From: Opitutia bacterium Tous-C4FEB | GTDB taxonomy: Bacteria; Verrucomicrobiota; Verrucomicrobiia; Opitutales; Opitutaceae | DNA length: 55,641 nucleotides | Direction of reading: 5' to 3' | Assembly: GCA_002304445.1 (NCBI GenBank) | Contig: NEVA01000021.1 | Location: forward strand, 1-55,641 | In this document: positions 1-55,641 of the stretch, one piece after another | Layout of the letters: each line of letters starts with the position of its first letter | Numbering within the stretch: position 1 is the first letter of the stretch | The notes under the pieces: model-generated | Database searches by the model: none | What the model was told of the DNA's origin: nothing | What the model saw: only the letters and a program-made list of their open reading frames with translations | Position numbers and translations under genes: made by a program

Positions 1-1
1 C

Positions 2-1633
2 TACGGCCGCGGCCGCGAACTGCGCCTCATCGACGGCGAGATCGAACTCCGCCTGAGCGAGCGCTACCCCGCTTATGCGGTCGTCGTCCGCACCGTCGGC
101 GCCGCGATCCGTCCCGGCCAATGGCGCCACGTTGCCGTGGTTTACTCGGGCGGAAAGAACGCCGCCGGCGTTCGCTGCTTCATCGACGGGCAGGAGCAAC
201 CGGTCCACGTCCACTTCGACGGGCTGCCGGGCGAGCCCAAGCAGGCGGAGTTTCTCCTCGGAGCGGACAACGCCCCGGCCGGCTCCCGCTGGCGCGGCGC
301 GCTCGACGAAGCCCGCAGTTTCCCGCGCGCGCTGGACGCCGCGGCCGTCCGCGCCCGCTTTCAATCCGAGGCCCTGCCCTATGCCGCCGCCCGCGCCGCC
401 TCCGGCGCCGCCGATACCGTGACACTCGGTTGGCTGCGCGACACCGTGCTCGCCGACGCCGATCCGACCCGCGCCCTCTTCGCGCGCCGCACCGCTTTGC
501 ACGAAGCCCACCTCGCCCTCCACCGCAGCCTGCCCACGGCCATGATCATGGACGAACTGCCCGAGCCCCGCCCCACCTTCGTGTTGGATCGCGGCAACTA
601 CCACGCACCCGGCGAACCCGTCACCGCCGGCGTGCCCGAGGCGTTGCTCTCGACCCCGTGGCCCGCCGGCGCGCCCCACAACCGCCTCGGCCTCGCCCGC
701 TGGCTCACCCAGCCCGATCACCCGCTTACCGCCCGCGTAGTCGTGAACCGTTTCTGGGCACAACTGTTCGGCACCGGCCTCGTGAAGACCCTCGAGGATT
801 TCGGTTACCAAAGCGAATGGCCGAGCCATCCCGAGCTACTCGACACGCTCGCCCGCGACTTCATCGACGGCGGCTGGAACACCAAAGAACTGCTCAAGAC
901 GATCGTCCTCTCCGCCACCTACCGCCAGTCCAGCGCCACCACGCCCGCTCTTACTGCCCGAGATCCCGAGAACCGGCTGCTCGCCCGCGGCCCCCGCGGA
1001 CGCCTGCCCGCCGAGTTGATCCGCGACCAAGCGCTCGCTGTCTCCGGCCTGCTCGCCCCGCAACTCGGCGGCCCGAGCGTCTATCCTTACCAACCCGAGA
1101 AACTCTACGTCGGCATCGTCGTCGACGCGCCCTACCCGAGCACCAAGTGGGGCGTGAGCACCGGCGCCGACCTTCACCGCCGCAGCCTCTACACGTTTTG
1201 GAAACGCACCATCCCCCATCCGGCAATGACGACCTTCGACGCGCCCGACCGTGAATTCTGCACCGTCCGCCGGGCCCGCACCAACACGCCCCTGCAAGCC
1301 CTCGCCCTTTGGAACGAGCCCGGCGCGCTCGAGGCCGCGCGCAATCTCGGCACCCGCATGGTGCGCGAAGGTGGCGCCAATGATGACGCCCGCGTCGCCT
1401 TTGCCTTCCGCCTCGCCACCGGTCGCCGCCCGCACGCCAACGAGACCGCCGTGCTCACCAAAACCCTTGCCCAGCTCCGCCACGAGTTCACCGCCCACGG
1501 CGCCGATGCCTACGCCTTCGTCACGACCGGCGCCTCGCCCATCGACGCATTGCTCGCGCCCGCCGAAATCGCCGCCCACGCCGCCGTCGCCAACATGATC
1601 CTAAGCCTCGACGAAACGATCTCGAAGAACTGA
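2..1633 (+). CDS. PSD1 (DUF1553) surface protein with LamG-like domain, 5'-truncated by the window
   Basis: The frame is open from base 2, so the true start lies before the window; the GTG at 137 is only the first internal start-like codon. The visible N-terminal part (to about residue 125) looks like a concanavalin/LamG-type fold, with a 'W-R-H-V-A-V-V-Y' strand followed by 'F-I-D-G'. After it comes a DUF1553 (PSD1) domain with the family signatures NRLGLARWLTQPDHPLTARV, VVNRFWAQLFGTGLV, SATYRQS and [12 protein letters not shown]. By family the missing upstream part should hold a PSCyt1 cytochrome-c-like segment and DUF1549. The molecular function of the family is unproven; members are exported and pair with DUF1501 proteins. 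The gene ends 6 nt before the DUF1501 gene, so the two are probably cotranscribed. Confidence 0.9.
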   Translation, partial: YGRGRELRLIDGEIELRLSERYPAYAVVVRTVGAAIRPGQWRHVAVVYSGGKNAAGVRCFIDGQEQPVHVHFDGLPGEPKQAEFLLGADNAPAGSRWRGALDEARSFPRALDAAAVRARFQSEALPYAAARAASGAADTVTLGWLRDTVLADADPTRALFARRTALHEAHLALHRSLPTAMIMDELPEPRPTFVLDRGNYHAPGEPVTAGVPEALLSTPWPAGAPHNRLGLARWLTQPDHPLTARVVVNRFWAQLFGTGLVKTLEDFGYQSEWPSHPELLDTLARDFIDGGWNTKELLKTIVLSATYRQSSATTPALTARDPENRLLARGPRGRLPAELIRDQALAVSGLLAPQLGGPSVYPYQPEKLYVGIVVDAPYPSTKWGVSTGADLHRRSLYTFWKRTIPHPAMTTFDAPDREFCTVRRARTNTPLQALALWNEPGALEAARNLGTRMVREGGANDDARVAFAFRLATGRRPHANETAVLTKTLAQLRHEFTAHGADAYAFVTTGASPIDALLAPAEIAAHAAVANMILSLDETISKN

Positions 1634-1639
1634 CCCCAC

Positions 1640-3130
1640 ATGTCCTGCCACAACTACCAATCATTCCACTCCCGGCGCGACTTCCTCACCAAGACCGGCC
1701 TCGGCCTCGGCACCGCCGCCCTCGCCCAACTCCTCGGCCGCGACGCCTTCGCCGCATCATCTCCGGTCTCTCCGCTCTCAGCTCTCAACTCTCAACTTTC
1801 CTCCGGCGCCACCGGCGCACTCCCCGGCCTGCCCCACTTCGCCCCGAAAGCCAAACGCGTCATCTGTCTCTTTCAATCCGGCGGTCCGTCCCACCTCGAC
1901 CTCCTCGACGACAAACCCGTCCTCCGCCAGCGCTTCAACGAAGACCTCCCCGACTCCGTCCGCCGGGGCCAACGCATCACCGGCATGGTCGCCTCGCAAT
2001 CGCGCCTCGCCGTCCAGCCCAGCAAGTGGGACTTCAAGCCCGGCGGCAAAAGCGGCACCGTCATCAGCGACCTCCTGCCCCGCATCCGCGACATCGCCGA
2101 CGAGATCTGCGTCATCCGCTCGATGCACACGGAGGCCATCAACCACGATCCCGCCATCACGTTTTTCCAGAGCGGCAGCCAACTGCCCGGCCGCCCCAGC
2201 ATGGGCGCATGGACCGACTACGGACTCGGCAAGATCAACGAGAATCTCCCGTCCTTCGTCGTGCTGTTGTCGGTCAACAAAGCCCGCTCCGGCCAAGGCC
2301 TGCTCGCCCGCCTCTGGGGCAGCGGCTTCCTCCCGAGCCAGCATCAGGGCGTGCAATTCCGCAGCGCCGGCGAACCCGTCCTCTACCTCAACGACCCACC
2401 CGGCCTCACCCGCGAACGCCGCCGCCTCATGCTCGACGGCATCGCCGATTTAAACCGCCAGCAACTTGCCACCAGCGGCGACCCCGAGATCGAAACGCGG
2501 ATCAGCCAGTTCGAACTGGCCTACCGGATGCAGACCAGCGTGCCCGAGCTCATGAACCTCGCCGGCGAATCCGCCGCCACGATCGAAAGCTACGGGGCCG
2601 ATGTGAACGAGCCCGGCTCCTTCGCCCGCAATTGCCTCGTCGCCCGCCGCCTCGCCGAGCGCGGCGTGCGGTTCATCCAACTCTACCACCGCGACTGGGA
2701 CCACCACGGCGGCCTCCAAGACCACCTCCCGCGCCTCGCGACCGACGTCGATCAAGCCAGCGCCGCCCTCGTGAAAGACCTCAAGCAACGTGGTCTGCTC
2801 GACGAGACCCTCGTCATCTGGGGCGGCGAATTCGGCCGCACGCCCTACGCGCAAGGCGACGCCAACCGCGAAAAATACGGCCGCGACCACCACGGCAAAG
2901 CCTTCTCGATCTGGATGGCCGGCGGCGGCATCAAGGGCGGCATGACCCACGGCACGACCGACGACTTCGGTTTCAACGTCGTCGAAAACCCCGTGCACAT
3001 CCACGACCTCCAGGCGACGATCATGCACTGCCTCGGCATCGACCACACGCGGCTCACGTTTAAATTCCAAGGCCGCCAATACCGCCTCACCGACGTCCAC
3101 GGCGAAGTCGTAAAAGCCATCCTCGCCTAA
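1640..3130 (+). CDS. DUF1501 protein, Tat-exported
   Basis: This 496-residue protein starts with a twin-arginine signal (SRRDFLTKTGLGLG, about residues 11-24), so it is probably exported folded. The body is DUF1501, which belongs to the alkaline-phosphatase/sulfatase fold clan. Family signatures visible are FQSGGPSHLDLLDDKP near residue 80, [35 protein letters not shown] and a C-terminal VHIHDLQATIMHCLG. The His/Asp-rich C-terminal half is where metal ligands would be expected, but the activity of the family is not established. Between signal peptide and domain lies a low-complexity insert [14 protein letters not shown], encoded by a dispersed microrepeat that the two paralogues in this window (15906-17405 and 44548-46014) lack. 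It is the second gene of a PSD1-DUF1501 pair. Confidence 0.93.
   Translation: MSCHNYQSFHSRRDFLTKTGLGLGTAALAQLLGRDAFAASSPVSPLSALNSQLSSGATGALPGLPHFAPKAKRVICLFQSGGPSHLDLLDDKPVLRQRFNEDLPDSVRRGQRITGMVASQSRLAVQPSKWDFKPGGKSGTVISDLLPRIRDIADEICVIRSMHTEAINHDPAITFFQSGSQLPGRPSMGAWTDYGLGKINENLPSFVVLLSVNKARSGQGLLARLWGSGFLPSQHQGVQFRSAGEPVLYLNDPPGLTRERRRLMLDGIADLNRQQLATSGDPEIETRISQFELAYRMQTSVPELMNLAGESAATIESYGADVNEPGSFARNCLVARRLAERGVRFIQLYHRDWDHHGGLQDHLPRLATDVDQASAALVKDLKQRGLLDETLVIWGGEFGRTPYAQGDANREKYGRDHHGKAFSIWMAGGGIKGGMTHGTTDDFGFNVVENPVHIHDLQATIMHCLGIDHTRLTFKFQGRQYRLTDVHGEVVKAILA
1763..1803 (+). repeat. In-frame microrepeat, copy A (SALNSQLS linker)
   Basis: The core TCAGCTCTCAACTCTCAACT lies inside the DUF1501 gene, just after the Tat signal. 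It encodes S-A-L-N-S-Q-L-S. A near-identical core, read in the same frame, occurs on the opposite strand at 20117-20150, and a related one at 39993-40028. The preceding TCTCCGGTCTCT recurs in frame at 40995-41006. Confidence 0.75.
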
Positions 3131-3142
3131 TCCCGAAGTGGC

Positions 3143-3165
3143 ACGGGCATCCTGCCCGTGTTTTG
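3143..3165 (+). terminator. REP-like hairpin with T-tract after the DUF1501 gene
   Basis: CACGGGCA-TCC-TGCCCGTG forms a perfect 8-bp stem with a 3-nt loop, followed by TTTT. It begins 12 nt after the DUF1501 stop, so it could act as an intrinsic terminator. A looser relative (GCACGG, 9 nt, CCGTGC) lies at 6795-6815, which suggests a dispersed palindromic element. Confidence 0.55.
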
Positions 3166-3215
3166 GTCCAGCTGCCGCGCCTTCCGTCCCGCGTTTTGCC
3201 GTTTGACCACTGCGT

Positions 3216-3231
3216 CAGTCACCGTTGACTG
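3216..3231. promoter_or_regulatory. Palindrome upstream of VapBC-like pair, candidate operator
   Basis: CAGTCA-CCGT-TGACTG is a perfect 6-bp inverted repeat ending 6 nt before the antitoxin ATG. Type II antitoxins usually repress their own promoter through palindromes in this position, so an autoregulatory role is inferred. No clear -10/-35 pair was recognised. Confidence 0.4.
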
Positions 3232-3237
3232 CCACAT

Positions 3238-3459
3238 ATGAAGACCAACATCCGCGCCTTCCAACGCGACTTCCCCCGGATGCGACGACTCGCGGCCGCC
3301 GGCACCGTCATCATTGTAGAAGCCGATGACCAAGCCTTTGAGTTCCGCGCCCGTCGCCGCGGGCCCGGCGTGCTGGGTTGCATGACCGGCCGCGCCAAGC
3401 TCGGAAAATTGCGCGAGGGTCCCGCCATCCCGCTCGAAGAATGGGGCCCTCTCGCCTGA
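3238..3459 (+). CDS. Phd/YefM-like antitoxin of a VapBC-type pair
   Basis: This small protein of 73 residues has an N-terminal segment (I-R-A-F-Q-R-D-F-P-R... A-A-A-G-T-V-I-I-V-E) that follows the Phd/YefM antitoxin pattern, in which a helix leads to a G-x-x-V-I-I strand that forms the DNA-binding dimer. The C-terminal tail (LGKLREGPAIPLEEWGPL) would be the toxin-binding part. Its stop codon overlaps the toxin start by one base (TGATG), which indicates translational coupling. The assignment rests mainly on the unmistakable PIN toxin downstream; the antitoxin sequence itself is divergent and could belong to another VapB-type family. Confidence 0.7.
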   Translation: MKTNIRAFQRDFPRMRRLAAAGTVIIVEADDQAFEFRARRRGPGVLGCMTGRAKLGKLREGPAIPLEEWGPLA

Positions 3460-3845
3460 TGAAGTATTTGCTCGATACCCACGCGGTGTTGTGGATCGCC
3501 GAATCTTCGCCCCGCCTGTCGTCCAAAGTTCGCGTGCTGGCCAGTCGCTCGGATTCGGACGACTTTGCCGTTGCAGCCATCAGCCTCCTCGAAATCGCCC
3601 GTAAAGCCCACACCGGTGAAATCGACCTGCAACCCGATGCCTCCACGTGGCTCGACGATCTCGCCCATCGTTTCCGCATTTTGCCCCTCACATCCCAAGT
3701 CGCCTGGCGCTCCGTTCAACTCGACTGGGAGCACAGAGATCCGGCGGACCGCCTGATCTGCGCCACCGCCCTCGAGCACAATCTGACCCTTGTCACTCAG
3801 GACAAGGAGATCACTCGATGGCAGGGGGTCTCCGTCTTCTGGTGA
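3459..3845 (+). CDS. PIN-domain ribonuclease toxin, VapC family
   Basis: The 128-residue protein is a complete PIN domain. It opens with MKYLLDTHAVLWI, has the glutamate of AAISLLEIARK near residue 49, and ends with DPADRLICATAL and LTLVTQDKEI, which supply the acidic residues that bind metal in VapC endoribonucleases. All four positions are intact, so the toxin is probably active. The ATG at 3459 was chosen over longer forms because it gives the canonical PIN start and overlaps the antitoxin stop. Its expected target is RNA (tRNA or rRNA in studied VapC proteins), but the sequence does not show which. Confidence 0.88.
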   Translation: MKYLLDTHAVLWIAESSPRLSSKVRVLASRSDSDDFAVAAISLLEIARKAHTGEIDLQPDASTWLDDLAHRFRILPLTSQVAWRSVQLDWEHRDPADRLICATALEHNLTLVTQDKEITRWQGVSVFW

Positions 3846-3870
3846 ACCTAGGCTTCACCATCTCCGTCCA

Positions 3871-4728
3871 ATGAAATCCGCCTTCATCTTAACCCCACTG
3901 CTCCTTCTCCTCGCCCTCGCTTCGTCCGCCTTTGCCGCCAATCCCTTCTTCGCGATGGACAACATCGCCCGCGGCGGCCCCGACGTCGCCCCCGCGATGC
4001 TCAAGGAACTCGGCTACGACGGCTTCGGCGGTCGCGTGCCCGACGAGACGATGCTCCCCGCGATCAAGGCCCGCGGCCTGAAGTTTTTCAACGGCTACCA
4101 CGTCCTCGACCTCAACCCTGCCCAACCCGCGCCCAACGACGCGCTTCGCCGCTGGCTCACCGCGATGCGCGGCCAAGATGTCGCCCTCTGGCTCGCCATC
4201 AACAAGGTCGCCCGCGCCGACGGCACGCTCTACCCGATTTCTTCCCCCGAGGCCGACGCCTACGTCCTCACCCAACTCCGCGCGATCGCCGACGTCGCCC
4301 AAGCCAACGGCGTCCGCGTCGCGCTCTACCCGCACACCGCCTTCTGGCTCGCCCGCGTCGACGACGCGCAGCGGGTCGCCGACCAAATCAATCGCCCCGA
4401 TGTCGGTGTGACCTTCAATCTCTGCCACTGGCTCAAAGTCGAAGGCGCCGAACGCGATCCCGTCCCCGTCCTCCGCGCCGCCCTCCCGCGCCTCATGTTC
4501 GTCACGATCAGCGGCGCCGACACCGGCGACACGAAGGCGATGGGCTGGGACCATCTCATCCAGCCGCTCGACGCCGGCACCTACGACCTCGCCCGTTTCG
4601 TGCGCACGCTAAACAAAGTCGGCTACACCGGCCCCGTCGGGTTCCAAGGCTACAACATCAAGCTCGAGCCCCGCGAAGCCCTCGCCCGCAGCATCGCTGC
4701 GTGGCGCAAGTTCAGCGCGGCGCCTTGA
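3871..4728 (+). CDS. Secreted sugar phosphate isomerase/epimerase-like TIM barrel protein
   Basis: The 285-residue protein starts with a signal peptide (FILTPLLLLLALASSAFA) and continues as an AP-endonuclease-2/xylose-isomerase-like TIM barrel. Visible barrel strands include LKFFNGYHVLD near residue 72, VRVALYPHTAFW, DVGVTFNLCHWLKVEG and the final GPVGFQGYNI. In this family a divalent metal is bound by His, Glu and Asp at the mouth of the barrel; H in LYPHTAF and H in LCHWLK are candidates. The start at 3871 gives the signal peptide; longer in-frame starts run back into the toxin gene. Substrate unknown; an exported sugar-modifying enzyme would fit the nearby carbohydrate genes. Confidence 0.82.
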   Translation: MKSAFILTPLLLLLALASSAFAANPFFAMDNIARGGPDVAPAMLKELGYDGFGGRVPDETMLPAIKARGLKFFNGYHVLDLNPAQPAPNDALRRWLTAMRGQDVALWLAINKVARADGTLYPISSPEADAYVLTQLRAIADVAQANGVRVALYPHTAFWLARVDDAQRVADQINRPDVGVTFNLCHWLKVEGAERDPVPVLRAALPRLMFVTISGADTGDTKAMGWDHLIQPLDAGTYDLARFVRTLNKVGYTGPVGFQGYNIKLEPREALARSIAAWRKFSAAP

Positions 4729-4731
4729 GCG

Positions 4732-5087
4732 ATGGAGTTTCTCGTCGAACTGGTCCTCCAACTACTGGTCGAACTTTTGACCAATCTGGCCGGGCGGCCG
4801 TTTCGCTCGCGATCATCGCCGCCAATTTTGATCGCCCTCGGCTACGGCACTCTCGGTGCCGCGGTTGGCCTAGTGAGCGTGATTTTTGGCCGACGTCGGC
4901 CTCGTCTCCTTTGGCGCTGCGACTCCTTACGCTCATCCTCGTGCCGTTGCTCACCGGCCTAGCGTTTGCCGCACTCGGTGCATGGCATCGCCGGCGCGGC
5001 CACGAGCCGGACCGGCTCGAGCGATTCTTTTACGCCTGGCTCTTCGCCGTCGCCATCGCCCTCGTCCGCTTCATCTGGGCGAAATGA
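4732..5087 (+). pseudogene. Conserved small membrane protein interrupted by a -1 frameshift
   Basis: The first frame gives MEFLVELVLQLLVELLTNLA followed by a hydrophobic segment (PPILIALGYGTLGAAVGLVSVIF). The second part continues in another frame with LALRLLTLILVPLLTGLAFA, then a GAWHRRRGHE basic loop and FFYAWLFAVAIALVRFIWAK. The two halves join into one protein of about 119 residues with several membrane helices if one T is added to the run of five at 4883-4887. The layout matches a family of short verrucomicrobial membrane proteins I recall, with the same R-R-R-G-x-E loop. Either the gene is a recent pseudogene, the T-run slips, or the base is a sequencing error. Confidence 0.65.
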
Positions 5088-5200
5088 CAACAGTCGGAAG
5101 TACGACCAAACCGGCCGCTTGCTCCCACCACCGTTTCATGCGACTCGCTGTTCTCCAGCGCGCCGCCGGCTCGGCCTTCCTGCGAAAAAGTCACGCACAC

Positions 5201-5554
5201 CTAGGCGCTGGCGATGGCCCCGGCGACAAATTGATTGAGGCTTTCCCCGCGGGCTTGGGCCTTGAGCGCCGCTTTTTGGTGAATCTCCGGCGACACCCGC
5301 ACCAAAAACTTACCGCTGTAGCTCTTGCCGGCGGACGGTGCCGGCAACGGCTTCCCCTCCCGCAAAAACACCTCAACCCATTCGTCGACGATCACCGCCA
5401 ATTCCGCCAGCACCTCGGCTTCGGTCGCGCCGTGGCAGCACTGCCCGATGATCGGCGGTGCACTGCCCACATAGACTCCATCTTTTTCGCTCCACTCGAC
5501 CACCTTGAGATAACGACGGGCGTGAATTTTGATTTGGCCGGGGGTTGGTTTCAT
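5201..5554 (-). CDS. hicB: HicB-family antitoxin
   Basis: The 117-residue protein has an N-terminal HicB fold (YLKVVEWSEKDGVYVGSAPP... G-A-T-E-A-E-V-L-A-E-L) and a C-terminal ribbon-helix-helix domain (GKFLVRVSPEIHQKAALKAQ, then SLNQFVAGAI). By family knowledge the first part neutralises HicA and the second binds the operator. Its ATG overlaps the HicA stop by four bases (ATGA), so the order is toxin first, antitoxin second. The RHH type of HicB is the commoner of the two known forms. Confidence 0.88.
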   Translation of the reverse strand: MKPTPGQIKIHARRYLKVVEWSEKDGVYVGSAPPIIGQCCHGATEAEVLAELAVIVDEWVEVFLREGKPLPAPSAGKSYSGKFLVRVSPEIHQKAALKAQARGESLNQFVAGAIASA

Positions 5555-5745
5555 TTTTGAGCTTCTCCGATACGCTGACGAATTTGTTTTTCCTGATAAT
5601 GATAGGCGTCGTCCCCGGGTTTTCCTGAAACGGTAACTCGCGGACCTTTGGGATGAACATAGTTGCGATGACTGCCTTTGCCGCCGCGATCGACAAACCC
5701 GGCGCGCTCCAAGTCTGCGATCAATTGGCGAACCTTCCGAGGCAT
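5551..5745 (-). CDS. hicA: HicA-family mRNA interferase toxin
   Basis: The 64-residue protein MPRKVRQLIADLERAGF... has the double-stranded-RNA-binding-like HicA fold, with the catalytic histidine in GKGSHRNYVHP near residue 25. The ATG at 5745 was preferred over an in-frame ATG at 5835, because HicA proteins begin with this helix and are about 60 residues long. It is translationally coupled to hicB. A palindrome lies 6-20 nt upstream of the start. Confidence 0.88.
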   Translation of the reverse strand: MPRKVRQLIADLERAGFVDRGGKGSHRNYVHPKGPRVTVSGKPGDDAYHYQEKQIRQRIGEAQK

Positions 5746-5750
5746 AAGCA

Positions 5751-5780
5751 GTATCGTTATGATACCACAGATCGAGTCAA
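5751..5780 (-). promoter_or_regulatory. Candidate hicAB promoter/operator
   Basis: GTATC-GTTAT-GATAC at 5751-5765 is a perfect 5-bp inverted repeat just upstream of hicA. On the minus strand a -35-like TTGACT lies at 5775-5780, with a weak -10-like GATACT 19 nt downstream overlapping the palindrome. A repressor bound there would block transcription, as expected for HicB autoregulation. This is inference from position and symmetry. Confidence 0.4.
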
Positions 5781-5946
5781 GGCGATGTTCAGTTTCCACG
5801 GCCAAAACGATTCCGCTCCACCCTTGCTCCATCACCGAGCTTTGGGCCGCCCGGCTTTGCGTCCGTCGTAAAGAGCAAACGGGCTGCTTTCCAGTCGTAG
5901 TGATTGCGCGCCCGAGCTAATAGTCCCACCCTCATTTCCCTAATCC

Positions 5947-6744
5947 ATGCGCTCCTTTCGCCGCCTCCGCACCGCTCTTATTATCCTGATTGCCCCAATC
6001 GCATTCGCCCAAGCGGCGGCCCCCGAGCTCCCGCCCAAGGAAAACTTCCATCTCTTCCTCCTCGTCGGCCAGTCCAACATGGCCGGCCGCGGTGTCGTCG
6101 CCGACTCCGACAAAGTCCCCCGCCCGCGTGTCCTCATGCTCGACAAATCCGGAGCGTGGGTCCCCGCCGTCGATCCGCTCCACTTCGACAAACCCGCCGC
6201 CGGCGTCGGCCTCGGTCGCTCGTTTGCCGAGGCCATCGCCGCCGCCACCCCCGGCGTCACCATCGGCCTGATCCCGTGCGCCGTCGGCGGCTCGCCCATC
6301 GACGCATGGACTCCCGGCTTCTACTACCAACCCACCCAGAGCCACCCGTGGGACGACGCCCTCCGCCGCGCGCTACTCGCGCTCCCCACCGGCACGCTCA
6401 AGGGTATCCTCTGGCACCAAGGCGAGTCCGACTCCAACCGCGAGCTCGCCCCCGCCTACGCCACCAAACTCCAAGCCCTGATCGCCCGTTTCCGCGCCGA
6501 ACTCCGCGCTCCCAACATCCCGTTTATCGTGGGCCAACTGGGTCGCTTCGCCGGTGCCCCGTGGAACGAATTCAAAACCGAGGTCGACCGCGCGCACCGT
6601 GAACTGCCCGCCAAGATTCCCCGCACCGCCTTCGTGAGCGCCGAGGGCCTGACCGACAAAGGCGACAAGACCCACTTCGATTCCGAGTCTTGCCGCGAGT
6701 TCGGCCGCCGCTACGCCGAGGCCTACCTGAAGCTCGCCCGCTAG
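5947..6744 (+). CDS. Sialate O-acetylesterase-like carbohydrate esterase (CE6/SASA family), secreted
   Basis: The 265-residue protein has a signal peptide (TALIILIAPIAFAQA) and then an SGNH-type esterase domain. The nucleophile block FLLVGQSNMAGRG is near residues 37-49, the second conserved block GILWHQGESDSN is near residue 155, and a C-terminal D-K-T-H-F-D supplies the catalytic Asp/His. Members remove acetyl groups from xylan or sialic acid; CE6 acetylxylan esterase is the likelier role here, because no sialic acid genes are seen. It stands at the head of a locus with two TonB-dependent receptors and another esterase. Confidence 0.88.
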   Translation: MRSFRRLRTALIILIAPIAFAQAAAPELPPKENFHLFLLVGQSNMAGRGVVADSDKVPRPRVLMLDKSGAWVPAVDPLHFDKPAAGVGLGRSFAEAIAAATPGVTIGLIPCAVGGSPIDAWTPGFYYQPTQSHPWDDALRRALLALPTGTLKGILWHQGESDSNRELAPAYATKLQALIARFRAELRAPNIPFIVGQLGRFAGAPWNEFKTEVDRAHRELPAKIPRTAFVSAEGLTDKGDKTHFDSESCREFGRRYAEAYLKLAR

Positions 6745-7129
6745 CGCCATCCAGCGCGCCCGCTCGTCGGCTCGTCGGCTCGTCGCCCGCAGGGGCACGG
6801 ACGCACTGCCCGTGCGCCGTGCCGTCTCGATGTGGAAAATCGTCAGTCGAAAGTGTGACGCGGGAATTGTGCTCACACGCAAACGCGCCATTTCTCTTTC
6901 CCACCGCAACCCCGCGCGAGTTCCCCCGTTCGCGCAAAACCCCATCCTGCCATGCCCCCACGTCGCCTCCGTCTCTGCGCCGCCGCCTCACTCGTCCTCC
7001 TCTCGCCGCCGCCAAGCCCACACCCAACGGCACCTACGCGCCGCAACACATCCTGAACCACACCCTCGCCGTGCTTGAAGGCACCACCCCGGCGCTCTTC
7101 TATCCCACAACCACCCTTTCTTCCCACCC
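6745..7129 (+). other. Intergenic stretch with a possible gene remnant
   Basis: No intact gene is seen. An ATG at 6952 opens a signal-peptide-like sequence (MPPRRLRLCAAASLVLL) that soon stops. In the next frame the reading AAAKPTPNGTYAPQHILNHT continues to about 7133, as if one base were lost near 7005. This may be the remnant of a secreted protein gene or simply the leader of the receptor gene. The segment also holds a triple octamer repeat and a REP-like hairpin (6795-6815). Confidence 0.4.
6762..6785 (+). repeat. Three perfect tandem copies of GCTCGTCG
   Basis: Three head-to-tail octamers occupy 6762-6785 in the spacer after the esterase gene. Their short unit makes copy-number change by slippage possible. 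No function is evident. Confidence 0.6.
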
Positions 7130-10093
7130 ATGAAACCAAAATACCTCAATCCCCTGATGGCCGCGGCCCTCGCCGCAACGGCCCTGTTCGTTCCCCTGTC
7201 CAGGGCGGCGGTCGATCCGGCCGCAGCGGTCACTGCCTTCGGAGAAATCTCCGGCAACGTCGGCAACATCGCCACCGGTCGCCTGCTTGAAGGCGCCAGA
7301 GTCGATTTGCCCAAGTTGGGCCTGTCGGTCCTGACCGACCAGACCGGCCGGTTTGTGCTCCGCAATGTTCCTGCCGGCTCCCACGAGATCGTGGCCACTT
7401 ACCTCGGCCTCGATCCGGTCACCGCGGCCGTCGTCGTCTCCGCCGGCCAGCGCGCGACCCGCGACTTCGACCTCACCGCCGCGGTGTATAAACTCCAGGC
7501 ATTCGCCGTCACGGGCGAACGCGAAGGCAATGCCGCCGCCCTGACCTCCCAGCGCAACGCGACGAACAAGAAGGACGTCGTCGCACTCGATGCCTACGGC
7601 AACTTGCCCAACATGAACGCCAGCGAACTCGCCGTTCTCCTCCCGGGCGTGGCCGGCAGTCTCTCGGACGAGGGTAATATCATCGGCTTCACCGTGCGCG
7701 GCATGCCGCCGGCCATGAACACCATCACGATCGACGGCGCACTCATGGGAAGTCAGGGCGGCATGGCCCGCGCCACGCGCATGCACACCATCACCGGCTC
7801 GATGTTCGAGGCCCTCGAGGTCACCAAGGGCCACACTCCCGACAAAGAAGCCGGCTCGCTGGGCGGCACTGTGAATCTGAAGAGCCGCTCCACCCTGAGC
7901 ATGAAGGAAAAGCAACGCATCTCCTACAATTTCTCCACCCGCATCGCCCCGCCGGGCACCCAACAGATCCCGATGCGCGAGCAGCACCGCGCCCACCCGT
8001 TGGTCAACGTCAGCTATCAGGAGCTCTTCGATGTGCTGGGCGGCGAGCGCAACCTCGGCGTCGCGGTTAACCTGTTTTACAGCGAGCAGGCCGTCGGCTT
8101 CTTCAGCACAACCCGCGATTTCCAAAATACCGTCGCTGTGCCCGCCTACGTCTGGGACTACCGCACGCAGGACAACTACAACAACCGCAAGCAGGCCAGC
8201 GTGAACACCAAGTTCGACTTCCGGCTTTCGGCGAACTCCAAGTTCTCGCTGAACCTGATCTACAACGACGCGTTCGAACGATTCCGCCTGCGCTATCTGT
8301 TCCGGGCCACCACCGGCAACCAAGCGTCCGTCCCCGACAACACGACCTCCGGCATCATCCCGGGCTTTACCAGCCGGATCACCCAGGTGCGCCCCGTCGC
8401 GGGCTCGCTCATCGATATCACCTCGCAGATGTCCCATTTCTACAACCGCCAGCGGCACGTGGCGTTTGGCGGCGAACACAAGTTCGGCGCGCTCGAACTC
8501 GACCACGACGTCGTCTACAGCGCCTCCTATATCAATGGCGGCGGCGGCGACGGCGGCGTGCTCGTCAACCGCGTGACCGGAGTAGGCTGGACGCTGGATC
8601 GCACCGCGTCCGATCTCTACCCGCGTTTCACCCAGACCGCCGGACCGGATATCAGCAACCCGGCCAGCTACCGACCCAACAGTCTGAACTTTGCCGATAG
8701 CACCAATATCCACGAAGTCCGCGAAGTGCGGGGCAACGCCCGCTATCGCCTGCCCATCGCGATTTCCGCGTTCCTGAAAACCGGTTTTCGCTACCGCGAA
8801 GAGCGATCGGCCGACGAGGGCCGGAATCGTCGCTCGATTTTCCTCGGCACCAACTCCTCCCAGCTGCCCACCGACCCGACGATCAGAACGTTCGGGAACC
8901 AAAAGACCGGTCTGAACATTCCCGCGTGGAATGCCAACGCGATCAGCGTCGGTCGCAGGCCGGTTAACCCGGCCCTCTGGCGGGACGATATCTATTTCGC
9001 CGAGACTACGAAATTCATCGGCACCCGCGAGGTCGTCGAAACCGTGAAAGCCGCCTACATCATGACCCAAGGGACGATCGGGCAGACCGGTTTCATCGGC
9101 GGCGTGCGGGGTGAAGACACCGCCACCGAAAGTGGAGGCTGGGTTCGCTCGCGCTTCGCCAGCACGGTCGCCGAGCAGAACGCCGACCCCGTCGGCGCCG
9201 CGCGCAAAGATTACGCCAACAACCGGCGGAATCTTTCCGGCAACTACTCCAAGATGTTCCCCAGCGCGCATCTCACCCAAGACCTCACGCCCAATCTCAA
9301 AGCCCGGCTCAGTTGGTCCAACAGTTTCGGCCGGCCTCCGATGTCCAGCCTCTTGCCCAACGAAACCGTCAACGAGACGGCCCAAACGCTCACAATCAAC
9401 AATCCGAGCTTGAAACCGCAGACCGCCGAAAACTGGGACACTTCCTTGGAATACTACTTCGAGCCCGTCGGCAGCTTTTCCGCGAGCTGGTTTCACAAAA
9501 CGATCAAGGACTACATCGTCGCCGGACAGATCAGCGGCACGGTCGGCTCCGGCGCCGACAACGGCTATAACGGCGAGTATAGCGGCTTCTCCATTTTGAC
9601 TTCCGGCAATCTCGGCATGGCCATCGTCCAAGGTTGGGAGCTGGCCTATCAGCAGCAGTTCACATTTCTGCCCGGGCTACTCAAAGGCCTCGGCATTTCC
9701 GCCAACGCCACGATTCTTGAAACCCGCGGCAATTTCGGTTCCACGACCCAAACCCGCCGAACCGGTGAAGTCCCCGGCTTCGTGCCGCAGACCGCCAACC
9801 TCAGCCTGAGCTGGCGCCACCGAAATCTGGGCACCCGCATCAATATCAACCGCACCGGCGAATTCATCAACGCCTTCACCGCTCCCGGTTCCGGTCGCAA
9901 TCAATACACCTTGGAACGCACCGTTGTGAATGTCGGCGCCGCATATCGCCTGCGCCCAACCCTCAGCTTCACCGCCGACGTCGGAAACATCTTCAACGAA
10001 GCGCAGGTCTTCTACCGCGGCATCGCCGACAATATCTCCGAGTATCGCATCCCCGGTGTGACGCTGACCGTGGGCGTAAGCGGACAGTTCTGA
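7130..10093 (+). CDS. TonB-dependent receptor with N-terminal carboxypeptidase-like domain
   Basis: The 987-residue outer-membrane receptor has a signal peptide (AAALAATALFVPLSRA) and then a carboxypeptidase-regulatory-like beta-sandwich, visible as LLEGARVDLPKLGLSVLTDQ followed by GRFVLRNVPAGSHEIVATYL (about residues 45-95). Next come the plug domain (NASELAVLLPGVAG, FTVRGMPPAMNTITIDG) and a long 22-strand-type beta barrel ending in phenylalanine (GVSGQF). The PGV and GGTVNLKSR motifs are typical of plug domains. No SusD partner is encoded nearby, so import would not be of the Bacteroidetes SusCD type. Substrate unknown; the neighbouring esterases suggest an acylated carbohydrate. Energy would come from an ExbBD complex such as that at 34-36 kb. 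Confidence 0.92.
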   Translation: MKPKYLNPLMAAALAATALFVPLSRAAVDPAAAVTAFGEISGNVGNIATGRLLEGARVDLPKLGLSVLTDQTGRFVLRNVPAGSHEIVATYLGLDPVTAAVVVSAGQRATRDFDLTAAVYKLQAFAVTGEREGNAAALTSQRNATNKKDVVALDAYGNLPNMNASELAVLLPGVAGSLSDEGNIIGFTVRGMPPAMNTITIDGALMGSQGGMARATRMHTITGSMFEALEVTKGHTPDKEAGSLGGTVNLKSRSTLSMKEKQRISYNFSTRIAPPGTQQIPMREQHRAHPLVNVSYQELFDVLGGERNLGVAVNLFYSEQAVGFFSTTRDFQNTVAVPAYVWDYRTQDNYNNRKQASVNTKFDFRLSANSKFSLNLIYNDAFERFRLRYLFRATTGNQASVPDNTTSGIIPGFTSRITQVRPVAGSLIDITSQMSHFYNRQRHVAFGGEHKFGALELDHDVVYSASYINGGGGDGGVLVNRVTGVGWTLDRTASDLYPRFTQTAGPDISNPASYRPNSLNFADSTNIHEVREVRGNARYRLPIAISAFLKTGFRYREERSADEGRNRRSIFLGTNSSQLPTDPTIRTFGNQKTGLNIPAWNANAISVGRRPVNPALWRDDIYFAETTKFIGTREVVETVKAAYIMTQGTIGQTGFIGGVRGEDTATESGGWVRSRFASTVAEQNADPVGAARKDYANNRRNLSGNYSKMFPSAHLTQDLTPNLKARLSWSNSFGRPPMSSLLPNETVNETAQTLTINNPSLKPQTAENWDTSLEYYFEPVGSFSASWFHKTIKDYIVAGQISGTVGSGADNGYNGEYSGFSILTSGNLGMAIVQGWELAYQQQFTFLPGLLKGLGISANATILETRGNFGSTTQTRRTGEVPGFVPQTANLSLSWRHRNLGTRININRTGEFINAFTAPGSGRNQYTLERTVVNVGAAYRLRPTLSFTADVGNIFNEAQVFYRGIADNISEYRIPGVTLTVGVSGQF

Positions 10094-10106
10094 GCCAACC
10101 AGCCAA

Positions 10107-10138
10107 GGGCCGGGACCACTACCATGCGGTCCCGGCCC
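10107..10138 (+). terminator. Strong hairpin after the first TonB-dependent receptor
   Basis: GGGCCGGGACC and GGTCCCGGCCC form a perfect 11-bp GC-rich stem with a 10-nt loop, beginning 13 nt after the receptor stop. No T-run follows, so it may be a Rho-independent terminator of the weak-tail type or an mRNA-stabilising stem. Confidence 0.6.
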
Positions 10139-10325
10139 CGCCGGCGATCCCGCCGCATCCGAATCACGGAAGCCCCGTCTCCCGGAAGGAAAACCTTACG
10201 TTCAATTTGCGATCGTCGCGGCCCGGATTCTTTGCGAAAGCATCACGCCTTCCTGCGGCCATTTTCGCCGTGCGCCGCGCGCCTGGCGGATTCAGCGCCC
10301 TCACTCCAAAATCCGACCAAGCCGC

Positions 10326-11216
10326 ATGATCTTCCCGATTCAGTTTAATCGCGTTCTCCAGGTCGCCACCTTCGCCGTGGCCTTGGTTGCGCCTTGGGCC
10401 CAAGCCGCAGATGCCGTCGCGCCCGCCGGCCAGCGGGTTTTCGTCTGCGCGCACAGCTTCATGCTTTTCACCGCCAAGCTCCTGCCGCCGATGGCCGAAG
10501 CCGCGGGCATCCCCCACGTCAACGCGGGCCAACAGATGATCGGAGGCTCCCGCGTCATCCAGCATTGGAATCTGCCGGACGCGAAAAACGGCGCCAAGAC
10601 CGCCCTCCGCGAAGGGAAAGTCGATGTGCTCACCCTCTCGCCCCACACGCTGCTGCCAGACCCGGGGATCGACCAATTTACCCGACTTGGTCTCGATAAA
10701 AATCCGGGTCTGCGCGTGCTCGTCCAGGCCTCGTGGCCCACCCACGACGGCACTTCAAACAAGGCCTTCGCTAACCTGACGCGCAACACCGCCACCGTCA
10801 CGAGCCTCCGCACTCAGCGCGACGCCCACAACTCCGGCTGGCTCGTCAACCTTGAGGCTCAAATCCGCAACCTCAACGACACCGTCGGCCGTCAAGCGGT
10901 GTTCATCGTGCCAGTGAGCAACGCCGTCTTCGCGCTGCGCGAGCGCGTCGCCGAAGGCCGGGCGCCCGGCCTCACCCGGCAGACCGATCTCTTTAGCGAC
11001 GCCCTCGGCCATCCGCGTCCGCCCCTCGCCGTGCTCGTCACGTATTGTCATTTTGCCGCGATTTACGGCCGCAGTCCCGTCGGACTCCCCGTGCCGGCCG
11101 CCTTGAAGGACAACCCCGAAGCCGACGCCCTCAACCAACTCCTCCAGCAACTCGCCTGGGAGGCTGTAACCGCCCACCCGATGAGCGGCGTGCGGGCCAC
11201 TCCGACGAACCCTTAG
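10326..11216 (+). CDS. Secreted SGNH-like protein of unknown function
   Basis: The 296-residue protein begins with a signal peptide (VATFAVALVAPWAQA). The first strand and helix read VFVCAHSFMLFTAKLLPPMA, then GQQMIGGSRVIQHWN; this resembles DUF4886/SGNH-hydrolase proteins, where Ser of the H-S-F position would be the nucleophile. A C-terminal LFSDALGHPRPPLAVLVTYCHFAAIYGRSP could provide Asp and His. The usual G-D-S or G-N-S is here A-H-S, so activity is uncertain. It lies between two receptor genes and directly upstream of an alpha/beta hydrolase gene (70 nt apart), probably in one transcript. I do not recognise a named protein. Confidence 0.65.
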   Translation: MIFPIQFNRVLQVATFAVALVAPWAQAADAVAPAGQRVFVCAHSFMLFTAKLLPPMAEAAGIPHVNAGQQMIGGSRVIQHWNLPDAKNGAKTALREGKVDVLTLSPHTLLPDPGIDQFTRLGLDKNPGLRVLVQASWPTHDGTSNKAFANLTRNTATVTSLRTQRDAHNSGWLVNLEAQIRNLNDTVGRQAVFIVPVSNAVFALRERVAEGRAPGLTRQTDLFSDALGHPRPPLAVLVTYCHFAAIYGRSPVGLPVPAALKDNPEADALNQLLQQLAWEAVTAHPMSGVRATPTNP

Positions 11217-11286
11217 CACCGAGTCCACCCGGTTGCAGCCGTCTCAACCTCAAGTCGACGCGCTCCAATTCATCCACCGCATTTCC

Positions 11287-12126
11287 ATGAAAACCCTCGT
11301 TTGTCTGTGTCTTTGCCTGCTCGCAGCCCCGCTCTTCGCGCAGACGAACTATCCCCCGACCTTCGCGGACGCCCGCGTTGAAGTTTACCGAAAGATCGAT
11401 GCCACCGAGTTGAAGCTCTGGATTTTCGGCGAATCCGATCCCGGAGCGCAGAAACCTGCGGTCGTGTTCTTTTTCGGCGGAGGCTGGAATTCAGGATCGC
11501 CGGCCCAGTTCGAACGCCACGCCCGGCACTTTGCCCAGCGCGGCATGATCGCCATCACCGCCGATTACCGCGTGAAGTCCCGGCACGGCGTTCAAGTGGT
11601 GGAATGTGTGAAAGACGCCAAGGCTGCCATCGCCTGGATCCGCGAAAATGCCCGACGTCTCGGCATCGATCCCGACAAAATTGCCGCTGGCGGAGGCTCG
11701 GCCGGCGGCCATCTCGCCGCCTGCACCGGCACCATCAACGGCTTCGGCAGCGACGAACGTCCGAATGCCTTGATCCTCTTCAACCCGGCCGCCGCCCTCG
11801 CTCCGGTCGCGGGCTGGGACGCCCGCGGCAGCGGCTCTGCGGTCGGCCTTGAACGACTCGGGGTGCCGGCTCAATCGATCTCACCCGCACATCACATCGG
11901 CCCACACACGCCGCCAACCCTGATTCTTCACGGGAAGACTGACACCACCGTGCCCTATGCGAGTGTGGTCGCTTTCGAAAGCATGATGAAGAAATCGAAC
12001 CGTCCCTGCACGCTGATCGGTTACGAAAAAGCGGGCCACGGCTTCTTCAACACGGCGCAGTATTTTGACAAGACCCTCGCCGAAGCCGACCGCTTCCTCG
12101 TCGATCTGGGCTGGATCAAAAAGTAA
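11287..12126 (+). CDS. Secreted alpha/beta hydrolase (acetyl esterase type)
   Basis: The 279-residue protein has a signal peptide (LVCLCLCLLAAPLFAQ) and an alpha/beta-hydrolase fold. The oxyanion-hole region is AVVFFFGGGWNSGSP near residue 60, the nucleophile elbow is GGGSAGGHLA near residue 138, and the catalytic Asp and His are in HGKTDTTVP and KAGHGFF. The order fits BD-FAE/dienelactone-type esterases that remove acetyl or feruloyl groups from plant polysaccharides. The ATG at 11287 gives the signal peptide; the in-frame ATG at 11233 does not. It sits between two TonB-dependent receptor genes and probably acts on the same substrate. Confidence 0.87.
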   Translation: MKTLVCLCLCLLAAPLFAQTNYPPTFADARVEVYRKIDATELKLWIFGESDPGAQKPAVVFFFGGGWNSGSPAQFERHARHFAQRGMIAITADYRVKSRHGVQVVECVKDAKAAIAWIRENARRLGIDPDKIAAGGGSAGGHLAACTGTINGFGSDERPNALILFNPAAALAPVAGWDARGSGSAVGLERLGVPAQSISPAHHIGPHTPPTLILHGKTDTTVPYASVVAFESMMKKSNRPCTLIGYEKAGHGFFNTAQYFDKTLAEADRFLVDLGWIKK

Positions 12127-12383
12127 CCGATTCGCTGCGCAGTGGCCGGCGCTCGGCGCGTTATTCCAGCTTCGCGGGCGCTCATTTCGTCTCTGTCCCT
12201 AGGACGGTTGACGCCGGAATTTTCTGCAGGCGAAAAGCTCCTCGGTTCGGGCGGGGCCAACGTCATTTCCTTAGGTCACCAATCCTGAATTGACGCCTAA
12301 AGTGGGCAAAGTTTGCTTCCGTCGTTCCACCCCGTTTCCCCCCGGCGCTCCCCCGCGCCTGCCCAGCCCCTCCTCCATTACCC

Positions 12384-15300
12384 ATGCGCTCGTTCGTCAC
12401 CCTTGTCGTTGTTGCACTTCTCTCCGCGCCCCCGCTCACCGCGCAAGTCGCCGCGGCGGCTCCGGCCCAAAACACCCCGCCGCGTACTGCGGCAGTGGAG
12501 GAAGCGATCGTCCTCAGTCCGTTTGCGATCAACGCCACCACCGACACGGGCTACGCCGCGACCAGCACGCTCGGAGGCACCCGGCTCAAGAGTGAATTGC
12601 GCGACGTTGCCTCACAGATCGACGTGATGACCTCGGAATTTCTCGAGGACATCGGAGCTCTGACGCTCGATGAAGCGGTGCGCTACTCGATGAATATCGA
12701 ATCAAACGAGGAGAACTTTTCCCCCGGCACCGATCCCAATTCAAACAGCATCTTCGGATCCGGCTCAGGCAGTCGGACCCGCGGGTTGAGCCGGTCCAAC
12801 AACACCCACGATTTCTTTGAGACCAATGTCCCGCTCGACACCTACAACACCGGCCGGCGCTTCACCCTCGTCTCCGGCTCAAACGCGATTCTCTTCGGTG
12901 CCGGCTTCGCCGGCGGCACCAACGACGTCGCCTTTGATCGGCCCGTTTTGCGCAAGTTTTCCGGCAACACCACGATCCGCACCGACTCGAACGGCAGCCT
13001 GCGCGCCTCGGTCAATCTCAACCAACCGCTCATCCGCGACCTCGTCGGCCTGCGGATCGCGGGTCTCCGCGCCGACGAACGCGACTACCGCGAGGGCGTC
13101 GGCTCGATCACGGACCGTCTCTACACGTCGCTGTTGATCCAGCCGACCAAGCGGATCTCCGTGCGCGGCTGGTTGGAGAAGTATGAGTCGAAGCAACGCA
13201 ACGCCGCGAACACCCTGGTGGCCGACCGCGTGAGTCCCTGGCTCGCGACCGCCTCGCGGCCCTTCTTCAACAACGCCGGGCTTACACCGAGCAGCACGGC
13301 CGCCCAGTTCAACACCGCCTTCAACGCACAGGGCGCCGACCTCGCGGCGTCGGCCGAACGTTTCAACAACGTCACCTCGGCCGGCACCGTGGTCTTTAAC
13401 CTCGACGGCAGCCAGCCGACGGCGATTCGCAACTGGACCAACACCGTCGCCTCCCGGCGACCCCTCGACGGCACGCAAGACCCCAGCATAGTCGATCCCG
13501 CCATCTATCCGCTCGATCAAAACGTGATCGGCAACGCCCTGCAGCGCCGCTGGCGCGGCAGTATCCACGGCCTGATCTTCGAGCTAAATCCCTGGCGCGA
13601 CGTCTTCGTCGAGGGCGGCTACAACCGCGAGATCTTCGATACCCGGTCGCTCAGTTTCGTTTCCGGCAACAATACCGACCTGCGCGTCGATCTGAACCGT
13701 TTCCAGCCCGATGGCGTGACGCCAAATTCCAACGTCGGCCGTTATTTCGTCGAGGACGACATCACCGGCAGCATGTGGAGGAATCGCCGCACCGAACGCC
13801 GCCTTCAGATCGCTTTCGCCCAAGACCTCGGGCGGCGCGGGGGCTTCTGGCGCTGGCTCGGGTCTCATCAGGGCGCCGTGATGTATACCGGCGCCGAAAA
13901 CATGCGCGTGCAGCAAAACAACAACAACGCCCGGATCATTTCCGACAACACGTTTGACGGCATCGTCTATCCCGCCGGCACCAATGCCGCCAACGACAGC
14001 ACCCGTAACACCCGTCGGCTCCGCTCCCGTTTCTATCTTGATACGCCGCAAAACAACAGCGGCCGGAATCAATTTCAGGTGCAGGCTCCGTTCAATCTCT
14101 GGGACGCCGAGACGCGCATCATCGGCAAGGATTCCGCCGGGCGCGACGTCGTGATCAACTCCGGCATGAGCAACCCCTACGGTGCCCAGGTCGCGACCTC
14201 GAACGGCAAAAAAAAGGAGGACTCGATCCAATACGGGATGCAAAGCAGCTTTCTCGAAGGCCGCCTCAACCTCACGGTGGGCGAGCGTTTCTCCAAGGCC
14301 TCATTTGCCCCCTGGGTCGGACAGGGCAACACGACGGGACGACTCCCTCGGCGCTACAATGCACTGACGGGCACCTACGAAGAGCCCGTCCGCCGCGGGA
14401 CGGCCATCGTTTTTCCGAGCGACGGACGGGCGGTCGGCAACGCCGGCTTTGAACCTTGGGATGCCATGCTGAGCCGGGGCGGCGAACACGACTCGCTCGA
14501 TGCTCCGACCAAGTATGATGTCTCCTCCCGCCTAAAGAGCGTCGTCGTTCATCCGCTGGGGCGGGACGGAATTCCCAGCCTGCATTACACCGAATCTTCC
14601 TCCGCGTTTGTCGCGGATTTTACCCGGAAAGCACCCAACGGCGCCGAGGCTCAACTCGATGACGGCACCACCCGCGAATACGGCTTTTCCGTCCGTTTCT
14701 TGGAAAACAAGCTCGTGCTGCGGGTGAACGCCTACGAATCGGTTTATTTGGGAATCAATGGCGGAGCGCCCACCCCGCCCAACCCGGTGGCGGTCGGAGG
14801 GAATTCCGGCATGGATCGGACCGACATCCGCTGGACCTCCATCCACATCGAGAAGTCGGTGCAAAACTACAATCTGCTCAAGTCGGGCGGGCGGTATGAA
14901 ACAGCGGCCACCGGCACTCCGGTTCTTGGTGGCACGGCGAACGGGATCGATTCGGGTAGTCCGATCCGCTTTTTCCAAGATGATGTTTCAACGTGGATCA
15001 GCGAAACCGCTGCGGGCACCGCTTTTTCGCTCAAATACGTGAATGCGGCGGACCGAATTGCCAAAGGCGTTGAGTATCGTCTGATCGCCAATCCCGTGCG
15101 CGGGTGGAGCATAAGCGCGAGCCTGTCCCAGAATAACACCCGCAGCTCCAACATCTCTGCCGACTGGTTCGGGGTCATCGGCTTGCGACTCAAGAGTTGG
15201 TTGACTGCGGCCAACGACGCCACAACGCCCCAACGCGCCGGCGGTACCGGCCCGACCCAGCTCCACATCAACGCTGCGACCAACGCCAACGAAAGCCTGC

Positions 15301-15812
15301 TCGACTACGTCCGCAGCTCGGCCCTCGGTTGGGCATTCCTCCGTGAAAGCGAGGGCGCGGCCACCAGACAGGAGGTAGAGTGGCGCGGCAATCTTACCAC
15401 CTCGTATCGCATTCAACGCGGCCCGCTCCAAGGACTGCGCTTCGGCGGCAGCCTGCGCTACCGCGGCGATCGCATTCTCGGCTATCGCAACAAGACCGTA
15501 AATACCTCCGACCTCTCGGCCGATCCGATCCTGGGCACACCCGGCCTCTTCGCCCCGGGCTCGAGCATCTCGATCGCCAACATCGATCAACCGATTATGG
15601 GCGGTTCAAACTGGAACACCGATGCGGTCGTCGGCTACTCGACCACCCTGTTCAAGAAACGGATCCGCTGGAATCTGTCGCTCAACGTCCGCAACGTGCT
15701 CAACGACGACACGCTCATCGCGCAAAACGGGTTGTCCGCCGCGAGCACGCCCGTCGTCTTCCAATATCCCGAGCCCCGGGTGTTTCTCCTGACGAGCGGC
15801 TTCGATTTTTAG
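12384..15812 (+). CDS. TonB-dependent receptor, verrucomicrobial type without regulatory N-domain
   Basis: The 1142-residue protein has a signal peptide (VTLVVVALLSAPPLTAQ), then a TonB-box-like IVLSPFAINA near residue 42 and a plug domain with GYAATSTLGGTRLKSELRDV and VMTSEFLEDIGA. The rest is a long beta barrel ending in phenylalanine (TSGFDF). The 'L-S-P-F-x-(V/I)-N' opening followed by 'G-Y-A-A-T-(S/T)' is a pattern I associate with a large family of receptors in Opitutales. Unlike the receptor at 7130-10093 there is no carboxypeptidase-like domain. Substrate unknown; the adjacent hydrolases suggest carbohydrate. Confidence 0.92.
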   Translation: MRSFVTLVVVALLSAPPLTAQVAAAAPAQNTPPRTAAVEEAIVLSPFAINATTDTGYAATSTLGGTRLKSELRDVASQIDVMTSEFLEDIGALTLDEAVRYSMNIESNEENFSPGTDPNSNSIFGSGSGSRTRGLSRSNNTHDFFETNVPLDTYNTGRRFTLVSGSNAILFGAGFAGGTNDVAFDRPVLRKFSGNTTIRTDSNGSLRASVNLNQPLIRDLVGLRIAGLRADERDYREGVGSITDRLYTSLLIQPTKRISVRGWLEKYESKQRNAANTLVADRVSPWLATASRPFFNNAGLTPSSTAAQFNTAFNAQGADLAASAERFNNVTSAGTVVFNLDGSQPTAIRNWTNTVASRRPLDGTQDPSIVDPAIYPLDQNVIGNALQRRWRGSIHGLIFELNPWRDVFVEGGYNREIFDTRSLSFVSGNNTDLRVDLNRFQPDGVTPNSNVGRYFVEDDITGSMWRNRRTERRLQIAFAQDLGRRGGFWRWLGSHQGAVMYTGAENMRVQQNNNNARIISDNTFDGIVYPAGTNAANDSTRNTRRLRSRFYLDTPQNNSGRNQFQVQAPFNLWDAETRIIGKDSAGRDVVINSGMSNPYGAQVATSNGKKKEDSIQYGMQSSFLEGRLNLTVGERFSKASFAPWVGQGNTTGRLPRRYNALTGTYEEPVRRGTAIVFPSDGRAVGNAGFEPWDAMLSRGGEHDSLDAPTKYDVSSRLKSVVVHPLGRDGIPSLHYTESSSAFVADFTRKAPNGAEAQLDDGTTREYGFSVRFLENKLVLRVNAYESVYLGINGGAPTPPNPVAVGGNSGMDRTDIRWTSIHIEKSVQNYNLLKSGGRYETAATGTPVLGGTANGIDSGSPIRFFQDDVSTWISETAAGTAFSLKYVNAADRIAKGVEYRLIANPVRGWSISASLSQNNTRSSNISADWFGVIGLRLKSWLTAANDATTPQRAGGTGPTQLHINAATNANESLLDYVRSSALGWAFLRESEGAATRQEVEWRGNLTTSYRIQRGPLQGLRFGGSLRYRGDRILGYRNKTVNTSDLSADPILGTPGLFAPGSSISIANIDQPIMGGSNWNTDAVVGYSTTLFKKRIRWNLSLNVRNVLNDDTLIAQNGLSAASTPVVFQYPEPRVFLLTSGFDF

Positions 15813-15829
15813 GCTCCCACGCGGTGAAA

Positions 15830-15847
15830 GCGTAACCGGCGTTACGC
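15830..15847. terminator. Hairpin between convergent genes
   Basis: GCGTAAC-CGGC-GTTACGC is a perfect 7-bp stem in the 93-nt gap between the receptor gene and the minus-strand DUF1501 gene. No T-run is present on either side, so terminator function is tentative. Confidence 0.4.
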
Positions 15848-15905
15848 CCCTCATGAGCCTCCCTGCTATGGGCAAGGCTACGTCCTGCAACGTCCTGTCC
15901 GCCGC

Positions 15906-17405
15906 CTACGCCAGAATCCCCTTCACCACGTTTGCCTCGACGACGCCGGTGAGTTTTTGATCGAGGCCCTGCGACTTGAACGAGAAGCGGTGGTGGTTGA
16001 TCCCCATCAGGTGCAAAATCGTCGCATGCAGATCGCGGACATGGACCGGATCGCGCACGATGTTATAGGACATCTCGTCGGTCTCGCCGTAAACTGTGCC
16101 GGGTTTCACGCCGCCGCCCGCCATCCAAATGGTAAAGCAACGCGGGTGGTGGTCGCGCCCGTAGTTGGTCTCGGTGAGCGTGCCTTGGCTATACACCGTG
16201 CGGCCGAATTCTCCGCCCCAGATCACCAGGGTGTCGTCGAGCATACCGCGTTGTTTCAAGTCCTGCACGAGTCCGTAGCACGCCTGATCCACGTCTTTGC
16301 ACTGGGCCGCGAGATCGCGGGGCAACGAGCCGTGCTGGTCCCAGCCACGGTGGAAAATCTGCACAAAGCGCACCCCGCGCTCGACCAGCCGCCGCGCCAT
16401 CAACGCCGAGCTGGCGAAGGATCCGCGCGTGCGCGAATACTCGCCGTAGAGATCGTAGGTCGCGGCGGACTCGCCCGACATGTCGGCCAGCTCCGGCACA
16501 CTGCTCTGCATCCGGAACGCCATTTCGTATTGCTGCGTGCGCGTCTGGATCTCGGGGTCGCCGATCTGCTCGTAGCTGCGGCGGTTGAGTTCGCCCAAAC
16601 CGTCCAGCATCCGGCGGCGCAGTTCACGCGGGATGCCGGGCGCATCGTTGAGGTAGAGCACCGGGTCGCCCTGGGTCCGCAGGGAAACGCCCGCATATTT
16701 CCCGGGGAGAAAGCCGCTGCCCCACAGCCGCGAGGAAATGGCCTGCACGTTGGAAAACGGACTGGAGTGTTTCGCGTGCAGCACGACGAACGAGGGCAGA
16801 TCTTCGTTCATCGAGCCGAGCCCGTAGGAGAGCCAAGAGCCCATCGAGGCTTTGCCGTTCTGCATCGAGCCGGTGTAGACGAGTTGGTTGGCCGGCTCGT
16901 GGTTGATGGCGTCGGTCTTCATCGAGCGGATGAAGCAGAGGTCGTCGCTCATCTTCGCGATGTAAGGCAGCAGTTCGCTGATCCACATCCCGCTTTGCCC
17001 GTGCTGCGCAAACTTGAAGATCGACGGCGCGAGCGGAAACGACGCCTGGCCCGAGGTCATCCCGGTGAGGCGCTCGCCTTGGTTACCGAGGTAGGATTTG
17101 AGGTCTTCCCGGAAGCGGGTCTTGAGCGCGGGCTTGTAGTCGAAGAGGTCGAGCTGCGAGGGCGCGCCAATAAGCGAGATATAGATCGCCCGCTTGGCCT
17201 TGGGCGCGATTTTCCACGGTTCCGTCATCGCGGTGCGCAGCGTGTCCGCCGAGGCGGTGTTCGCGCCCAACAAACGCGGACCGAGCAACGACGCGAGCGC
17301 GGCCACGCCCAGTCCCGTGCCGGAGTTGCGGAAAAACTGCCGGCGGGTGAGCGCGGCATTGTAAGCATCAAACGTGGCCTGCCAGTCGGGAGGGAGGGGT
17401 GTCAT
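15906..17405 (-). CDS. DUF1501 protein, Tat-exported (second copy)
   Basis: This 499-residue paralogue of the protein at 1640-3130 carries a Tat signal ([20 protein letters not shown], about residues 20-39) placed after a short N-terminal extension. The core motifs are conserved: [49 protein letters not shown] and [15 protein letters not shown]. The linker after the signal lacks the S-A-L-N-S-Q microrepeat seen in the first copy. The gene starts 5 nt after the PSD1 stop codon, so the two are surely cotranscribed in the order PSD1, DUF1501. Confidence 0.93.
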
Positions 17406-17410
17406 GGCGG

Positions 17411-20400
17411 TTATTTGGTCAGCGATTCATCGAGGTTTAGCACCTGACTCGCGACGAGGGTCCAAGCGGCGAGTTCGGGGGCGGGAAGTTTGGTATCGGC
17501 GGGCGAGTCGCCCACGTCGAGCAGCTCGAGCGCGGCCGCCGGCGTGCGGCGGTAAGTCGCGAGCGCGTCGTCGAGCGTGCGGCGGACGATGGCCCGCTCG
17601 GCTTTTTCGAAGGGACGCCCGATCAGGTTCAACGACACGAAATCGAGCCGTGCGTCGATCGACGAAGCCGCATGCAACGCCCGCGTGGCCAGCGAGCGCG
17701 ATGCCTCGACGAAGAGCGGCTCGTTGAGCGTAACGAGCGCCTGCAATGGCGTGTTGGTGCGGTCGCGGCGCACGCATGAGACCTCGCGGTTCGGCGCGTT
17801 CAGGATGTCCATCGCCGGCGGCGGCGCCGTGCGCTTAAGAATCGTGTAGAGCGAGCGGCGATAGAGCGCGTCGCCGACATCCTGTTTGTAAAAGCGCGTA
17901 GTCGATTGCTTCATCGCGACCTCTTCCCAGATGCCTTCGGGCTGATACGGCCGCACGGGCCGACCACCGAGTTTGGTCACGAGCAATCCGGAGGCGGCGA
18001 GGACTTGATCGCGCAATTGCTCGGCGTCGAGCCGGTAGCGCGGGCCACGCGCGAGCAGAACATTCGCCGGGTCGCGCTCGAGCAGCGCGGGCGAGACCGC
18101 AGCCGATTGGCGGTAGGTCGAGGTCATGACCAGTTGGCGCACAAGCCGACGGTAGTCCCATCCGGAGTCGCGGAAATCCACCGCGAGCCAGTCGAGCAAT
18201 TCGGGGTGCGTAGGGCGGGTGCCCGTCACGCCAAAATCCCCGGAAGATTCGACGAGGCCGGTACCGAAGAAATTTTGCCACACGCGATTCACCGTGACGC
18301 GCGCCGTGAGCGGATTCTTCGGATCAACGAGCCAATGGGCCAACGTCAGGCGGTTGAGCGGCGCATCGGCCGGCAGCGGCGGGAGCACGGCCGGGGTCGC
18401 GGCCGGGACGAGTTCACCGAGTTGGGAGTATTCACCGCGCGTGAGCACATGGGCAAAGGGTGCCGTGCCTTTCTTCTCTTCCATCACAAGGGTGATGCCG
18501 CCGCGGGCGCGTATCGCATCGTCCTCGCCGATCAAAGCGTCGAGCTTGGCCGCGAGCGGCAACGACGCCGCGTCCACCGTCGCGAGGTAGTGCGTGCGCA
18601 GGCTCTCTTTCTGCGGCTCGGTGCGCTCGGTGGGCGCGGCCAGGAACGCCTTATAAACCGCGACCGTGTCGGCCCCGGGTTTGTCGGAGACAACTTGTTT
18701 TGAATCGGCCGGCAGGAAACCGCCGCTGTAGTGCCGCACGTCCTGCACCCAGACTCCACCGCCGGTCAGCGTCACGGCCGGTTGACCCGTCTCGGCCGCG
18801 CGCGCGCCGAGGCGCAAGGGAGCCGTCGGCACGATGTCGTTGGGAAAGCGGCTGACTTCGCCGGAATTCGCGACCGCCCCACCGTTCACGAAGACGTCGA
18901 TCGAGCGACTGCGCTGCGACGCCGCATCGTAGCTGAGAAACACATGGTGCCACTGGTCCGGAGCCAGCGCGGTTCGGGCCACACCCCGGCCACTTACCCC
19001 GCCTTTGCCGTCGGTAAACACGAGGCCAACTTTACCCTCTTCCAAAAACAGCTCCCAGCCGTTCGCCTTGCCGTCCGGCTCGAGACAGGAGAGCAGCGGG
19101 CCGCTCGGTGTTCCCGAGACGCGGACGAGCAGGCCGAAACTTTCCGCACCTTCCCGGGTCATGGCCACCGGCGGCGCGAGGATCTGGCCGCGGCCGTCAA
19201 TCTGGGGCGCTTCGCCAAACGGACCAGCCACCGTCGCGCCACCATCAACCGACCCGACATTGGGCCAGATCTGGCGAACGTAGCGCTTCGCCGGCAGGGG
19301 CGCGAGGGACTTGGCGGAGGCGAGCCACTGCTCAAAATCCGCGTCGGCACGGGCAGCGCGGTCCCTTTGGGCTTTCTTCACGATCGCCATCTCTGCCTGC
19401 AAAGCCGGCCAGCGCGCCCGGTCCACGACCGCCGGCACGAACATACTCGGCGGCGTGTCGGAGATGTTCCCGTCCATCGCGGGCATGGTATTGTTGCGGA
19501 AAAACGCGGTCAGCGCGTAAAAATCTTTGGTGCTGATCGGGTCGAATTTATGGTCGTGGCACGCCGCGCAACCGGTCGTGAGCCCGAGCCACACCGTGGA
19601 CATCGTCTCAACGCGGTCCTTGGCGTAAATGGCTTCATACTCGGCCGCGATGGCCCCGCCCTCGCTCGTAGTGGGTAGGCAACGGTTGAAACCGGACGCG
19701 ACTTTTTGGTCGACGGTCGCATCGGGCATAAGATCGCCGGCCATCTGCTCGATCGTAAACCGGTCGAACGGCATGTTCTGTTTGAACGCGTTGATCACCC
19801 AATCGCGGTAGGGCCAGATCGAGCGGTAATTGTCGATGTGGATGCCGTGGGTGTCGGCGTAGCGCACCGCGTCGAGCCACTGGCGGCCGAAGTGTTCGGC
19901 GGAAGCGTCGCTCGCAAGCAGGCGGTCCACCGCGCGCTCGTAAGCGGCGGGTGAAGGATCGCGGGTAAACGCCGCGAGCTCGGCCGGCGTGGGCGGCAGA
20001 CCGGTCAGGTCGAGCGTGACCCGGCGCAGCAGCCGTACGGGCGACTCCGGCGGGCTCGGAGTGAGGTTCTCCTCACGCAGTTTAGCGAGGATGTAGCCGT
20101 CGATGGGGTTGACCGGAAGTTGCGAGTTGAGAGCTGAGAGCTGAGAGCCGGAAGAAAGCGCAGGCGGCTTTACGACCGGCGGGAGAAACGACCAATGCTC
20201 CTGATACTCGGCGCCCTCGGCGATCCAGCGTTTGAGTAACGCGATCTCGGCCGGTTTCATCGTCTTGTGCGCTTCAGGAGGCGGCATGATCTCGTCAGGA
20301 TCGGCGGCGAGGATGCGCTCGATGAGCGGGCTCACATCGGGTTTACCCGGGACGATCGCGGGCTCGGCGTCACCGCGGTCAACGGTCGCAAATTCGGCGC

Positions 20401-20659
20401 GATCGAGCCGCAACTTGGCCTTCCGCGTGCCGGAGTCGGGCCCGTGGCAATGAAAGCAGTTCTCGGCGAGAATCGGCTGGATGTGCTCGTTGAACGAAAG
20501 CTTCGCGGGCACTTTGGCCGGCGCCTCAACAGGAACTGAAGCCGCGACCGCGGCCGGGCGGTCGGCGTCGGGGGAGACTTGGCTCGTGCCGCATCCGGCA
20601 TGGGCGAGCAAAACGGCAGCAGCCGATACTGCAGAAAAAGAGAGAAAAATACGGCGCAT
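17411..20659 (-). CDS. PSD1/PSCyt1/PSCyt2 lipoprotein with LamG-like domain
   Basis: The 1082-residue protein appears complete. The chosen start gives a lipoprotein signal with lipobox L-A-H-A-G-C; an in-frame ATG at 20710 would bury it. The order is: PSCyt1 cytochrome-c-like segment with ENCFHCH near residue 68; a linker with the S-Q-L-S-A-L-N microrepeat near residue 165; DUF1549 with [11 protein letters not shown] and a second heme-type motif [12 protein letters not shown]; an inserted concanavalin/LamG-like domain ([20 protein letters not shown]) around residues 480-640; and DUF1553 with [20 protein letters not shown] and [18 protein letters not shown]. The CxxCH motifs predict covalent heme, so a surface redox role is possible, but no function is established. 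Confidence 0.92.
20117..20150 (-). repeat. In-frame microrepeat, copy B ([10 protein letters not shown] linker)
   Basis: Read on the minus strand, the PSD1 gene contains TCAGCTCTCAACTCGCAACT, differing from copy A (1763-1803) at one base, preceded by one more CTCTCAG unit. It encodes [10 protein letters not shown] in the linker between the cytochrome-like segment and DUF1549. The paralogue at 46029-48605 has an unrelated linker at this place. Confidence 0.75.
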
Positions 20660-21205
20660 AAGGGTATGAGACAGCGGGGCGAAAACAGCGAGGCACCTGA
20701 CCTTACCCAAGCCCCGCGATGCTGTCTATTCAGAGAACAACATTTTTTTGGACTGGCTGCGGCAGGACTGAAATTTCCAGCGGCGAAGCATCGTAGCTCG
20801 TCGTGCACCGCAGCCGGGATCACGTCCGCGCGGGTCGGTCCGCAGGCGGCGGCCCAGCGTGCGAGTCTTGCGTCGCACTACTGACCCGCCCGCTCGGCTC
20901 CCCTCAGCAGTCGGCGCGCTGGCTCTGTAACGTCTTGCTGGAAATCCTGCGGGAGCAATCCGTGAGCAGCTAGGCCAGCCGGATTCCCTGCGGACTTAAA
21001 AGGAAAATGGCTGGCTCTCAGTTGCGTCCACCCGGCCCCCCGACTGAGGTCCAGCTCCATCCGCCCGTCATCTCTGCCCTCTTCCTCTAAATGCACATGA
21101 GGCTAGCCTAGGAACTTTAGTATCTTCGACTCTGGCCGATGGGCACAAGAAATGAGAGGCAGTCCTGACGCCCAAAGTAACCCGTGTCCGCAGCCGCGAT
21201 TTTCC
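20660..21205. other. Intergenic region without recognisable gene
   Basis: About 550 nt separate the PSD1 start from the rpoC terminator. A 72-codon minus-strand frame (20878-21096) has no family resemblance that I can see. The region must hold the promoter of the minus-strand PSD1-DUF1501 pair, but no convincing -10/-35 pair was found. Confidence 0.5.
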
Positions 21206-21236
21206 ATAAAAAAGCCGCGGACGAATCCGCGGCTTT
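21206..21236 (-). terminator. Intrinsic terminator of the rpoBC operon
   Basis: On the minus strand AAAGCCGCGG-ATTCGT-CCGCGGCTTT forms a perfect 10-bp stem, and the stem runs straight into a T-tract (plus-strand A-run 21208-21213). It lies about 33 nt after the rpoC stop and is the clearest terminator in the window. Confidence 0.9.
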
Positions 21237-21268
21237 GATTGTTGTGAGAGGACTCAGCGACCCGTGGT

Positions 21269-24200
21269 TCAGCCAGCGCTGACTTCGGCCATCGCATTCT
21301 CGTCGACCGGCAGCTCAGCTCCAAAGGGCAAACTGATCTTGAGTTTCTTGTAACGCGGCAAGCCAGTGCCCGCCGGAATCAAGTGGCCCATGATGACGTT
21401 CTCCTTGAAGCCGCGCAGGAGATCTACCTTGCCGAGGGTCGAAGCGTCGGTGAGGACGCGGGTCGTCTCTTGGAAGGAGGCTGCGGAGATGAAGCTTTCG
21501 GTCTCGAGCGAGGCCTTGGTAATACCCAAGAGGATCGGTTCCGCTTCGGCCGGCTTGCCGCCAGCTTCGTCGATGCGCCGATTGTCCGCGAGGAACGCGG
21601 CGCGATCCACTTGCTCGCCCCAGAAGTATTCGCTATCGCCTGGATCGGTAATCCGAACTTTGCGCAGCATCTGGCGGATGATGATCTCGATGTGCTTGTC
21701 GTTAATCGTTACACCTTGGAGACGATAAACTTCCTGCACTTGCGAAATCAGGAAATCGTAGAGCGCGGACGGCCCAAGAATTTCCAAAATCTCGTGCGGA
21801 TCGGCGGAGCCTTCCGTAAGATGCTGGCCTTTGTGAACCACGTCGCCGGGCTGCACGATGATGTGCTTTCCGGTCGGAATGAGATGCTCTTCTTCTTGGG
21901 AAGTCTCCTCATTCTTCACGACCAACTTACGTTTTCCGCGGACGGTGCCCTCGAAAGCGACGACGCCGTCGATGCGAGCCATCTCGGCCGCGTCCTTCGG
22001 ACGACGAGCCTCGAAGAGCTCGGCGACGCGGGGAAGACCACCGGTGATGTCTTTCGTCTTCGACGCCTGACGGGGCGTCTTGGCGAGGAGCGCGCCGGGG
22101 GCGATAGTGTCACCCTCGTTGACCGCGATCTGGGCGCCGACGGGAATCGAATAGGCGGCGAGCGCCTTGTTCTTCGCGTCGCGAATCTCGATCTGAGGAT
22201 TGAGGTCTTCCTTGTGCTCAATGACGACCGTGGCGATGCGGCCCGACGATTCATCGAGTTCGCGCTTCACGGTAACGCCCGGGATCATGTCCTTGAAATG
22301 CAGCGAGCCGCCCTTCTCAGAGAGAACGGGAACATTGTAAGGATCCCATTGAGCGAGGATATCGCCCTTGCCGATCTTCTCGCCGTCGCCGACGTGCAGG
22401 AAGGAACCGACCACAATGTTGTAGTTTTCGAGTTCCTTGCCCTCGTCGTCGATGACTTGGATCGTGCCAGTTTTGTTCAGGGCAATATTGCCGCCCTCGG
22501 CCGTTTGCACGAGTCGCAGACCTTTATATTTGATGATGCCTGCCGAACGGACGCGGATCTCAGGGGTCTTGAACCCGCCGGACGCGACGCCGCCGATATG
22601 GAACGTTCGCATCGTGAGCTGCGTTCCTGGCTCGCCAATCGACTGCGCGGCAATAATGCCGACCGAATCGCCAATCTTTGCAACGCGGCTGGTGGCAGGA
22701 TTGATGCCGTATGATTTGGCGTCGATTCCGGCCGGGCTCGTGCAGGTGAGCGGGGACATGACTTTGACGCGCTCAATGCCGACGTCGTCGATCTTGGATG
22801 CGGCTTCCTCGGTGATGAGTTCGCCAGATCCGACGATGAGTTCGGACGGATTGAGCGGGTTGTAAACATCGTCGCTGGAGCAACGACCGATCAGGCGTTC
22901 CTTAAGCGCGACGATTTCATCGTCACCTTCGAAGATCGCCTTTTTCCAAACGCCATCACGGGCGCCAGAGTCGTCTTCGCAGATGATCACGTCCATGGCG
23001 ACATCGCACAACTTACGAGTGAGGTAGCCGGCGTCGGCGGTCTTGAGCGCGGTGTCGGCGAGGCCCTTCCGGGCGCCGTGAGTCGAAATAAAGTATTCCA
23101 GGACGGTGAGACCCTCGCGGAATGACGAAAGGATCGGGCGCTCGATAATTTCGCCGGAGGGCTTGGCCATCAAACCGCGGGCGCCGCAAAGCTGGCGGAC
23201 CTGCTGTTTGTTACCACGCGCGCCGGAGTCCATCATGATGTAGACCGGGTTGACCTCGGTCTTGCCTTCGTTGGTTTGAAGCTTCGAGAAGACTTCCTTC
23301 GCGATTTGATCGGTGGCGGCGGTCCAGATATCGACGACCTTGTTGTAACGCTCACCATCGGTGATCGTGCCCTTGTTAAACTGGGCTTCGACCTCGGTGA
23401 TCTTTTTGCGCGAGTCGGTGACAATCGCTTTCTTTGACTCGGGGATGATCATGTCATCGATACCGATCGAGATACCCGCCTGGAACGCGGTTTGGAAACC
23501 GAGTTCCTTGAGTTTGTCTAGGGTCTCGACAGTCATCGAGTGACCGGCGCTCTTGTAAGTATTGAGGATCAAGTCGCCCAATTTCGCCTTGGGGACCGGG
23601 AAGTTTACAAAACCCAGTTCTTTCGGCCAGATCTGATTGAAGATCACGCGACCGACGGTGGAGCGGAGAACCTTCTTCTCTTTGTTACCGTAGACGGTGT
23701 CTTGACCGAAATCAGGATTAGGCACCTCGACCCAGTCATGGACCTTTAGTGCTCCGTCTGCTTTCGCATAGAGCACTTCATGCAAGCCACTGAGAAGCGG
23801 CACTCGAACACCCTTAGCCGGCTTGGTGCGCGGCTCGATGGTGAGATAATAGGCACCGAGAACGATGTCTTGGGACGGGGTGAGGATCGGCTTACCGGAA
23901 GACGGCGAGAAGATGTTATTAGTGGCCATCATCAGCAGCTTGCACTCAAGAATGGCCTCTAGGGACAACGGCACGTGAACGGCCATTTGGTCTCCGTCGA
24001 AATCCGCGTTGTAGGCGGTGCAGACAAGCGGATGAACACGGATGGCTTCGCCTTCGATCAGGACGGGCTCGAACGCCTGGATGGAGAGTCGGTGAAGGGT
24101 CGGCGCACGGTTGAGAAGCACCGGATGACCCTTGGTCACTTCCTCGAGAATATCCCAAACCTCGGGTGACTTCTTCTCGATCATCTTACGAGCGCCGCGG

Positions 24201-25411
24201 ACGGTGTGCACGAAGCCGAGTTCCTTGAGACGGCGAATGATGAATGGCTCGAATAGCACGAGCGCCATCTTCTTCGGCAGACCGCATTGGCTGAGCTTGA
24301 GTTCGGGACCGATGACGATGACGGAACGTCCGGAGTAGTCCACGCGTTTGCCGAGCAAGTTTTGACGGAAACGCCCCTGCTTGCCCTTCAGCATGTCCGA
24401 AAGGGATTTCAAAGGACGATTGCCGGCGCCCGTTACAGGACGTCCGTGGCGACCGTTATCGAAGAGCGCATCGACGGCCTCTTGCAGCATGCGTTTTTCG
24501 TTATGGATGATAACGTCGGGCGTCTTGAGCTGCATCAGGTTTTTCAACCGGTTGTTGCGGTTGATGACTCGTCGATACAGATCGTTGAGATCGGAGGTCG
24601 CGAAACGACCGCCCTCAAGGGGAACAAGCGGACGAAGATCGGGCGGGATCACCGGCAACACCTCGAGGACCATCCATTCCGGACGAGACTTCGAGTGGAT
24701 GAAGCCCTGGATCACCTTCAGCCGCTTGGAGAGCTTCTTTTTGATCTGCTTCGATTTCGTCGCGCGCATCTGCTCGTGCAACTCGGCCACAGTGGCCTCC
24801 ATATCGGTCTTGACCAGCGCATCACGCACGGCCTCAGCGCCCATCTTGGCAACGAAGGAATCCGCGCCGTATTCGTCGAGAGCTTGGCGATATTCAGTAT
24901 CCGTGAGCAGCTGTTTGAGTTCGAGCGGGGTCTTGCCCGGATCGATGACCATGTAGTTCTCGTAGTAAATCACGCGCTCAAGAGAGCGCGCGGTCATATC
25001 GAGCAACAAACCGAGACGGCTCGGCATGGACTTAAGGAACCAAATGTGCGTAACCGGCACAGCCATCTCGATGTGACCCATGCGCTCGCGGCGGACGCGG
25101 GCGATGGTGACTTCGACTCCGCAACGATCGCAGACAACATCCTTATACTTGATGCGTTTGTATTTTCCGCACGCGCACTCGTAGTCACGAACGGGCCCAA
25201 AGATCTTTTGGCAGAACAGACCGCCCGGCTCGGGTTTAAACGTGCGATAGTTAATCGTCTCGGGATTCTTCACCTCGCCCTTGGACCATTTACGGATGGT
25301 CTCGGGCGAAGCGACGGTGATGGACACGCAGTCGAACGGGCTCTCTTCGAGGCCCAGAGCGGCGCGGGCTTCATCACGGTTGGAGGCGGCGGTTTCGGCG
25401 GGTTGAATCAT
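21269..25411 (-). CDS. rpoC: DNA-directed RNA polymerase subunit beta'
   Basis: The 1380-residue protein is the catalytic subunit of RNA polymerase. The N-terminal zinc site is intact (CACGKYKR... VVCDRCGVE, Cys79/81/94/97), and the Mg-binding loop [12 protein letters not shown] is at about residues 468-479. The bridge-helix and trigger-loop region is normal ([23 protein letters not shown]). The second zinc site is degenerate: the usual D-D-C-G-T is D-D-S-G-A, and the usual G-V-C-x-x-C-Y-G is G-I-D-A-K-S-Y-G, so only the Cys of SPLTC remains. A good ribosome site (AGGAG, 9 nt before ATG) supports the start. It follows rpoB by 50 nt and is followed by a strong terminator rather than rpsL/rpsG. 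Confidence 0.99.
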
Positions 25412-25461
25412 GGCTTTTGCTCCTGAATTTTGTGGAAGGTGAACGGGACTCGGGCGGTGGC

Positions 25462-28400
25462 TTAAGAGCCGTAGCTGAGCGAGTCGCGTTTCTGGAGTTT
25501 GATATCCAGGCCGAGGGACTGGATTTCCTTAATGAGGACGTTGAACGACTCGGGCGTTCCGGCGACCAAGGTGTTGTCGCCCTTGACGAGCGACTCATAG
25601 ATCTTCGTGCGGCCCTGCACGTCGTCTGACTTAACGGTGAGAAGTTCCTGGAGCGTGTGCGCGGCGCCGTAGGCTTCGAGCGCCCAGACTTCCATTTCGC
25701 CAAAACGCTGGCCGCCGTATTGGGCCTTACCGCCCAACGGTTGTTGCGTGACCAGTGAGTACGGGCCAACGGCACGGGCGTGGATCTTGTGCGAAACAAG
25801 ATGGTTCAACTTCATCATGTAGATGTAGCCGACCACGACCTCCTGATCGATTTTCTCGCCGGTGCGACCGTCGAAGAGCACGCTCTTACCGGAAGTCGGC
25901 AACTTGGCCTCCTTGAGATATTCGCGGACGCGTTTCTCGGAAATACCGTCGAAGACCGGAGTCGCGACTTTCAAGCCGAGCTTCTTACAAGCCCAACCGA
26001 GATGCGTTTCCAGAACCTGGCCGACATTCATGCGCGAAGGCACTCCGAGGGGGTTCAGGCAGATTTCGACTGGAGTACCATCCGGAAGGAACGGCATATC
26101 TTCTTCCGGAACAATCTTCGCAACAACGCCCTTGTTACCGTGGCGACCGGCCATCTTGTCTCCGACTTCAAGCTTCTGCTTCGTGGCGACATAGACTTTG
26201 ACCTGCTTGATCGCGCCGTCACCGGAGCCCTCTCCAGCTTCAACCGCACCCATCTTACGCTCGCGATCAGTTTCGAGTTCATCGAACTTCGTTTGATAGC
26301 CGCCGATGATCTCCATGATCTTGATTCGGACCGGCGAAGGATCAATCTGGACGTGCTTGGATACGGCTGCAAGACGCCGGAGAAGAGTCTTCGTGATCTT
26401 TCGGTTGGCTGGGATGATGATTTCGCCGGATTCACCGTTGATCACGTCGAGCGGGATTTTTTCGCCAAGAAGGATGTTGGAAAGGGCTTCAGTCAGGCCC
26501 TCGCGCAATTTATCGATCTGCGTTTTGTATTCCTCTTGAATTTGTTTGCCTTGGCGGCGCCGGTCAGAGGGCGAGAGTTTCTCCTCTTGATTGTCGATCC
26601 GGGACGATACCTTTACGTCCATGATGATTCCACCAACGCCCGATGGAACAACCAGCGAAGTATCCTTAACATCGGCGGCTTTTTCACCGAAGATCGCGCG
26701 GAGCAGCTTTTCTTCAGGGGCAAGCTCGGTTTCAGACTTCGGCGTAATTTTGCCGACGAGAATGTCACCAGGCTTCACTTCCGCACCGATACGAATAACA
26801 CCGTTATGATCGAGGTTCTTGAGCGCCTCTTCACCGATGTTCGGGATATCGCGCGTGATCTCTTCCGGCCCGAGCTTGGTGTCGCGAGCGTTGACCTCGA
26901 ACTCTTGGATGTGAATCGAGGTGAAGATGTCTTCCTTCAGAACTTTCTCCGAAATGAGGATGGCGTCTTCGAAGTTATAACCGTTCCACGGCATGAAGCC
27001 GACGAGCACGTTGCGTCCAAGGGCCATCTCGCCTTTGTCGGTCGAAGGACCATCGGCGATAATCTGGCCGGCCTTGATCTTCTGGTTGAGGGCAACGATC
27101 GGCTTCTGATTGAAGCATGTGCCGGCGTTCGAGCGCATGAATTTCCGCAACTCGTAGATATAAACGTGATTTTTGGGGTCGTGCTTCAGATTACGCGGCA
27201 ACTCACCGTCTTTGGTGACGACAATGCGCTTGGCATCGACGGAGGCGACAACGCCGGCCTCGTCGGCGACGACCACGATCTTTGAGTCGCGGGCGACGCG
27301 TTCTTCGATTCCGGTGCCAACCAGCGGCGACTCGGCTTGGAGGAGCGGCACGCCTTGGCGTTGCATGTTGGCGCCCATGAGCGCGCGATTTGCGTCATCG
27401 TGCTCAAGAAATGGAATCATCCCGGCAGCAATCGAGATTACCTGCTTCGGCGAGACGTCCATGTAATGGACTTCGGAGGCGGCGACTTCGAGGAATTCGC
27501 CATCTTGGCGAACAGTGACTTTGCCAATGAAATTGCTCTTATCGTCGAGCTCGGAGTTGGCTTGGGCGATAACCTTGGCCTCTTCTTGGTCGGCGGTAAG
27601 GTATTCGATTTTATCGGAGACACGACCGTCTTTAACGATCCGGTAAGGAGTCTCGATGAAACCGAATTCATTCACCCGCGCGTAAGTCGACAGGGAATTG
27701 ATCAGACCGATGTTTGGACCTTCTGGAGTTTCAATGGGGCAAATGCGCCCGTAGTGCGACGGATGAACGTCGCGAACTTCGAAGCCGGCCCGCTCGCGAT
27801 TTAGACCACCTGGCCCTAGCGCGGAAAGGCGACGTTTGTGGGTCACTTCGGCGAGCGGGTTGATTTGATCCATGAACTGCGAAAGCTGGCTTCGGGCAAA
27901 GAAGTCGCGGATGACGGTCGTCAGCGCCTTCGGATTGATGAGCTTCTGCGGGGTGATCGAATCGACGCTCTGGTCATACATGGTCATGCGCTCGCGCACT
28001 AGGCGCTCGGTGCGGCTGAGACCAACGCGGCACTGATTGGCGAGCAACTCGCCCACGGTGCGCACGCGCCGGGAACCAAGATGATCGATGTCGTCGACAA
28101 CGCCTTCACCCTTCTTGAGGCGGCCGAGATACTTCGTCGCCGCGACGATATCTCCGCTTTCGATGATGCGCTGTTCAAGCGTTACCTTGAGACCGAGCTT
28201 TTGGTTGACCTTGTAGCGGCCAACACGGCCGAGGTCATAGCGCTTAGGATCAAAGAACAGTCGCTTCAAAAGGGCTTTGGCGTTCGCCGTAGTCGGCGGC
28301 TCACCGGGACGCAGACGCTTGTAAATCTCCTTGAGCGCTTCTTCTTCGTTACGAGTTGGATCTTTTTTGAGCGCGCGGATCAGCGCTCCCTCGTCCACGG

Positions 28401-29241
28401 TCGTATCGATCACGCGAATCGTGGAGATCCCGTGTTTCTGGAAAGTCCGCACGATCTGCTTCGTTAGCGGTTCAAATGCGCGCGCCAAAACAACCCCTTG
28501 CTGTGCGTCGATCGCATCTTCGACCAACACCAGAGTCGAGACGTTTTCGAGGTCCAAAGCTTTAGCAACTTTGAGATCCTTGATCTCGTAAAAGAGATTC
28601 AAAATATCGATGTCGCTCGAATAGCCAATTGCCCTTAACAAAGTAGTGATCAAAAATTTTCGTCGGCGACGACGACGATCAAGGTAGACGTAAAGCAAGT
28701 CATTATTGTCAAACTGGACCTCGAGCCAAGTCCCGCGGTCGGGAATGATCCGGAAGGAGTGCAGCAACTTTCCGTTCGGGTGCGGCGTGACTTCGAAGGC
28801 GATACCAGGCGAGCGGTGGAGCTGGGAGACAACAACCCGCTCTGCGCCGTTGATGATGAAGGAACCACGTTCAGTCACCATCGGGATCTCGCCCATGTAT
28901 ATATCTTCATCCTTAATGAAATCCTCCTCGCGCAACCGGAGCTTCACGTAAAGCGGCACGGAGTAAGTGATTCCTTCGCGCAAGCACTCGAGTTCGGTAT
29001 TTTTGGAGTCGCCTAAATTATAGGAAACATACTCCAGCACCAGACGTTCATCGTAGGAATGGATCGGGAAAACCTCCCTAAAAACGGCTTCCAAGCCCTG
29101 AGGCTTACGTTGTTTCTCAGGAATTCCTTTCTGCAGGAACTCGAGATAGGACGTGATCTGAATCTCGATGAGATTCGGCGGCTGAATGACTTCGCGGAGT
29201 TTTCCGAAGTTAGTGCGTTCGGGATGTGTGCGGTCGGCCAT
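25462..29241 (-). CDS. rpoB: DNA-directed RNA polymerase subunit beta
   Basis: The 1259-residue protein aligns by eye over its full length with RpoB. It starts with a typical RTNFGKL segment and has [17 protein letters not shown] in the fork-loop/rifampicin region, with [21 protein letters not shown] just before it, then [18 protein letters not shown] and the C-terminal [20 protein letters not shown]. The rifampicin-cluster residues look like the sensitive type (D of F-M-D-Q, H of T-H-K-R-R). No Shine-Dalgarno sequence precedes the ATG; instead the leader carries an anti-Shine-Dalgarno-like ATCACCTCCT 11 nt upstream. A terminator-like hairpin lies between rplL and rpoB and could set the ratio of ribosomal protein to polymerase. 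Confidence 0.99.
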
Positions 29242-29252
29242 GGGAATTTCCG

Positions 29253-29262
29253 GAGGAGGTGA
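29253..29262 (-). promoter_or_regulatory. Anti-Shine-Dalgarno-like decamer in the rpoB leader
   Basis: The mRNA-sense strand reads ATCACCTCCT, ending 11 nt before the rpoB ATG. This equals the conserved 3' end of bacterial 16S rRNA rather than its complement, so it cannot serve as a ribosome site. On the plus strand it reads AGGAGGTGAT, but no plus-strand start codon or open frame follows. It could pair with a Shine-Dalgarno sequence elsewhere in the transcript. Confidence 0.6.
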
Positions 29263-29327
29263 TTAACGAGGGAACGGATACACAGGGCTAGAATCGCCCC
29301 GCGCGGGAACCTGACAAAAGAACAGAG

Positions 29328-29372
29328 AAAAACCCATCGGAGGGGACGCGCATGGCGCAATCCCCTCGATGG
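29328..29372 (-). terminator. Attenuator-like hairpin between rplL and rpoB
   Basis: On the minus strand CCATCGAGGGGA, a 14-nt loop and TCCCCTCCGATGG form a stem with one bulged base, followed by GTTTTTCTC. In E. coli a partial terminator lies in the same gap. Partial readthrough into rpoBC is therefore likely here. Confidence 0.7.
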
Positions 29373-29408
29373 ATTTGTAAATCAATGCCAACTAAGTCGA
29401 CCAAGTGA

Positions 29409-29792
29409 TTACTTGAGTTCGACTTTGGCGCCAGCGGCCTCGAGTTTCTTCTTGATCTCTTCGGCGTCTGCCTTGTTGGCGCCCTCTTTGACGGGCTTCG
29501 GAGCGGCCTCTACAAGATCCTTGGCTTCCTTCAGGCCCAAACCGGTAATCACACGGACCTCCTTAATGACGCCAATCTTGTTTGCGCCAGCCTCAACGAG
29601 GATCACGTTAAATTCAGTTTTCTCCTCGGCAGGTGCCGCGGCGGCGGCACCGGCGGCAGGTCCAGCGGCGGCGACGGCAGCGGCGGCGGAGACGCCCCAC
29701 TTTCCTTCAAGGTCTTTGACGAGGGTTGCGAGGTCGAGCACAGTTTGTGCGGACAGCCACTCGATTACTTGGTCTTTGGTGATATTGCTCAT
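29409..29792 (-). CDS. rplL: Ribosomal protein bL12 (L7/L12)
   Basis: The 127-residue protein has the usual three parts: an N-terminal dimerisation domain ([20 protein letters not shown]), an alanine-rich hinge ([16 protein letters not shown], about residues 35-52), and a C-terminal domain with [20 protein letters not shown] and [20 protein letters not shown] that recruits GTPase factors. It follows rplJ as usual, after a gap of 132 nt that holds a small UUCG-type hairpin (29845-29856). No strong ribosome site is visible. Confidence 0.98.
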
Positions 29793-29924
29793 GTTTGTAT
29801 TTTCTGGGGATTACTAGCGGTTTCTAAAAGTGAAACACGTTTAAGAGACGAATCTCCTAGCTCACCCCAAAGGATGTAGTTAAAAACCTATGGCACTACC
29901 ATAAAGAGCAGCGCCGCAGGAAAG

Positions 29925-30413
29925 TTATGCTGCCGGTTGCTCCTTCTTGACTTTCGCATCCAACACGCGGACGAAAGCTCCTGCGTTGCTGATGAGAAGA
30001 CTGAGAAATTGGGAACGAAGAGCTTCGAAAGACGGGAGGTCCGCCATTTTCGCCAAATCAGCCGCACTCACCAACTTCTTGTTGAGCACGCCGATCTTCA
30101 CTTCGAGCTTCTGCTTGTCTTCGAAGAACTTCTTGAGGACCTTAGCCACACCCGCCGGGTTCTTCCCGCCGACAATAACGGCGGTCGGACCGGTCAAAGC
30201 CGTTTCGATCTCAGGGAGACCCAGTGCTTTGGCCGCAACGCGGAGTGAACTGTTCTTTACGACGTGAAACTCTGCCTTCTCCGCGTTAAGCTTGGAACGA
30301 AGGTCCGCCACATCGCTAACGGTTACCTTGGTGAAATTGGCCAAGATGACATATTCGGATTTCTTGAGATGCGTCTCAACTTCGGCGATCAGATAATTTT
30401 TTTCGGGTCTCAT
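29925..30413 (-). CDS. rplJ: Ribosomal protein uL10
   Basis: The 162-residue protein begins MRPEKNYLIAEVETHLKKSE and contains the L10 core (ILANFTKVTVSDVADLRSKL, TGPTAVIVGG). Its C-terminal helix carries the L12 dimers in the ribosomal stalk. A GGAG ribosome site lies 9 nt before the ATG. Only 14 nt separate it from rplA, so any L10-binding autoregulatory leader would have to overlap the end of rplA. Confidence 0.98.
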   Translation of the reverse strand: MRPEKNYLIAEVETHLKKSEYVILANFTKVTVSDVADLRSKLNAEKAEFHVVKNSSLRVAAKALGLPEIETALTGPTAVIVGGKNPAGVAKVLKKFFEDKQKLEVKIGVLNKKLVSAADLAKMADLPSFEALRSQFLSLLISNAGAFVRVLDAKVKKEQPAA

Positions 30414-30427
30414 GGGTCAGGCTCCGT

Positions 30428-31123
30428 TTAGTATTTGCTGAACTCGCTTGAGGCGACGCGAACGCCGGGGCTCATGCTGGAGGACAAGGTTATAGATTTG
30501 ATAAAGACGCCGCCCTTGAATGAAGCGGGTTTTGCCTTGCCAACGGCATCAATCACGACCGACGCATTCTCCAGGATTTGCGCGGAGGTAAACGAACACT
30601 TACCCACACCCACTCCGATGATAGCAGCCTTATCCATCTTGAACTCAACCCGACCGGCCTTCACGGCCTTGATTCCGGCAACGATATCGTCGGTTACCGT
30701 TCCGCTCTTCGGATTTGGCATTAAACCCTTTGGACCTAGCACACGGGCCAGAGTGCGAACCTGTTTCATTGCCTCAGTCGTGGCGATAGCGACATCGAAT
30801 TCTAGCCAACCTTCGTTAATTTTCTGCATGATATCCGCCAGTCCCGCGGTGTCGGCTCCGGCGGCCAAAGCAGCTGCTGGATTATCTGTAAATACCACGA
30901 TTCTAACTTTCTTGCCCGAGCCGTTGGGCAACGGGGTGGTTCCGCGAACGTTTTGATCTCCAGAGGCGCCGTCTACGCCAAGCTTGAAAGAGAGTTCAAC
31001 GGTCTCATCGAACTTTGCTTTTGGGAATTTACCCAAAATCGATACGGCCTCTGCGAGGGAGTATTCCTTAGATAAATCAGCGACTTTTTGGGCGCTACGA
31101 TAACGTTTGCTTTGTTTCTTCAT
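30428..31123 (-). CDS. rplA: Ribosomal protein uL1
   Basis: The 231-residue protein has the L1 signatures: an N-terminal basic MKKQSKRYRS, DETVELSFKLGVD, and the central PKGLMPNPKSGTVTDDI that contacts 23S rRNA. L1 often represses its own operon by binding a leader upstream of rplK. The start is backed by an AAGGAG site 6 nt upstream. It lies 68 nt downstream of rplK. Confidence 0.98.
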   Translation of the reverse strand: MKKQSKRYRSAQKVADLSKEYSLAEAVSILGKFPKAKFDETVELSFKLGVDGASGDQNVRGTTPLPNGSGKKVRIVVFTDNPAAALAAGADTAGLADIMQKINEGWLEFDVAIATTEAMKQVRTLARVLGPKGLMPNPKSGTVTDDIVAGIKAVKAGRVEFKMDKAAIIGVGVGKCSFTSAQILENASVVIDAVGKAKPASFKGGVFIKSITLSSSMSPGVRVASSEFSKY

Positions 31124-31191
31124 GGTGACTCCTTGCGGTGCAAGTGTTCCGAGTGGAACTCCCGCGGTGAGTTGTTGTGTTGGAGGAAAAG

Positions 31192-31617
31192 TTAACCGAC
31201 GACTTCGATGCCCATATTTCTGGCGGTACCCGCGATGATCCGAATGCCTGCCTCATCGTCTTTTGCATTCAAGTCCTTCGCCTTGAGTTTATAAATCTCG
31301 AGCAGTTGCTTCTTGGACACCTTACCGACCTTGTCTTGGTTAGGTCGCGCAGAGCCGCTCGCAATGTTTGCGGCTTTTTTGAGAAGCACAGACGCCGGGG
31401 GCGACTTGAGGATAAATGTGAAACTCTTGTCCGAATAAACCGTAATTACTACGGGAAGGATCATTCCGTTTTGATCCTTGGTTCGGGCGTTGAAGTCCTT
31501 ACAAAACGCCATGATGTTGACGCCTTGGGCACCGAGAGCTGGACCCACCGGAGGAGCAGGATTTGCAGCACCGGCAGGAAGTTGGAGGCGGATATAACCT
31601 TGAATTTTCTTAGCCAT
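31192..31617 (-). CDS. rplK: Ribosomal protein uL11
   Basis: The 141-residue protein starts [20 protein letters not shown] and keeps [22 protein letters not shown], the proline-rich helix of the thiostrepton-binding domain, and [10 protein letters not shown] at the C-terminus. It binds the GTPase-associated centre of 23S rRNA. It follows nusG by 63 nt; no Shine-Dalgarno sequence is seen before its ATG. Confidence 0.98.
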
Positions 31618-31680
31618 TTTAAAATAGAGTTAGATCGGGGGCGTTGACAGAGGTCGCGTGGTAAAGAGAGAGAGATGGGT

Positions 31681-32259
31681 CTATTCGGTGTTTCGTTGGA
31701 CCTGCCAATACTCCAACTCAACCGGAGTAAAGCGCCCGAAGATGGAAACAGATACCTTCAGCTTGCCACGCTCAGGATCGATCTCGTCGATTCTGCCTGT
31801 CAGACTAGTAAAGGCACCGTCAGTAATCTTAACTTCCTCGCCAACAGTATACTGAATCTTCGGGACTTCCTTTCCGTTAGCGGCTTCGATTCGTGACCGA
31901 ATCTCAACAATTTCCGAGGGCTGTAACGCCGCTGGTCGTTCACCGCCAACAAAACCAATTACTCCAGCCACTTCCTTTACGAAATACCAAGGTTTATTGA
32001 TGACCTTCTTATCCTCTCCATAAAGCCACATCTGGATAAAGACATAGCCTGGATAGAGCTTGCGGACCTTGGTTGATTTTTTGCCATTCTTTACCTCAGA
32101 CACCACTTCAGTGGGCAACAAGACTTCGAAAATGTGATCTTCAAGCTCTTCTGCTTTCTTGAATTTCTCGATGTAGGCTTTAACCTTGTTCTCTTGACCC
32201 GAAAGCGTATGCAACGCAAACCATTGAGCCGTAGAAGGAATCGGAGGAGTGGCAGACAT
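31681..32259 (-). CDS. nusG: Transcription termination/antitermination factor NusG
   Basis: The 192-residue protein has an NGN domain (WFALHTLSGQENKVKAYIEK, then KVRKLYPGYVFIQMWL) and a C-terminal KOW domain (YTVGEEVKITDGAFTSLTGR), the normal NusG layout. It couples RNA polymerase with Rho or the ribosome. The gene begins 11 nt after secE, with no visible ribosome site, so translation is probably coupled. Confidence 0.97.
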   Translation of the reverse strand: MSATPPIPSTAQWFALHTLSGQENKVKAYIEKFKKAEELEDHIFEVLLPTEVVSEVKNGKKSTKVRKLYPGYVFIQMWLYGEDKKVINKPWYFVKEVAGVIGFVGGERPAALQPSEIVEIRSRIEAANGKEVPKIQYTVGEEVKITDGAFTSLTGRIDEIDPERGKLKVSVSIFGRFTPVELEYWQVQRNTE

Positions 32260-32270
32260 GGTTGTTTGGA

Positions 32271-32474
32271 TTAGCTAACCCAAGACGTGAGCAGGTCGAC
32301 AACATTGAGAAGAGCGAAGTCGCTGATGCTAGTGAAAACACCGAGCAATACGCCAGCGAGCACCACAACAATTGTTGAATCTCGTAGCTCCGTGCGCGTC
32401 GGCCAAGAAGCTTTTTGGAGCTCGCCAACCATTTCACCGATAAAGATGCGAGTGCTGCGAAACGGATTTTTCAT
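32271..32474 (-). CDS. secE: Preprotein translocase subunit SecE
   Basis: The 67-residue protein has the SecE pattern: an amphipathic helix (GEMVGELQKASWPTRTELRD) and one membrane helix (STIVVVLAGVLLGVFTSISD). The W-P-T/S motif is the family hallmark. The ATG at 32474 lies only 11 nt after the encoded CCA end of tRNA-Trp, so the mRNA is released by tRNA processing with a very short leader. A longer frame runs through the tRNA and is not real. Confidence 0.95.
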   Translation of the reverse strand: MKNPFRSTRIFIGEMVGELQKASWPTRTELRDSTIVVVLAGVLLGVFTSISDFALLNVVDLLTSWVS

Positions 32475-32485
32475 GGACTTAAATT

Positions 32486-32561
32486 TGGCAGGCGCGGAGG
32501 GAATCGAACCCCCAACCAACGGTTTTGGAGACCGCTACTCTACCAATTGAGCTACACGCCT
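32486..32561 (-). tRNA. tRNA-Trp (CCA anticodon)
   Basis: The minus strand folds into a cloverleaf: acceptor AGGCGTG paired with CGCGCCT (one G-T pair), D-arm GCTCAATTGGTAGAGT, anticodon loop CTCCAAA with anticodon CCA, and T-arm GGGGGTTCGATTCCC. The discriminator is G and CCA is encoded. It lies between tuf and secE, as I recall it in Chlamydia, and would be excised from the tuf-secE transcript. Confidence 0.97.
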
Positions 32562-32588
32562 GTGGGATGGGCTTTCTTAGACGACGCA

Positions 32589-32615
32589 GCCGAGGCCCCA
32601 TTGCGAGACCTCGGC
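32589..32615 (-). terminator. Hairpin between tuf and tRNA-Trp
   Basis: GCCGAGG and CCTCGGC form a 7-bp stem around a 13-nt loop, about 29 nt after the tuf stop. No T-run follows on the minus strand, so it is more likely an RNA-processing or 3'-end-stabilising stem than a full terminator. Confidence 0.45.
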
Positions 32616-32643
32616 AGAGTCGAGTTTAAGGTTTTGATCGAAC

Positions 32644-33834
32644 TTATTCGATAATTTCCGTGACGCGACCTGCACCAATCGTGCGACCACCTTCACGGAT
32701 AGCAAATTTCTGGGTCGTCTCCATCGCGATTGGAACGATGAGATCGATCTCGACCGCAATGTTATCGCCCGGCATGATCATTTCAACGCCTTTGGGAAGA
32801 TTCACAATGCCCGTAACATCCGTCGTCCGAAAATAGAACTGAGGCCGGTATCCATTGAAGAATGGCGTATGCCGACCGCCTTCGTCTTTTGAGAGGACAT
32901 AAATTTCGGCTTTTGCCTTTTTGTGCGGTTTGATCGACTTGGGCGCCGCGATGACTTGGCCGCGCTCAATACCGTCCTTTTCAATGCCTCGGAGAAGCAT
33001 ACCAACATTATCTCCGGCCTGACCTGAATCGAGGAGCTTACGGAACATTTCGATACCCGTGATTACGGTGGTTACCGTGTCTTTGAGACCAACAATCTCA
33101 ACGGTTTCGTTGATTTTGCAGGACCCACGCTCGATTCGACCGGTAGCAACCGTCCCGCGGCCAGTGATTGAGAAAACATCCTCAACCGACATCAAGAATG
33201 GCTTATCATTTTCACGAATCGGCTCTGGGATATCTTTATCGATCGCGTCCATGAGGGCGGTGATTGCCGCATTGCCCTCTGGCTTATTGTCGAGCGCCGC
33301 CGTAGCGGAACCGCGTACGATGGTCGCGTTGTCACCGTCAAATTGATATTTGGTGAGCAACTCACGAATCTCCATCTCAACAAGATCGAGAAGCTCCTTG
33401 TCATCAATTAGATCAACTTTGTTGAGCCAGACTACAATCTTCGGAACGCCTACTTGGCGCGCGAGCAAAATATGTTCACGGGTTTGAGGCATTGGACCGT
33501 CCGCTGCAGAAACAACCAAAATAGCACCGTCCATTTGCGCGGCGCCGGTGATCATATTCTTGACGAAATCCGCGTGGCCGGGGCAATCGACGTGGGCGTA
33601 GTGGCGTTTTTCGGTTTGATACTCAACGTGCGCAACAGAGATCGTAACGATCTTGGAGGCGTCACGCACAGTTCCACCCTTTGCAATGTCCGCGTACGTC
33701 TTCACTTCCGCGAGACCTTTCCGGGCTTGAACAGCCAGAATTGCGGTCGTCGTCGTTGTCTTTCCATGATCGACGTGTCCGATCGTGCCGACGTTTACGT
33801 GCGGTTTGGTGCGTTCGAAGTTACTTTTAGCCAT
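32644..33834 (-). CDS. tuf: Elongation factor Tu
   Basis: The 396-residue protein is complete EF-Tu, which delivers aminoacyl-tRNA to the ribosome. GTP-binding motifs are intact: GHVDHGKTT (G1), [13 protein letters not shown] (G3) and WLNKVDL (G4). Domain 2/3 signatures include [19 protein letters not shown] and the C-terminal [16 protein letters not shown]. The gene lies between two tRNA genes. The base composition here is visibly lower in GC than in the flanking surface-protein genes, as often seen for highly expressed genes. Confidence 0.99.
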
Positions 33835-33915
33835 GGGATACGGGTGTTTTGATTTGGATTAAATGTTACTTCTGATTTATCGTCGCAGAAGTTGATCCGA
33901 CGTTGTTTTATGACA

Positions 33916-33991
33916 TGGAGCCCAGAACCGGAGTCGAACCGGCGACCTCGTCCTTACCAAGAACGTGCTCTACCAACTGAGCTATCTGGGC
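33916..33991 (-). tRNA. tRNA-Thr (GGT anticodon)
   Basis: The minus strand gives acceptor GCCCAGA with TCTGGGC, D-arm AGCTCAGTTGGTAGAGC, anticodon loop TTGGTAA with anticodon GGT, T-arm CCGGTTCGACTCCGG, discriminator T and an encoded CCA. It opens the tuf-rpoC gene array. A TTGACG box at 34054-34059 on the same strand may be its -35 element, but the -10 region 17 nt further is poor, so the promoter is only suggested. Confidence 0.97.
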
Positions 33992-34086
33992 AGACTAAGC
34001 CACCGTGCCAAAAAACGAAAATGAGGGGTGAACCTGCTTTGAGCATTTTGCGTCGTCAACAGCAAACTTGCCGTTTTTAGAAGAAA

Positions 34087-34788
34087 CTAAGGGCCTACGA
34101 CGATTCGATAAACTCCGGGTGACAGTTTCCCTCCGAATCTGAGCACTTTGACCAGGAGGTCGGCAAAATAAAGATCAACCTCATCCAGTCCTGATCGAGT
34201 AATCAAAACGGGAGGACCGACAAGTCCTGCAGCCGAAACAACCGCCATCAATTCTATCGGAGACCAGTTGATTGCTGCTGACGGCATATCGAGCGTCAGA
34301 GCTTCCCGAATGACGGCAATTCCGTCTTTTGCCGAATAGACCTCCAGGTATCCCACTTCTCTGCGCGTCAACTGCAGACTTTGCGGTTTTTGACCAAAAG
34401 AGAGAAACGCAGAATTTGGCCCTTCTGCAGTGAGAATCGCATCACCGAAACCTTCTTGGTCGGAGCGTAAAACGCCATAGCTATGGTCTCCCTCGTTATA
34501 AGCAAAGGCTGACGGGAAATCAGCAAACACTCCCCCGGTTGCCGGGAGCGAAACATCTTTAATTGAGGTGTTCCATGCTGTGGGCAAAAACAAAGGGGTT
34601 TTATCAAGTAAAGCCGCTTCATCGGCCACGACGCGTTGAACGACCAACGCTTCGTGGCCCAAACTTCCCGCAGCCTGGTCCGACGAGGCCGAAGGCACTT
34701 TGAACCAAAAGAGCAGCCCAAATCCGATGATGGTCGCGCCAAAGCCCGCTGCCAACCAGCGCAGTTTCTCACCCGCTTTATTCTTCAC
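34087..34788 (-). CDS. TonB-like partner of ExbBD, verrucomicrobial type
   Basis: The 233-residue protein has one N-terminal membrane helix (GFGATIIGFGLLFWFKV) and a periplasmic part. It lacks the Pro-Glu/Pro-Lys spacer of classical TonB. The C-terminal segment EVDLYFADLLVKVLRFGGKL-SPGVYRIVVGP is reminiscent of the final TonB repeat, which contacts receptors. The GTG at 34788 is chosen because its GTGA overlaps the exbD stop and a GGAG lies upstream; an ATG at 34830 would overlap exbD by 46 nt. As the third gene after exbB and exbD, the energy-transducer role is inferred from position. Confidence 0.6.
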   Translation of the reverse strand: MKNKAGEKLRWLAAGFGATIIGFGLLFWFKVPSASSDQAAGSLGHEALVVQRVVADEAALLDKTPLFLPTAWNTSIKDVSLPATGGVFADFPSAFAYNEGDHSYGVLRSDQEGFGDAILTAEGPNSAFLSFGQKPQSLQLTRREVGYLEVYSAKDGIAVIREALTLDMPSAAINWSPIELMAVVSAAGLVGPPVLITRSGLDEVDLYFADLLVKVLRFGGKLSPGVYRIVVGP

Positions 34789-35231
34789 TTTGGGCCCGCT
34801 CCGGGGGCTGTTGGATCCAAGGCTCCCCAAATAACGGAAAATCCTGCGTCTTGCGCCAAACTGAAAATTTCAGCCAGTTCATCGCTTGGCACGCCTGCAC
34901 TCGCCAAAATCAACAGCGAGGGCTTGGGCGTTTTGGATTTCTCGCGACGCAGCCATTCCATTAGCTGCCTTTTCGTTACCAATCCATCATCAGCAAGGAT
35001 TTGGCCCGAACGCTGAACTGTAATTTGGTGGGTGGTTGTTCGCGCACCTTTGGAAGCTCCCTGTACGCTGGGAACCAAAAAATCCACGCCCAATCCGGGC
35101 GCCAAAACAAAACGCGAGCCAAACATGAGGAAGAACACCGCCAACAATCCGACATTTACATAGAACATCGCGTCGAGACGGGTGGGTTCTCCCCTAAGAT
35201 GCCCCAAAAGATTCAGCGGCCGCGTTATCAT
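34785..35231 (-). CDS. exbD: ExbD/TolR-family biopolymer transport protein
   Basis: The 148-residue protein starts MITRPLNLLGHLRGEPTRLD and has one membrane helix (DAMFYVNVGLLAVFFLMFGS) in which the conserved aspartate D20 (R-L-D-A-M-F) sits at the start, the proton-path residue of ExbD. The periplasmic domain follows (TTHQITVQRSGQILADDGLV). The start overlaps exbB by ATGA and the stop overlaps the next gene by GTGA, so the three are translationally coupled. Confidence 0.9.
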   Translation of the reverse strand: MITRPLNLLGHLRGEPTRLDAMFYVNVGLLAVFFLMFGSRFVLAPGLGVDFLVPSVQGASKGARTTTHQITVQRSGQILADDGLVTKRQLMEWLRREKSKTPKPSLLILASAGVPSDELAEIFSLAQDAGFSVIWGALDPTAPGAGPK

Positions 35232-35917
35232 TCTGGCCTCTTTGAGTTTGGTCCTTCCCGATTTGCGGCCTCTACGGCTTCGCTCACTACCGGTTTGAGG
35301 CCGCGATAGTCATTTTGCAAATACCGCATAATCTCGTTTCCGGACCATTCGACATCGCGCACAATTGATCGCACCCGACCGTTTAAAAAATGGTGCGCCA
35401 CATGGACGGGAATCACCAAGATCAAACTGCCGGCAGTGCACAGGAGAGCCTGCCACATCCCAGTCGCCAAGGCACTTGCACTCATGTAATCTCGTTCAAA
35501 CGCCAAGAATGTGGTCGCCATTCCCAAAACCGTCCCCAAGAGGCCAACCAGAGGCGCAACTTGGGCAATCGTCGCGATACTTCCAAGTCTTCGCTCAAGC
35601 GCCGGCAGTTCAACAATCGCAGCTTCCTGAACGTGAAAACGCATGGTTTCCGCGTTCGCATCGACGTGAAGCAGCGCAGCTTTGACCACGGCCGCCACCG
35701 GCCCGGGCGTCTCTTCACAAAGGGTCAAAGCCTCCACCAAACGCCGCTTAGCGAGACTGTTCTTTATTCCGTCCAAGAATGTCGTCGCCCGGATTTGGCC
35801 CCGATGGAGAAACAGCAACCGTTCAAAGACCAGCAAGAGCGCCAATATTCCTAGGGCCAAGAGCACCCACATCATCGGCCCACCTTTGGCAAAAAGAGTT
35901 AGATTGTAAGCAGACAT
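35228..35917 (-). CDS. exbB: ExbB/TolQ/MotA-family proton channel
   Basis: The 229-residue protein has three membrane helices. The first is MMWVLLALGILALLLVFERL; the conserved channel motif is IATIAQVAPLVGLLGTVLGM around residues 126-145; the third is ALLCTAGSLILVIPVHVAHH. The ATG at 35917 leads straight into a short periplasmic stretch and the first helix; an in-frame ATG 27 nt upstream is possible. The complex with ExbD uses proton flow to energise TonB-dependent import. Confidence 0.92.
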   Translation of the reverse strand: MSAYNLTLFAKGGPMMWVLLALGILALLLVFERLLFLHRGQIRATTFLDGIKNSLAKRRLVEALTLCEETPGPVAAVVKAALLHVDANAETMRFHVQEAAIVELPALERRLGSIATIAQVAPLVGLLGTVLGMATTFLAFERDYMSASALATGMWQALLCTAGSLILVIPVHVAHHFLNGRVRSIVRDVEWSGNEIMRYLQNDYRGLKPVVSEAVEAANREGPNSKRPE

Positions 35918-35983
35918 CGCGAAAAGCCGCACACTACACGTCATTCTCGACGCCGCGTAAACGCGAAAGGTTCATCGCCCGCT

Positions 35984-38611
35984 TCATTGCGCGGGCGCGG
36001 GCACTCCGTAAGCCGCGAGTTTTTCAGTGGCCTGACCCGCGCCCGGAAGCCCGCTCTTCAGCAGTAAAAGCCAGGCCTTTTTCGCTTCCTCCAAATTTCC
36101 CTGTCGCTCCCTTAACGCGCCAAACTCCAACAGTGTTTTCGCTATCCAATAGGGCCCTTTTGATCCCAGCTGCGCTCTCATTTTAGGTTCGATCAAAAAG
36201 GCCATCACAACATCTCGCCACCATACGGTCGCCGCTTTCTCGGCCTCACCGCGTTGTTTGAGCACCGCCCCGAGATTAAATCCCGCCTCGACCCGCACAT
36301 CCACCGGAGCATCCACCCGATCACGCAGATTTTCGAGCAATGCGAGCGCGCTTTCTTGATGAGCAGGATCGCTCGCCGCCTGCGCATTGTGAGTTAGCGC
36401 CAAGGCCAACTGCGCGAGTACCACGTCCGGTCTCGCCGCGAAATTGTTCACCAAATCCTCGTAGGCCTGCTGCGCTTGCGGAAACTGATTCAGCTTTCGC
36501 AAAAGGTGTCCTTGTTTTAGCCGCGCAGCGAAAATCAGGTCGCTTTCGGGATAACGCTTCACCAAATCCTCGATCAAACGATTGGCCTCCGCGAGATTGG
36601 CCTCGCCCCTAGCTTCAGCCTGCAACGCCGCAAAATACAGCGCATACGGCGCGTTGATGTTCTTCGGAAAGTCGTCCGCCAATTTTGTGTAGAGTTGCTG
36701 CGCTTCCACCAATTTGAACTGCTTCACGTAATAGTCCGCCTCCTCGAGGTAAGACGATACCGCTGCTTCGGATTCGGGAAACTCTACCCGCAATTTTCGC
36801 AACTGCTCCAGCGCCGCCGCCTCGTTTTTTTGCCGGAAGAACGCCTGCGCCTTTACCACGGCCGCGGAGCTTGCGATTTCCTTGCCCATCGCAGGAGACA
36901 CCCCGCCCAGAGTCTTCTCCAGAATGACGAGATAGTCCAAAGTCTTCGCCGGCTGCGGCGGGGAAATGTCCAACGTCAACCGCGCCCTCAACCACTCGAG
37001 CCGCGCTCGCAGGTCCGCCGATAGGCCCGGATCGACTTCGCCGCCCAAAAGCCGCTCCACCCGCTCGAACGCCGCCGCCGCTCCCCCCGCGCCACGCGCT
37101 TGGAGGGCCCGCGCCAAATTCCATTCCGCTTTCCAACGCTCCTCAGCACGAAACTCTGGCTCACGCACCAGCCCATCGAGCGCTGTGCTCGCCGCATCCA
37201 AGGCACCCGCTTCGATCTCCGCTTGCACCCGCTGAAACTTGAGTTCGCTCAACCTCACCCCGGTCAAGTTCGCCGGTGGGTCCCTCAACACCGCCGCGTA
37301 GGCGTCCGCCGCCGATCTGAAATCCTGCGCCCGAAACCACGCTTCCGCCACCAATACGCCCAATTCAGCGCGCCGTGTGCCCGCCGCCATCGCCGCCGCC
37401 GCGCGCGTTGCGCTGTCCGCCGCCAACCGGTAACGCCGCTGCTCCCAGGCCGCTCCGGTCAACACGGCCAACGCTTCCGCCTTCAGCCCCGATCCGGGAA
37501 ATTTTTCCAACAGAGCCCGGGCGTCATTCTCCGCCGCCGCATAGCTCTTGTCGCCCAAAAGCAAACTCGCCCGATACAGATAAAAATCTTCCTGCAACGG
37601 ATGGGCCGGCACCAACGCGATCAACCGCCCCAATTCCGCCCGCAATTGCCCGCGCGCCGGATTCTTTTCCGAGGCCTGCGCCAGCAAACGCAGCGCCATC
37701 CGTTGCCGCACCGGATCTTTGCCCGTCGCGACCAATTCGCTCAAGGCCACCCGCCCCTCCCCTTCCCCCGCACCCGCAATCAACCCAAGCCACAAACGAA
37801 AATCATCGGAATACTGCCGTTCATCCCGCGGCAGAATCAGCAGCTGCTGCTTGATGACCTCGATCGCCTGCGCTTTCCGACCGAGCGCATTGAGATTCGC
37901 GGCATAACCCCGGGCCGCCAGGAATCCGAGCGCCTGGCCGGCCGACCGTTCCATGGCCAGCCGCTGTTCCGCGAGTTGGGCCTCGTTACCACTCCCGCTA
38001 CGGCGCAACAGCGACCACTCTTCCTCAAGCCGAAACCGCGTGCGTACCAAGTCCGATCCTGCGGCCGCCTGCGCCTGCTCGAAGGCCTTGTTCGTCGCTT
38101 TCACATCGCCCGCCGCGCCGGCCAACAACGCCTGCGCGAAAAACCACCAAGCCCGATCCACTTCGGTCAGCTCCGTCTCTTTCACCGCTGCCACCGCCGC
38201 ACCCGCCGCCTCCATCTTGCGCAGGGCCAGCGCCGCCAACCCTGCGCGCAACTGCCACGCACTGCCACGCAGCCCGACAAATTCGTTCAGCACCTTCTCC
38301 GCCTCCGCCGCGCGGCCTTCGTCAAGCAAAGCCGTCGCCAGACCCAAAGTCAGCGCTGCGCGGTCTGCGCCGGGATCGGCCAACGCCACGCGGTAAAGCT
38401 CTGCCGCTGTGACCGGGAATCCCAGTTCGTGTGCCCGTTGGGCCGCCGACGCCGTCAAGGCCGCTATCCCACTCGTTGACCCCGCTTCGGTCGTGCTGGC
38501 CAGTGGCACCACTCGGTTCAACGGCGCTTCAGTTTGGGCCAACGTCCACGGCAAAACCGCAAACGCCGCCACCCAAGAGAGAAAAAAAGTCGAACTTCGA
38601 CGAGGACGCAT
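35984..38611 (-). CDS. Large periplasmic TPR-repeat protein
   Basis: The 875-residue protein has a signal peptide (FFLSWVAAFAVLPWTLAQ) and then almost only helical repeats of TPR/YbgF type, for example AAELYRVALADPGADRAALT, LYTKLADDFPKNINAPYALY, LIEDLVKRYPESDLIFAARL and AQQAYEDLVNNFAARPDVVL. A GGAGG site 8 nt upstream supports the ATG at 38611. It ends 66 nt before exbB, on the same strand. TPR proteins next to ExbBD or TolQR often act as periplasmic scaffolds; a scaffold for the Ton complex is inferred. Confidence 0.85.
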   Translation of the reverse strand: MRPRRSSTFFLSWVAAFAVLPWTLAQTEAPLNRVVPLASTTEAGSTSGIAALTASAAQRAHELGFPVTAAELYRVALADPGADRAALTLGLATALLDEGRAAEAEKVLNEFVGLRGSAWQLRAGLAALALRKMEAAGAAVAAVKETELTEVDRAWWFFAQALLAGAAGDVKATNKAFEQAQAAAGSDLVRTRFRLEEEWSLLRRSGSGNEAQLAEQRLAMERSAGQALGFLAARGYAANLNALGRKAQAIEVIKQQLLILPRDERQYSDDFRLWLGLIAGAGEGEGRVALSELVATGKDPVRQRMALRLLAQASEKNPARGQLRAELGRLIALVPAHPLQEDFYLYRASLLLGDKSYAAAENDARALLEKFPGSGLKAEALAVLTGAAWEQRRYRLAADSATRAAAAMAAGTRRAELGVLVAEAWFRAQDFRSAADAYAAVLRDPPANLTGVRLSELKFQRVQAEIEAGALDAASTALDGLVREPEFRAEERWKAEWNLARALQARGAGGAAAAFERVERLLGGEVDPGLSADLRARLEWLRARLTLDISPPQPAKTLDYLVILEKTLGGVSPAMGKEIASSAAVVKAQAFFRQKNEAAALEQLRKLRVEFPESEAAVSSYLEEADYYVKQFKLVEAQQLYTKLADDFPKNINAPYALYFAALQAEARGEANLAEANRLIEDLVKRYPESDLIFAARLKQGHLLRKLNQFPQAQQAYEDLVNNFAARPDVVLAQLALALTHNAQAASDPAHQESALALLENLRDRVDAPVDVRVEAGFNLGAVLKQRGEAEKAATVWWRDVVMAFLIEPKMRAQLGSKGPYWIAKTLLEFGALRERQGNLEEAKKAWLLLLKSGLPGAGQATEKLAAYGVPAPAQ

Positions 38612-38771
38612 GATTCCCCTCCAACGTGCTCGACCTCGGCCAACAATCAATCGCGATGTGGCCAGTTCCGCCTCGCCCGACGCATGATTAGACCTATCAT
38701 CTGCGTAGGTTCATCCGCTCCGCCCACGACTTTCGAACCTCCGCACTCCCACTCCGAACTCCCACGCTACC

Positions 38772-39371
38772 ATGCTCATCCTTATCATCCTCGGCATCAT
38801 CTTCGCCATTTTTCTCATCGCCGCGTTCTGGATCACCAGCATCTACAACGCCCTCGTCGCCCTCCGCAATCGCTTCAAAAACGCCTTCGCCCAAATCGAC
38901 GTCCAACTCAAGCGCCGCTACGATCTCATCCCCAACCTCGTCGAGACCGCCAAGGGCTACATGAAGCACGAGAGCACCACGCTCGAAGCCGTCATCAAGG
39001 CCCGCAACATCGCCGCCGCCGCCGCTTCCGCCGTCGCCGCCAATCCCGCCGATGGCAACGCGATGAAAGGCCTGCTTTCTGCCGAAGCCGGCCTCGGCGG
39101 CGCGCTCTCCCGCCTCATGGTCGTCTCCGAGCAATACCCCGACCTCAAGGCCAACCAAAACATGATGCAGCTCACCGAGGAGCTCACTTCGACCGAGAAC
39201 AAAGTCGGCTTCGCGCGTCAGGCCTACAACGACGCCGTCATGGCCTACAACACCGCCCGCGAGATCTTCCCCAACGTGATTTTCGCCGGCATGTTCGGCT
39301 TCCAACCCGCCGAACTCTTCAAGATCGAAGACCCCACCGAGCGGAATGCTCCGAAGGTTTCCTTCAACTGA
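38772..39371 (+). CDS. lemA: LemA family protein
   Basis: The 199-residue protein has an N-terminal membrane helix (IILGIIFAIFLIAAFWITSI) and the LemA core: YNALVALRNRFKNAFAQIDV followed by QLKRRYDLIPNLVETAKGYM, then ESTTLEAVIKARN and the C-terminal EIFPNVIFAGMFGF. The function is unsettled; it often neighbours M48 proteases, as here. The divergent 160-nt gap to the TPR gene must contain both promoters. Confidence 0.94.
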   Translation: MLILIILGIIFAIFLIAAFWITSIYNALVALRNRFKNAFAQIDVQLKRRYDLIPNLVETAKGYMKHESTTLEAVIKARNIAAAAASAVAANPADGNAMKGLLSAEAGLGGALSRLMVVSEQYPDLKANQNMMQLTEELTSTENKVGFARQAYNDAVMAYNTAREIFPNVIFAGMFGFQPAELFKIEDPTERNAPKVSFN

Positions 39372-39422
39372 CGACTACCGCAGGACCGGGAATCCTTTCC
39401 TCGTCACCTTAACTTTCGCCCA

Positions 39423-39773
39423 ATGGAAACGATCAGCGGCTACGCGAAACCGAGCGGGAGCGAAAAGATTTGGTCTCTTCTGAGTCATCTCTCCGGACTT
39501 ATCGGTGTTCCGTTTTTGCTGCCCCTCGTCGTTTACCTCTCGATGCGCGGCGATTCTCGCTACGTGATAGACAACGCCCGGGAAGCCTTAAATTTCCACC
39601 TTTCTATCCTGCTCTATTGCCTAATTTGTCTGCTGCTCAGCGTCATTTTGATCGGTCTGCCGTTGATGATTTTGATCGGCTTAGCCTATTTGGTGCTCTC
39701 GATCATCGCCGCGGTAAAAGCCGCGGACGGTGGCTGCTACCGTTACCCGCTGACGTTGCGGTTCGTGAGATGA
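39423..39773 (+). CDS. DUF4870 (Tic20-like) small membrane protein
   Basis: The 116-residue protein reads KIWSLLSHLSGLIGVPFLLP, then SRYVIDNAREALNFHLSILL and RYPLTLRFVR. The H-L-S-G, D-N-A-x-E-A-x-N-F and final L-R-F-(I/V) motifs are typical of DUF4870/Tic20-like proteins with three to four membrane helices. The role is unknown. It sits between lemA and the M48 protease in a probable operon. Confidence 0.85.
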   Translation: METISGYAKPSGSEKIWSLLSHLSGLIGVPFLLPLVVYLSMRGDSRYVIDNAREALNFHLSILLYCLICLLLSVILIGLPLMILIGLAYLVLSIIAAVKAADGGCYRYPLTLRFVR

Positions 39774-39821
39774 TCCCTCCGCGTAGCAAAGCGAATCGGG
39801 CCAGCCAAAGTTAGCGCTCCG

Positions 39822-41801
39822 ATGGACTTCTTCGAAGCCCAAGCCCGCGCCAAAAAGCGCACGTCACGGCTCGTTGCGCTTTTCTCGCTCGCCGTCCTCG
39901 GCACCATCGCCGCCGGCTACTTCGGCGCCGTTTTCCTGTCGCGCCAAATCTCCGAGAGCGATTACCGCCCTCGCTCAAGCCGATACTCCGAACGCTCTCA
40001 GCTCTCCGCTTTTCGCTCTCAGCTCTCCCCCTCCGCCTCCCTCTGGCAGCCCAAGCTCTTCGCCCTCGTTTCCCTCGGCACCCTCGCCGTCGTCGGCCTC
40101 GCCTCTCTTTATAAATGGCACCAGTTCTCCGGCGGCGGCTCCGCCGTCGCCGAGAGTGTCGGCGGTCGACGCGTCGATCCGCACACCACGGATCTCGCCG
40201 AGCGCCGTCTCCTCAACGTCGTTGAGGAAATGGCCCTCGCTTCCGGCGTCCCCATGCCCGGCGTCTACGTCCTCGACGACGAACCCGCCATCAACGCCTT
40301 CGCCGCCGGCCTCACCACCGCCGATGCCGTCGTCGCCGTCACCCGCGGCACCCTAGAAAAACTCACGCGCGACGAACTCCAGGGCGTCGTCGCCCACGAG
40401 TTCAGCCACATCCTCAACGGCGACATGCGCCTCAACCTGCGCCTCACGTCGCTCATCTTCGGCATCCTCGTCCTCGGTCTCATCGGCCGCGGCATCCTCT
40501 CGTCGCTCGGCCGCGCCCGCGTCACCTCTTCGCGCAACAGCAAGAACTCCGGCGGCATTCTCGTCGCCATCGGCGCCGCCGGCCTCGGCCTTCTGGTCAT
40601 CGGCTACGTCGGCTATTTTTTCGGTCGTCTCATCCAGGCCGCCGTCTCCCGCCAACGCGAATTTTTGGCCGACGCCGCCGCCGTCCAATTCACCCGCAAT
40701 CCCACCGGCATCGGCGGCGCCCTCAAGAAAATCGCCGGCTACGCCATGGGTTCCGCCCTCGCCTCCCAAAAGAGCGCCGCCATCGGCCACTTCTTTTTCG
40801 CCCAAGGTTTCCGCTCCATGTTCGGTGGTCTCTGGGCCACGCACCCGCCCGTCGAAGAACGTATCCGCGCCGTCGAGCCCGGCTTCGACGGCAAGGTTTT
40901 CGATCCCCCGAAAATCGTGGATGTGAACTACGACACCTGGTCCCAAGTCCGCGGCATCGCCGCGCAATCCTCCAAGTCCCGGATCGATCCCGTGTCTCCG
41001 GTCTCTAATCCAAAATTCTTCCCGCCCGGCTCCCTCAACCTCGCGCTCCTCGACGACGCCCATTCGCTCCACGCCTCCCTCCCGCCCCGCCTCCTCGCCG
41101 CCGCCCATTCGCCCGTCCAGGCTCCGGTTCTCCTCTACGGACTGCTCCTCTCCGACGACGAATCCGTCCAACGTCGCCAGATTTCCCTCATCGCCAGCCG
41201 CGCCGGCGGTGAGGCGCTGCATCTCCTCGAAAACCTCGACGCCCCTCTTCGCTCGCTCGGCCCCGAGCAAAAACTTCCGCTGCTCCAACTCGCCCTGCCC
41301 GCGTTAAAAACCCTGCGGCCCACCGTCCTCGCACCGTTTTTCGAACTGCTCGATGAGCTCGTCCACGCCGACTCCCGCGTCTCCCCGTTCGAGTTCGCCC
41401 TGCAAAAGTTTCTCCTGCGCAACGTCGCCGCCAACCGCGCCCCCGCAACCGCGATCACCCAGATCTACTCCTTCCAAGCCGTCGCGCCCGAGATCGCCAC
41501 CGTCCTTTCCGTGCTAGCCCACGCCAGCCCCGGCGACACCGCCGCAGCGTTCGCCGCCGGCGCCGCGCAACTCAAACTTCTCGACCGTCGCCTCGACGCG
41601 CCCGCGGTGTCCATCGATCTCGCCGCTCTCGACCTCGCGCTCGACAAACTCGCCACCGCCAGCGCGCCCATCAAACAGCGCCTCCTCGTCGCCGCGACCG
41701 CCGTCGTCACCGCCAACGGCGAAGTTCACGTCGAAGAATACGAACTCCTCCGCGCGATCGCCGCCACCCTCGACATTCCCCTTCCGCCCCTGCCGAGGTA
41801 A
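39822..41801 (+). CDS. Membrane M48-family zinc metalloprotease with C-terminal TerB-like segment
   Basis: The 659-residue protein has membrane helices near residues 19-40 and 78-98, then an M48 peptidase domain with the zinc motif HEFSH at 192-196 and the third ligand in REFLADAAAV (Glu280). Two further helices lie between (LIFGILVLGLIGRGI, GAAGLGLLVIGYVGYFF). A long C-terminal extension follows, ending with RLLVAATAVVTANGEVHVEE, which resembles the tellurite-resistance TerB helix bundle. Length far exceeds HtpX (about 290). Two low-complexity inserts (residues 57-70 and 389-400) are encoded by the dispersed microrepeat. A role in membrane-protein quality control is likely. Confidence 0.9.
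   Translation: MDFFEAQARAKKRTSRLVALFSLAVLGTIAAGYFGAVFLSRQISESDYRPRSSRYSERSQLSAFRSQLSPSASLWQPKLFALVSLGTLAVVGLASLYKWHQFSGGGSAVAESVGGRRVDPHTTDLAERRLLNVVEEMALASGVPMPGVYVLDDEPAINAFAAGLTTADAVVAVTRGTLEKLTRDELQGVVAHEFSHILNGDMRLNLRLTSLIFGILVLGLIGRGILSSLGRARVTSSRNSKNSGGILVAIGAAGLGLLVIGYVGYFFGRLIQAAVSRQREFLADAAAVQFTRNPTGIGGALKKIAGYAMGSALASQKSAAIGHFFFAQGFRSMFGGLWATHPPVEERIRAVEPGFDGKVFDPPKIVDVNYDTWSQVRGIAAQSSKSRIDPVSPVSNPKFFPPGSLNLALLDDAHSLHASLPPRLLAAAHSPVQAPVLLYGLLLSDDESVQRRQISLIASRAGGEALHLLENLDAPLRSLGPEQKLPLLQLALPALKTLRPTVLAPFFELLDELVHADSRVSPFEFALQKFLLRNVAANRAPATAITQIYSFQAVAPEIATVLSVLAHASPGDTAAAFAAGAAQLKLLDRRLDAPAVSIDLAALDLALDKLATASAPIKQRLLVAATAVVTANGEVHVEEYELLRAIAATLDIPLPPLPR
39993..40028 (+). repeat. 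In-frame microrepeat, copy C (two 15-nt units 21 bp apart)
   Basis: CGCTCTCAGCTCTCC occurs at 39993-40007 and again at 40014-40028, so the period is 21 bp. It encodes R-S-Q-L-S-A-F-R-S-Q-L-S in the loop between the first two membrane helices of the M48 protease. It uses the same reading frame as copies A and B. Confidence 0.7.
40995..41006 (+). repeat. Related microrepeat TCTCCGGTCTCT (SPVSNPKF linker)
   Basis: The 12-mer is identical to the part just before copy A (1760-1771) and is read in the same frame (S-P-V-S). It lies in the linker between the M48 peptidase domain and the C-terminal extension. Confidence 0.5.
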
Positions 41802-41844
41802 GATCACCGCTCGCCGACGCCCGCCCCGTCCCGCCCGCCTGCGC

Positions 41845-41877
41845 AAAAAAAGAGCCGCTCCCAAAGGAAGCGGCTCT
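41845..41877 (-). terminator. Intrinsic terminator of the choice-of-anchor I gene
   Basis: On the minus strand AGAGCCGCT-TCCTTTGGG-AGCGGCTCT forms a 9-bp stem followed by seven T. It lies 30 nt after the stop of the minus-strand gene. The plus-strand side lacks a T-run, so it serves the minus strand. Confidence 0.88.
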
Positions 41878-41906
41878 CGCCAAAACTATACTCTTGGAGA
41901 AACCGG

Positions 41907-44324
41907 TTACGGCAGATCGTAAACTTCAAGCAGCAGATGACCGGAGACCGAGCCGGTCCCGGTGACATGCACCGTGTAGGCGGCCCCGGCGGTAAGCGTG
42001 ATCTTCACCGCCGCCGACTTCGCATCCGTATCGAGACCAAACGCGCCCGCCGCCGTGAAGTCGGCCGCCGTCACGCCGCTCGCCCAATCGTCGTTGTCGG
42101 CGACCCGAAGCGCGCCGCGATAAACCTCGATCTTCGGATCGGCCAAGCCGCCGCTGAGACCAAAAGCCGAGAGCCGCGCGCCGACCGCCCGGATCAGCAC
42201 CGTCTTGGTACCGGTGCCAGTGATCGCAAAGCCGCCGATAAACATGTCGCCCGCCCCGCCCGTCCAGCCCAAGGCGGAGAGCGCACCAAAGCGGGCGCCG
42301 GCCCCGAGTCCGTAGAGTTCGACCAAGGTGTTGCCCGCAGTCCGAGCCGCCATTTGCAGCGTAAAGGTGCCGCTGGCGCCCACCCGGGCCAATGCGGCAT
42401 CCCGACTGCCGGCCGTAAGCGGAAACGCCCCGGCCGCGCTGAACAACGAGGCCGGCGTCGTGGTCGCGCTCCAATCATCGTTGCTGTCGAGTTGGGTCGT
42501 GCCGCTGAACAGCGCGATCCGCGGATCTTCCAAGGCATTCGTCACGCCGAAGCCCGCGAGACCGGGTCCGACCGCGCGGGTCAAAACCGAGTCCGCACCG
42601 GCCACCCGAAAGCCGACCGTGAGCAATTGATTGGCCACCACATTAGCACGAATCGAACTGGCGGCGATTTGCGCGGCCGACGGCACGATCTCGATGATGG
42701 CGACGGATCCGTCGATATTCGCATCAGGCACCCCTTCATAACCCGCGATCAAGCAGGGCCGACCGGTGGGGCTTTCCGCCGCGGAAACAAACACCAAAGT
42801 CTCAGGAGAAACATACTGCGTGCCGGTCACGACCGAGGTCCCGTTGACCACGTTAAAGTAACCGACGATCTGCACCTTGTTCAGATCGGTGATGTCGAAT
42901 TGGAACAGCCCGTTCTGCCGCTCGGCGCCCAAAAAGATATACTGGCGGCCGCCGATTTCTCCATAGGCCAACGCCTCGGGCTCCGGCCCTTTGTCGTCGG
43001 AGCGCGTGTCGATCGCATTGGCCGTGCCGTTGTTCATGTTGAACGTGAGCGGGAAATTGTTGCGCACGAACTCCTCGATCATCGAACCGCTGTCGAACAC
43101 GCGGTTGCCGGCTTCGTCCCACAGCGTGAAGCTGCGCGTGCCGATCATCGTCGGCACCTCGATGCCCGCATCGGCGTCGAGGTTGCCGTCAACGCGCGAG
43201 ATATTGAGGCGGCCGATCCCGGCCGAGTTGTTCACGCTGCCGGCAAAAACCAGATCGCCCGCGCCATCGAGCACGACATCGACGATTCCGGCGGCACCCG
43301 CCCGGGCGATGTCACCGTCGTCCGTGCGCGCGTCACCTTCATTGGCGGTGGCCATCAGGCGCCGGCCACCGTGCACAAACGTCTGCATCGTGTCGGGCAT
43401 CGGCAAACCGGGCACGACATCGTTGATGTTGATCGCATTGATGCCGCCGCCCGTCGGATCTTGGTCGGAACCGTCGATGCGCTGCGTGATCGTGCCGAGA
43501 TAATTGATCGCGGTAAACTTGTTGGCGTTGGGCCCGGTGAGATCGAGGACCGCGATGGCGTTGTTCTCCTGCAACGTGACGTAAACTTTGTCGTTCGTCG
43601 GCGCCGTGAACTCCGGCTCGATATAGAGATAACGCTCCGCCGCCGGGATATTCACGACATTGATGCGGACGGCGTTGAGGTTAACGCCGGCAGCCAAGCC
43701 GGTGTTGAAGTCCACCGTCGTCACCGCCGGGACCTCGGTGTTGAAACTGGCCGCCGACGTGATCGCCGCGACATTCACGACGCTGACCGAGCCGGGCGCC
43801 TGCGCCGCGTTGGCCGTAAACTCGCCTTCATTCGCCACGATCACCTTCGTACCATCGGGCGTGAACTTGACCGCGTCCGGGTGGAAGCCGACGTCGACTG
43901 TCCGCACCACGTTGCCGGTGGCCAATTCAAAGAATGCGACCTTGCCGAGCACCCGCGTATTGTCCGTCGGGATAATCGTCGCGACGCCGAAACCGCGACC
44001 GTTCGGATCGGCTGCGACGCTGCTCACCGAGAGCGTGGCGGCGGCGCCGAGAATATTGTCGAAATTGGCCGAGGCGACAAACGTGAGCGCGCCCGATGCC
44101 GCCAACGAGTAGATGTCGACCTTGTGGCTGACACCGGTGGTGCGACCCAGCGAGTTGGTCACGAGAACCAAATCGGCCCCGGATGGATGATTGTAGTGAG
44201 CGACCACTTCGCCGCCTCCGGGGATAGAAACCCCCGAGACAAACCTCAATTCGGCCCGGGCCGAAGTCGTTACAAGCAACAGGAGAAGAGCTGATGCCAA
44301 ACGGTTGATGGATTTTGAGAACAT
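41907..44324 (-). CDS. Choice-of-anchor I family secreted beta-propeller protein
   Basis: The 805-residue protein has a signal peptide (INRLASALLLLLVTTSARA) and a beta-propeller domain with GFHPDAVKFTPDGTKVIVAN, PEPEALAYGEIGGRQYIFLG and YVSPETLVFVSAAESPTGRP, the pattern of choice-of-anchor I proteins, sometimes annotated alkaline-phosphatase-like. The last 240 residues hold two tandem copies of a domain with 'LTRAVGPGLAGFGV / LIRAVGARLSAFGL' and 'DSNDDW / ADNDDW', a C-terminal module I associate with Opitutaceae surface proteins. The ATG at 44324 gives the signal peptide; an ATG at 44360 adds a non-signal extension. Function unknown; probably extracellular and calcium-binding. Confidence 0.85.
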   Translation of the reverse strand: MFSKSINRLASALLLLLVTTSARAELRFVSGVSIPGGGEVVAHYNHPSGADLVLVTNSLGRTTGVSHKVDIYSLAASGALTFVASANFDNILGAAATLSVSSVAADPNGRGFGVATIIPTDNTRVLGKVAFFELATGNVVRTVDVGFHPDAVKFTPDGTKVIVANEGEFTANAAQAPGSVSVVNVAAITSAASFNTEVPAVTTVDFNTGLAAGVNLNAVRINVVNIPAAERYLYIEPEFTAPTNDKVYVTLQENNAIAVLDLTGPNANKFTAINYLGTITQRIDGSDQDPTGGGINAININDVVPGLPMPDTMQTFVHGGRRLMATANEGDARTDDGDIARAGAAGIVDVVLDGAGDLVFAGSVNNSAGIGRLNISRVDGNLDADAGIEVPTMIGTRSFTLWDEAGNRVFDSGSMIEEFVRNNFPLTFNMNNGTANAIDTRSDDKGPEPEALAYGEIGGRQYIFLGAERQNGLFQFDITDLNKVQIVGYFNVVNGTSVVTGTQYVSPETLVFVSAAESPTGRPCLIAGYEGVPDANIDGSVAIIEIVPSAAQIAASSIRANVVANQLLTVGFRVAGADSVLTRAVGPGLAGFGVTNALEDPRIALFSGTTQLDSNDDWSATTTPASLFSAAGAFPLTAGSRDAALARVGASGTFTLQMAARTAGNTLVELYGLGAGARFGALSALGWTGGAGDMFIGGFAITGTGTKTVLIRAVGARLSAFGLSGGLADPKIEVYRGALRVADNDDWASGVTAADFTAAGAFGLDTDAKSAAVKITLTAGAAYTVHVTGTGSVSGHLLLEVYDLP

Positions 44325-44547
44325 CCTCAATTTTAAGGCGAAACCAATGACGCGGCGCACGTCCCGCTTTGTGACAATTGCGTGCTGCTGTAACTCGGCC
44401 GAAACAATTCCTTCACTCGTTTGGGCTCCCTGCGCATCCTAACCGATCCGTTCAAGCCGGGTCGAACCTCGGTGCGGCGGCCCCATCCAATCGCAAACGA
44501 TCTTACCCCACGCGAAACCGCTTCCCGAAAGCAGCGTCTTACTCCTC

Positions 44548-46014
44548 ATGTTATCCAACCCCGCCCAAGCCGCCGACCACGCCCCTCACCTCGGCCGCCC
44601 CTGCCACGGTATCTCGACCGATCTCGAGGACTATTTTCTGACCCGCCGCCAGTTCCTCTCCCGCGTCGGCATGGGCGTCGGCGCCCTCGGCCTCGCCTCG
44701 CTCGTCCCTCAATCCCAACTCCTTGGCGCGCCGGCCGCCTCCGCCCTCGCCCTCGGGCCCAGTCCGCTTCTCCCCAAGCCTCCGCATTTCTCCGGCAAGG
44801 CCAAAGCCATCATTCATATCTTCGCCCAAGGTGCCCCTTCGCACCTCGACACGTGGGACCCCAAGCCCGCCCTTTCCCGCCTCAATGGCAAAACTCTCCC
44901 CGATGGCGGCATCGCCATGGGCTCGCCCTTCAAATTTCAGAAATACGGCCGCTCCGGCCTCGAGGTCAGCGACGCCTTTGCCAAGACCGCCGCCCATGCC
45001 GACGACCTCGCCGTCATCCGCTCCATGTGGACCGACATTCCCGCCCACGACGTCGCCACCGTCTTCATGAACACCGGCTCGCTCCGCATCGTGAAGCCCA
45101 GCCTCGGCTCTTGGCTCGTCTACGGCCTTGGCACCGAAAATCAAAATCTCCCCGGCTTCATCGCCCTGCGCGACGGCCGCCTCCCCGTCGGCGGCGTCAC
45201 CAACTACGGCTCCGCCTTCCTCCCCGGCACGTTCCAAGGCGCCTCCGTCAACACCACCGCCGCCAACGTGCAGCAGATGATTCAAAACATCCGCAACAGC
45301 TACGTCGCCCCGAAAGAGCAGCGCCGCCAACTCGACTTCGTCAACCAGCTCAACCAGGTCCACGCCCAAAATCTCCAACGCGAATCCGCCCTAGAGACGC
45401 GCCTCGAATCCTACGAGATCGCCTTCCGGATGCAGACCGAGGCCACCGACGCGTTCGACATCACCAAAGAAACCGAATCCACCCGCGCCGCCTACGGCAC
45501 CAGCCAACAGGGCAAACAACTCCTTATCGCCCGCCGGCTCGTCGAGCGCGGCGTGCGCGTCGTCCAAGTCTGGCACAACGGCTGGGACCATCACCAAGAC
45601 CTCCACGAGAAACTATCCGCCAAGGCCGGTGAGATCGACGGCCCGCTCGCCGCGCTCTTCGCCGACCTCAAACAACGCGGCCTCCTCGACAGCACCCTCG
45701 TCGTTTGGGGCGGCGAGTTCGGCCGCAAGCCCAACAAAGACAAAAACGGCTACGACAACCCCGGCCGCGACCACAACGCCAAGGCCTTCTCCGTCGTGCT
45801 GGCCGGCGGCGGCATCAAGGGCGGCACCGTCCACGGCGCGACCGATGAATTCGGCGCCGCCTCCGTCACCGACAAGGTCCACGTCCACGACCTCCACGCG
45901 ACGATGCTCCACTGCCTCGGCCTCGATCACACCAAGCTCACGTATCGCTTCAACGGCCGCGACTTCCGCCTCACCGACGTCGCCGGCGACGTCGTCAAAA
46001 CCGTCCTCGCCTAG
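44548..46014 (+). CDS. DUF1501 protein, Tat-exported (third copy)
   Basis: The 488-residue protein has a Tat signal (TRRQFLSRVGMGVGALGLAS) after an N-terminal extension of about 30 residues. DUF1501 motifs follow: IFAQGAPSHLDTWDPKPALS, WGGEFGRKPN, GRDHNAKAFSVVLAGGGIKG and VHVHDLHATMLHCLGLDHTK. It differs from the other two copies in the H-N-G-W-D-H-H segment and in gene order, since here DUF1501 precedes the PSD1 gene (14 nt apart). No microrepeat is present in the linker. Confidence 0.93.
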   Translation: MLSNPAQAADHAPHLGRPCHGISTDLEDYFLTRRQFLSRVGMGVGALGLASLVPQSQLLGAPAASALALGPSPLLPKPPHFSGKAKAIIHIFAQGAPSHLDTWDPKPALSRLNGKTLPDGGIAMGSPFKFQKYGRSGLEVSDAFAKTAAHADDLAVIRSMWTDIPAHDVATVFMNTGSLRIVKPSLGSWLVYGLGTENQNLPGFIALRDGRLPVGGVTNYGSAFLPGTFQGASVNTTAANVQQMIQNIRNSYVAPKEQRRQLDFVNQLNQVHAQNLQRESALETRLESYEIAFRMQTEATDAFDITKETESTRAAYGTSQQGKQLLIARRLVERGVRVVQVWHNGWDHHQDLHEKLSAKAGEIDGPLAALFADLKQRGLLDSTLVVWGGEFGRKPNKDKNGYDNPGRDHNAKAFSVVLAGGGIKGGTVHGATDEFGAASVTDKVHVHDLHATMLHCLGLDHTKLTYRFNGRDFRLTDVAGDVVKTVLA

Positions 46015-46028
46015 GCGCCCCGCCCACC

Positions 46029-48605
46029 ATGCGTCCCCTCTCTTTCGCTTTCCTCTTTCTCTTACCCTTTCTCCCCACCGCCCGCGCCCAAGCCGCTGCA
46101 CCCATCGCCGCGCCCGCGGCGATTTCCCACGCCGATCTCCAGTTTTTCGAAAACAAGATCCGCCCCGTCCTCGCCGAAAATTGCTACAAGTGCCACAGCC
46201 ACGATGCCGACCGCGTCAAGGGCGGCCTCTTTCTCGACTCTTCCTCCGCTCTGCTCGCCGGCGGCGACACCGGCCCGGCTATCATCCCCGGCAAACCTGC
46301 GGAGAGCCTTCTCCTCACCGCGATAAGTTACAAAGACGAAGAACTCCAAATGCCCCCCAAGGGCAAAAAACTCACTGACGCGCAAATCGCCGACTTCACC
46401 GAGTGGATCCGCCGCGGCGCCCCCGATCCCCGCGTCCCCACCGCCACCAAGCCCGGTTCCGCCACCGCCGGCTACGGCGGCGTCGGCAAAAAACACTGGG
46501 CGTTCCAGCCCGTAAGCAAGCCCGCCGTCCCCGCCGCCGCCACTCCCGCCGACACCGCGTGGATCAAGAACCCCGTCGATAAATTCATCCTCGCCAAACT
46601 CGCAGACCATGGCCTCAGCCCCAACCCCGCTGCCGATCGCCGCACGTTGATCCGCCGCCTCACCTTCGACCTCACCGGCCTCCCACCCACCGAAGCCGAG
46701 ATCATCGCCTTCGAATCCGATTCGCTCCGTGATTCCGACTCCGCCTACGCCGCCCTCGTCGACCGCCTGCTTGCCTCCCCTGCCTATGGCGAACGCTGGG
46801 GCCGCTACTGGCTCGATGTCGCCCGCTACTCCGACACCAAGGGCGACGCCAAAGGCCGCGAAGACCTGCGCTACGCCAACGCCTGGACTTACCGCGACTA
46901 CGTCATCGATGCCTTCAACCGCGACAAACCCTACAACCAGTTCGTCGTCGAACAACTCGCCGCCGACCGCCTCCTCGCCGAGTCCGTCAAGAAAGCCAAA
47001 GCCAAGAACCCCTCCGCCGAACCGCCCCACGATCAGCGCGTTCTCGCCGCCCTCGGCTTCCTTTCCCTCGGCAATAAATTCGACGGCAATCCCCACGACA
47101 TCATCAACGACCGCATCGACGTCACCTCGAAAGCCTTCCTCGGCCTGACCGCCACCTGCGCCCGTTGCCACGACCACAAGTTCGATCCCATTCCCACCAA
47201 GGACTACTACTCGCTCTACGGCGTCTTCGCCAATGTCACCGAGCCCAAGTTCGCCCGCGATCAGCCCACGCTCTTCGCCAAAGTTCCAAAAACGCCCGAG
47301 CTCATCGACTACCTCGCCAAGTCGGACGAGCTGAAAAAACAGGCCGACCAAGTCGAGGCCGACTACGCCGCTTTCCGCAAATCCCGCTCTCGCGACGCCG
47401 AAAAACGCCGCGAGTTGGTCCGCGCCGAGACCAAGGTTCTCCGCGAGATCGGCGACCTCGATTCCTCCCACCCCGGAGCCCCCGCGCGCGCCCATGTCGT
47501 CTCCGACGTCCCCCGCTCCCGCGACTATCCCGTGCTCATCCGCGGCGAAGCCCAGAATAAAGGCCCCGTCGTCCCCCGCCGTTTCCTCGAAATTCTTTCA
47601 CCCGATCCGAAAAATCGACCCGAGTGGAAAGACGGCAGCGGCCGCCTCCAACTCGCCCTCGCCATTGTCGATCCGAAGAACCCCATGACCGCCCGCGTCC
47701 TCGTAAATCGCATCTGGCAACAACACTTCGGCGCCGGGTTCGTCGCCACCCCCGACGACCTCGGCAACATGTCCTCTCCGCCCACCCATCCCGAACTTCT
47801 CGACTATCTTGCCGCCCGCTTTGTCGAGGACGGCTGGTCCATCAAGAAGCTCCACCGCCTCATCGTGACCAGCGCGACTTATCGCCAAAGCTCGGCCAAC
47901 AATCCCAAGTTCGCCGCGCAGGATCCCAACAACCATTACCTCTGGCGCGCCAATCTCCGCCGCCTCGACTTCGAGCAGCTCCACGATTCCCTCCTAGCGA
48001 TCGCCGGCACCCTCGAGCCCAAGCTCGGCGGCAAATCCATCGGCATGGGCACCGAAGATTTCGCCACCCGCCGCGCCGTCTACACCTACATCGACCGCCG
48101 CAACCCGCCCGAACTCCTCACGCAGTTCGATTTCCCCAGCCCCGATGTTCCCAGCGGCCGCCGCTACGAAACCATCGTTCCCGCCCAAGCGCTCTTCCTC
48201 ATGAACAGCCCTCTCGTCGTCGAGACCGCCCGCAAACTCACGCACCGCCCCGCCTTCGCCGATCTCAAGAGCGACCAAGAACGCGTGACCTCGCTCTATC
48301 TCGCCATCTACCAACGCCCGCCCAGCGAACAGGAAGTTTCACTCGGCGTCCGCTACGTAAAAGCGAACCCCACCGGCAAAGCCCTCGAAGTCCCGCTCGC
48401 CCTCTCCATCGCGAGTACCCAAGAAGCGAAACGCAAGCAACGCATCGCCGACAAAGTCGCCGCCATGGCCGCCAGCAAAAAAGGCGGCACAGACAACCGC
48501 CCCCCCGGCGGCATCGCGATGAACGCGTCTCTGGCCCCCGTCGACGCCTGGACCAAACTCGCCCACGCCCTCTTCCAGACCAACGAAGCGATCTTCCTGA
48601 ACTGA
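46029..48605 (+). CDS. PSD1/PSCyt1/PSCyt2 protein without LamG domain
   Basis: The 858-residue protein has a signal peptide (SFAFLFLLPFLPTARAQA), a PSCyt1 segment with heme motif ENCYKCHSHD near residue 53, DUF1549 with [20 protein letters not shown] and a second heme motif [20 protein letters not shown], then DUF1553 with NPMTARVLVNRIWQQHFGAG and ALFLMNSPLVVETAR. It is about 220 residues shorter than the copy at 17411-20659 because the LamG-like insert is missing, and the R-R[10 protein letters not shown] box is replaced by SGRRYETIVPAQALF. A separate subfamily is likely. Confidence 0.93.
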   Translation: MRPLSFAFLFLLPFLPTARAQAAAPIAAPAAISHADLQFFENKIRPVLAENCYKCHSHDADRVKGGLFLDSSSALLAGGDTGPAIIPGKPAESLLLTAISYKDEELQMPPKGKKLTDAQIADFTEWIRRGAPDPRVPTATKPGSATAGYGGVGKKHWAFQPVSKPAVPAAATPADTAWIKNPVDKFILAKLADHGLSPNPAADRRTLIRRLTFDLTGLPPTEAEIIAFESDSLRDSDSAYAALVDRLLASPAYGERWGRYWLDVARYSDTKGDAKGREDLRYANAWTYRDYVIDAFNRDKPYNQFVVEQLAADRLLAESVKKAKAKNPSAEPPHDQRVLAALGFLSLGNKFDGNPHDIINDRIDVTSKAFLGLTATCARCHDHKFDPIPTKDYYSLYGVFANVTEPKFARDQPTLFAKVPKTPELIDYLAKSDELKKQADQVEADYAAFRKSRSRDAEKRRELVRAETKVLREIGDLDSSHPGAPARAHVVSDVPRSRDYPVLIRGEAQNKGPVVPRRFLEILSPDPKNRPEWKDGSGRLQLALAIVDPKNPMTARVLVNRIWQQHFGAGFVATPDDLGNMSSPPTHPELLDYLAARFVEDGWSIKKLHRLIVTSATYRQSSANNPKFAAQDPNNHYLWRANLRRLDFEQLHDSLLAIAGTLEPKLGGKSIGMGTEDFATRRAVYTYIDRRNPPELLTQFDFPSPDVPSGRRYETIVPAQALFLMNSPLVVETARKLTHRPAFADLKSDQERVTSLYLAIYQRPPSEQEVSLGVRYVKANPTGKALEVPLALSIASTQEAKRKQRIADKVAAMAASKKGGTDNRPPGGIAMNASLAPVDAWTKLAHALFQTNEAIFLN

Positions 48606-48610
48606 AAGTA

Positions 48611-48634
48611 GGGGGTCTCCGACCCGCCCTTTTG
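48611..48634 (+). terminator. Short hairpin after the PSD1 gene
   Basis: GGGTC-TCC-GACCC forms a 5-bp stem 7 nt after the stop, followed a little later by CCCTTTT. It lies between convergent genes. The element looks like a small dispersed palindrome; termination is possible but weakly supported. Confidence 0.4.
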
Positions 48635-48687
48635 AGATCGCGGACCCCGCCCCGGCAACCGCGCGTCCCGCGCCGCACCGACCGCGC

Positions 48688-49521
48688 TCACTTCAACCGC
48701 CGTTGTAGCGCGGCCAACGCCGCTTCCAGCGCCGCCGCCTGCCTCCGCAGCTCCACCACATCGTCACCGAGCCGCGCCTCGCCTGTCGCCGTCAAGTGCC
48801 GCTCGCGGGTGTCGTCTTCCATATCCTGCCGTGCTTCGTCCATGCCGTTCACGATCACGCCGATCAACAAATTCAACGTGATCATCGTCCCCAGCAAAAT
48901 GAACGACACGAAATACGCGATCGATACCGCCGCACCCGCCGGCCCGGCGATCTGCGTGCGCATAATGTCGGCCCAACCCTCCAGCGTGACGACTTGGAAC
49001 AGGGTCAGTGCCGTCGCGCCCAGCGTGCCGAAATGCTCCGGGTCCGTCCGCCCGAAAAGCGACACGCCCAACACGGCATACACGTAAAACAACACGCTCA
49101 ACAGCAGCGCCACGTAGCTCATCGAGGGAATGCTCTTTAGCAACGCGCCCACGAGAATCTGCAACCGCGGCACCGCCGTGATCAAACGCAACACCCGCAG
49201 CACGCGCACCAACCGCAACACCGCCGCAAACTCCGCCTGCACCGGCAGCAAACACACCGCCACAATCACGAAATCAAAGACGTTCCAGCCGTCGGCGAAG
49301 AACTTCCACGGCCGCGTCCCACACGCGCCGATCCGCAGCGCCAGCTCGACCACAAAAAACGCCAACACCACGCGGTCGATCGCATGGAGCACGCCGCCGG
49401 CCCGCGCCATCAACGTCACGCTCGTCTCCAAACCCACGAGCACCCCCGCAAAAAGAATCACGCCCAACACGGCGCGCTGAAACCCTTTCGACTCCACGAT
49501 CTTTCGACTAAACGTTTGCAT
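48688..49521 (-). CDS. Single-domain voltage-gated cation channel (NaChBac/CavMr-like)
   Basis: The 277-residue protein has the six-helix layout of bacterial Nav channels. S1 is AVLGVILFAGVLVG (17-30), S3 is NVFDFVIVAVCLL (80-92), and S4 has four arginines at three-residue spacing (Arg103, 106, 109, 112). The pore helix leads to the selectivity filter TLEGWAD (179-185), S6 reads MITLNLLIGVIVNGM (213-227), and a C-terminal coiled coil (about 254-277) would join four subunits. The filter differs from NaChBac TLESW by Gly for Ser and an added Asp, which points to calcium rather than sodium. It stands alone between convergent and same-strand genes. Confidence 0.9.
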   Translation of the reverse strand: MQTFSRKIVESKGFQRAVLGVILFAGVLVGLETSVTLMARAGGVLHAIDRVVLAFFVVELALRIGACGTRPWKFFADGWNVFDFVIVAVCLLPVQAEFAAVLRLVRVLRVLRLITAVPRLQILVGALLKSIPSMSYVALLLSVLFYVYAVLGVSLFGRTDPEHFGTLGATALTLFQVVTLEGWADIMRTQIAGPAGAAVSIAYFVSFILLGTMITLNLLIGVIVNGMDEARQDMEDDTRERHLTATGEARLGDDVVELRRQAAALEAALAALQRRLK

Positions 49522-49638
49522 GATCCCTAAATTACCCGGCCCAAACCAGCGCCTGCAACCGCGCAGCGGGAGTCCCCGCCATTATTTGCCGCGCGAGGCG
49601 TCTGGCTATAGCACCGACCGGCGGTCGGTCTTCAAAAC

Positions 49639-51177
49639 TCACAGCGCTTCGTAGCCCAGCGTCGCCTCGGGCGGCGTTGGCGGCGGGGGCGTCACCCCGC
49701 GGGCGATCATGATCTCTCTCATCGTCGCGATCGCCTCGAACCCGGGCTTGAAATTCCCAAACCGGTGCCCCTCCGCGATCAGCAGCGGCGTCCAACCCCG
49801 TTTGTTTTTCTGATTCCACACCTCGATCTTGGCGCCTTTGGCGTCCAAAAGTTTCATAACCTTGCAGAAATTCGCGAACGCCGCGCCGTGCATCGCCGTG
49901 TCCCCCGTGGCCGCCACCGCGTTGATGTCGGCCCCGAGCCCGAGCAGATACTCGACGGTCGCGACCGCCTCCTCGTCGGTGCCCGCCTCTTCCTGCACCG
50001 CCCGCGTCCCGAGGCCCGCCGCCGCCATCAGCGGCGTGACCCGGTCCACATTCACCATCGTCGGATCGGCCCCCAGTTCCGCGAGCAACTTCATGTAGGC
50101 AAGGTCTGCCGTATCGGCCGCCATCAAGAAAGGCGCGCTTCCGTTGGCATCAACGCGGCCGCCACCCTTCGGGCCACCGGTCAACCGCAGGTTCACGTCG
50201 GCTCCTTTTGAGACGAGTTTCCGAACGAGTTGTTCATTCGTCATCGCGCCTTTTCCCTCGGGGATCGGATCGCCTTCATCCTCACCGCTCGGCGGCTTCC
50301 GAATCCAGGTGAGAATATGCAGGGGCGCGAAGCCCGAGCGCAGATCGTTGGGGTTGGCGCCAGCATCAAGCAGAAAGCCCGCGAGTTCAAAATGCCCGTT
50401 CTCCACCGCCATCGTCAGCGCGCTGGATCCTTTTCGCGGGTGCTTTCGGGTCAGCTTCATCGTCGGTTCCGTCGCCGCGTTCACATCAACGCCCGCCTTC
50501 AAGAATGCCGACACGATCTCGAGCTGTCCCGCCCGGACCGCGAACAACAGAGGCGTGAACCCCGTGGCCAAGGGCGTCCGAAAATCCGCTCCCGCCGCGA
50601 GCAACGCCTTGACGACCGCCAGATGCCCTTCGGCCGCCGCCCACATCATCGCCGTCTGGCCGTCCGGCAGTTTTGCGTCGCTGCCCGCGCCGCGGGCCAA
50701 CAGCACGTTCACCACCGCCACTTTGCCCGTGCGCGCCGCCGTCATGAGCGGCGTCTCACCGCCGTGAAGCGCCGTGTTCGGATTCGCGCCGTGGGCCAGC
50801 AGCAGTTCCGCAAACTCCGCATTGCCGTTCGTGCAGACGAGCGAGAGCGGCGTCACGCCATAGCGATTTGTAATCTCGGCCGTCGCTCCGGCGGCGAGCA
50901 GAGTTTTCCCGGTCTCAAGATCATCGTGATACGCCGCCCAATGGAGCGCCGTCATGCCGTCAACCTGCGCGACGTTGACGTCGGCCTTCGCCGTTTTGGC
51001 GAGCAGCCCGCGCAGGACCTCGGCGTCTTTTCGCTCGGCAGCGTCGGCGATCGGCGCGGGCGAGGCGCTTGCGTTCGCCCCGCCCAACATCAGGCCGGCA
51101 GCCAAGATCAGGGCGCGCGAGCCTGGCACCAACCGAAGCCGCCTCACCGGCGAAAACGCGTGCCGACCGCCGGTCAT
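49639..51177 (-). CDS. Secreted ankyrin-repeat protein
   Basis: The 512-residue protein has an N-terminal signal (ALILAAGLMLGGANASA) and about ten ankyrin repeats, such as DGMTALHWAAYHDDLETGKT, YGVTPLSLVCTNGNAEFAEL, DGQTAMMWAAAEGHLAVVKA and TGDTAMHGAAFANFCKVMKL. The repeats fill the protein; the C-terminus is proline-rich (TPPPPTPPEA). Its start overlaps the DUF1552 stop by ATGA, so it is the last gene of a coupled operon DUF1592, DUF1552, ankyrin. It probably binds the two partner proteins outside the membrane; that role is inferred. Confidence 0.9.
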   Translation of the reverse strand: MTGGRHAFSPVRRLRLVPGSRALILAAGLMLGGANASASPAPIADAAERKDAEVLRGLLAKTAKADVNVAQVDGMTALHWAAYHDDLETGKTLLAAGATAEITNRYGVTPLSLVCTNGNAEFAELLLAHGANPNTALHGGETPLMTAARTGKVAVVNVLLARGAGSDAKLPDGQTAMMWAAAEGHLAVVKALLAAGADFRTPLATGFTPLLFAVRAGQLEIVSAFLKAGVDVNAATEPTMKLTRKHPRKGSSALTMAVENGHFELAGFLLDAGANPNDLRSGFAPLHILTWIRKPPSGEDEGDPIPEGKGAMTNEQLVRKLVSKGADVNLRLTGGPKGGGRVDANGSAPFLMAADTADLAYMKLLAELGADPTMVNVDRVTPLMAAAGLGTRAVQEEAGTDEEAVATVEYLLGLGADINAVAATGDTAMHGAAFANFCKVMKLLDAKGAKIEVWNQKNKRGWTPLLIAEGHRFGNFKPGFEAIATMREIMIARGVTPPPPTPPEATLGYEAL

Positions 51178-52526
51178 ACCGAGAGCGGTTGAAAAATCTC
51201 GTCCATCTTGCCGCTGCTGTCGCCGAAGCGGTCCAACTTCACCCCGACTTTGTCGAGGAGCGAGAGGTGGAGATTGGCGAGCGGCGTGGGCTCTTTGTAA
51301 CGGATGTGTCGGCCGCCCTTCATCCCGCCGGCCGCACCGCCCGCGACGAGCACGGGGAGATTCGTGTGATCGTGGACGTTCGGATTGCCGATGCCGCTGC
51401 CGTAGAGCAGGAGCGAGTGATCGAGCAGCGTGCCGTTGCCTTCGGGCGTGGCCTTGAGGCGTTCGAGGAAGTAGGCAAAAAGCGACACGTGAAACGCGTT
51501 GATCTTGGCCATGCGCGCAACCTTCTCCGGGTCGTTTCCGTGGTGGGAAAGCGGATGGTGCGGATCGGCGACGCCCGTCTCGGCGACATAGGTGCGATTG
51601 CTGGTCTCACGGGCGAGTTGAAAGGTCGTGACCCGCGTGATGTCGCCCTGCATCGCAAGCACCTGGAGATCGAACATCAGCCGCGCATGGTCGGCATACG
51701 AGGCCGGTACGCCCAGCGGCCGGTCCAGATCGGCCGGGAGATTGTTTTTCGCGACATCCGTCTCCGCCTTCTGGATGCGGCGTTCCACCTCGCGCACGGT
51801 GTCGAGATACTCGGCGATCTTGGCCCGATCAGCCGGCCCCAGATTCCGGCGCAGGCTCGCGATATCCTCGGTGATCCAGTCGAGCAGACTCGCCCGCTTG
51901 CGCAACGCCGCTTGGCGCTCGGCCAGCGAGCCGCCTTCGCCGAAGAGCCGTTCAAACACGATGCGCGGGTGCGCCTCCGAGGGCAGCGGCGTCGTCGGCG
52001 AGGACCACGAGAGATTGTTTTGGTAGACGCAGGCGTAGCCGTTGTCGCACTGGCCGGTCGTCTGCAGCATGTCCATCGAGAGCTCGAGGGACGGGAGCTG
52101 GGTCGCGTGCCCGATCTGCTGCGCGGCGATTTGGTCGGCGGTCGTGCCAAGATAGTAGTCGGAGCTTTCGGTGTGCTTCGCCTTGGCTGCGCTCAGAAAG
52201 GCCGCGTTCGAGGTCGCGTGGGAGCCGGGGTAGGCTGTGCGCAGCTCGAGGTTTGTAATCGCCGTGACGTGGCTCTTCACGCTTTCGAGCGATTTCAGAA
52301 TCGGTGACAGCTCGCCGAGTTTCCCATCGGTGCCGCCGGGCGTCCATCGGCCGATATCGCAGCCCATCGGCATAAAAATGTAGCCGAGCCGCTTCACCGG
52401 CAGGGCCGCCGTCGCGGACGCGGCGGTGGCGGCAGGAATCATCGCATCGAGCAACGGTAGCGCCAAGGAGGCGCCCATTCCGCGCAAAAACGTCCGACGG
52501 GGCAGGGCTTTTTTTGTAATGATCAT
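51174..52526 (-). CDS. DUF1552 protein, Tat-exported
   Basis: The 450-residue protein opens with a Tat signal (LPRRTFLRGMGASLALPLLD, residues 8-27) and has the DUF1552 features PVKRLGYIFMPMGCDIGRWT, ERLFGEGGSLAERQAALRKR and LLLYGSGIGNPNVHDHTNLP, then a C-terminal TPLANLHLSLLDKVGV. Function is unknown; the C-terminal H-D-H and G-S-G segments recall the DUF1501 fold. It is coupled by ATGA overlaps to both neighbours. Confidence 0.92.
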   Translation of the reverse strand: MIITKKALPRRTFLRGMGASLALPLLDAMIPAATAASATAALPVKRLGYIFMPMGCDIGRWTPGGTDGKLGELSPILKSLESVKSHVTAITNLELRTAYPGSHATSNAAFLSAAKAKHTESSDYYLGTTADQIAAQQIGHATQLPSLELSMDMLQTTGQCDNGYACVYQNNLSWSSPTTPLPSEAHPRIVFERLFGEGGSLAERQAALRKRASLLDWITEDIASLRRNLGPADRAKIAEYLDTVREVERRIQKAETDVAKNNLPADLDRPLGVPASYADHARLMFDLQVLAMQGDITRVTTFQLARETSNRTYVAETGVADPHHPLSHHGNDPEKVARMAKINAFHVSLFAYFLERLKATPEGNGTLLDHSLLLYGSGIGNPNVHDHTNLPVLVAGGAAGGMKGGRHIRYKEPTPLANLHLSLLDKVGVKLDRFGDSSGKMDEIFQPLSV

Positions 52527-54913
52527 GGGGTCTTCCTCATCTGAAACGGGGTGCTGGTCACGATACCGAGAATCAAAGCGGAGAAACGAAAATCCTCCGC
52601 GCTGGCCCGACGGACTATTTGCCGAATCGCCGGCGCGTCAAACGGCTCGACGCCGCGGCCCAGCGCGTAAATCAGGAGCTTTTCCGTCAAAGCGCCCGCG
52701 AAATGCTCCGGGCGTTGCAACAGGGCGCGCTCAAGTGCGGCGACGCCGACAAACGTGCTGCCGTCCGCCAAACCGCCCGAGGCATCGACCGGCTGACCGC
52801 CCTCCGCCGACCGCCAGCGTCCCACCGCGTCGAAGTTTTCCAGCGAGAAACCGACCGGGTCGATCACGTCGTGGCAGCTCGCGCACACGGGATTCGCGCG
52901 GTGGGCCGCGAGCCGGGCCCGCATCGGCAAAAAGGATGAGACGGTGTTGTCTTCCAGCGTCGGAATATCGGGCGGCGCCGGCGGTGGCGGCTCCCCCACG
53001 ATGTTTTCCAAAACCCAATGCCCGCGGATCGTCGGCGAGGTGCGCGTCGCGTAGGAGGTCACGGTCAAAATACTCCCATGCCGCAGCAAGCCGCCGCGCG
53101 GCCGCTCCGGCTCACCCGCAAACGACACCCGCCGGAAGCGGGGACCATAGATGTGCGGGATGCCGTAGTGTTTCGCGAGGCGCTCGTTGAGGAACGTGTA
53201 ATCCGCGCTGAGCAAGTCGGTGACACTGCGGTCTTCGCGCAGGATGCTTTCGAAAAAAAGTTCCGTCTCTTGGCGCAGGGCCTGGCGCAAGTTGTCGTCG
53301 AAGTCGGGGAACAACCGCAGATCGGGCGTGGCCGCTTCGAGCTTGCGCAGATACAACCACTGGCTCGCAAAATTCGTCACCAAACTGCCCGAGCGGCCGT
53401 CGGCCAGCATCCGGCGCACTTGCGCCTCCAACAGCTTCGGTTGCCGCAGGTCGCCCCGCACCGCTGCCGCGATCAATTCATCGTCGGGCAGACTGCTCCA
53501 GATGAAGAACGCCAGCCGAGACGCCAGTTCGAGGTCGCTGACCCGGTAAACTGAACCCGCCGCGAGCCCGACCGGGTCCTCTTCGACGCGGATCAAAAAT
53601 CGCGGACTCACCAAGACTGCCGTCAGAGCGCCCTCGATCCCGGCTTCGAAGCCGTTTTCATCCCGCGCCTCGCGGAAGAACTGCAGGGGTTTGCGCAAAT
53701 CGTCCTCCGTGACCGGCCGGCGATAGGCGCGGCGGATCAGGGGCGTCAAAATCTCGCGGGCGCGTGCATCCTGCTCGGCCACCGTCGCGGCCGCCGCGAG
53801 CGGTTTCGCGTCGCCGAAAATCGCGCGCCGACTCTCCGACTCGCCCGGCCCTTTCGCGTCAAACGGACCCGTGATCGTCACCTGAAAAAGCGCCGGTGCC
53901 GTGCGCGGGTGCCGGTGCATGTTAAACCGCGCCAAAAACGGCAGCCGCTCCGTCTCAATCAGCGCCGAGGGATTCTTGATAAACGTCACCCCCACGTCAC
54001 GAGCGCCCGCCTTTACCGGCACCCGAAATTTGAGATGCGCATCCACGCCCTCCGCGTTCTTGTCGCTCCCGGTCGGCTTGACCGTAAAGAGCCTCACGCG
54101 CTCCCGATCGATCAACACCTCGACTTCGTGCGGCTTGCGCAGCCCTTCCACCTGCTCGTTCCGGTCACGCTGGAGTCGGATCTGAATCTCATAGTCCCCG
54201 TCCTGGGGAAAGACATAGGGAATGAGCGTCCCGCCGCGCGTGCCCGGCGGCAGCCCCGCGATGCGCTCTTCCTGCGTCAGATCCGCCCGCACGCGAAAGG
54301 TGTCTCCGCCCGGCACCTTGCGCGGCGTTCCGATCGCCAGCCGCGCGATCTTTTGCGCCGCCGAGACGTAGCGATCCAGCAGCGTCGGAGAGAGATTCCC
54401 AACGGTGACGTTGTCGAAACCGTGACTCGGCTCGTCGTTCGGCAGCAACGTGGTCGCATCGATTTCGAGCGCGAGCAGATCGCGGACGGCGTTCTGATAC
54501 TCCGTGCGGTTCAACCGGCGAAACGTGTCCGTGCGCCCGGGATTAGGCGCGGCGGCGGCAGCCAGATCGAGCGAACGCTCCAACTCCGCCACGACCCGCT
54601 GGTAACTCTCCGCATCCGGCCGTTCGTCGGCGATCGGCGGCATCTGCCGATGGTCGAGCTTGCGCAAGACCTTCTCCCAGACCGCCGGATTCGTCGCCGG
54701 ATTTTTCGCATCTAAACCCTCCAGCGAAAACTTGCCCTTCCGAATCCCGTCGTCGTGGCAATCGAGGCAAAACCCTTGGATCAACGTTTCAGTCGGATGC
54801 GTCGCCGCGCCGCTGTTCTGCGCGAAGCCTGCTGACACCCCGCTCCACGCCACGCCGCCGAGCACGACGAAGCGCGATAAACCAAACCAAGGAGTCACGG
54901 CAAACTGGGGCAT
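52523..54913 (-). CDS. DUF1592 multidomain heme-motif protein
   Basis: The 796-residue protein has a signal peptide (FVVLGGVAWSGVSAGFAQ) and then a cytochrome-like CLDCHDDG near residue 46. The domains in order are DUF1587 (FRRLNRTEYQNAVRDLLALE), DUF1595 (ILTPLIRRAYRRPVTEDDLR), DUF1592 (VSDLELASRLAFFIWSSLPD), DUF1588 (RRGGLLRHGSILTVTSYATR, then CASCHDVIDPVGFSLENF with a second heme motif) and DUF1585 (LTEKLLIYALGRGVEPFD). The ATG at 54913 gives the signal peptide; an ATG at 55027 does not. It heads a three-gene operon. The role is unproven; the CxxCH motifs suggest redox activity. Confidence 0.92.
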   Translation of the reverse strand: MPQFAVTPWFGLSRFVVLGGVAWSGVSAGFAQNSGAATHPTETLIQGFCLDCHDDGIRKGKFSLEGLDAKNPATNPAVWEKVLRKLDHRQMPPIADERPDAESYQRVVAELERSLDLAAAAAPNPGRTDTFRRLNRTEYQNAVRDLLALEIDATTLLPNDEPSHGFDNVTVGNLSPTLLDRYVSAAQKIARLAIGTPRKVPGGDTFRVRADLTQEERIAGLPPGTRGGTLIPYVFPQDGDYEIQIRLQRDRNEQVEGLRKPHEVEVLIDRERVRLFTVKPTGSDKNAEGVDAHLKFRVPVKAGARDVGVTFIKNPSALIETERLPFLARFNMHRHPRTAPALFQVTITGPFDAKGPGESESRRAIFGDAKPLAAAATVAEQDARAREILTPLIRRAYRRPVTEDDLRKPLQFFREARDENGFEAGIEGALTAVLVSPRFLIRVEEDPVGLAAGSVYRVSDLELASRLAFFIWSSLPDDELIAAAVRGDLRQPKLLEAQVRRMLADGRSGSLVTNFASQWLYLRKLEAATPDLRLFPDFDDNLRQALRQETELFFESILREDRSVTDLLSADYTFLNERLAKHYGIPHIYGPRFRRVSFAGEPERPRGGLLRHGSILTVTSYATRTSPTIRGHWVLENIVGEPPPPAPPDIPTLEDNTVSSFLPMRARLAAHRANPVCASCHDVIDPVGFSLENFDAVGRWRSAEGGQPVDASGGLADGSTFVGVAALERALLQRPEHFAGALTEKLLIYALGRGVEPFDAPAIRQIVRRASAEDFRFSALILGIVTSTPFQMRKTP

Positions 54914-54943
54914 GGGAGCGGGGTAACGGGGTCCGAAAGGAAA

Positions 54944-54972
54944 ACGATACGGGAACAGACGGTCTCTTTCAA
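54944..54972 (-). promoter_or_regulatory. Candidate promoter of the DUF1592-DUF1552-ankyrin operon
   Basis: On the minus strand TTGAAA (54967-54972) and TATCGT (54944-54949) are separated by 17 nt, a sigma-70-like arrangement. Transcription would start about 25 nt before the ATG. The match is five of six at -35 and four of six at -10, so it is only a candidate. Confidence 0.35.
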
Positions 54973-55322
54973 AATTCGGTTCGGAGAAAATAACAAAATT
55001 TTCCACCGCCAGCGTGGTATGACCCAACCCGCCTCACCCCCACCACGAATGCCCGCGTCCGTTCGCCGGCAGGCCGGAATCGACTGGAGCAGGCGGGATC
55101 CGCCCGGCGAAAGCCGACGTCAAAACCGGGTAACGCTTTCGATTCTCCGACCTCAACCTCGGCCAACCCCATCCGTCGCGATCGCCGCGCGCCGCCCGCC
55201 CAACCGAATCGGCGCCAACAATCGCCTCCGTGGCCGCCACAAACTGCCACCCATCACCAAAACTCCAAAGTGAGGTTGCCCCCGGTTTGAGGGACACGAG
55301 TTGGGTCCAAAGAAAGGACTAA
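54973..55322. other. Intergenic region before the IS3 remnant
   Basis: About 350 nt between the operon promoter and the insertion-sequence end contain no gene that I recognise. Short frames on both strands look like GC-rich noise. Confidence 0.5.
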
Positions 55323-55550
55323 TGACCTGCCCCAGATGACTGGACAACGCAGACCTCAGATTTCGGGCGGTTGAACGGTCGGGTTGTAAATTCCGTGTAG
55401 CTCCCTGGCAAATTCGGCCGGAGGCCGATTTGCCAAGGAGCTGTGCAGACGAAAATGGTTATAGTCGTGGCGCCATTGCTCAATCTTTTCGCGCACATCT
55501 GCGAGGCTGAGGAAGACCCCTGAGTTCAGGCAGCCGTCCCTGAGCCGGAC
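55323..55550 (-). mobile_element. IS3-family insertion sequence, terminal fragment
   Basis: The fragment has a terminal sequence TGACCTGCCCCAGATGACTG at 55323-55342, of the type found at IS3-family ends (TG... CTGCCCC), followed after 13 nt by the stop of a transposase frame read on the minus strand. Transposase similarity stops abruptly near 55550 inside a conserved motif, so the element is broken there. Confidence 0.75.
55356..55550 (-). pseudogene. IS3-family transposase OrfB, C-terminal remnant
   Basis: The 64 remaining codons read RLRDGCLNSGVFLSLADVRE, then KIEQWRHDYNHFRLHSSLAN and RPPAEFARELHG, the classical end of the IS3 DDE integrase with R-L-R-D-(E)-C-L-N and H-S-S-L. The catalytic D, D and E are absent, since all lie upstream of the break; the frame meets a stop at 55551-55553. 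It cannot be active. Confidence 0.85.
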
Positions 55551-55641
55551 TCATGCAATTGAGGGTAGGATAAGTTGGTGAGGACCGGCTCTGGCGGAGA
55601 GAGCGGCAACTGCATCGCAGTGCTCGTCGGCACTCAATTGG
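55551..55641. other. Unassigned sequence fused to the IS3 remnant
   Basis: The last 91 nt do not continue the transposase. A minus-strand frame open to the window edge reads QLSADEHCDAVAALSARAGP and ends at 55551. I do not recognise it; it is too short to classify. Confidence 0.3.

Follow-up and report, generated by a model that had tools for sequence, protein, structure and literature searches.

The 55,641-nucleotide stretch of DNA analyzed here, referred to as the window, contains on its reverse strand a gene for a voltage-gated cation channel (48688..49521, -) whose selectivity filter recalls that of CavMr, the calcium channel of Meiothermus ruber, and the question raised by this locus is whether a member of the Opitutaceae has a calcium channel of its own. 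The gene is intact, with an ATG start and 277 codons, and its 277-residue product was identified as one S1-S6 domain from Pfam, an AlphaFold2 model and matches in the PDB. Pfam Ion_trans (PF00520) spans residues 14-233 (E 1e-46, 159.5 bits), and the protein is the sole PF00520 match of its genome (3.76 Mb, 39 contigs); NCBIfam returned no family for it at E 0.001. Searches of the phylum and the family gave 51 homologue rows, of which the full-length ones at 95% and 84-85% identity share the filter TLEGWAD. The AlphaFold2 monomer model (40-row alignment; mean pLDDT 84.4, pTM 0.60) is uninformative on filter geometry, but its predicted helix order fits S1-S6, with P1 and P2 on either side of the filter; S6 is long, and a helix at 251-276 makes up the tail. 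When this model was compared with the PDB using Foldseek, NavMs, CavAb, NavAb and NaChBac were among the top matches (identity about 34-45%). The best PDB match of the pore domain (S5-P1-filter-P2-S6, residues 131-224; 48850..49131, -) was the T-type channel Cav3.1. The S4 voltage sensor (residues 98-116; 49174..49230, -) has arginines at every third residue, R103, R106, R109 and R112, all invariant across 10 near channels; the first three are also invariant in 40 more diverse channels, from whose 90% list R112 is missing. At the C-terminus, the heptad score of the tail (residues 249-277; 48691..48777, -) was matched by 11 of 20,000 shuffles, and the same residues are modelled as helix with a mean pLDDT of 83-93 per block, consistent with a coiled coil. 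Members of the BacNav superfamily combine one Ion_trans domain and S1-S6 with regularly spaced arginines in S4 and a coiled coil in the tail, and the channel has all of these features.

The filter itself, TLEGWAD, occupies residues 179-185 (48967..48987, -), its codons running from 48987 down to 48967, and Gly182, at filter position 4, is encoded by 48978-48976. Like CavMr-type channels it has glycine at position 4 (Gly4) and aspartate at position 7 (Asp7), and it has Ala184 at position 6 in place of CavMr's valine. The first-pass annotation had reported this filter together with the four arginines of S4 and the coiled coil of the tail, all of which were borne out, and the facts on CavMr that it had given (a native prokaryotic calcium channel with the filter TLEGWVD, in which the glycine is decisive) agree with the text of PMC7041947 that we covered. 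According to that text the CavMr filter is 183-TLEGWVD-189 with a PCa/PNa of 218, and the mutants G4D, G4S, V6T and D7M have values of 7.7, 11.9, 40 and 144, respectively, with a PK/PNa of 0.69 for V6T. NavPp, with Asp4 and Thr6, is described there as sodium-selective and calcium-blocked (PCa/PNa 0.31), reaching 215 when given the CavMr filter (NavPp-Mr) and 41, with a PK/PNa of 0.81, as D4G. It has been argued from these CavMr and NavPp mutants that Gly4 widens the filter mouth, and the covered part of PMC10120453 likewise ties glycine at the "beacon" position to calcium selectivity in one-domain channels. NavAb behaves differently in the covered part of PMC12919392: its S178G mutant, which has TLEGW, remains Li/Na selective with PCa/PNa < 0.01; its M181A mutants are nonselective with an approximately 10-fold preference for calcium, and Met181 helps to exclude Ca2+. 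Since a glycine did not make NavAb calcium-selective, the scaffold must cooperate with Gly4, and since V6T cut the selectivity of CavMr about five-fold (218 to 40), position 6 matters as well.

Our best reading is that the gene encodes a Ca2+-preferring, homotetrameric, voltage-gated channel of the AnclNav type, to which we give a probability of roughly 65%. The calcium preference is one that we infer by transfer from the CavMr and NavPp mutants; in its favor, the filter differs from CavMr's TLEGWVD at position 6 only, and by those published mutants Gly4 would confer calcium selectivity in an AnclNav scaffold. In such a channel four subunits, joined by the C-terminal coiled coil, would make one pore; depolarization would shift the four-arginine S4 helices so that S6 opens; a ring of Glu181 side chains in the filter would bind the cation; and Gly182, standing where other channels have Asp or Ser, would widen the filter mouth, letting Ca2+ through to the exclusion of monovalent ions. 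Speaking against a calcium preference are Ala6 and a short loop between the filter and S6 (L6) that has no cysteine, both of which are unlike CavMr.

To place the channel among its relatives, 29 duplicates were removed from 209 channels, leaving 180 distinct sequences, and after removal of two short rows a quick tree of 178 was calculated. A careful tree of 130 rows, from which the filter and L6 columns were excluded, was obtained by dropping 50 of the 180 (22 that were odd, incomplete or on long branches, 18 canonical-side rows in surplus and 10 near-identical rows, with 18 of the 67 Gly4 rows among the 50); its bootstrap was still unsettled, at a correlation of 0.983. CavMr, NavPp and NaChBac are not among the rows of the trees, and L134 from Enhygromyxa salina, of NavPp's family Nannocystaceae, stands in for NavPp. 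In the careful tree 122 channels including that of the window are split with support of 100/100 from eight canonical-side outgroup rows (six with TLESWSMG, one with TLENWADG and one with TVEGWPD). The channel thus lies apart from the TLESWSM channels and on the ancestor-like AnclNav side with the NavPp-type TLEDWTD channels. This placement bears on the possibility that the protein is a sodium-selective channel whose filter merely looks like that of CavMr, as NavAb S178G would suggest. The L6 loop of the window channel is in keeping with that possibility, since at 17 residues (186-202; 48916..48966, -) it is closer in length to the 14-residue loops of TLESWSM channels than to the loops of 24-42 residues in most AnclNavs. 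However, the scaffold is that of the AnclNav side, position 7 is Asp rather than the Ca2+-excluding Met181 of NavAb, and both Gly4-bearing NavPp mutants became calcium-selective in the data covered, so we consider a sodium-selective channel improbable. As for the first-pass conclusion that a functional calcium channel was "likely", the 100/100 split and the Gly4 mutants speak for it and NavAb S178G, Ala6 and the short L6 against it; the wording "candidate" calcium channel is fair, and "likely" is something that one has to infer.

The short, cysteine-free L6 is a property of the lineage, being found at 17 residues in all 17 rows of the window clade in the quick tree. The extended L6 with a disulfide reported for CavMr (PMC10120453, in the part covered) has no counterpart in the window channel, which lacks the Cys pair; at least two cysteines in L6 were counted in 45 of the 122 AnclNav-side rows of the careful tree. 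Such a Cys pair was considered as a marker of Gly4 channels and rejected, because it occurs in 11 of the 48 Gly4 rows as against 34 of the 74 remaining rows, with a median p of 1 in the pairs test. The combination of Ala6 with a short L6 gives rise to another interpretation, namely that Gly4 opens the filter mouth but the channel is poorly selective and lets Na+, K+ and Ca2+ through. This would be in line with the behavior of CavMr V6T and NavPp-D4G, which have PCa/PNa of 40 and 41 and the PK/PNa values given above, and with the nonselective NavAb M181A mutants. Against it, Ala, Val or Ile is present at position 6 in 30 of the 48 Gly4 rows, while Thr occupies that position in 63 of the 74 non-Gly4 AnclNavs, and this co-occurrence with Gly4 suggests that Ala, Val and Ile at position 6 make up one filter type. 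The counterpoint has its own weakness in that Thr6 is also found in 16 of the 48 Gly4 rows, and the excess of residues other than Thr at position 6 (32/48 Gly4 rows versus 11/74 others) reduces to six independent pairs with a median p of 0.125, for which reason we do not claim an association between Gly4 and non-Thr6. On balance we regard a poorly selective, Ca2+-permeable channel as unlikely, at clearly longer odds than the calcium-preferring channel that we favor.

Within the careful tree the window channel belongs to a clade of 14 rows, all with Gly4, that has support of 97/87, consists of 13 Opitutaceae and one Verrucomicrobia sequence, and is sister to the other 108 AnclNavs (97/92). In the quick tree the clade comprises 17 rows with support of 99, without resolution of its position as sister to all AnclNavs; given this and the long outgroup branch, the separateness of the clade is the firmer conclusion and its position as sister to the rest the less firm one. 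The clade joins no other Gly4 set, and the window lineage, in the aligned sequences, stands apart from the other Gly4 channels. Forcing all 48 Gly4 rows into one clade cost 274.6 log units and was rejected (p-AU 6.7e-56), and forcing the window clade together with four TLEGWV[DE] Cys-loop channels, a grouping that was picked after the tree was seen, cost 54.6 (p-AU 0.035). The first-pass annotation had named as grounds against its proposal a tree that would place the channel far from CavMr with a coincidental filter; this has come about in part, as the Gly4 channels are not monophyletic, in a tree from which CavMr itself is absent.

Over the 122 rows there are at least 13 changes between Gly4 and other residues, with at least four for TLEGWV[DE] and at least three for TLEGWAD, and counting well-supported branches alone there are six independent pairs that differ at position 4. 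A simple Mk reconstruction placed nine Asp-to-Gly branches outside the window clade under both of two models, including the branches that lead to L115, L117/L138 and L118; all of these have the TLEGWV of CavMr, and L115, L117 and L138 are Cys-loop channels. As one clade of all Gly4 rows is rejected and nine Asp-to-Gly changes lie elsewhere, the likeness of the window channel to other Gly4 channels is probably not a matter of simple shared descent. The same reconstruction gave Gly at the AnclNav root with a probability of 0.92 under equal rates and of 0.76 when the Gly/Asp rates were left free, values that hang on the long outgroup branch. As the root favors Gly, a gain of Gly4 in the window clade is not demonstrable, and if Gly is original then some Gly4 channels retained the residue rather than regaining it; we therefore dropped the notion that Gly4 is convergent everywhere. 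Gly4 was thus gained several times elsewhere and may be old in the window clade, the latter depending on the rooting. The odds that we give for a calcium preference are independent of the root state. A glycine at the AnclNav root, with its long outgroup branch, would also be at odds with the view of TLE(D/S)WTD as the ancestral filter.

Position 4 is variable among the 180 distinct channels (75 Asp, 67 Gly, 22 Ser, 10 Asn and six others), and much of this diversity is present in the Opitutaceae, where the filters include TLEGWAD (the window channel and its near kin), TLEGWVD, TMEGWTD, TMEGWTE, TMEGWND, TMEGWNE, TLDGWAD, TLEDWTD, TLDNWGD, TLDNWSE and TLESWSM. In the window clade, TLEGWVD, which occurs in the sister rows L035, L036, L039, L041 and L042, is identical to the filter of CavMr and to domain I of Cav3.1 and Cav3.2, and TMEGWTD matches domain I of Cav1.2 at every letter. 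Gly4 filters (TLEGWAD, TVEGWPD and TLEGWVE) were also seen in four channels with a 14-residue L6, L183, L190, L209 and L168; in the quick tree L183 and L209 lie with the canonical channels and L168 has no firm placement, and L190 was too short and was excluded. In view of NavAb S178G, these four could show whether Gly4 has its effect outside the AnclNav scaffold. In addition, three Opitutaceae genomes (G483, G484 and G411) have two channel matches each, a Gly4 or Asn4 AnclNav and another with a NavAb-like score; in G484 the latter has an internal stop.

A match to the channel at E 0.001 or better was present in 67 of 387 genomes of the phylum, many of the matches being weak and probably to other kinds of channel, and in sets that overlap with the phylum set 45 of the 252 family genomes (E 1e-12) and two of the 13 genus genomes had one. 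Since so few family and genus genomes carry a channel, its role must be dispensable. Four other phyla, reached via named loci, gave 5/64 and 29/235 genomes at 1e-15 and 26/345 and 15/199 at 1e-30. The scan of named genomes took the best 80 of 187 relatives, ranked by their likeness to the window channel, so that its filter counts lean to window-like channels. This patchiness, and a gene neighborhood that differs from those of the relatives at 84-85% identity, would be expected of a gene that was acquired horizontally as a passenger without physiological role, or whose product is non-conducting despite looking intact. However, third positions hold 40 of 61, 111 of 175, 113 of 178 and 130 of 233 codon differences from four near relatives, and as codon changes are concentrated there the protein is under selection. 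Moreover, Gly182, Trp183 and Asp185 are, like the four S4 arginines, invariant in the 10 near channels. We consider a non-conducting or passenger gene very improbable. A viral origin was also entertained and rejected, since 82 pattern-matching stretches in viral contigs included none encoding a relative. Phage records had one weak match (31% identity over 79%), and 39 plasmid records matched, all at < 60% identity.

In the genome of the window a candidate Ca2+ exporter is encoded by a single ORF containing two repeats of PF01699 (Ca2+/cation antiporter), and there is no match to PF03116 (Nqr/Rnf). Together with two TerC genes this fits a Ca2+ rather than a Na+ economy, without being proof of one, and in a bacterium lacking a match to these sodium pumps the channel would act as a route of Ca2+ entry. 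Among the channel-bearing genomes of the family, PF03116 was found in none of 16 with Gly4, none of seven with Asn4, two of four with Asp4 and four of 13 others, where the filter was read in three of the 13 (TLESWSM) and the remaining 10 were deemed canonical by score alone. The resulting difference of 0/23 versus 6/17 has a Fisher p of 0.003, which ignores kinship and genome incompleteness, and the link between filter type and sodium pump is suggestive only. PF01699 does not follow the filter, being absent in several Gly4 genomes, some of them incomplete, including the same-genus G584.

The neighbors of the channel gene in the window are an ankyrin-repeat protein gene directly upstream (49639..51177, -) and, flanking the pair, Planctomycete-type gene sets of DUF1501 with PSCyt/PSD1 and DUF1552 with PSD2/3/4/5 domains (44548-48605, +; 51174-55027, -). 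Of the 80 loci compared, several with truncated flanks, only the same-genus locus L056 showed matches to the ankyrin gene and to the PSD/DUF genes beside its channel. An operon with a Ca2+ gene was considered and rejected: the neighbors (ankyrin, DUF1501/PSD1, DUF1552/PSD4) give no clue to function, and no Ca2+-handling gene adjoins the channel within the window. The 117-bp gap between the ankyrin and channel genes contains a perfect 8-bp inverted repeat with a 1-nt spacer (49613..49629), possibly a regulatory site or hairpin. Four near relatives (L003, L033, L034 and L045) have a gene for a protein of 310-343 aa on the same strand as the channel and 12-95 bp upstream of it, and a TerB/DUF533 domain was read in two of these four loci. 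Homologues of this gene in the Gly4 genomes G480 and G485 are on a different contig from the channel; the window channel has no such gene alongside, and its genome holds only a 37-residue match elsewhere.

Twenty-two of the 180 loci, spread over several phyla and channel clades, have a TerC gene no more than 700 bp from the channel (flanks inspected were mostly 1.5 kb, and up to 5 kb in named-genome loci); it is on the same strand in 19 of the 22 and separated from the channel ORF by 1-16 bp in 11. These loci belong to the Verrucomicrobiota TLD[ND]W clade (L006, L008, L010, L011, L046, L048, L049 and L050), to Bacteroidota with TLEGWTD (L084, L086, L087, L091, L093-L095, L097, L122 and L129) and to four further cases (L072, L168, L169 and L212). 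The adjacency requires at least eight state changes on the tree and is seen in one of the 75 Asp4 loci (TLDDWRN). In all seven Asn4 genomes of the family TerC adjoins the channel or is separated from it by a single gene, and 105 TerC matches were counted in 51 family genomes, an average of about two. The window clade has no TerC beside the channel, and the two TerC genes of the window genome are on other contigs. The TerC family has Mn2+ efflux members (PMC10550928) and its superfamily includes Ca2+/H+ antiporters (PMC4608589), as stated in the portions of those papers covered, and the pairing suggests a divalent-cation circuit with entry through the channel and exit through TerC. By title, none of the papers among the matches listed dealt with a pairing of TerC and a voltage-gated channel in bacteria.

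The channel is a good candidate for a Cav from a known family. CavMr is called the sole identified prokaryotic Cav in the covered part of a 2026 paper (PMC12919392), and AnclNavs occur in several phyla and in archaea, two of four expressed having given detectable currents (PMC7041947, eLife, in the text covered). In a search of openly available article text, we found no report on Verrucomicrobiota channels. We propose tentatively, at somewhat less than even odds, that calcium selectivity arose repeatedly through one filter residue on the AnclNav scaffold, with the window clade as a separate case that either gained Gly4 on its own or kept an original one. If so, the window clade would be a second lineage of native bacterial Cavs and would offer a minimal model for the filters of their animal counterparts, and an ancestral BacNav filter with Asp or Ser at position 4 would be called into question. 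A second lineage that shares the glycine but has another loop and another residue at position 6 would allow the role of the glycine to be told from that of the scaffold. The filters of the clade, formed without an L6 disulfide, are identical or nearly so to domain I of T-type (TLEGWVD, TLEGWAD) and L-type (TMEGWTD) channels, and the series found in one family, TLEGWAD, TLEGWVD, TMEGWTD, TLDNWGD, TLEDWTD and TLESWSM, is a ready test set for the exchange of Ca2+ and Na+ selectivity. The finding also bears on why bacteria possess voltage-gated Ca2+ entry.

Of the known systems, CavMr (ZP_04038264), itself an AnclNav, shares with the window channel the single-domain plan and TLEGW-x-D with Gly4 and Asp7, and differs in having Val6 rather than Ala6 and, as reported in the text covered, an extended disulfide-bearing L6 rather than 17 residues without Cys. 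NavPp (Plesiocystis pacifica, ZP_01909854), likewise an AnclNav, is represented on the same side of the tree by NavPp-type TLEDWTD channels such as L134, which is about 50% identical to the window channel and has an L6 of 34 aa with two Cys; with Asp4/Thr6 NavPp is described as sodium-selective and calcium-blocked, whereas the window channel has Gly4/Ala6. The canonical BacNavs with TLESW (NaChBac, NP_242367; NavAb; and NavMs) share its fold at about 34-45% identity but have Ser4 in place of Gly4 and Met or Ser in place of Asp7, and TLESWSM-side rows split off at 100/100. Animal Cav3 channels have four unequal domains, the other domains' filters being different in the alignments, yet over the stretch FQV[VI]TLEGW[AV]DIM domain I of Cav3.1 and Cav3.2 matches the window channel except for the exchanges V/I and A/V.
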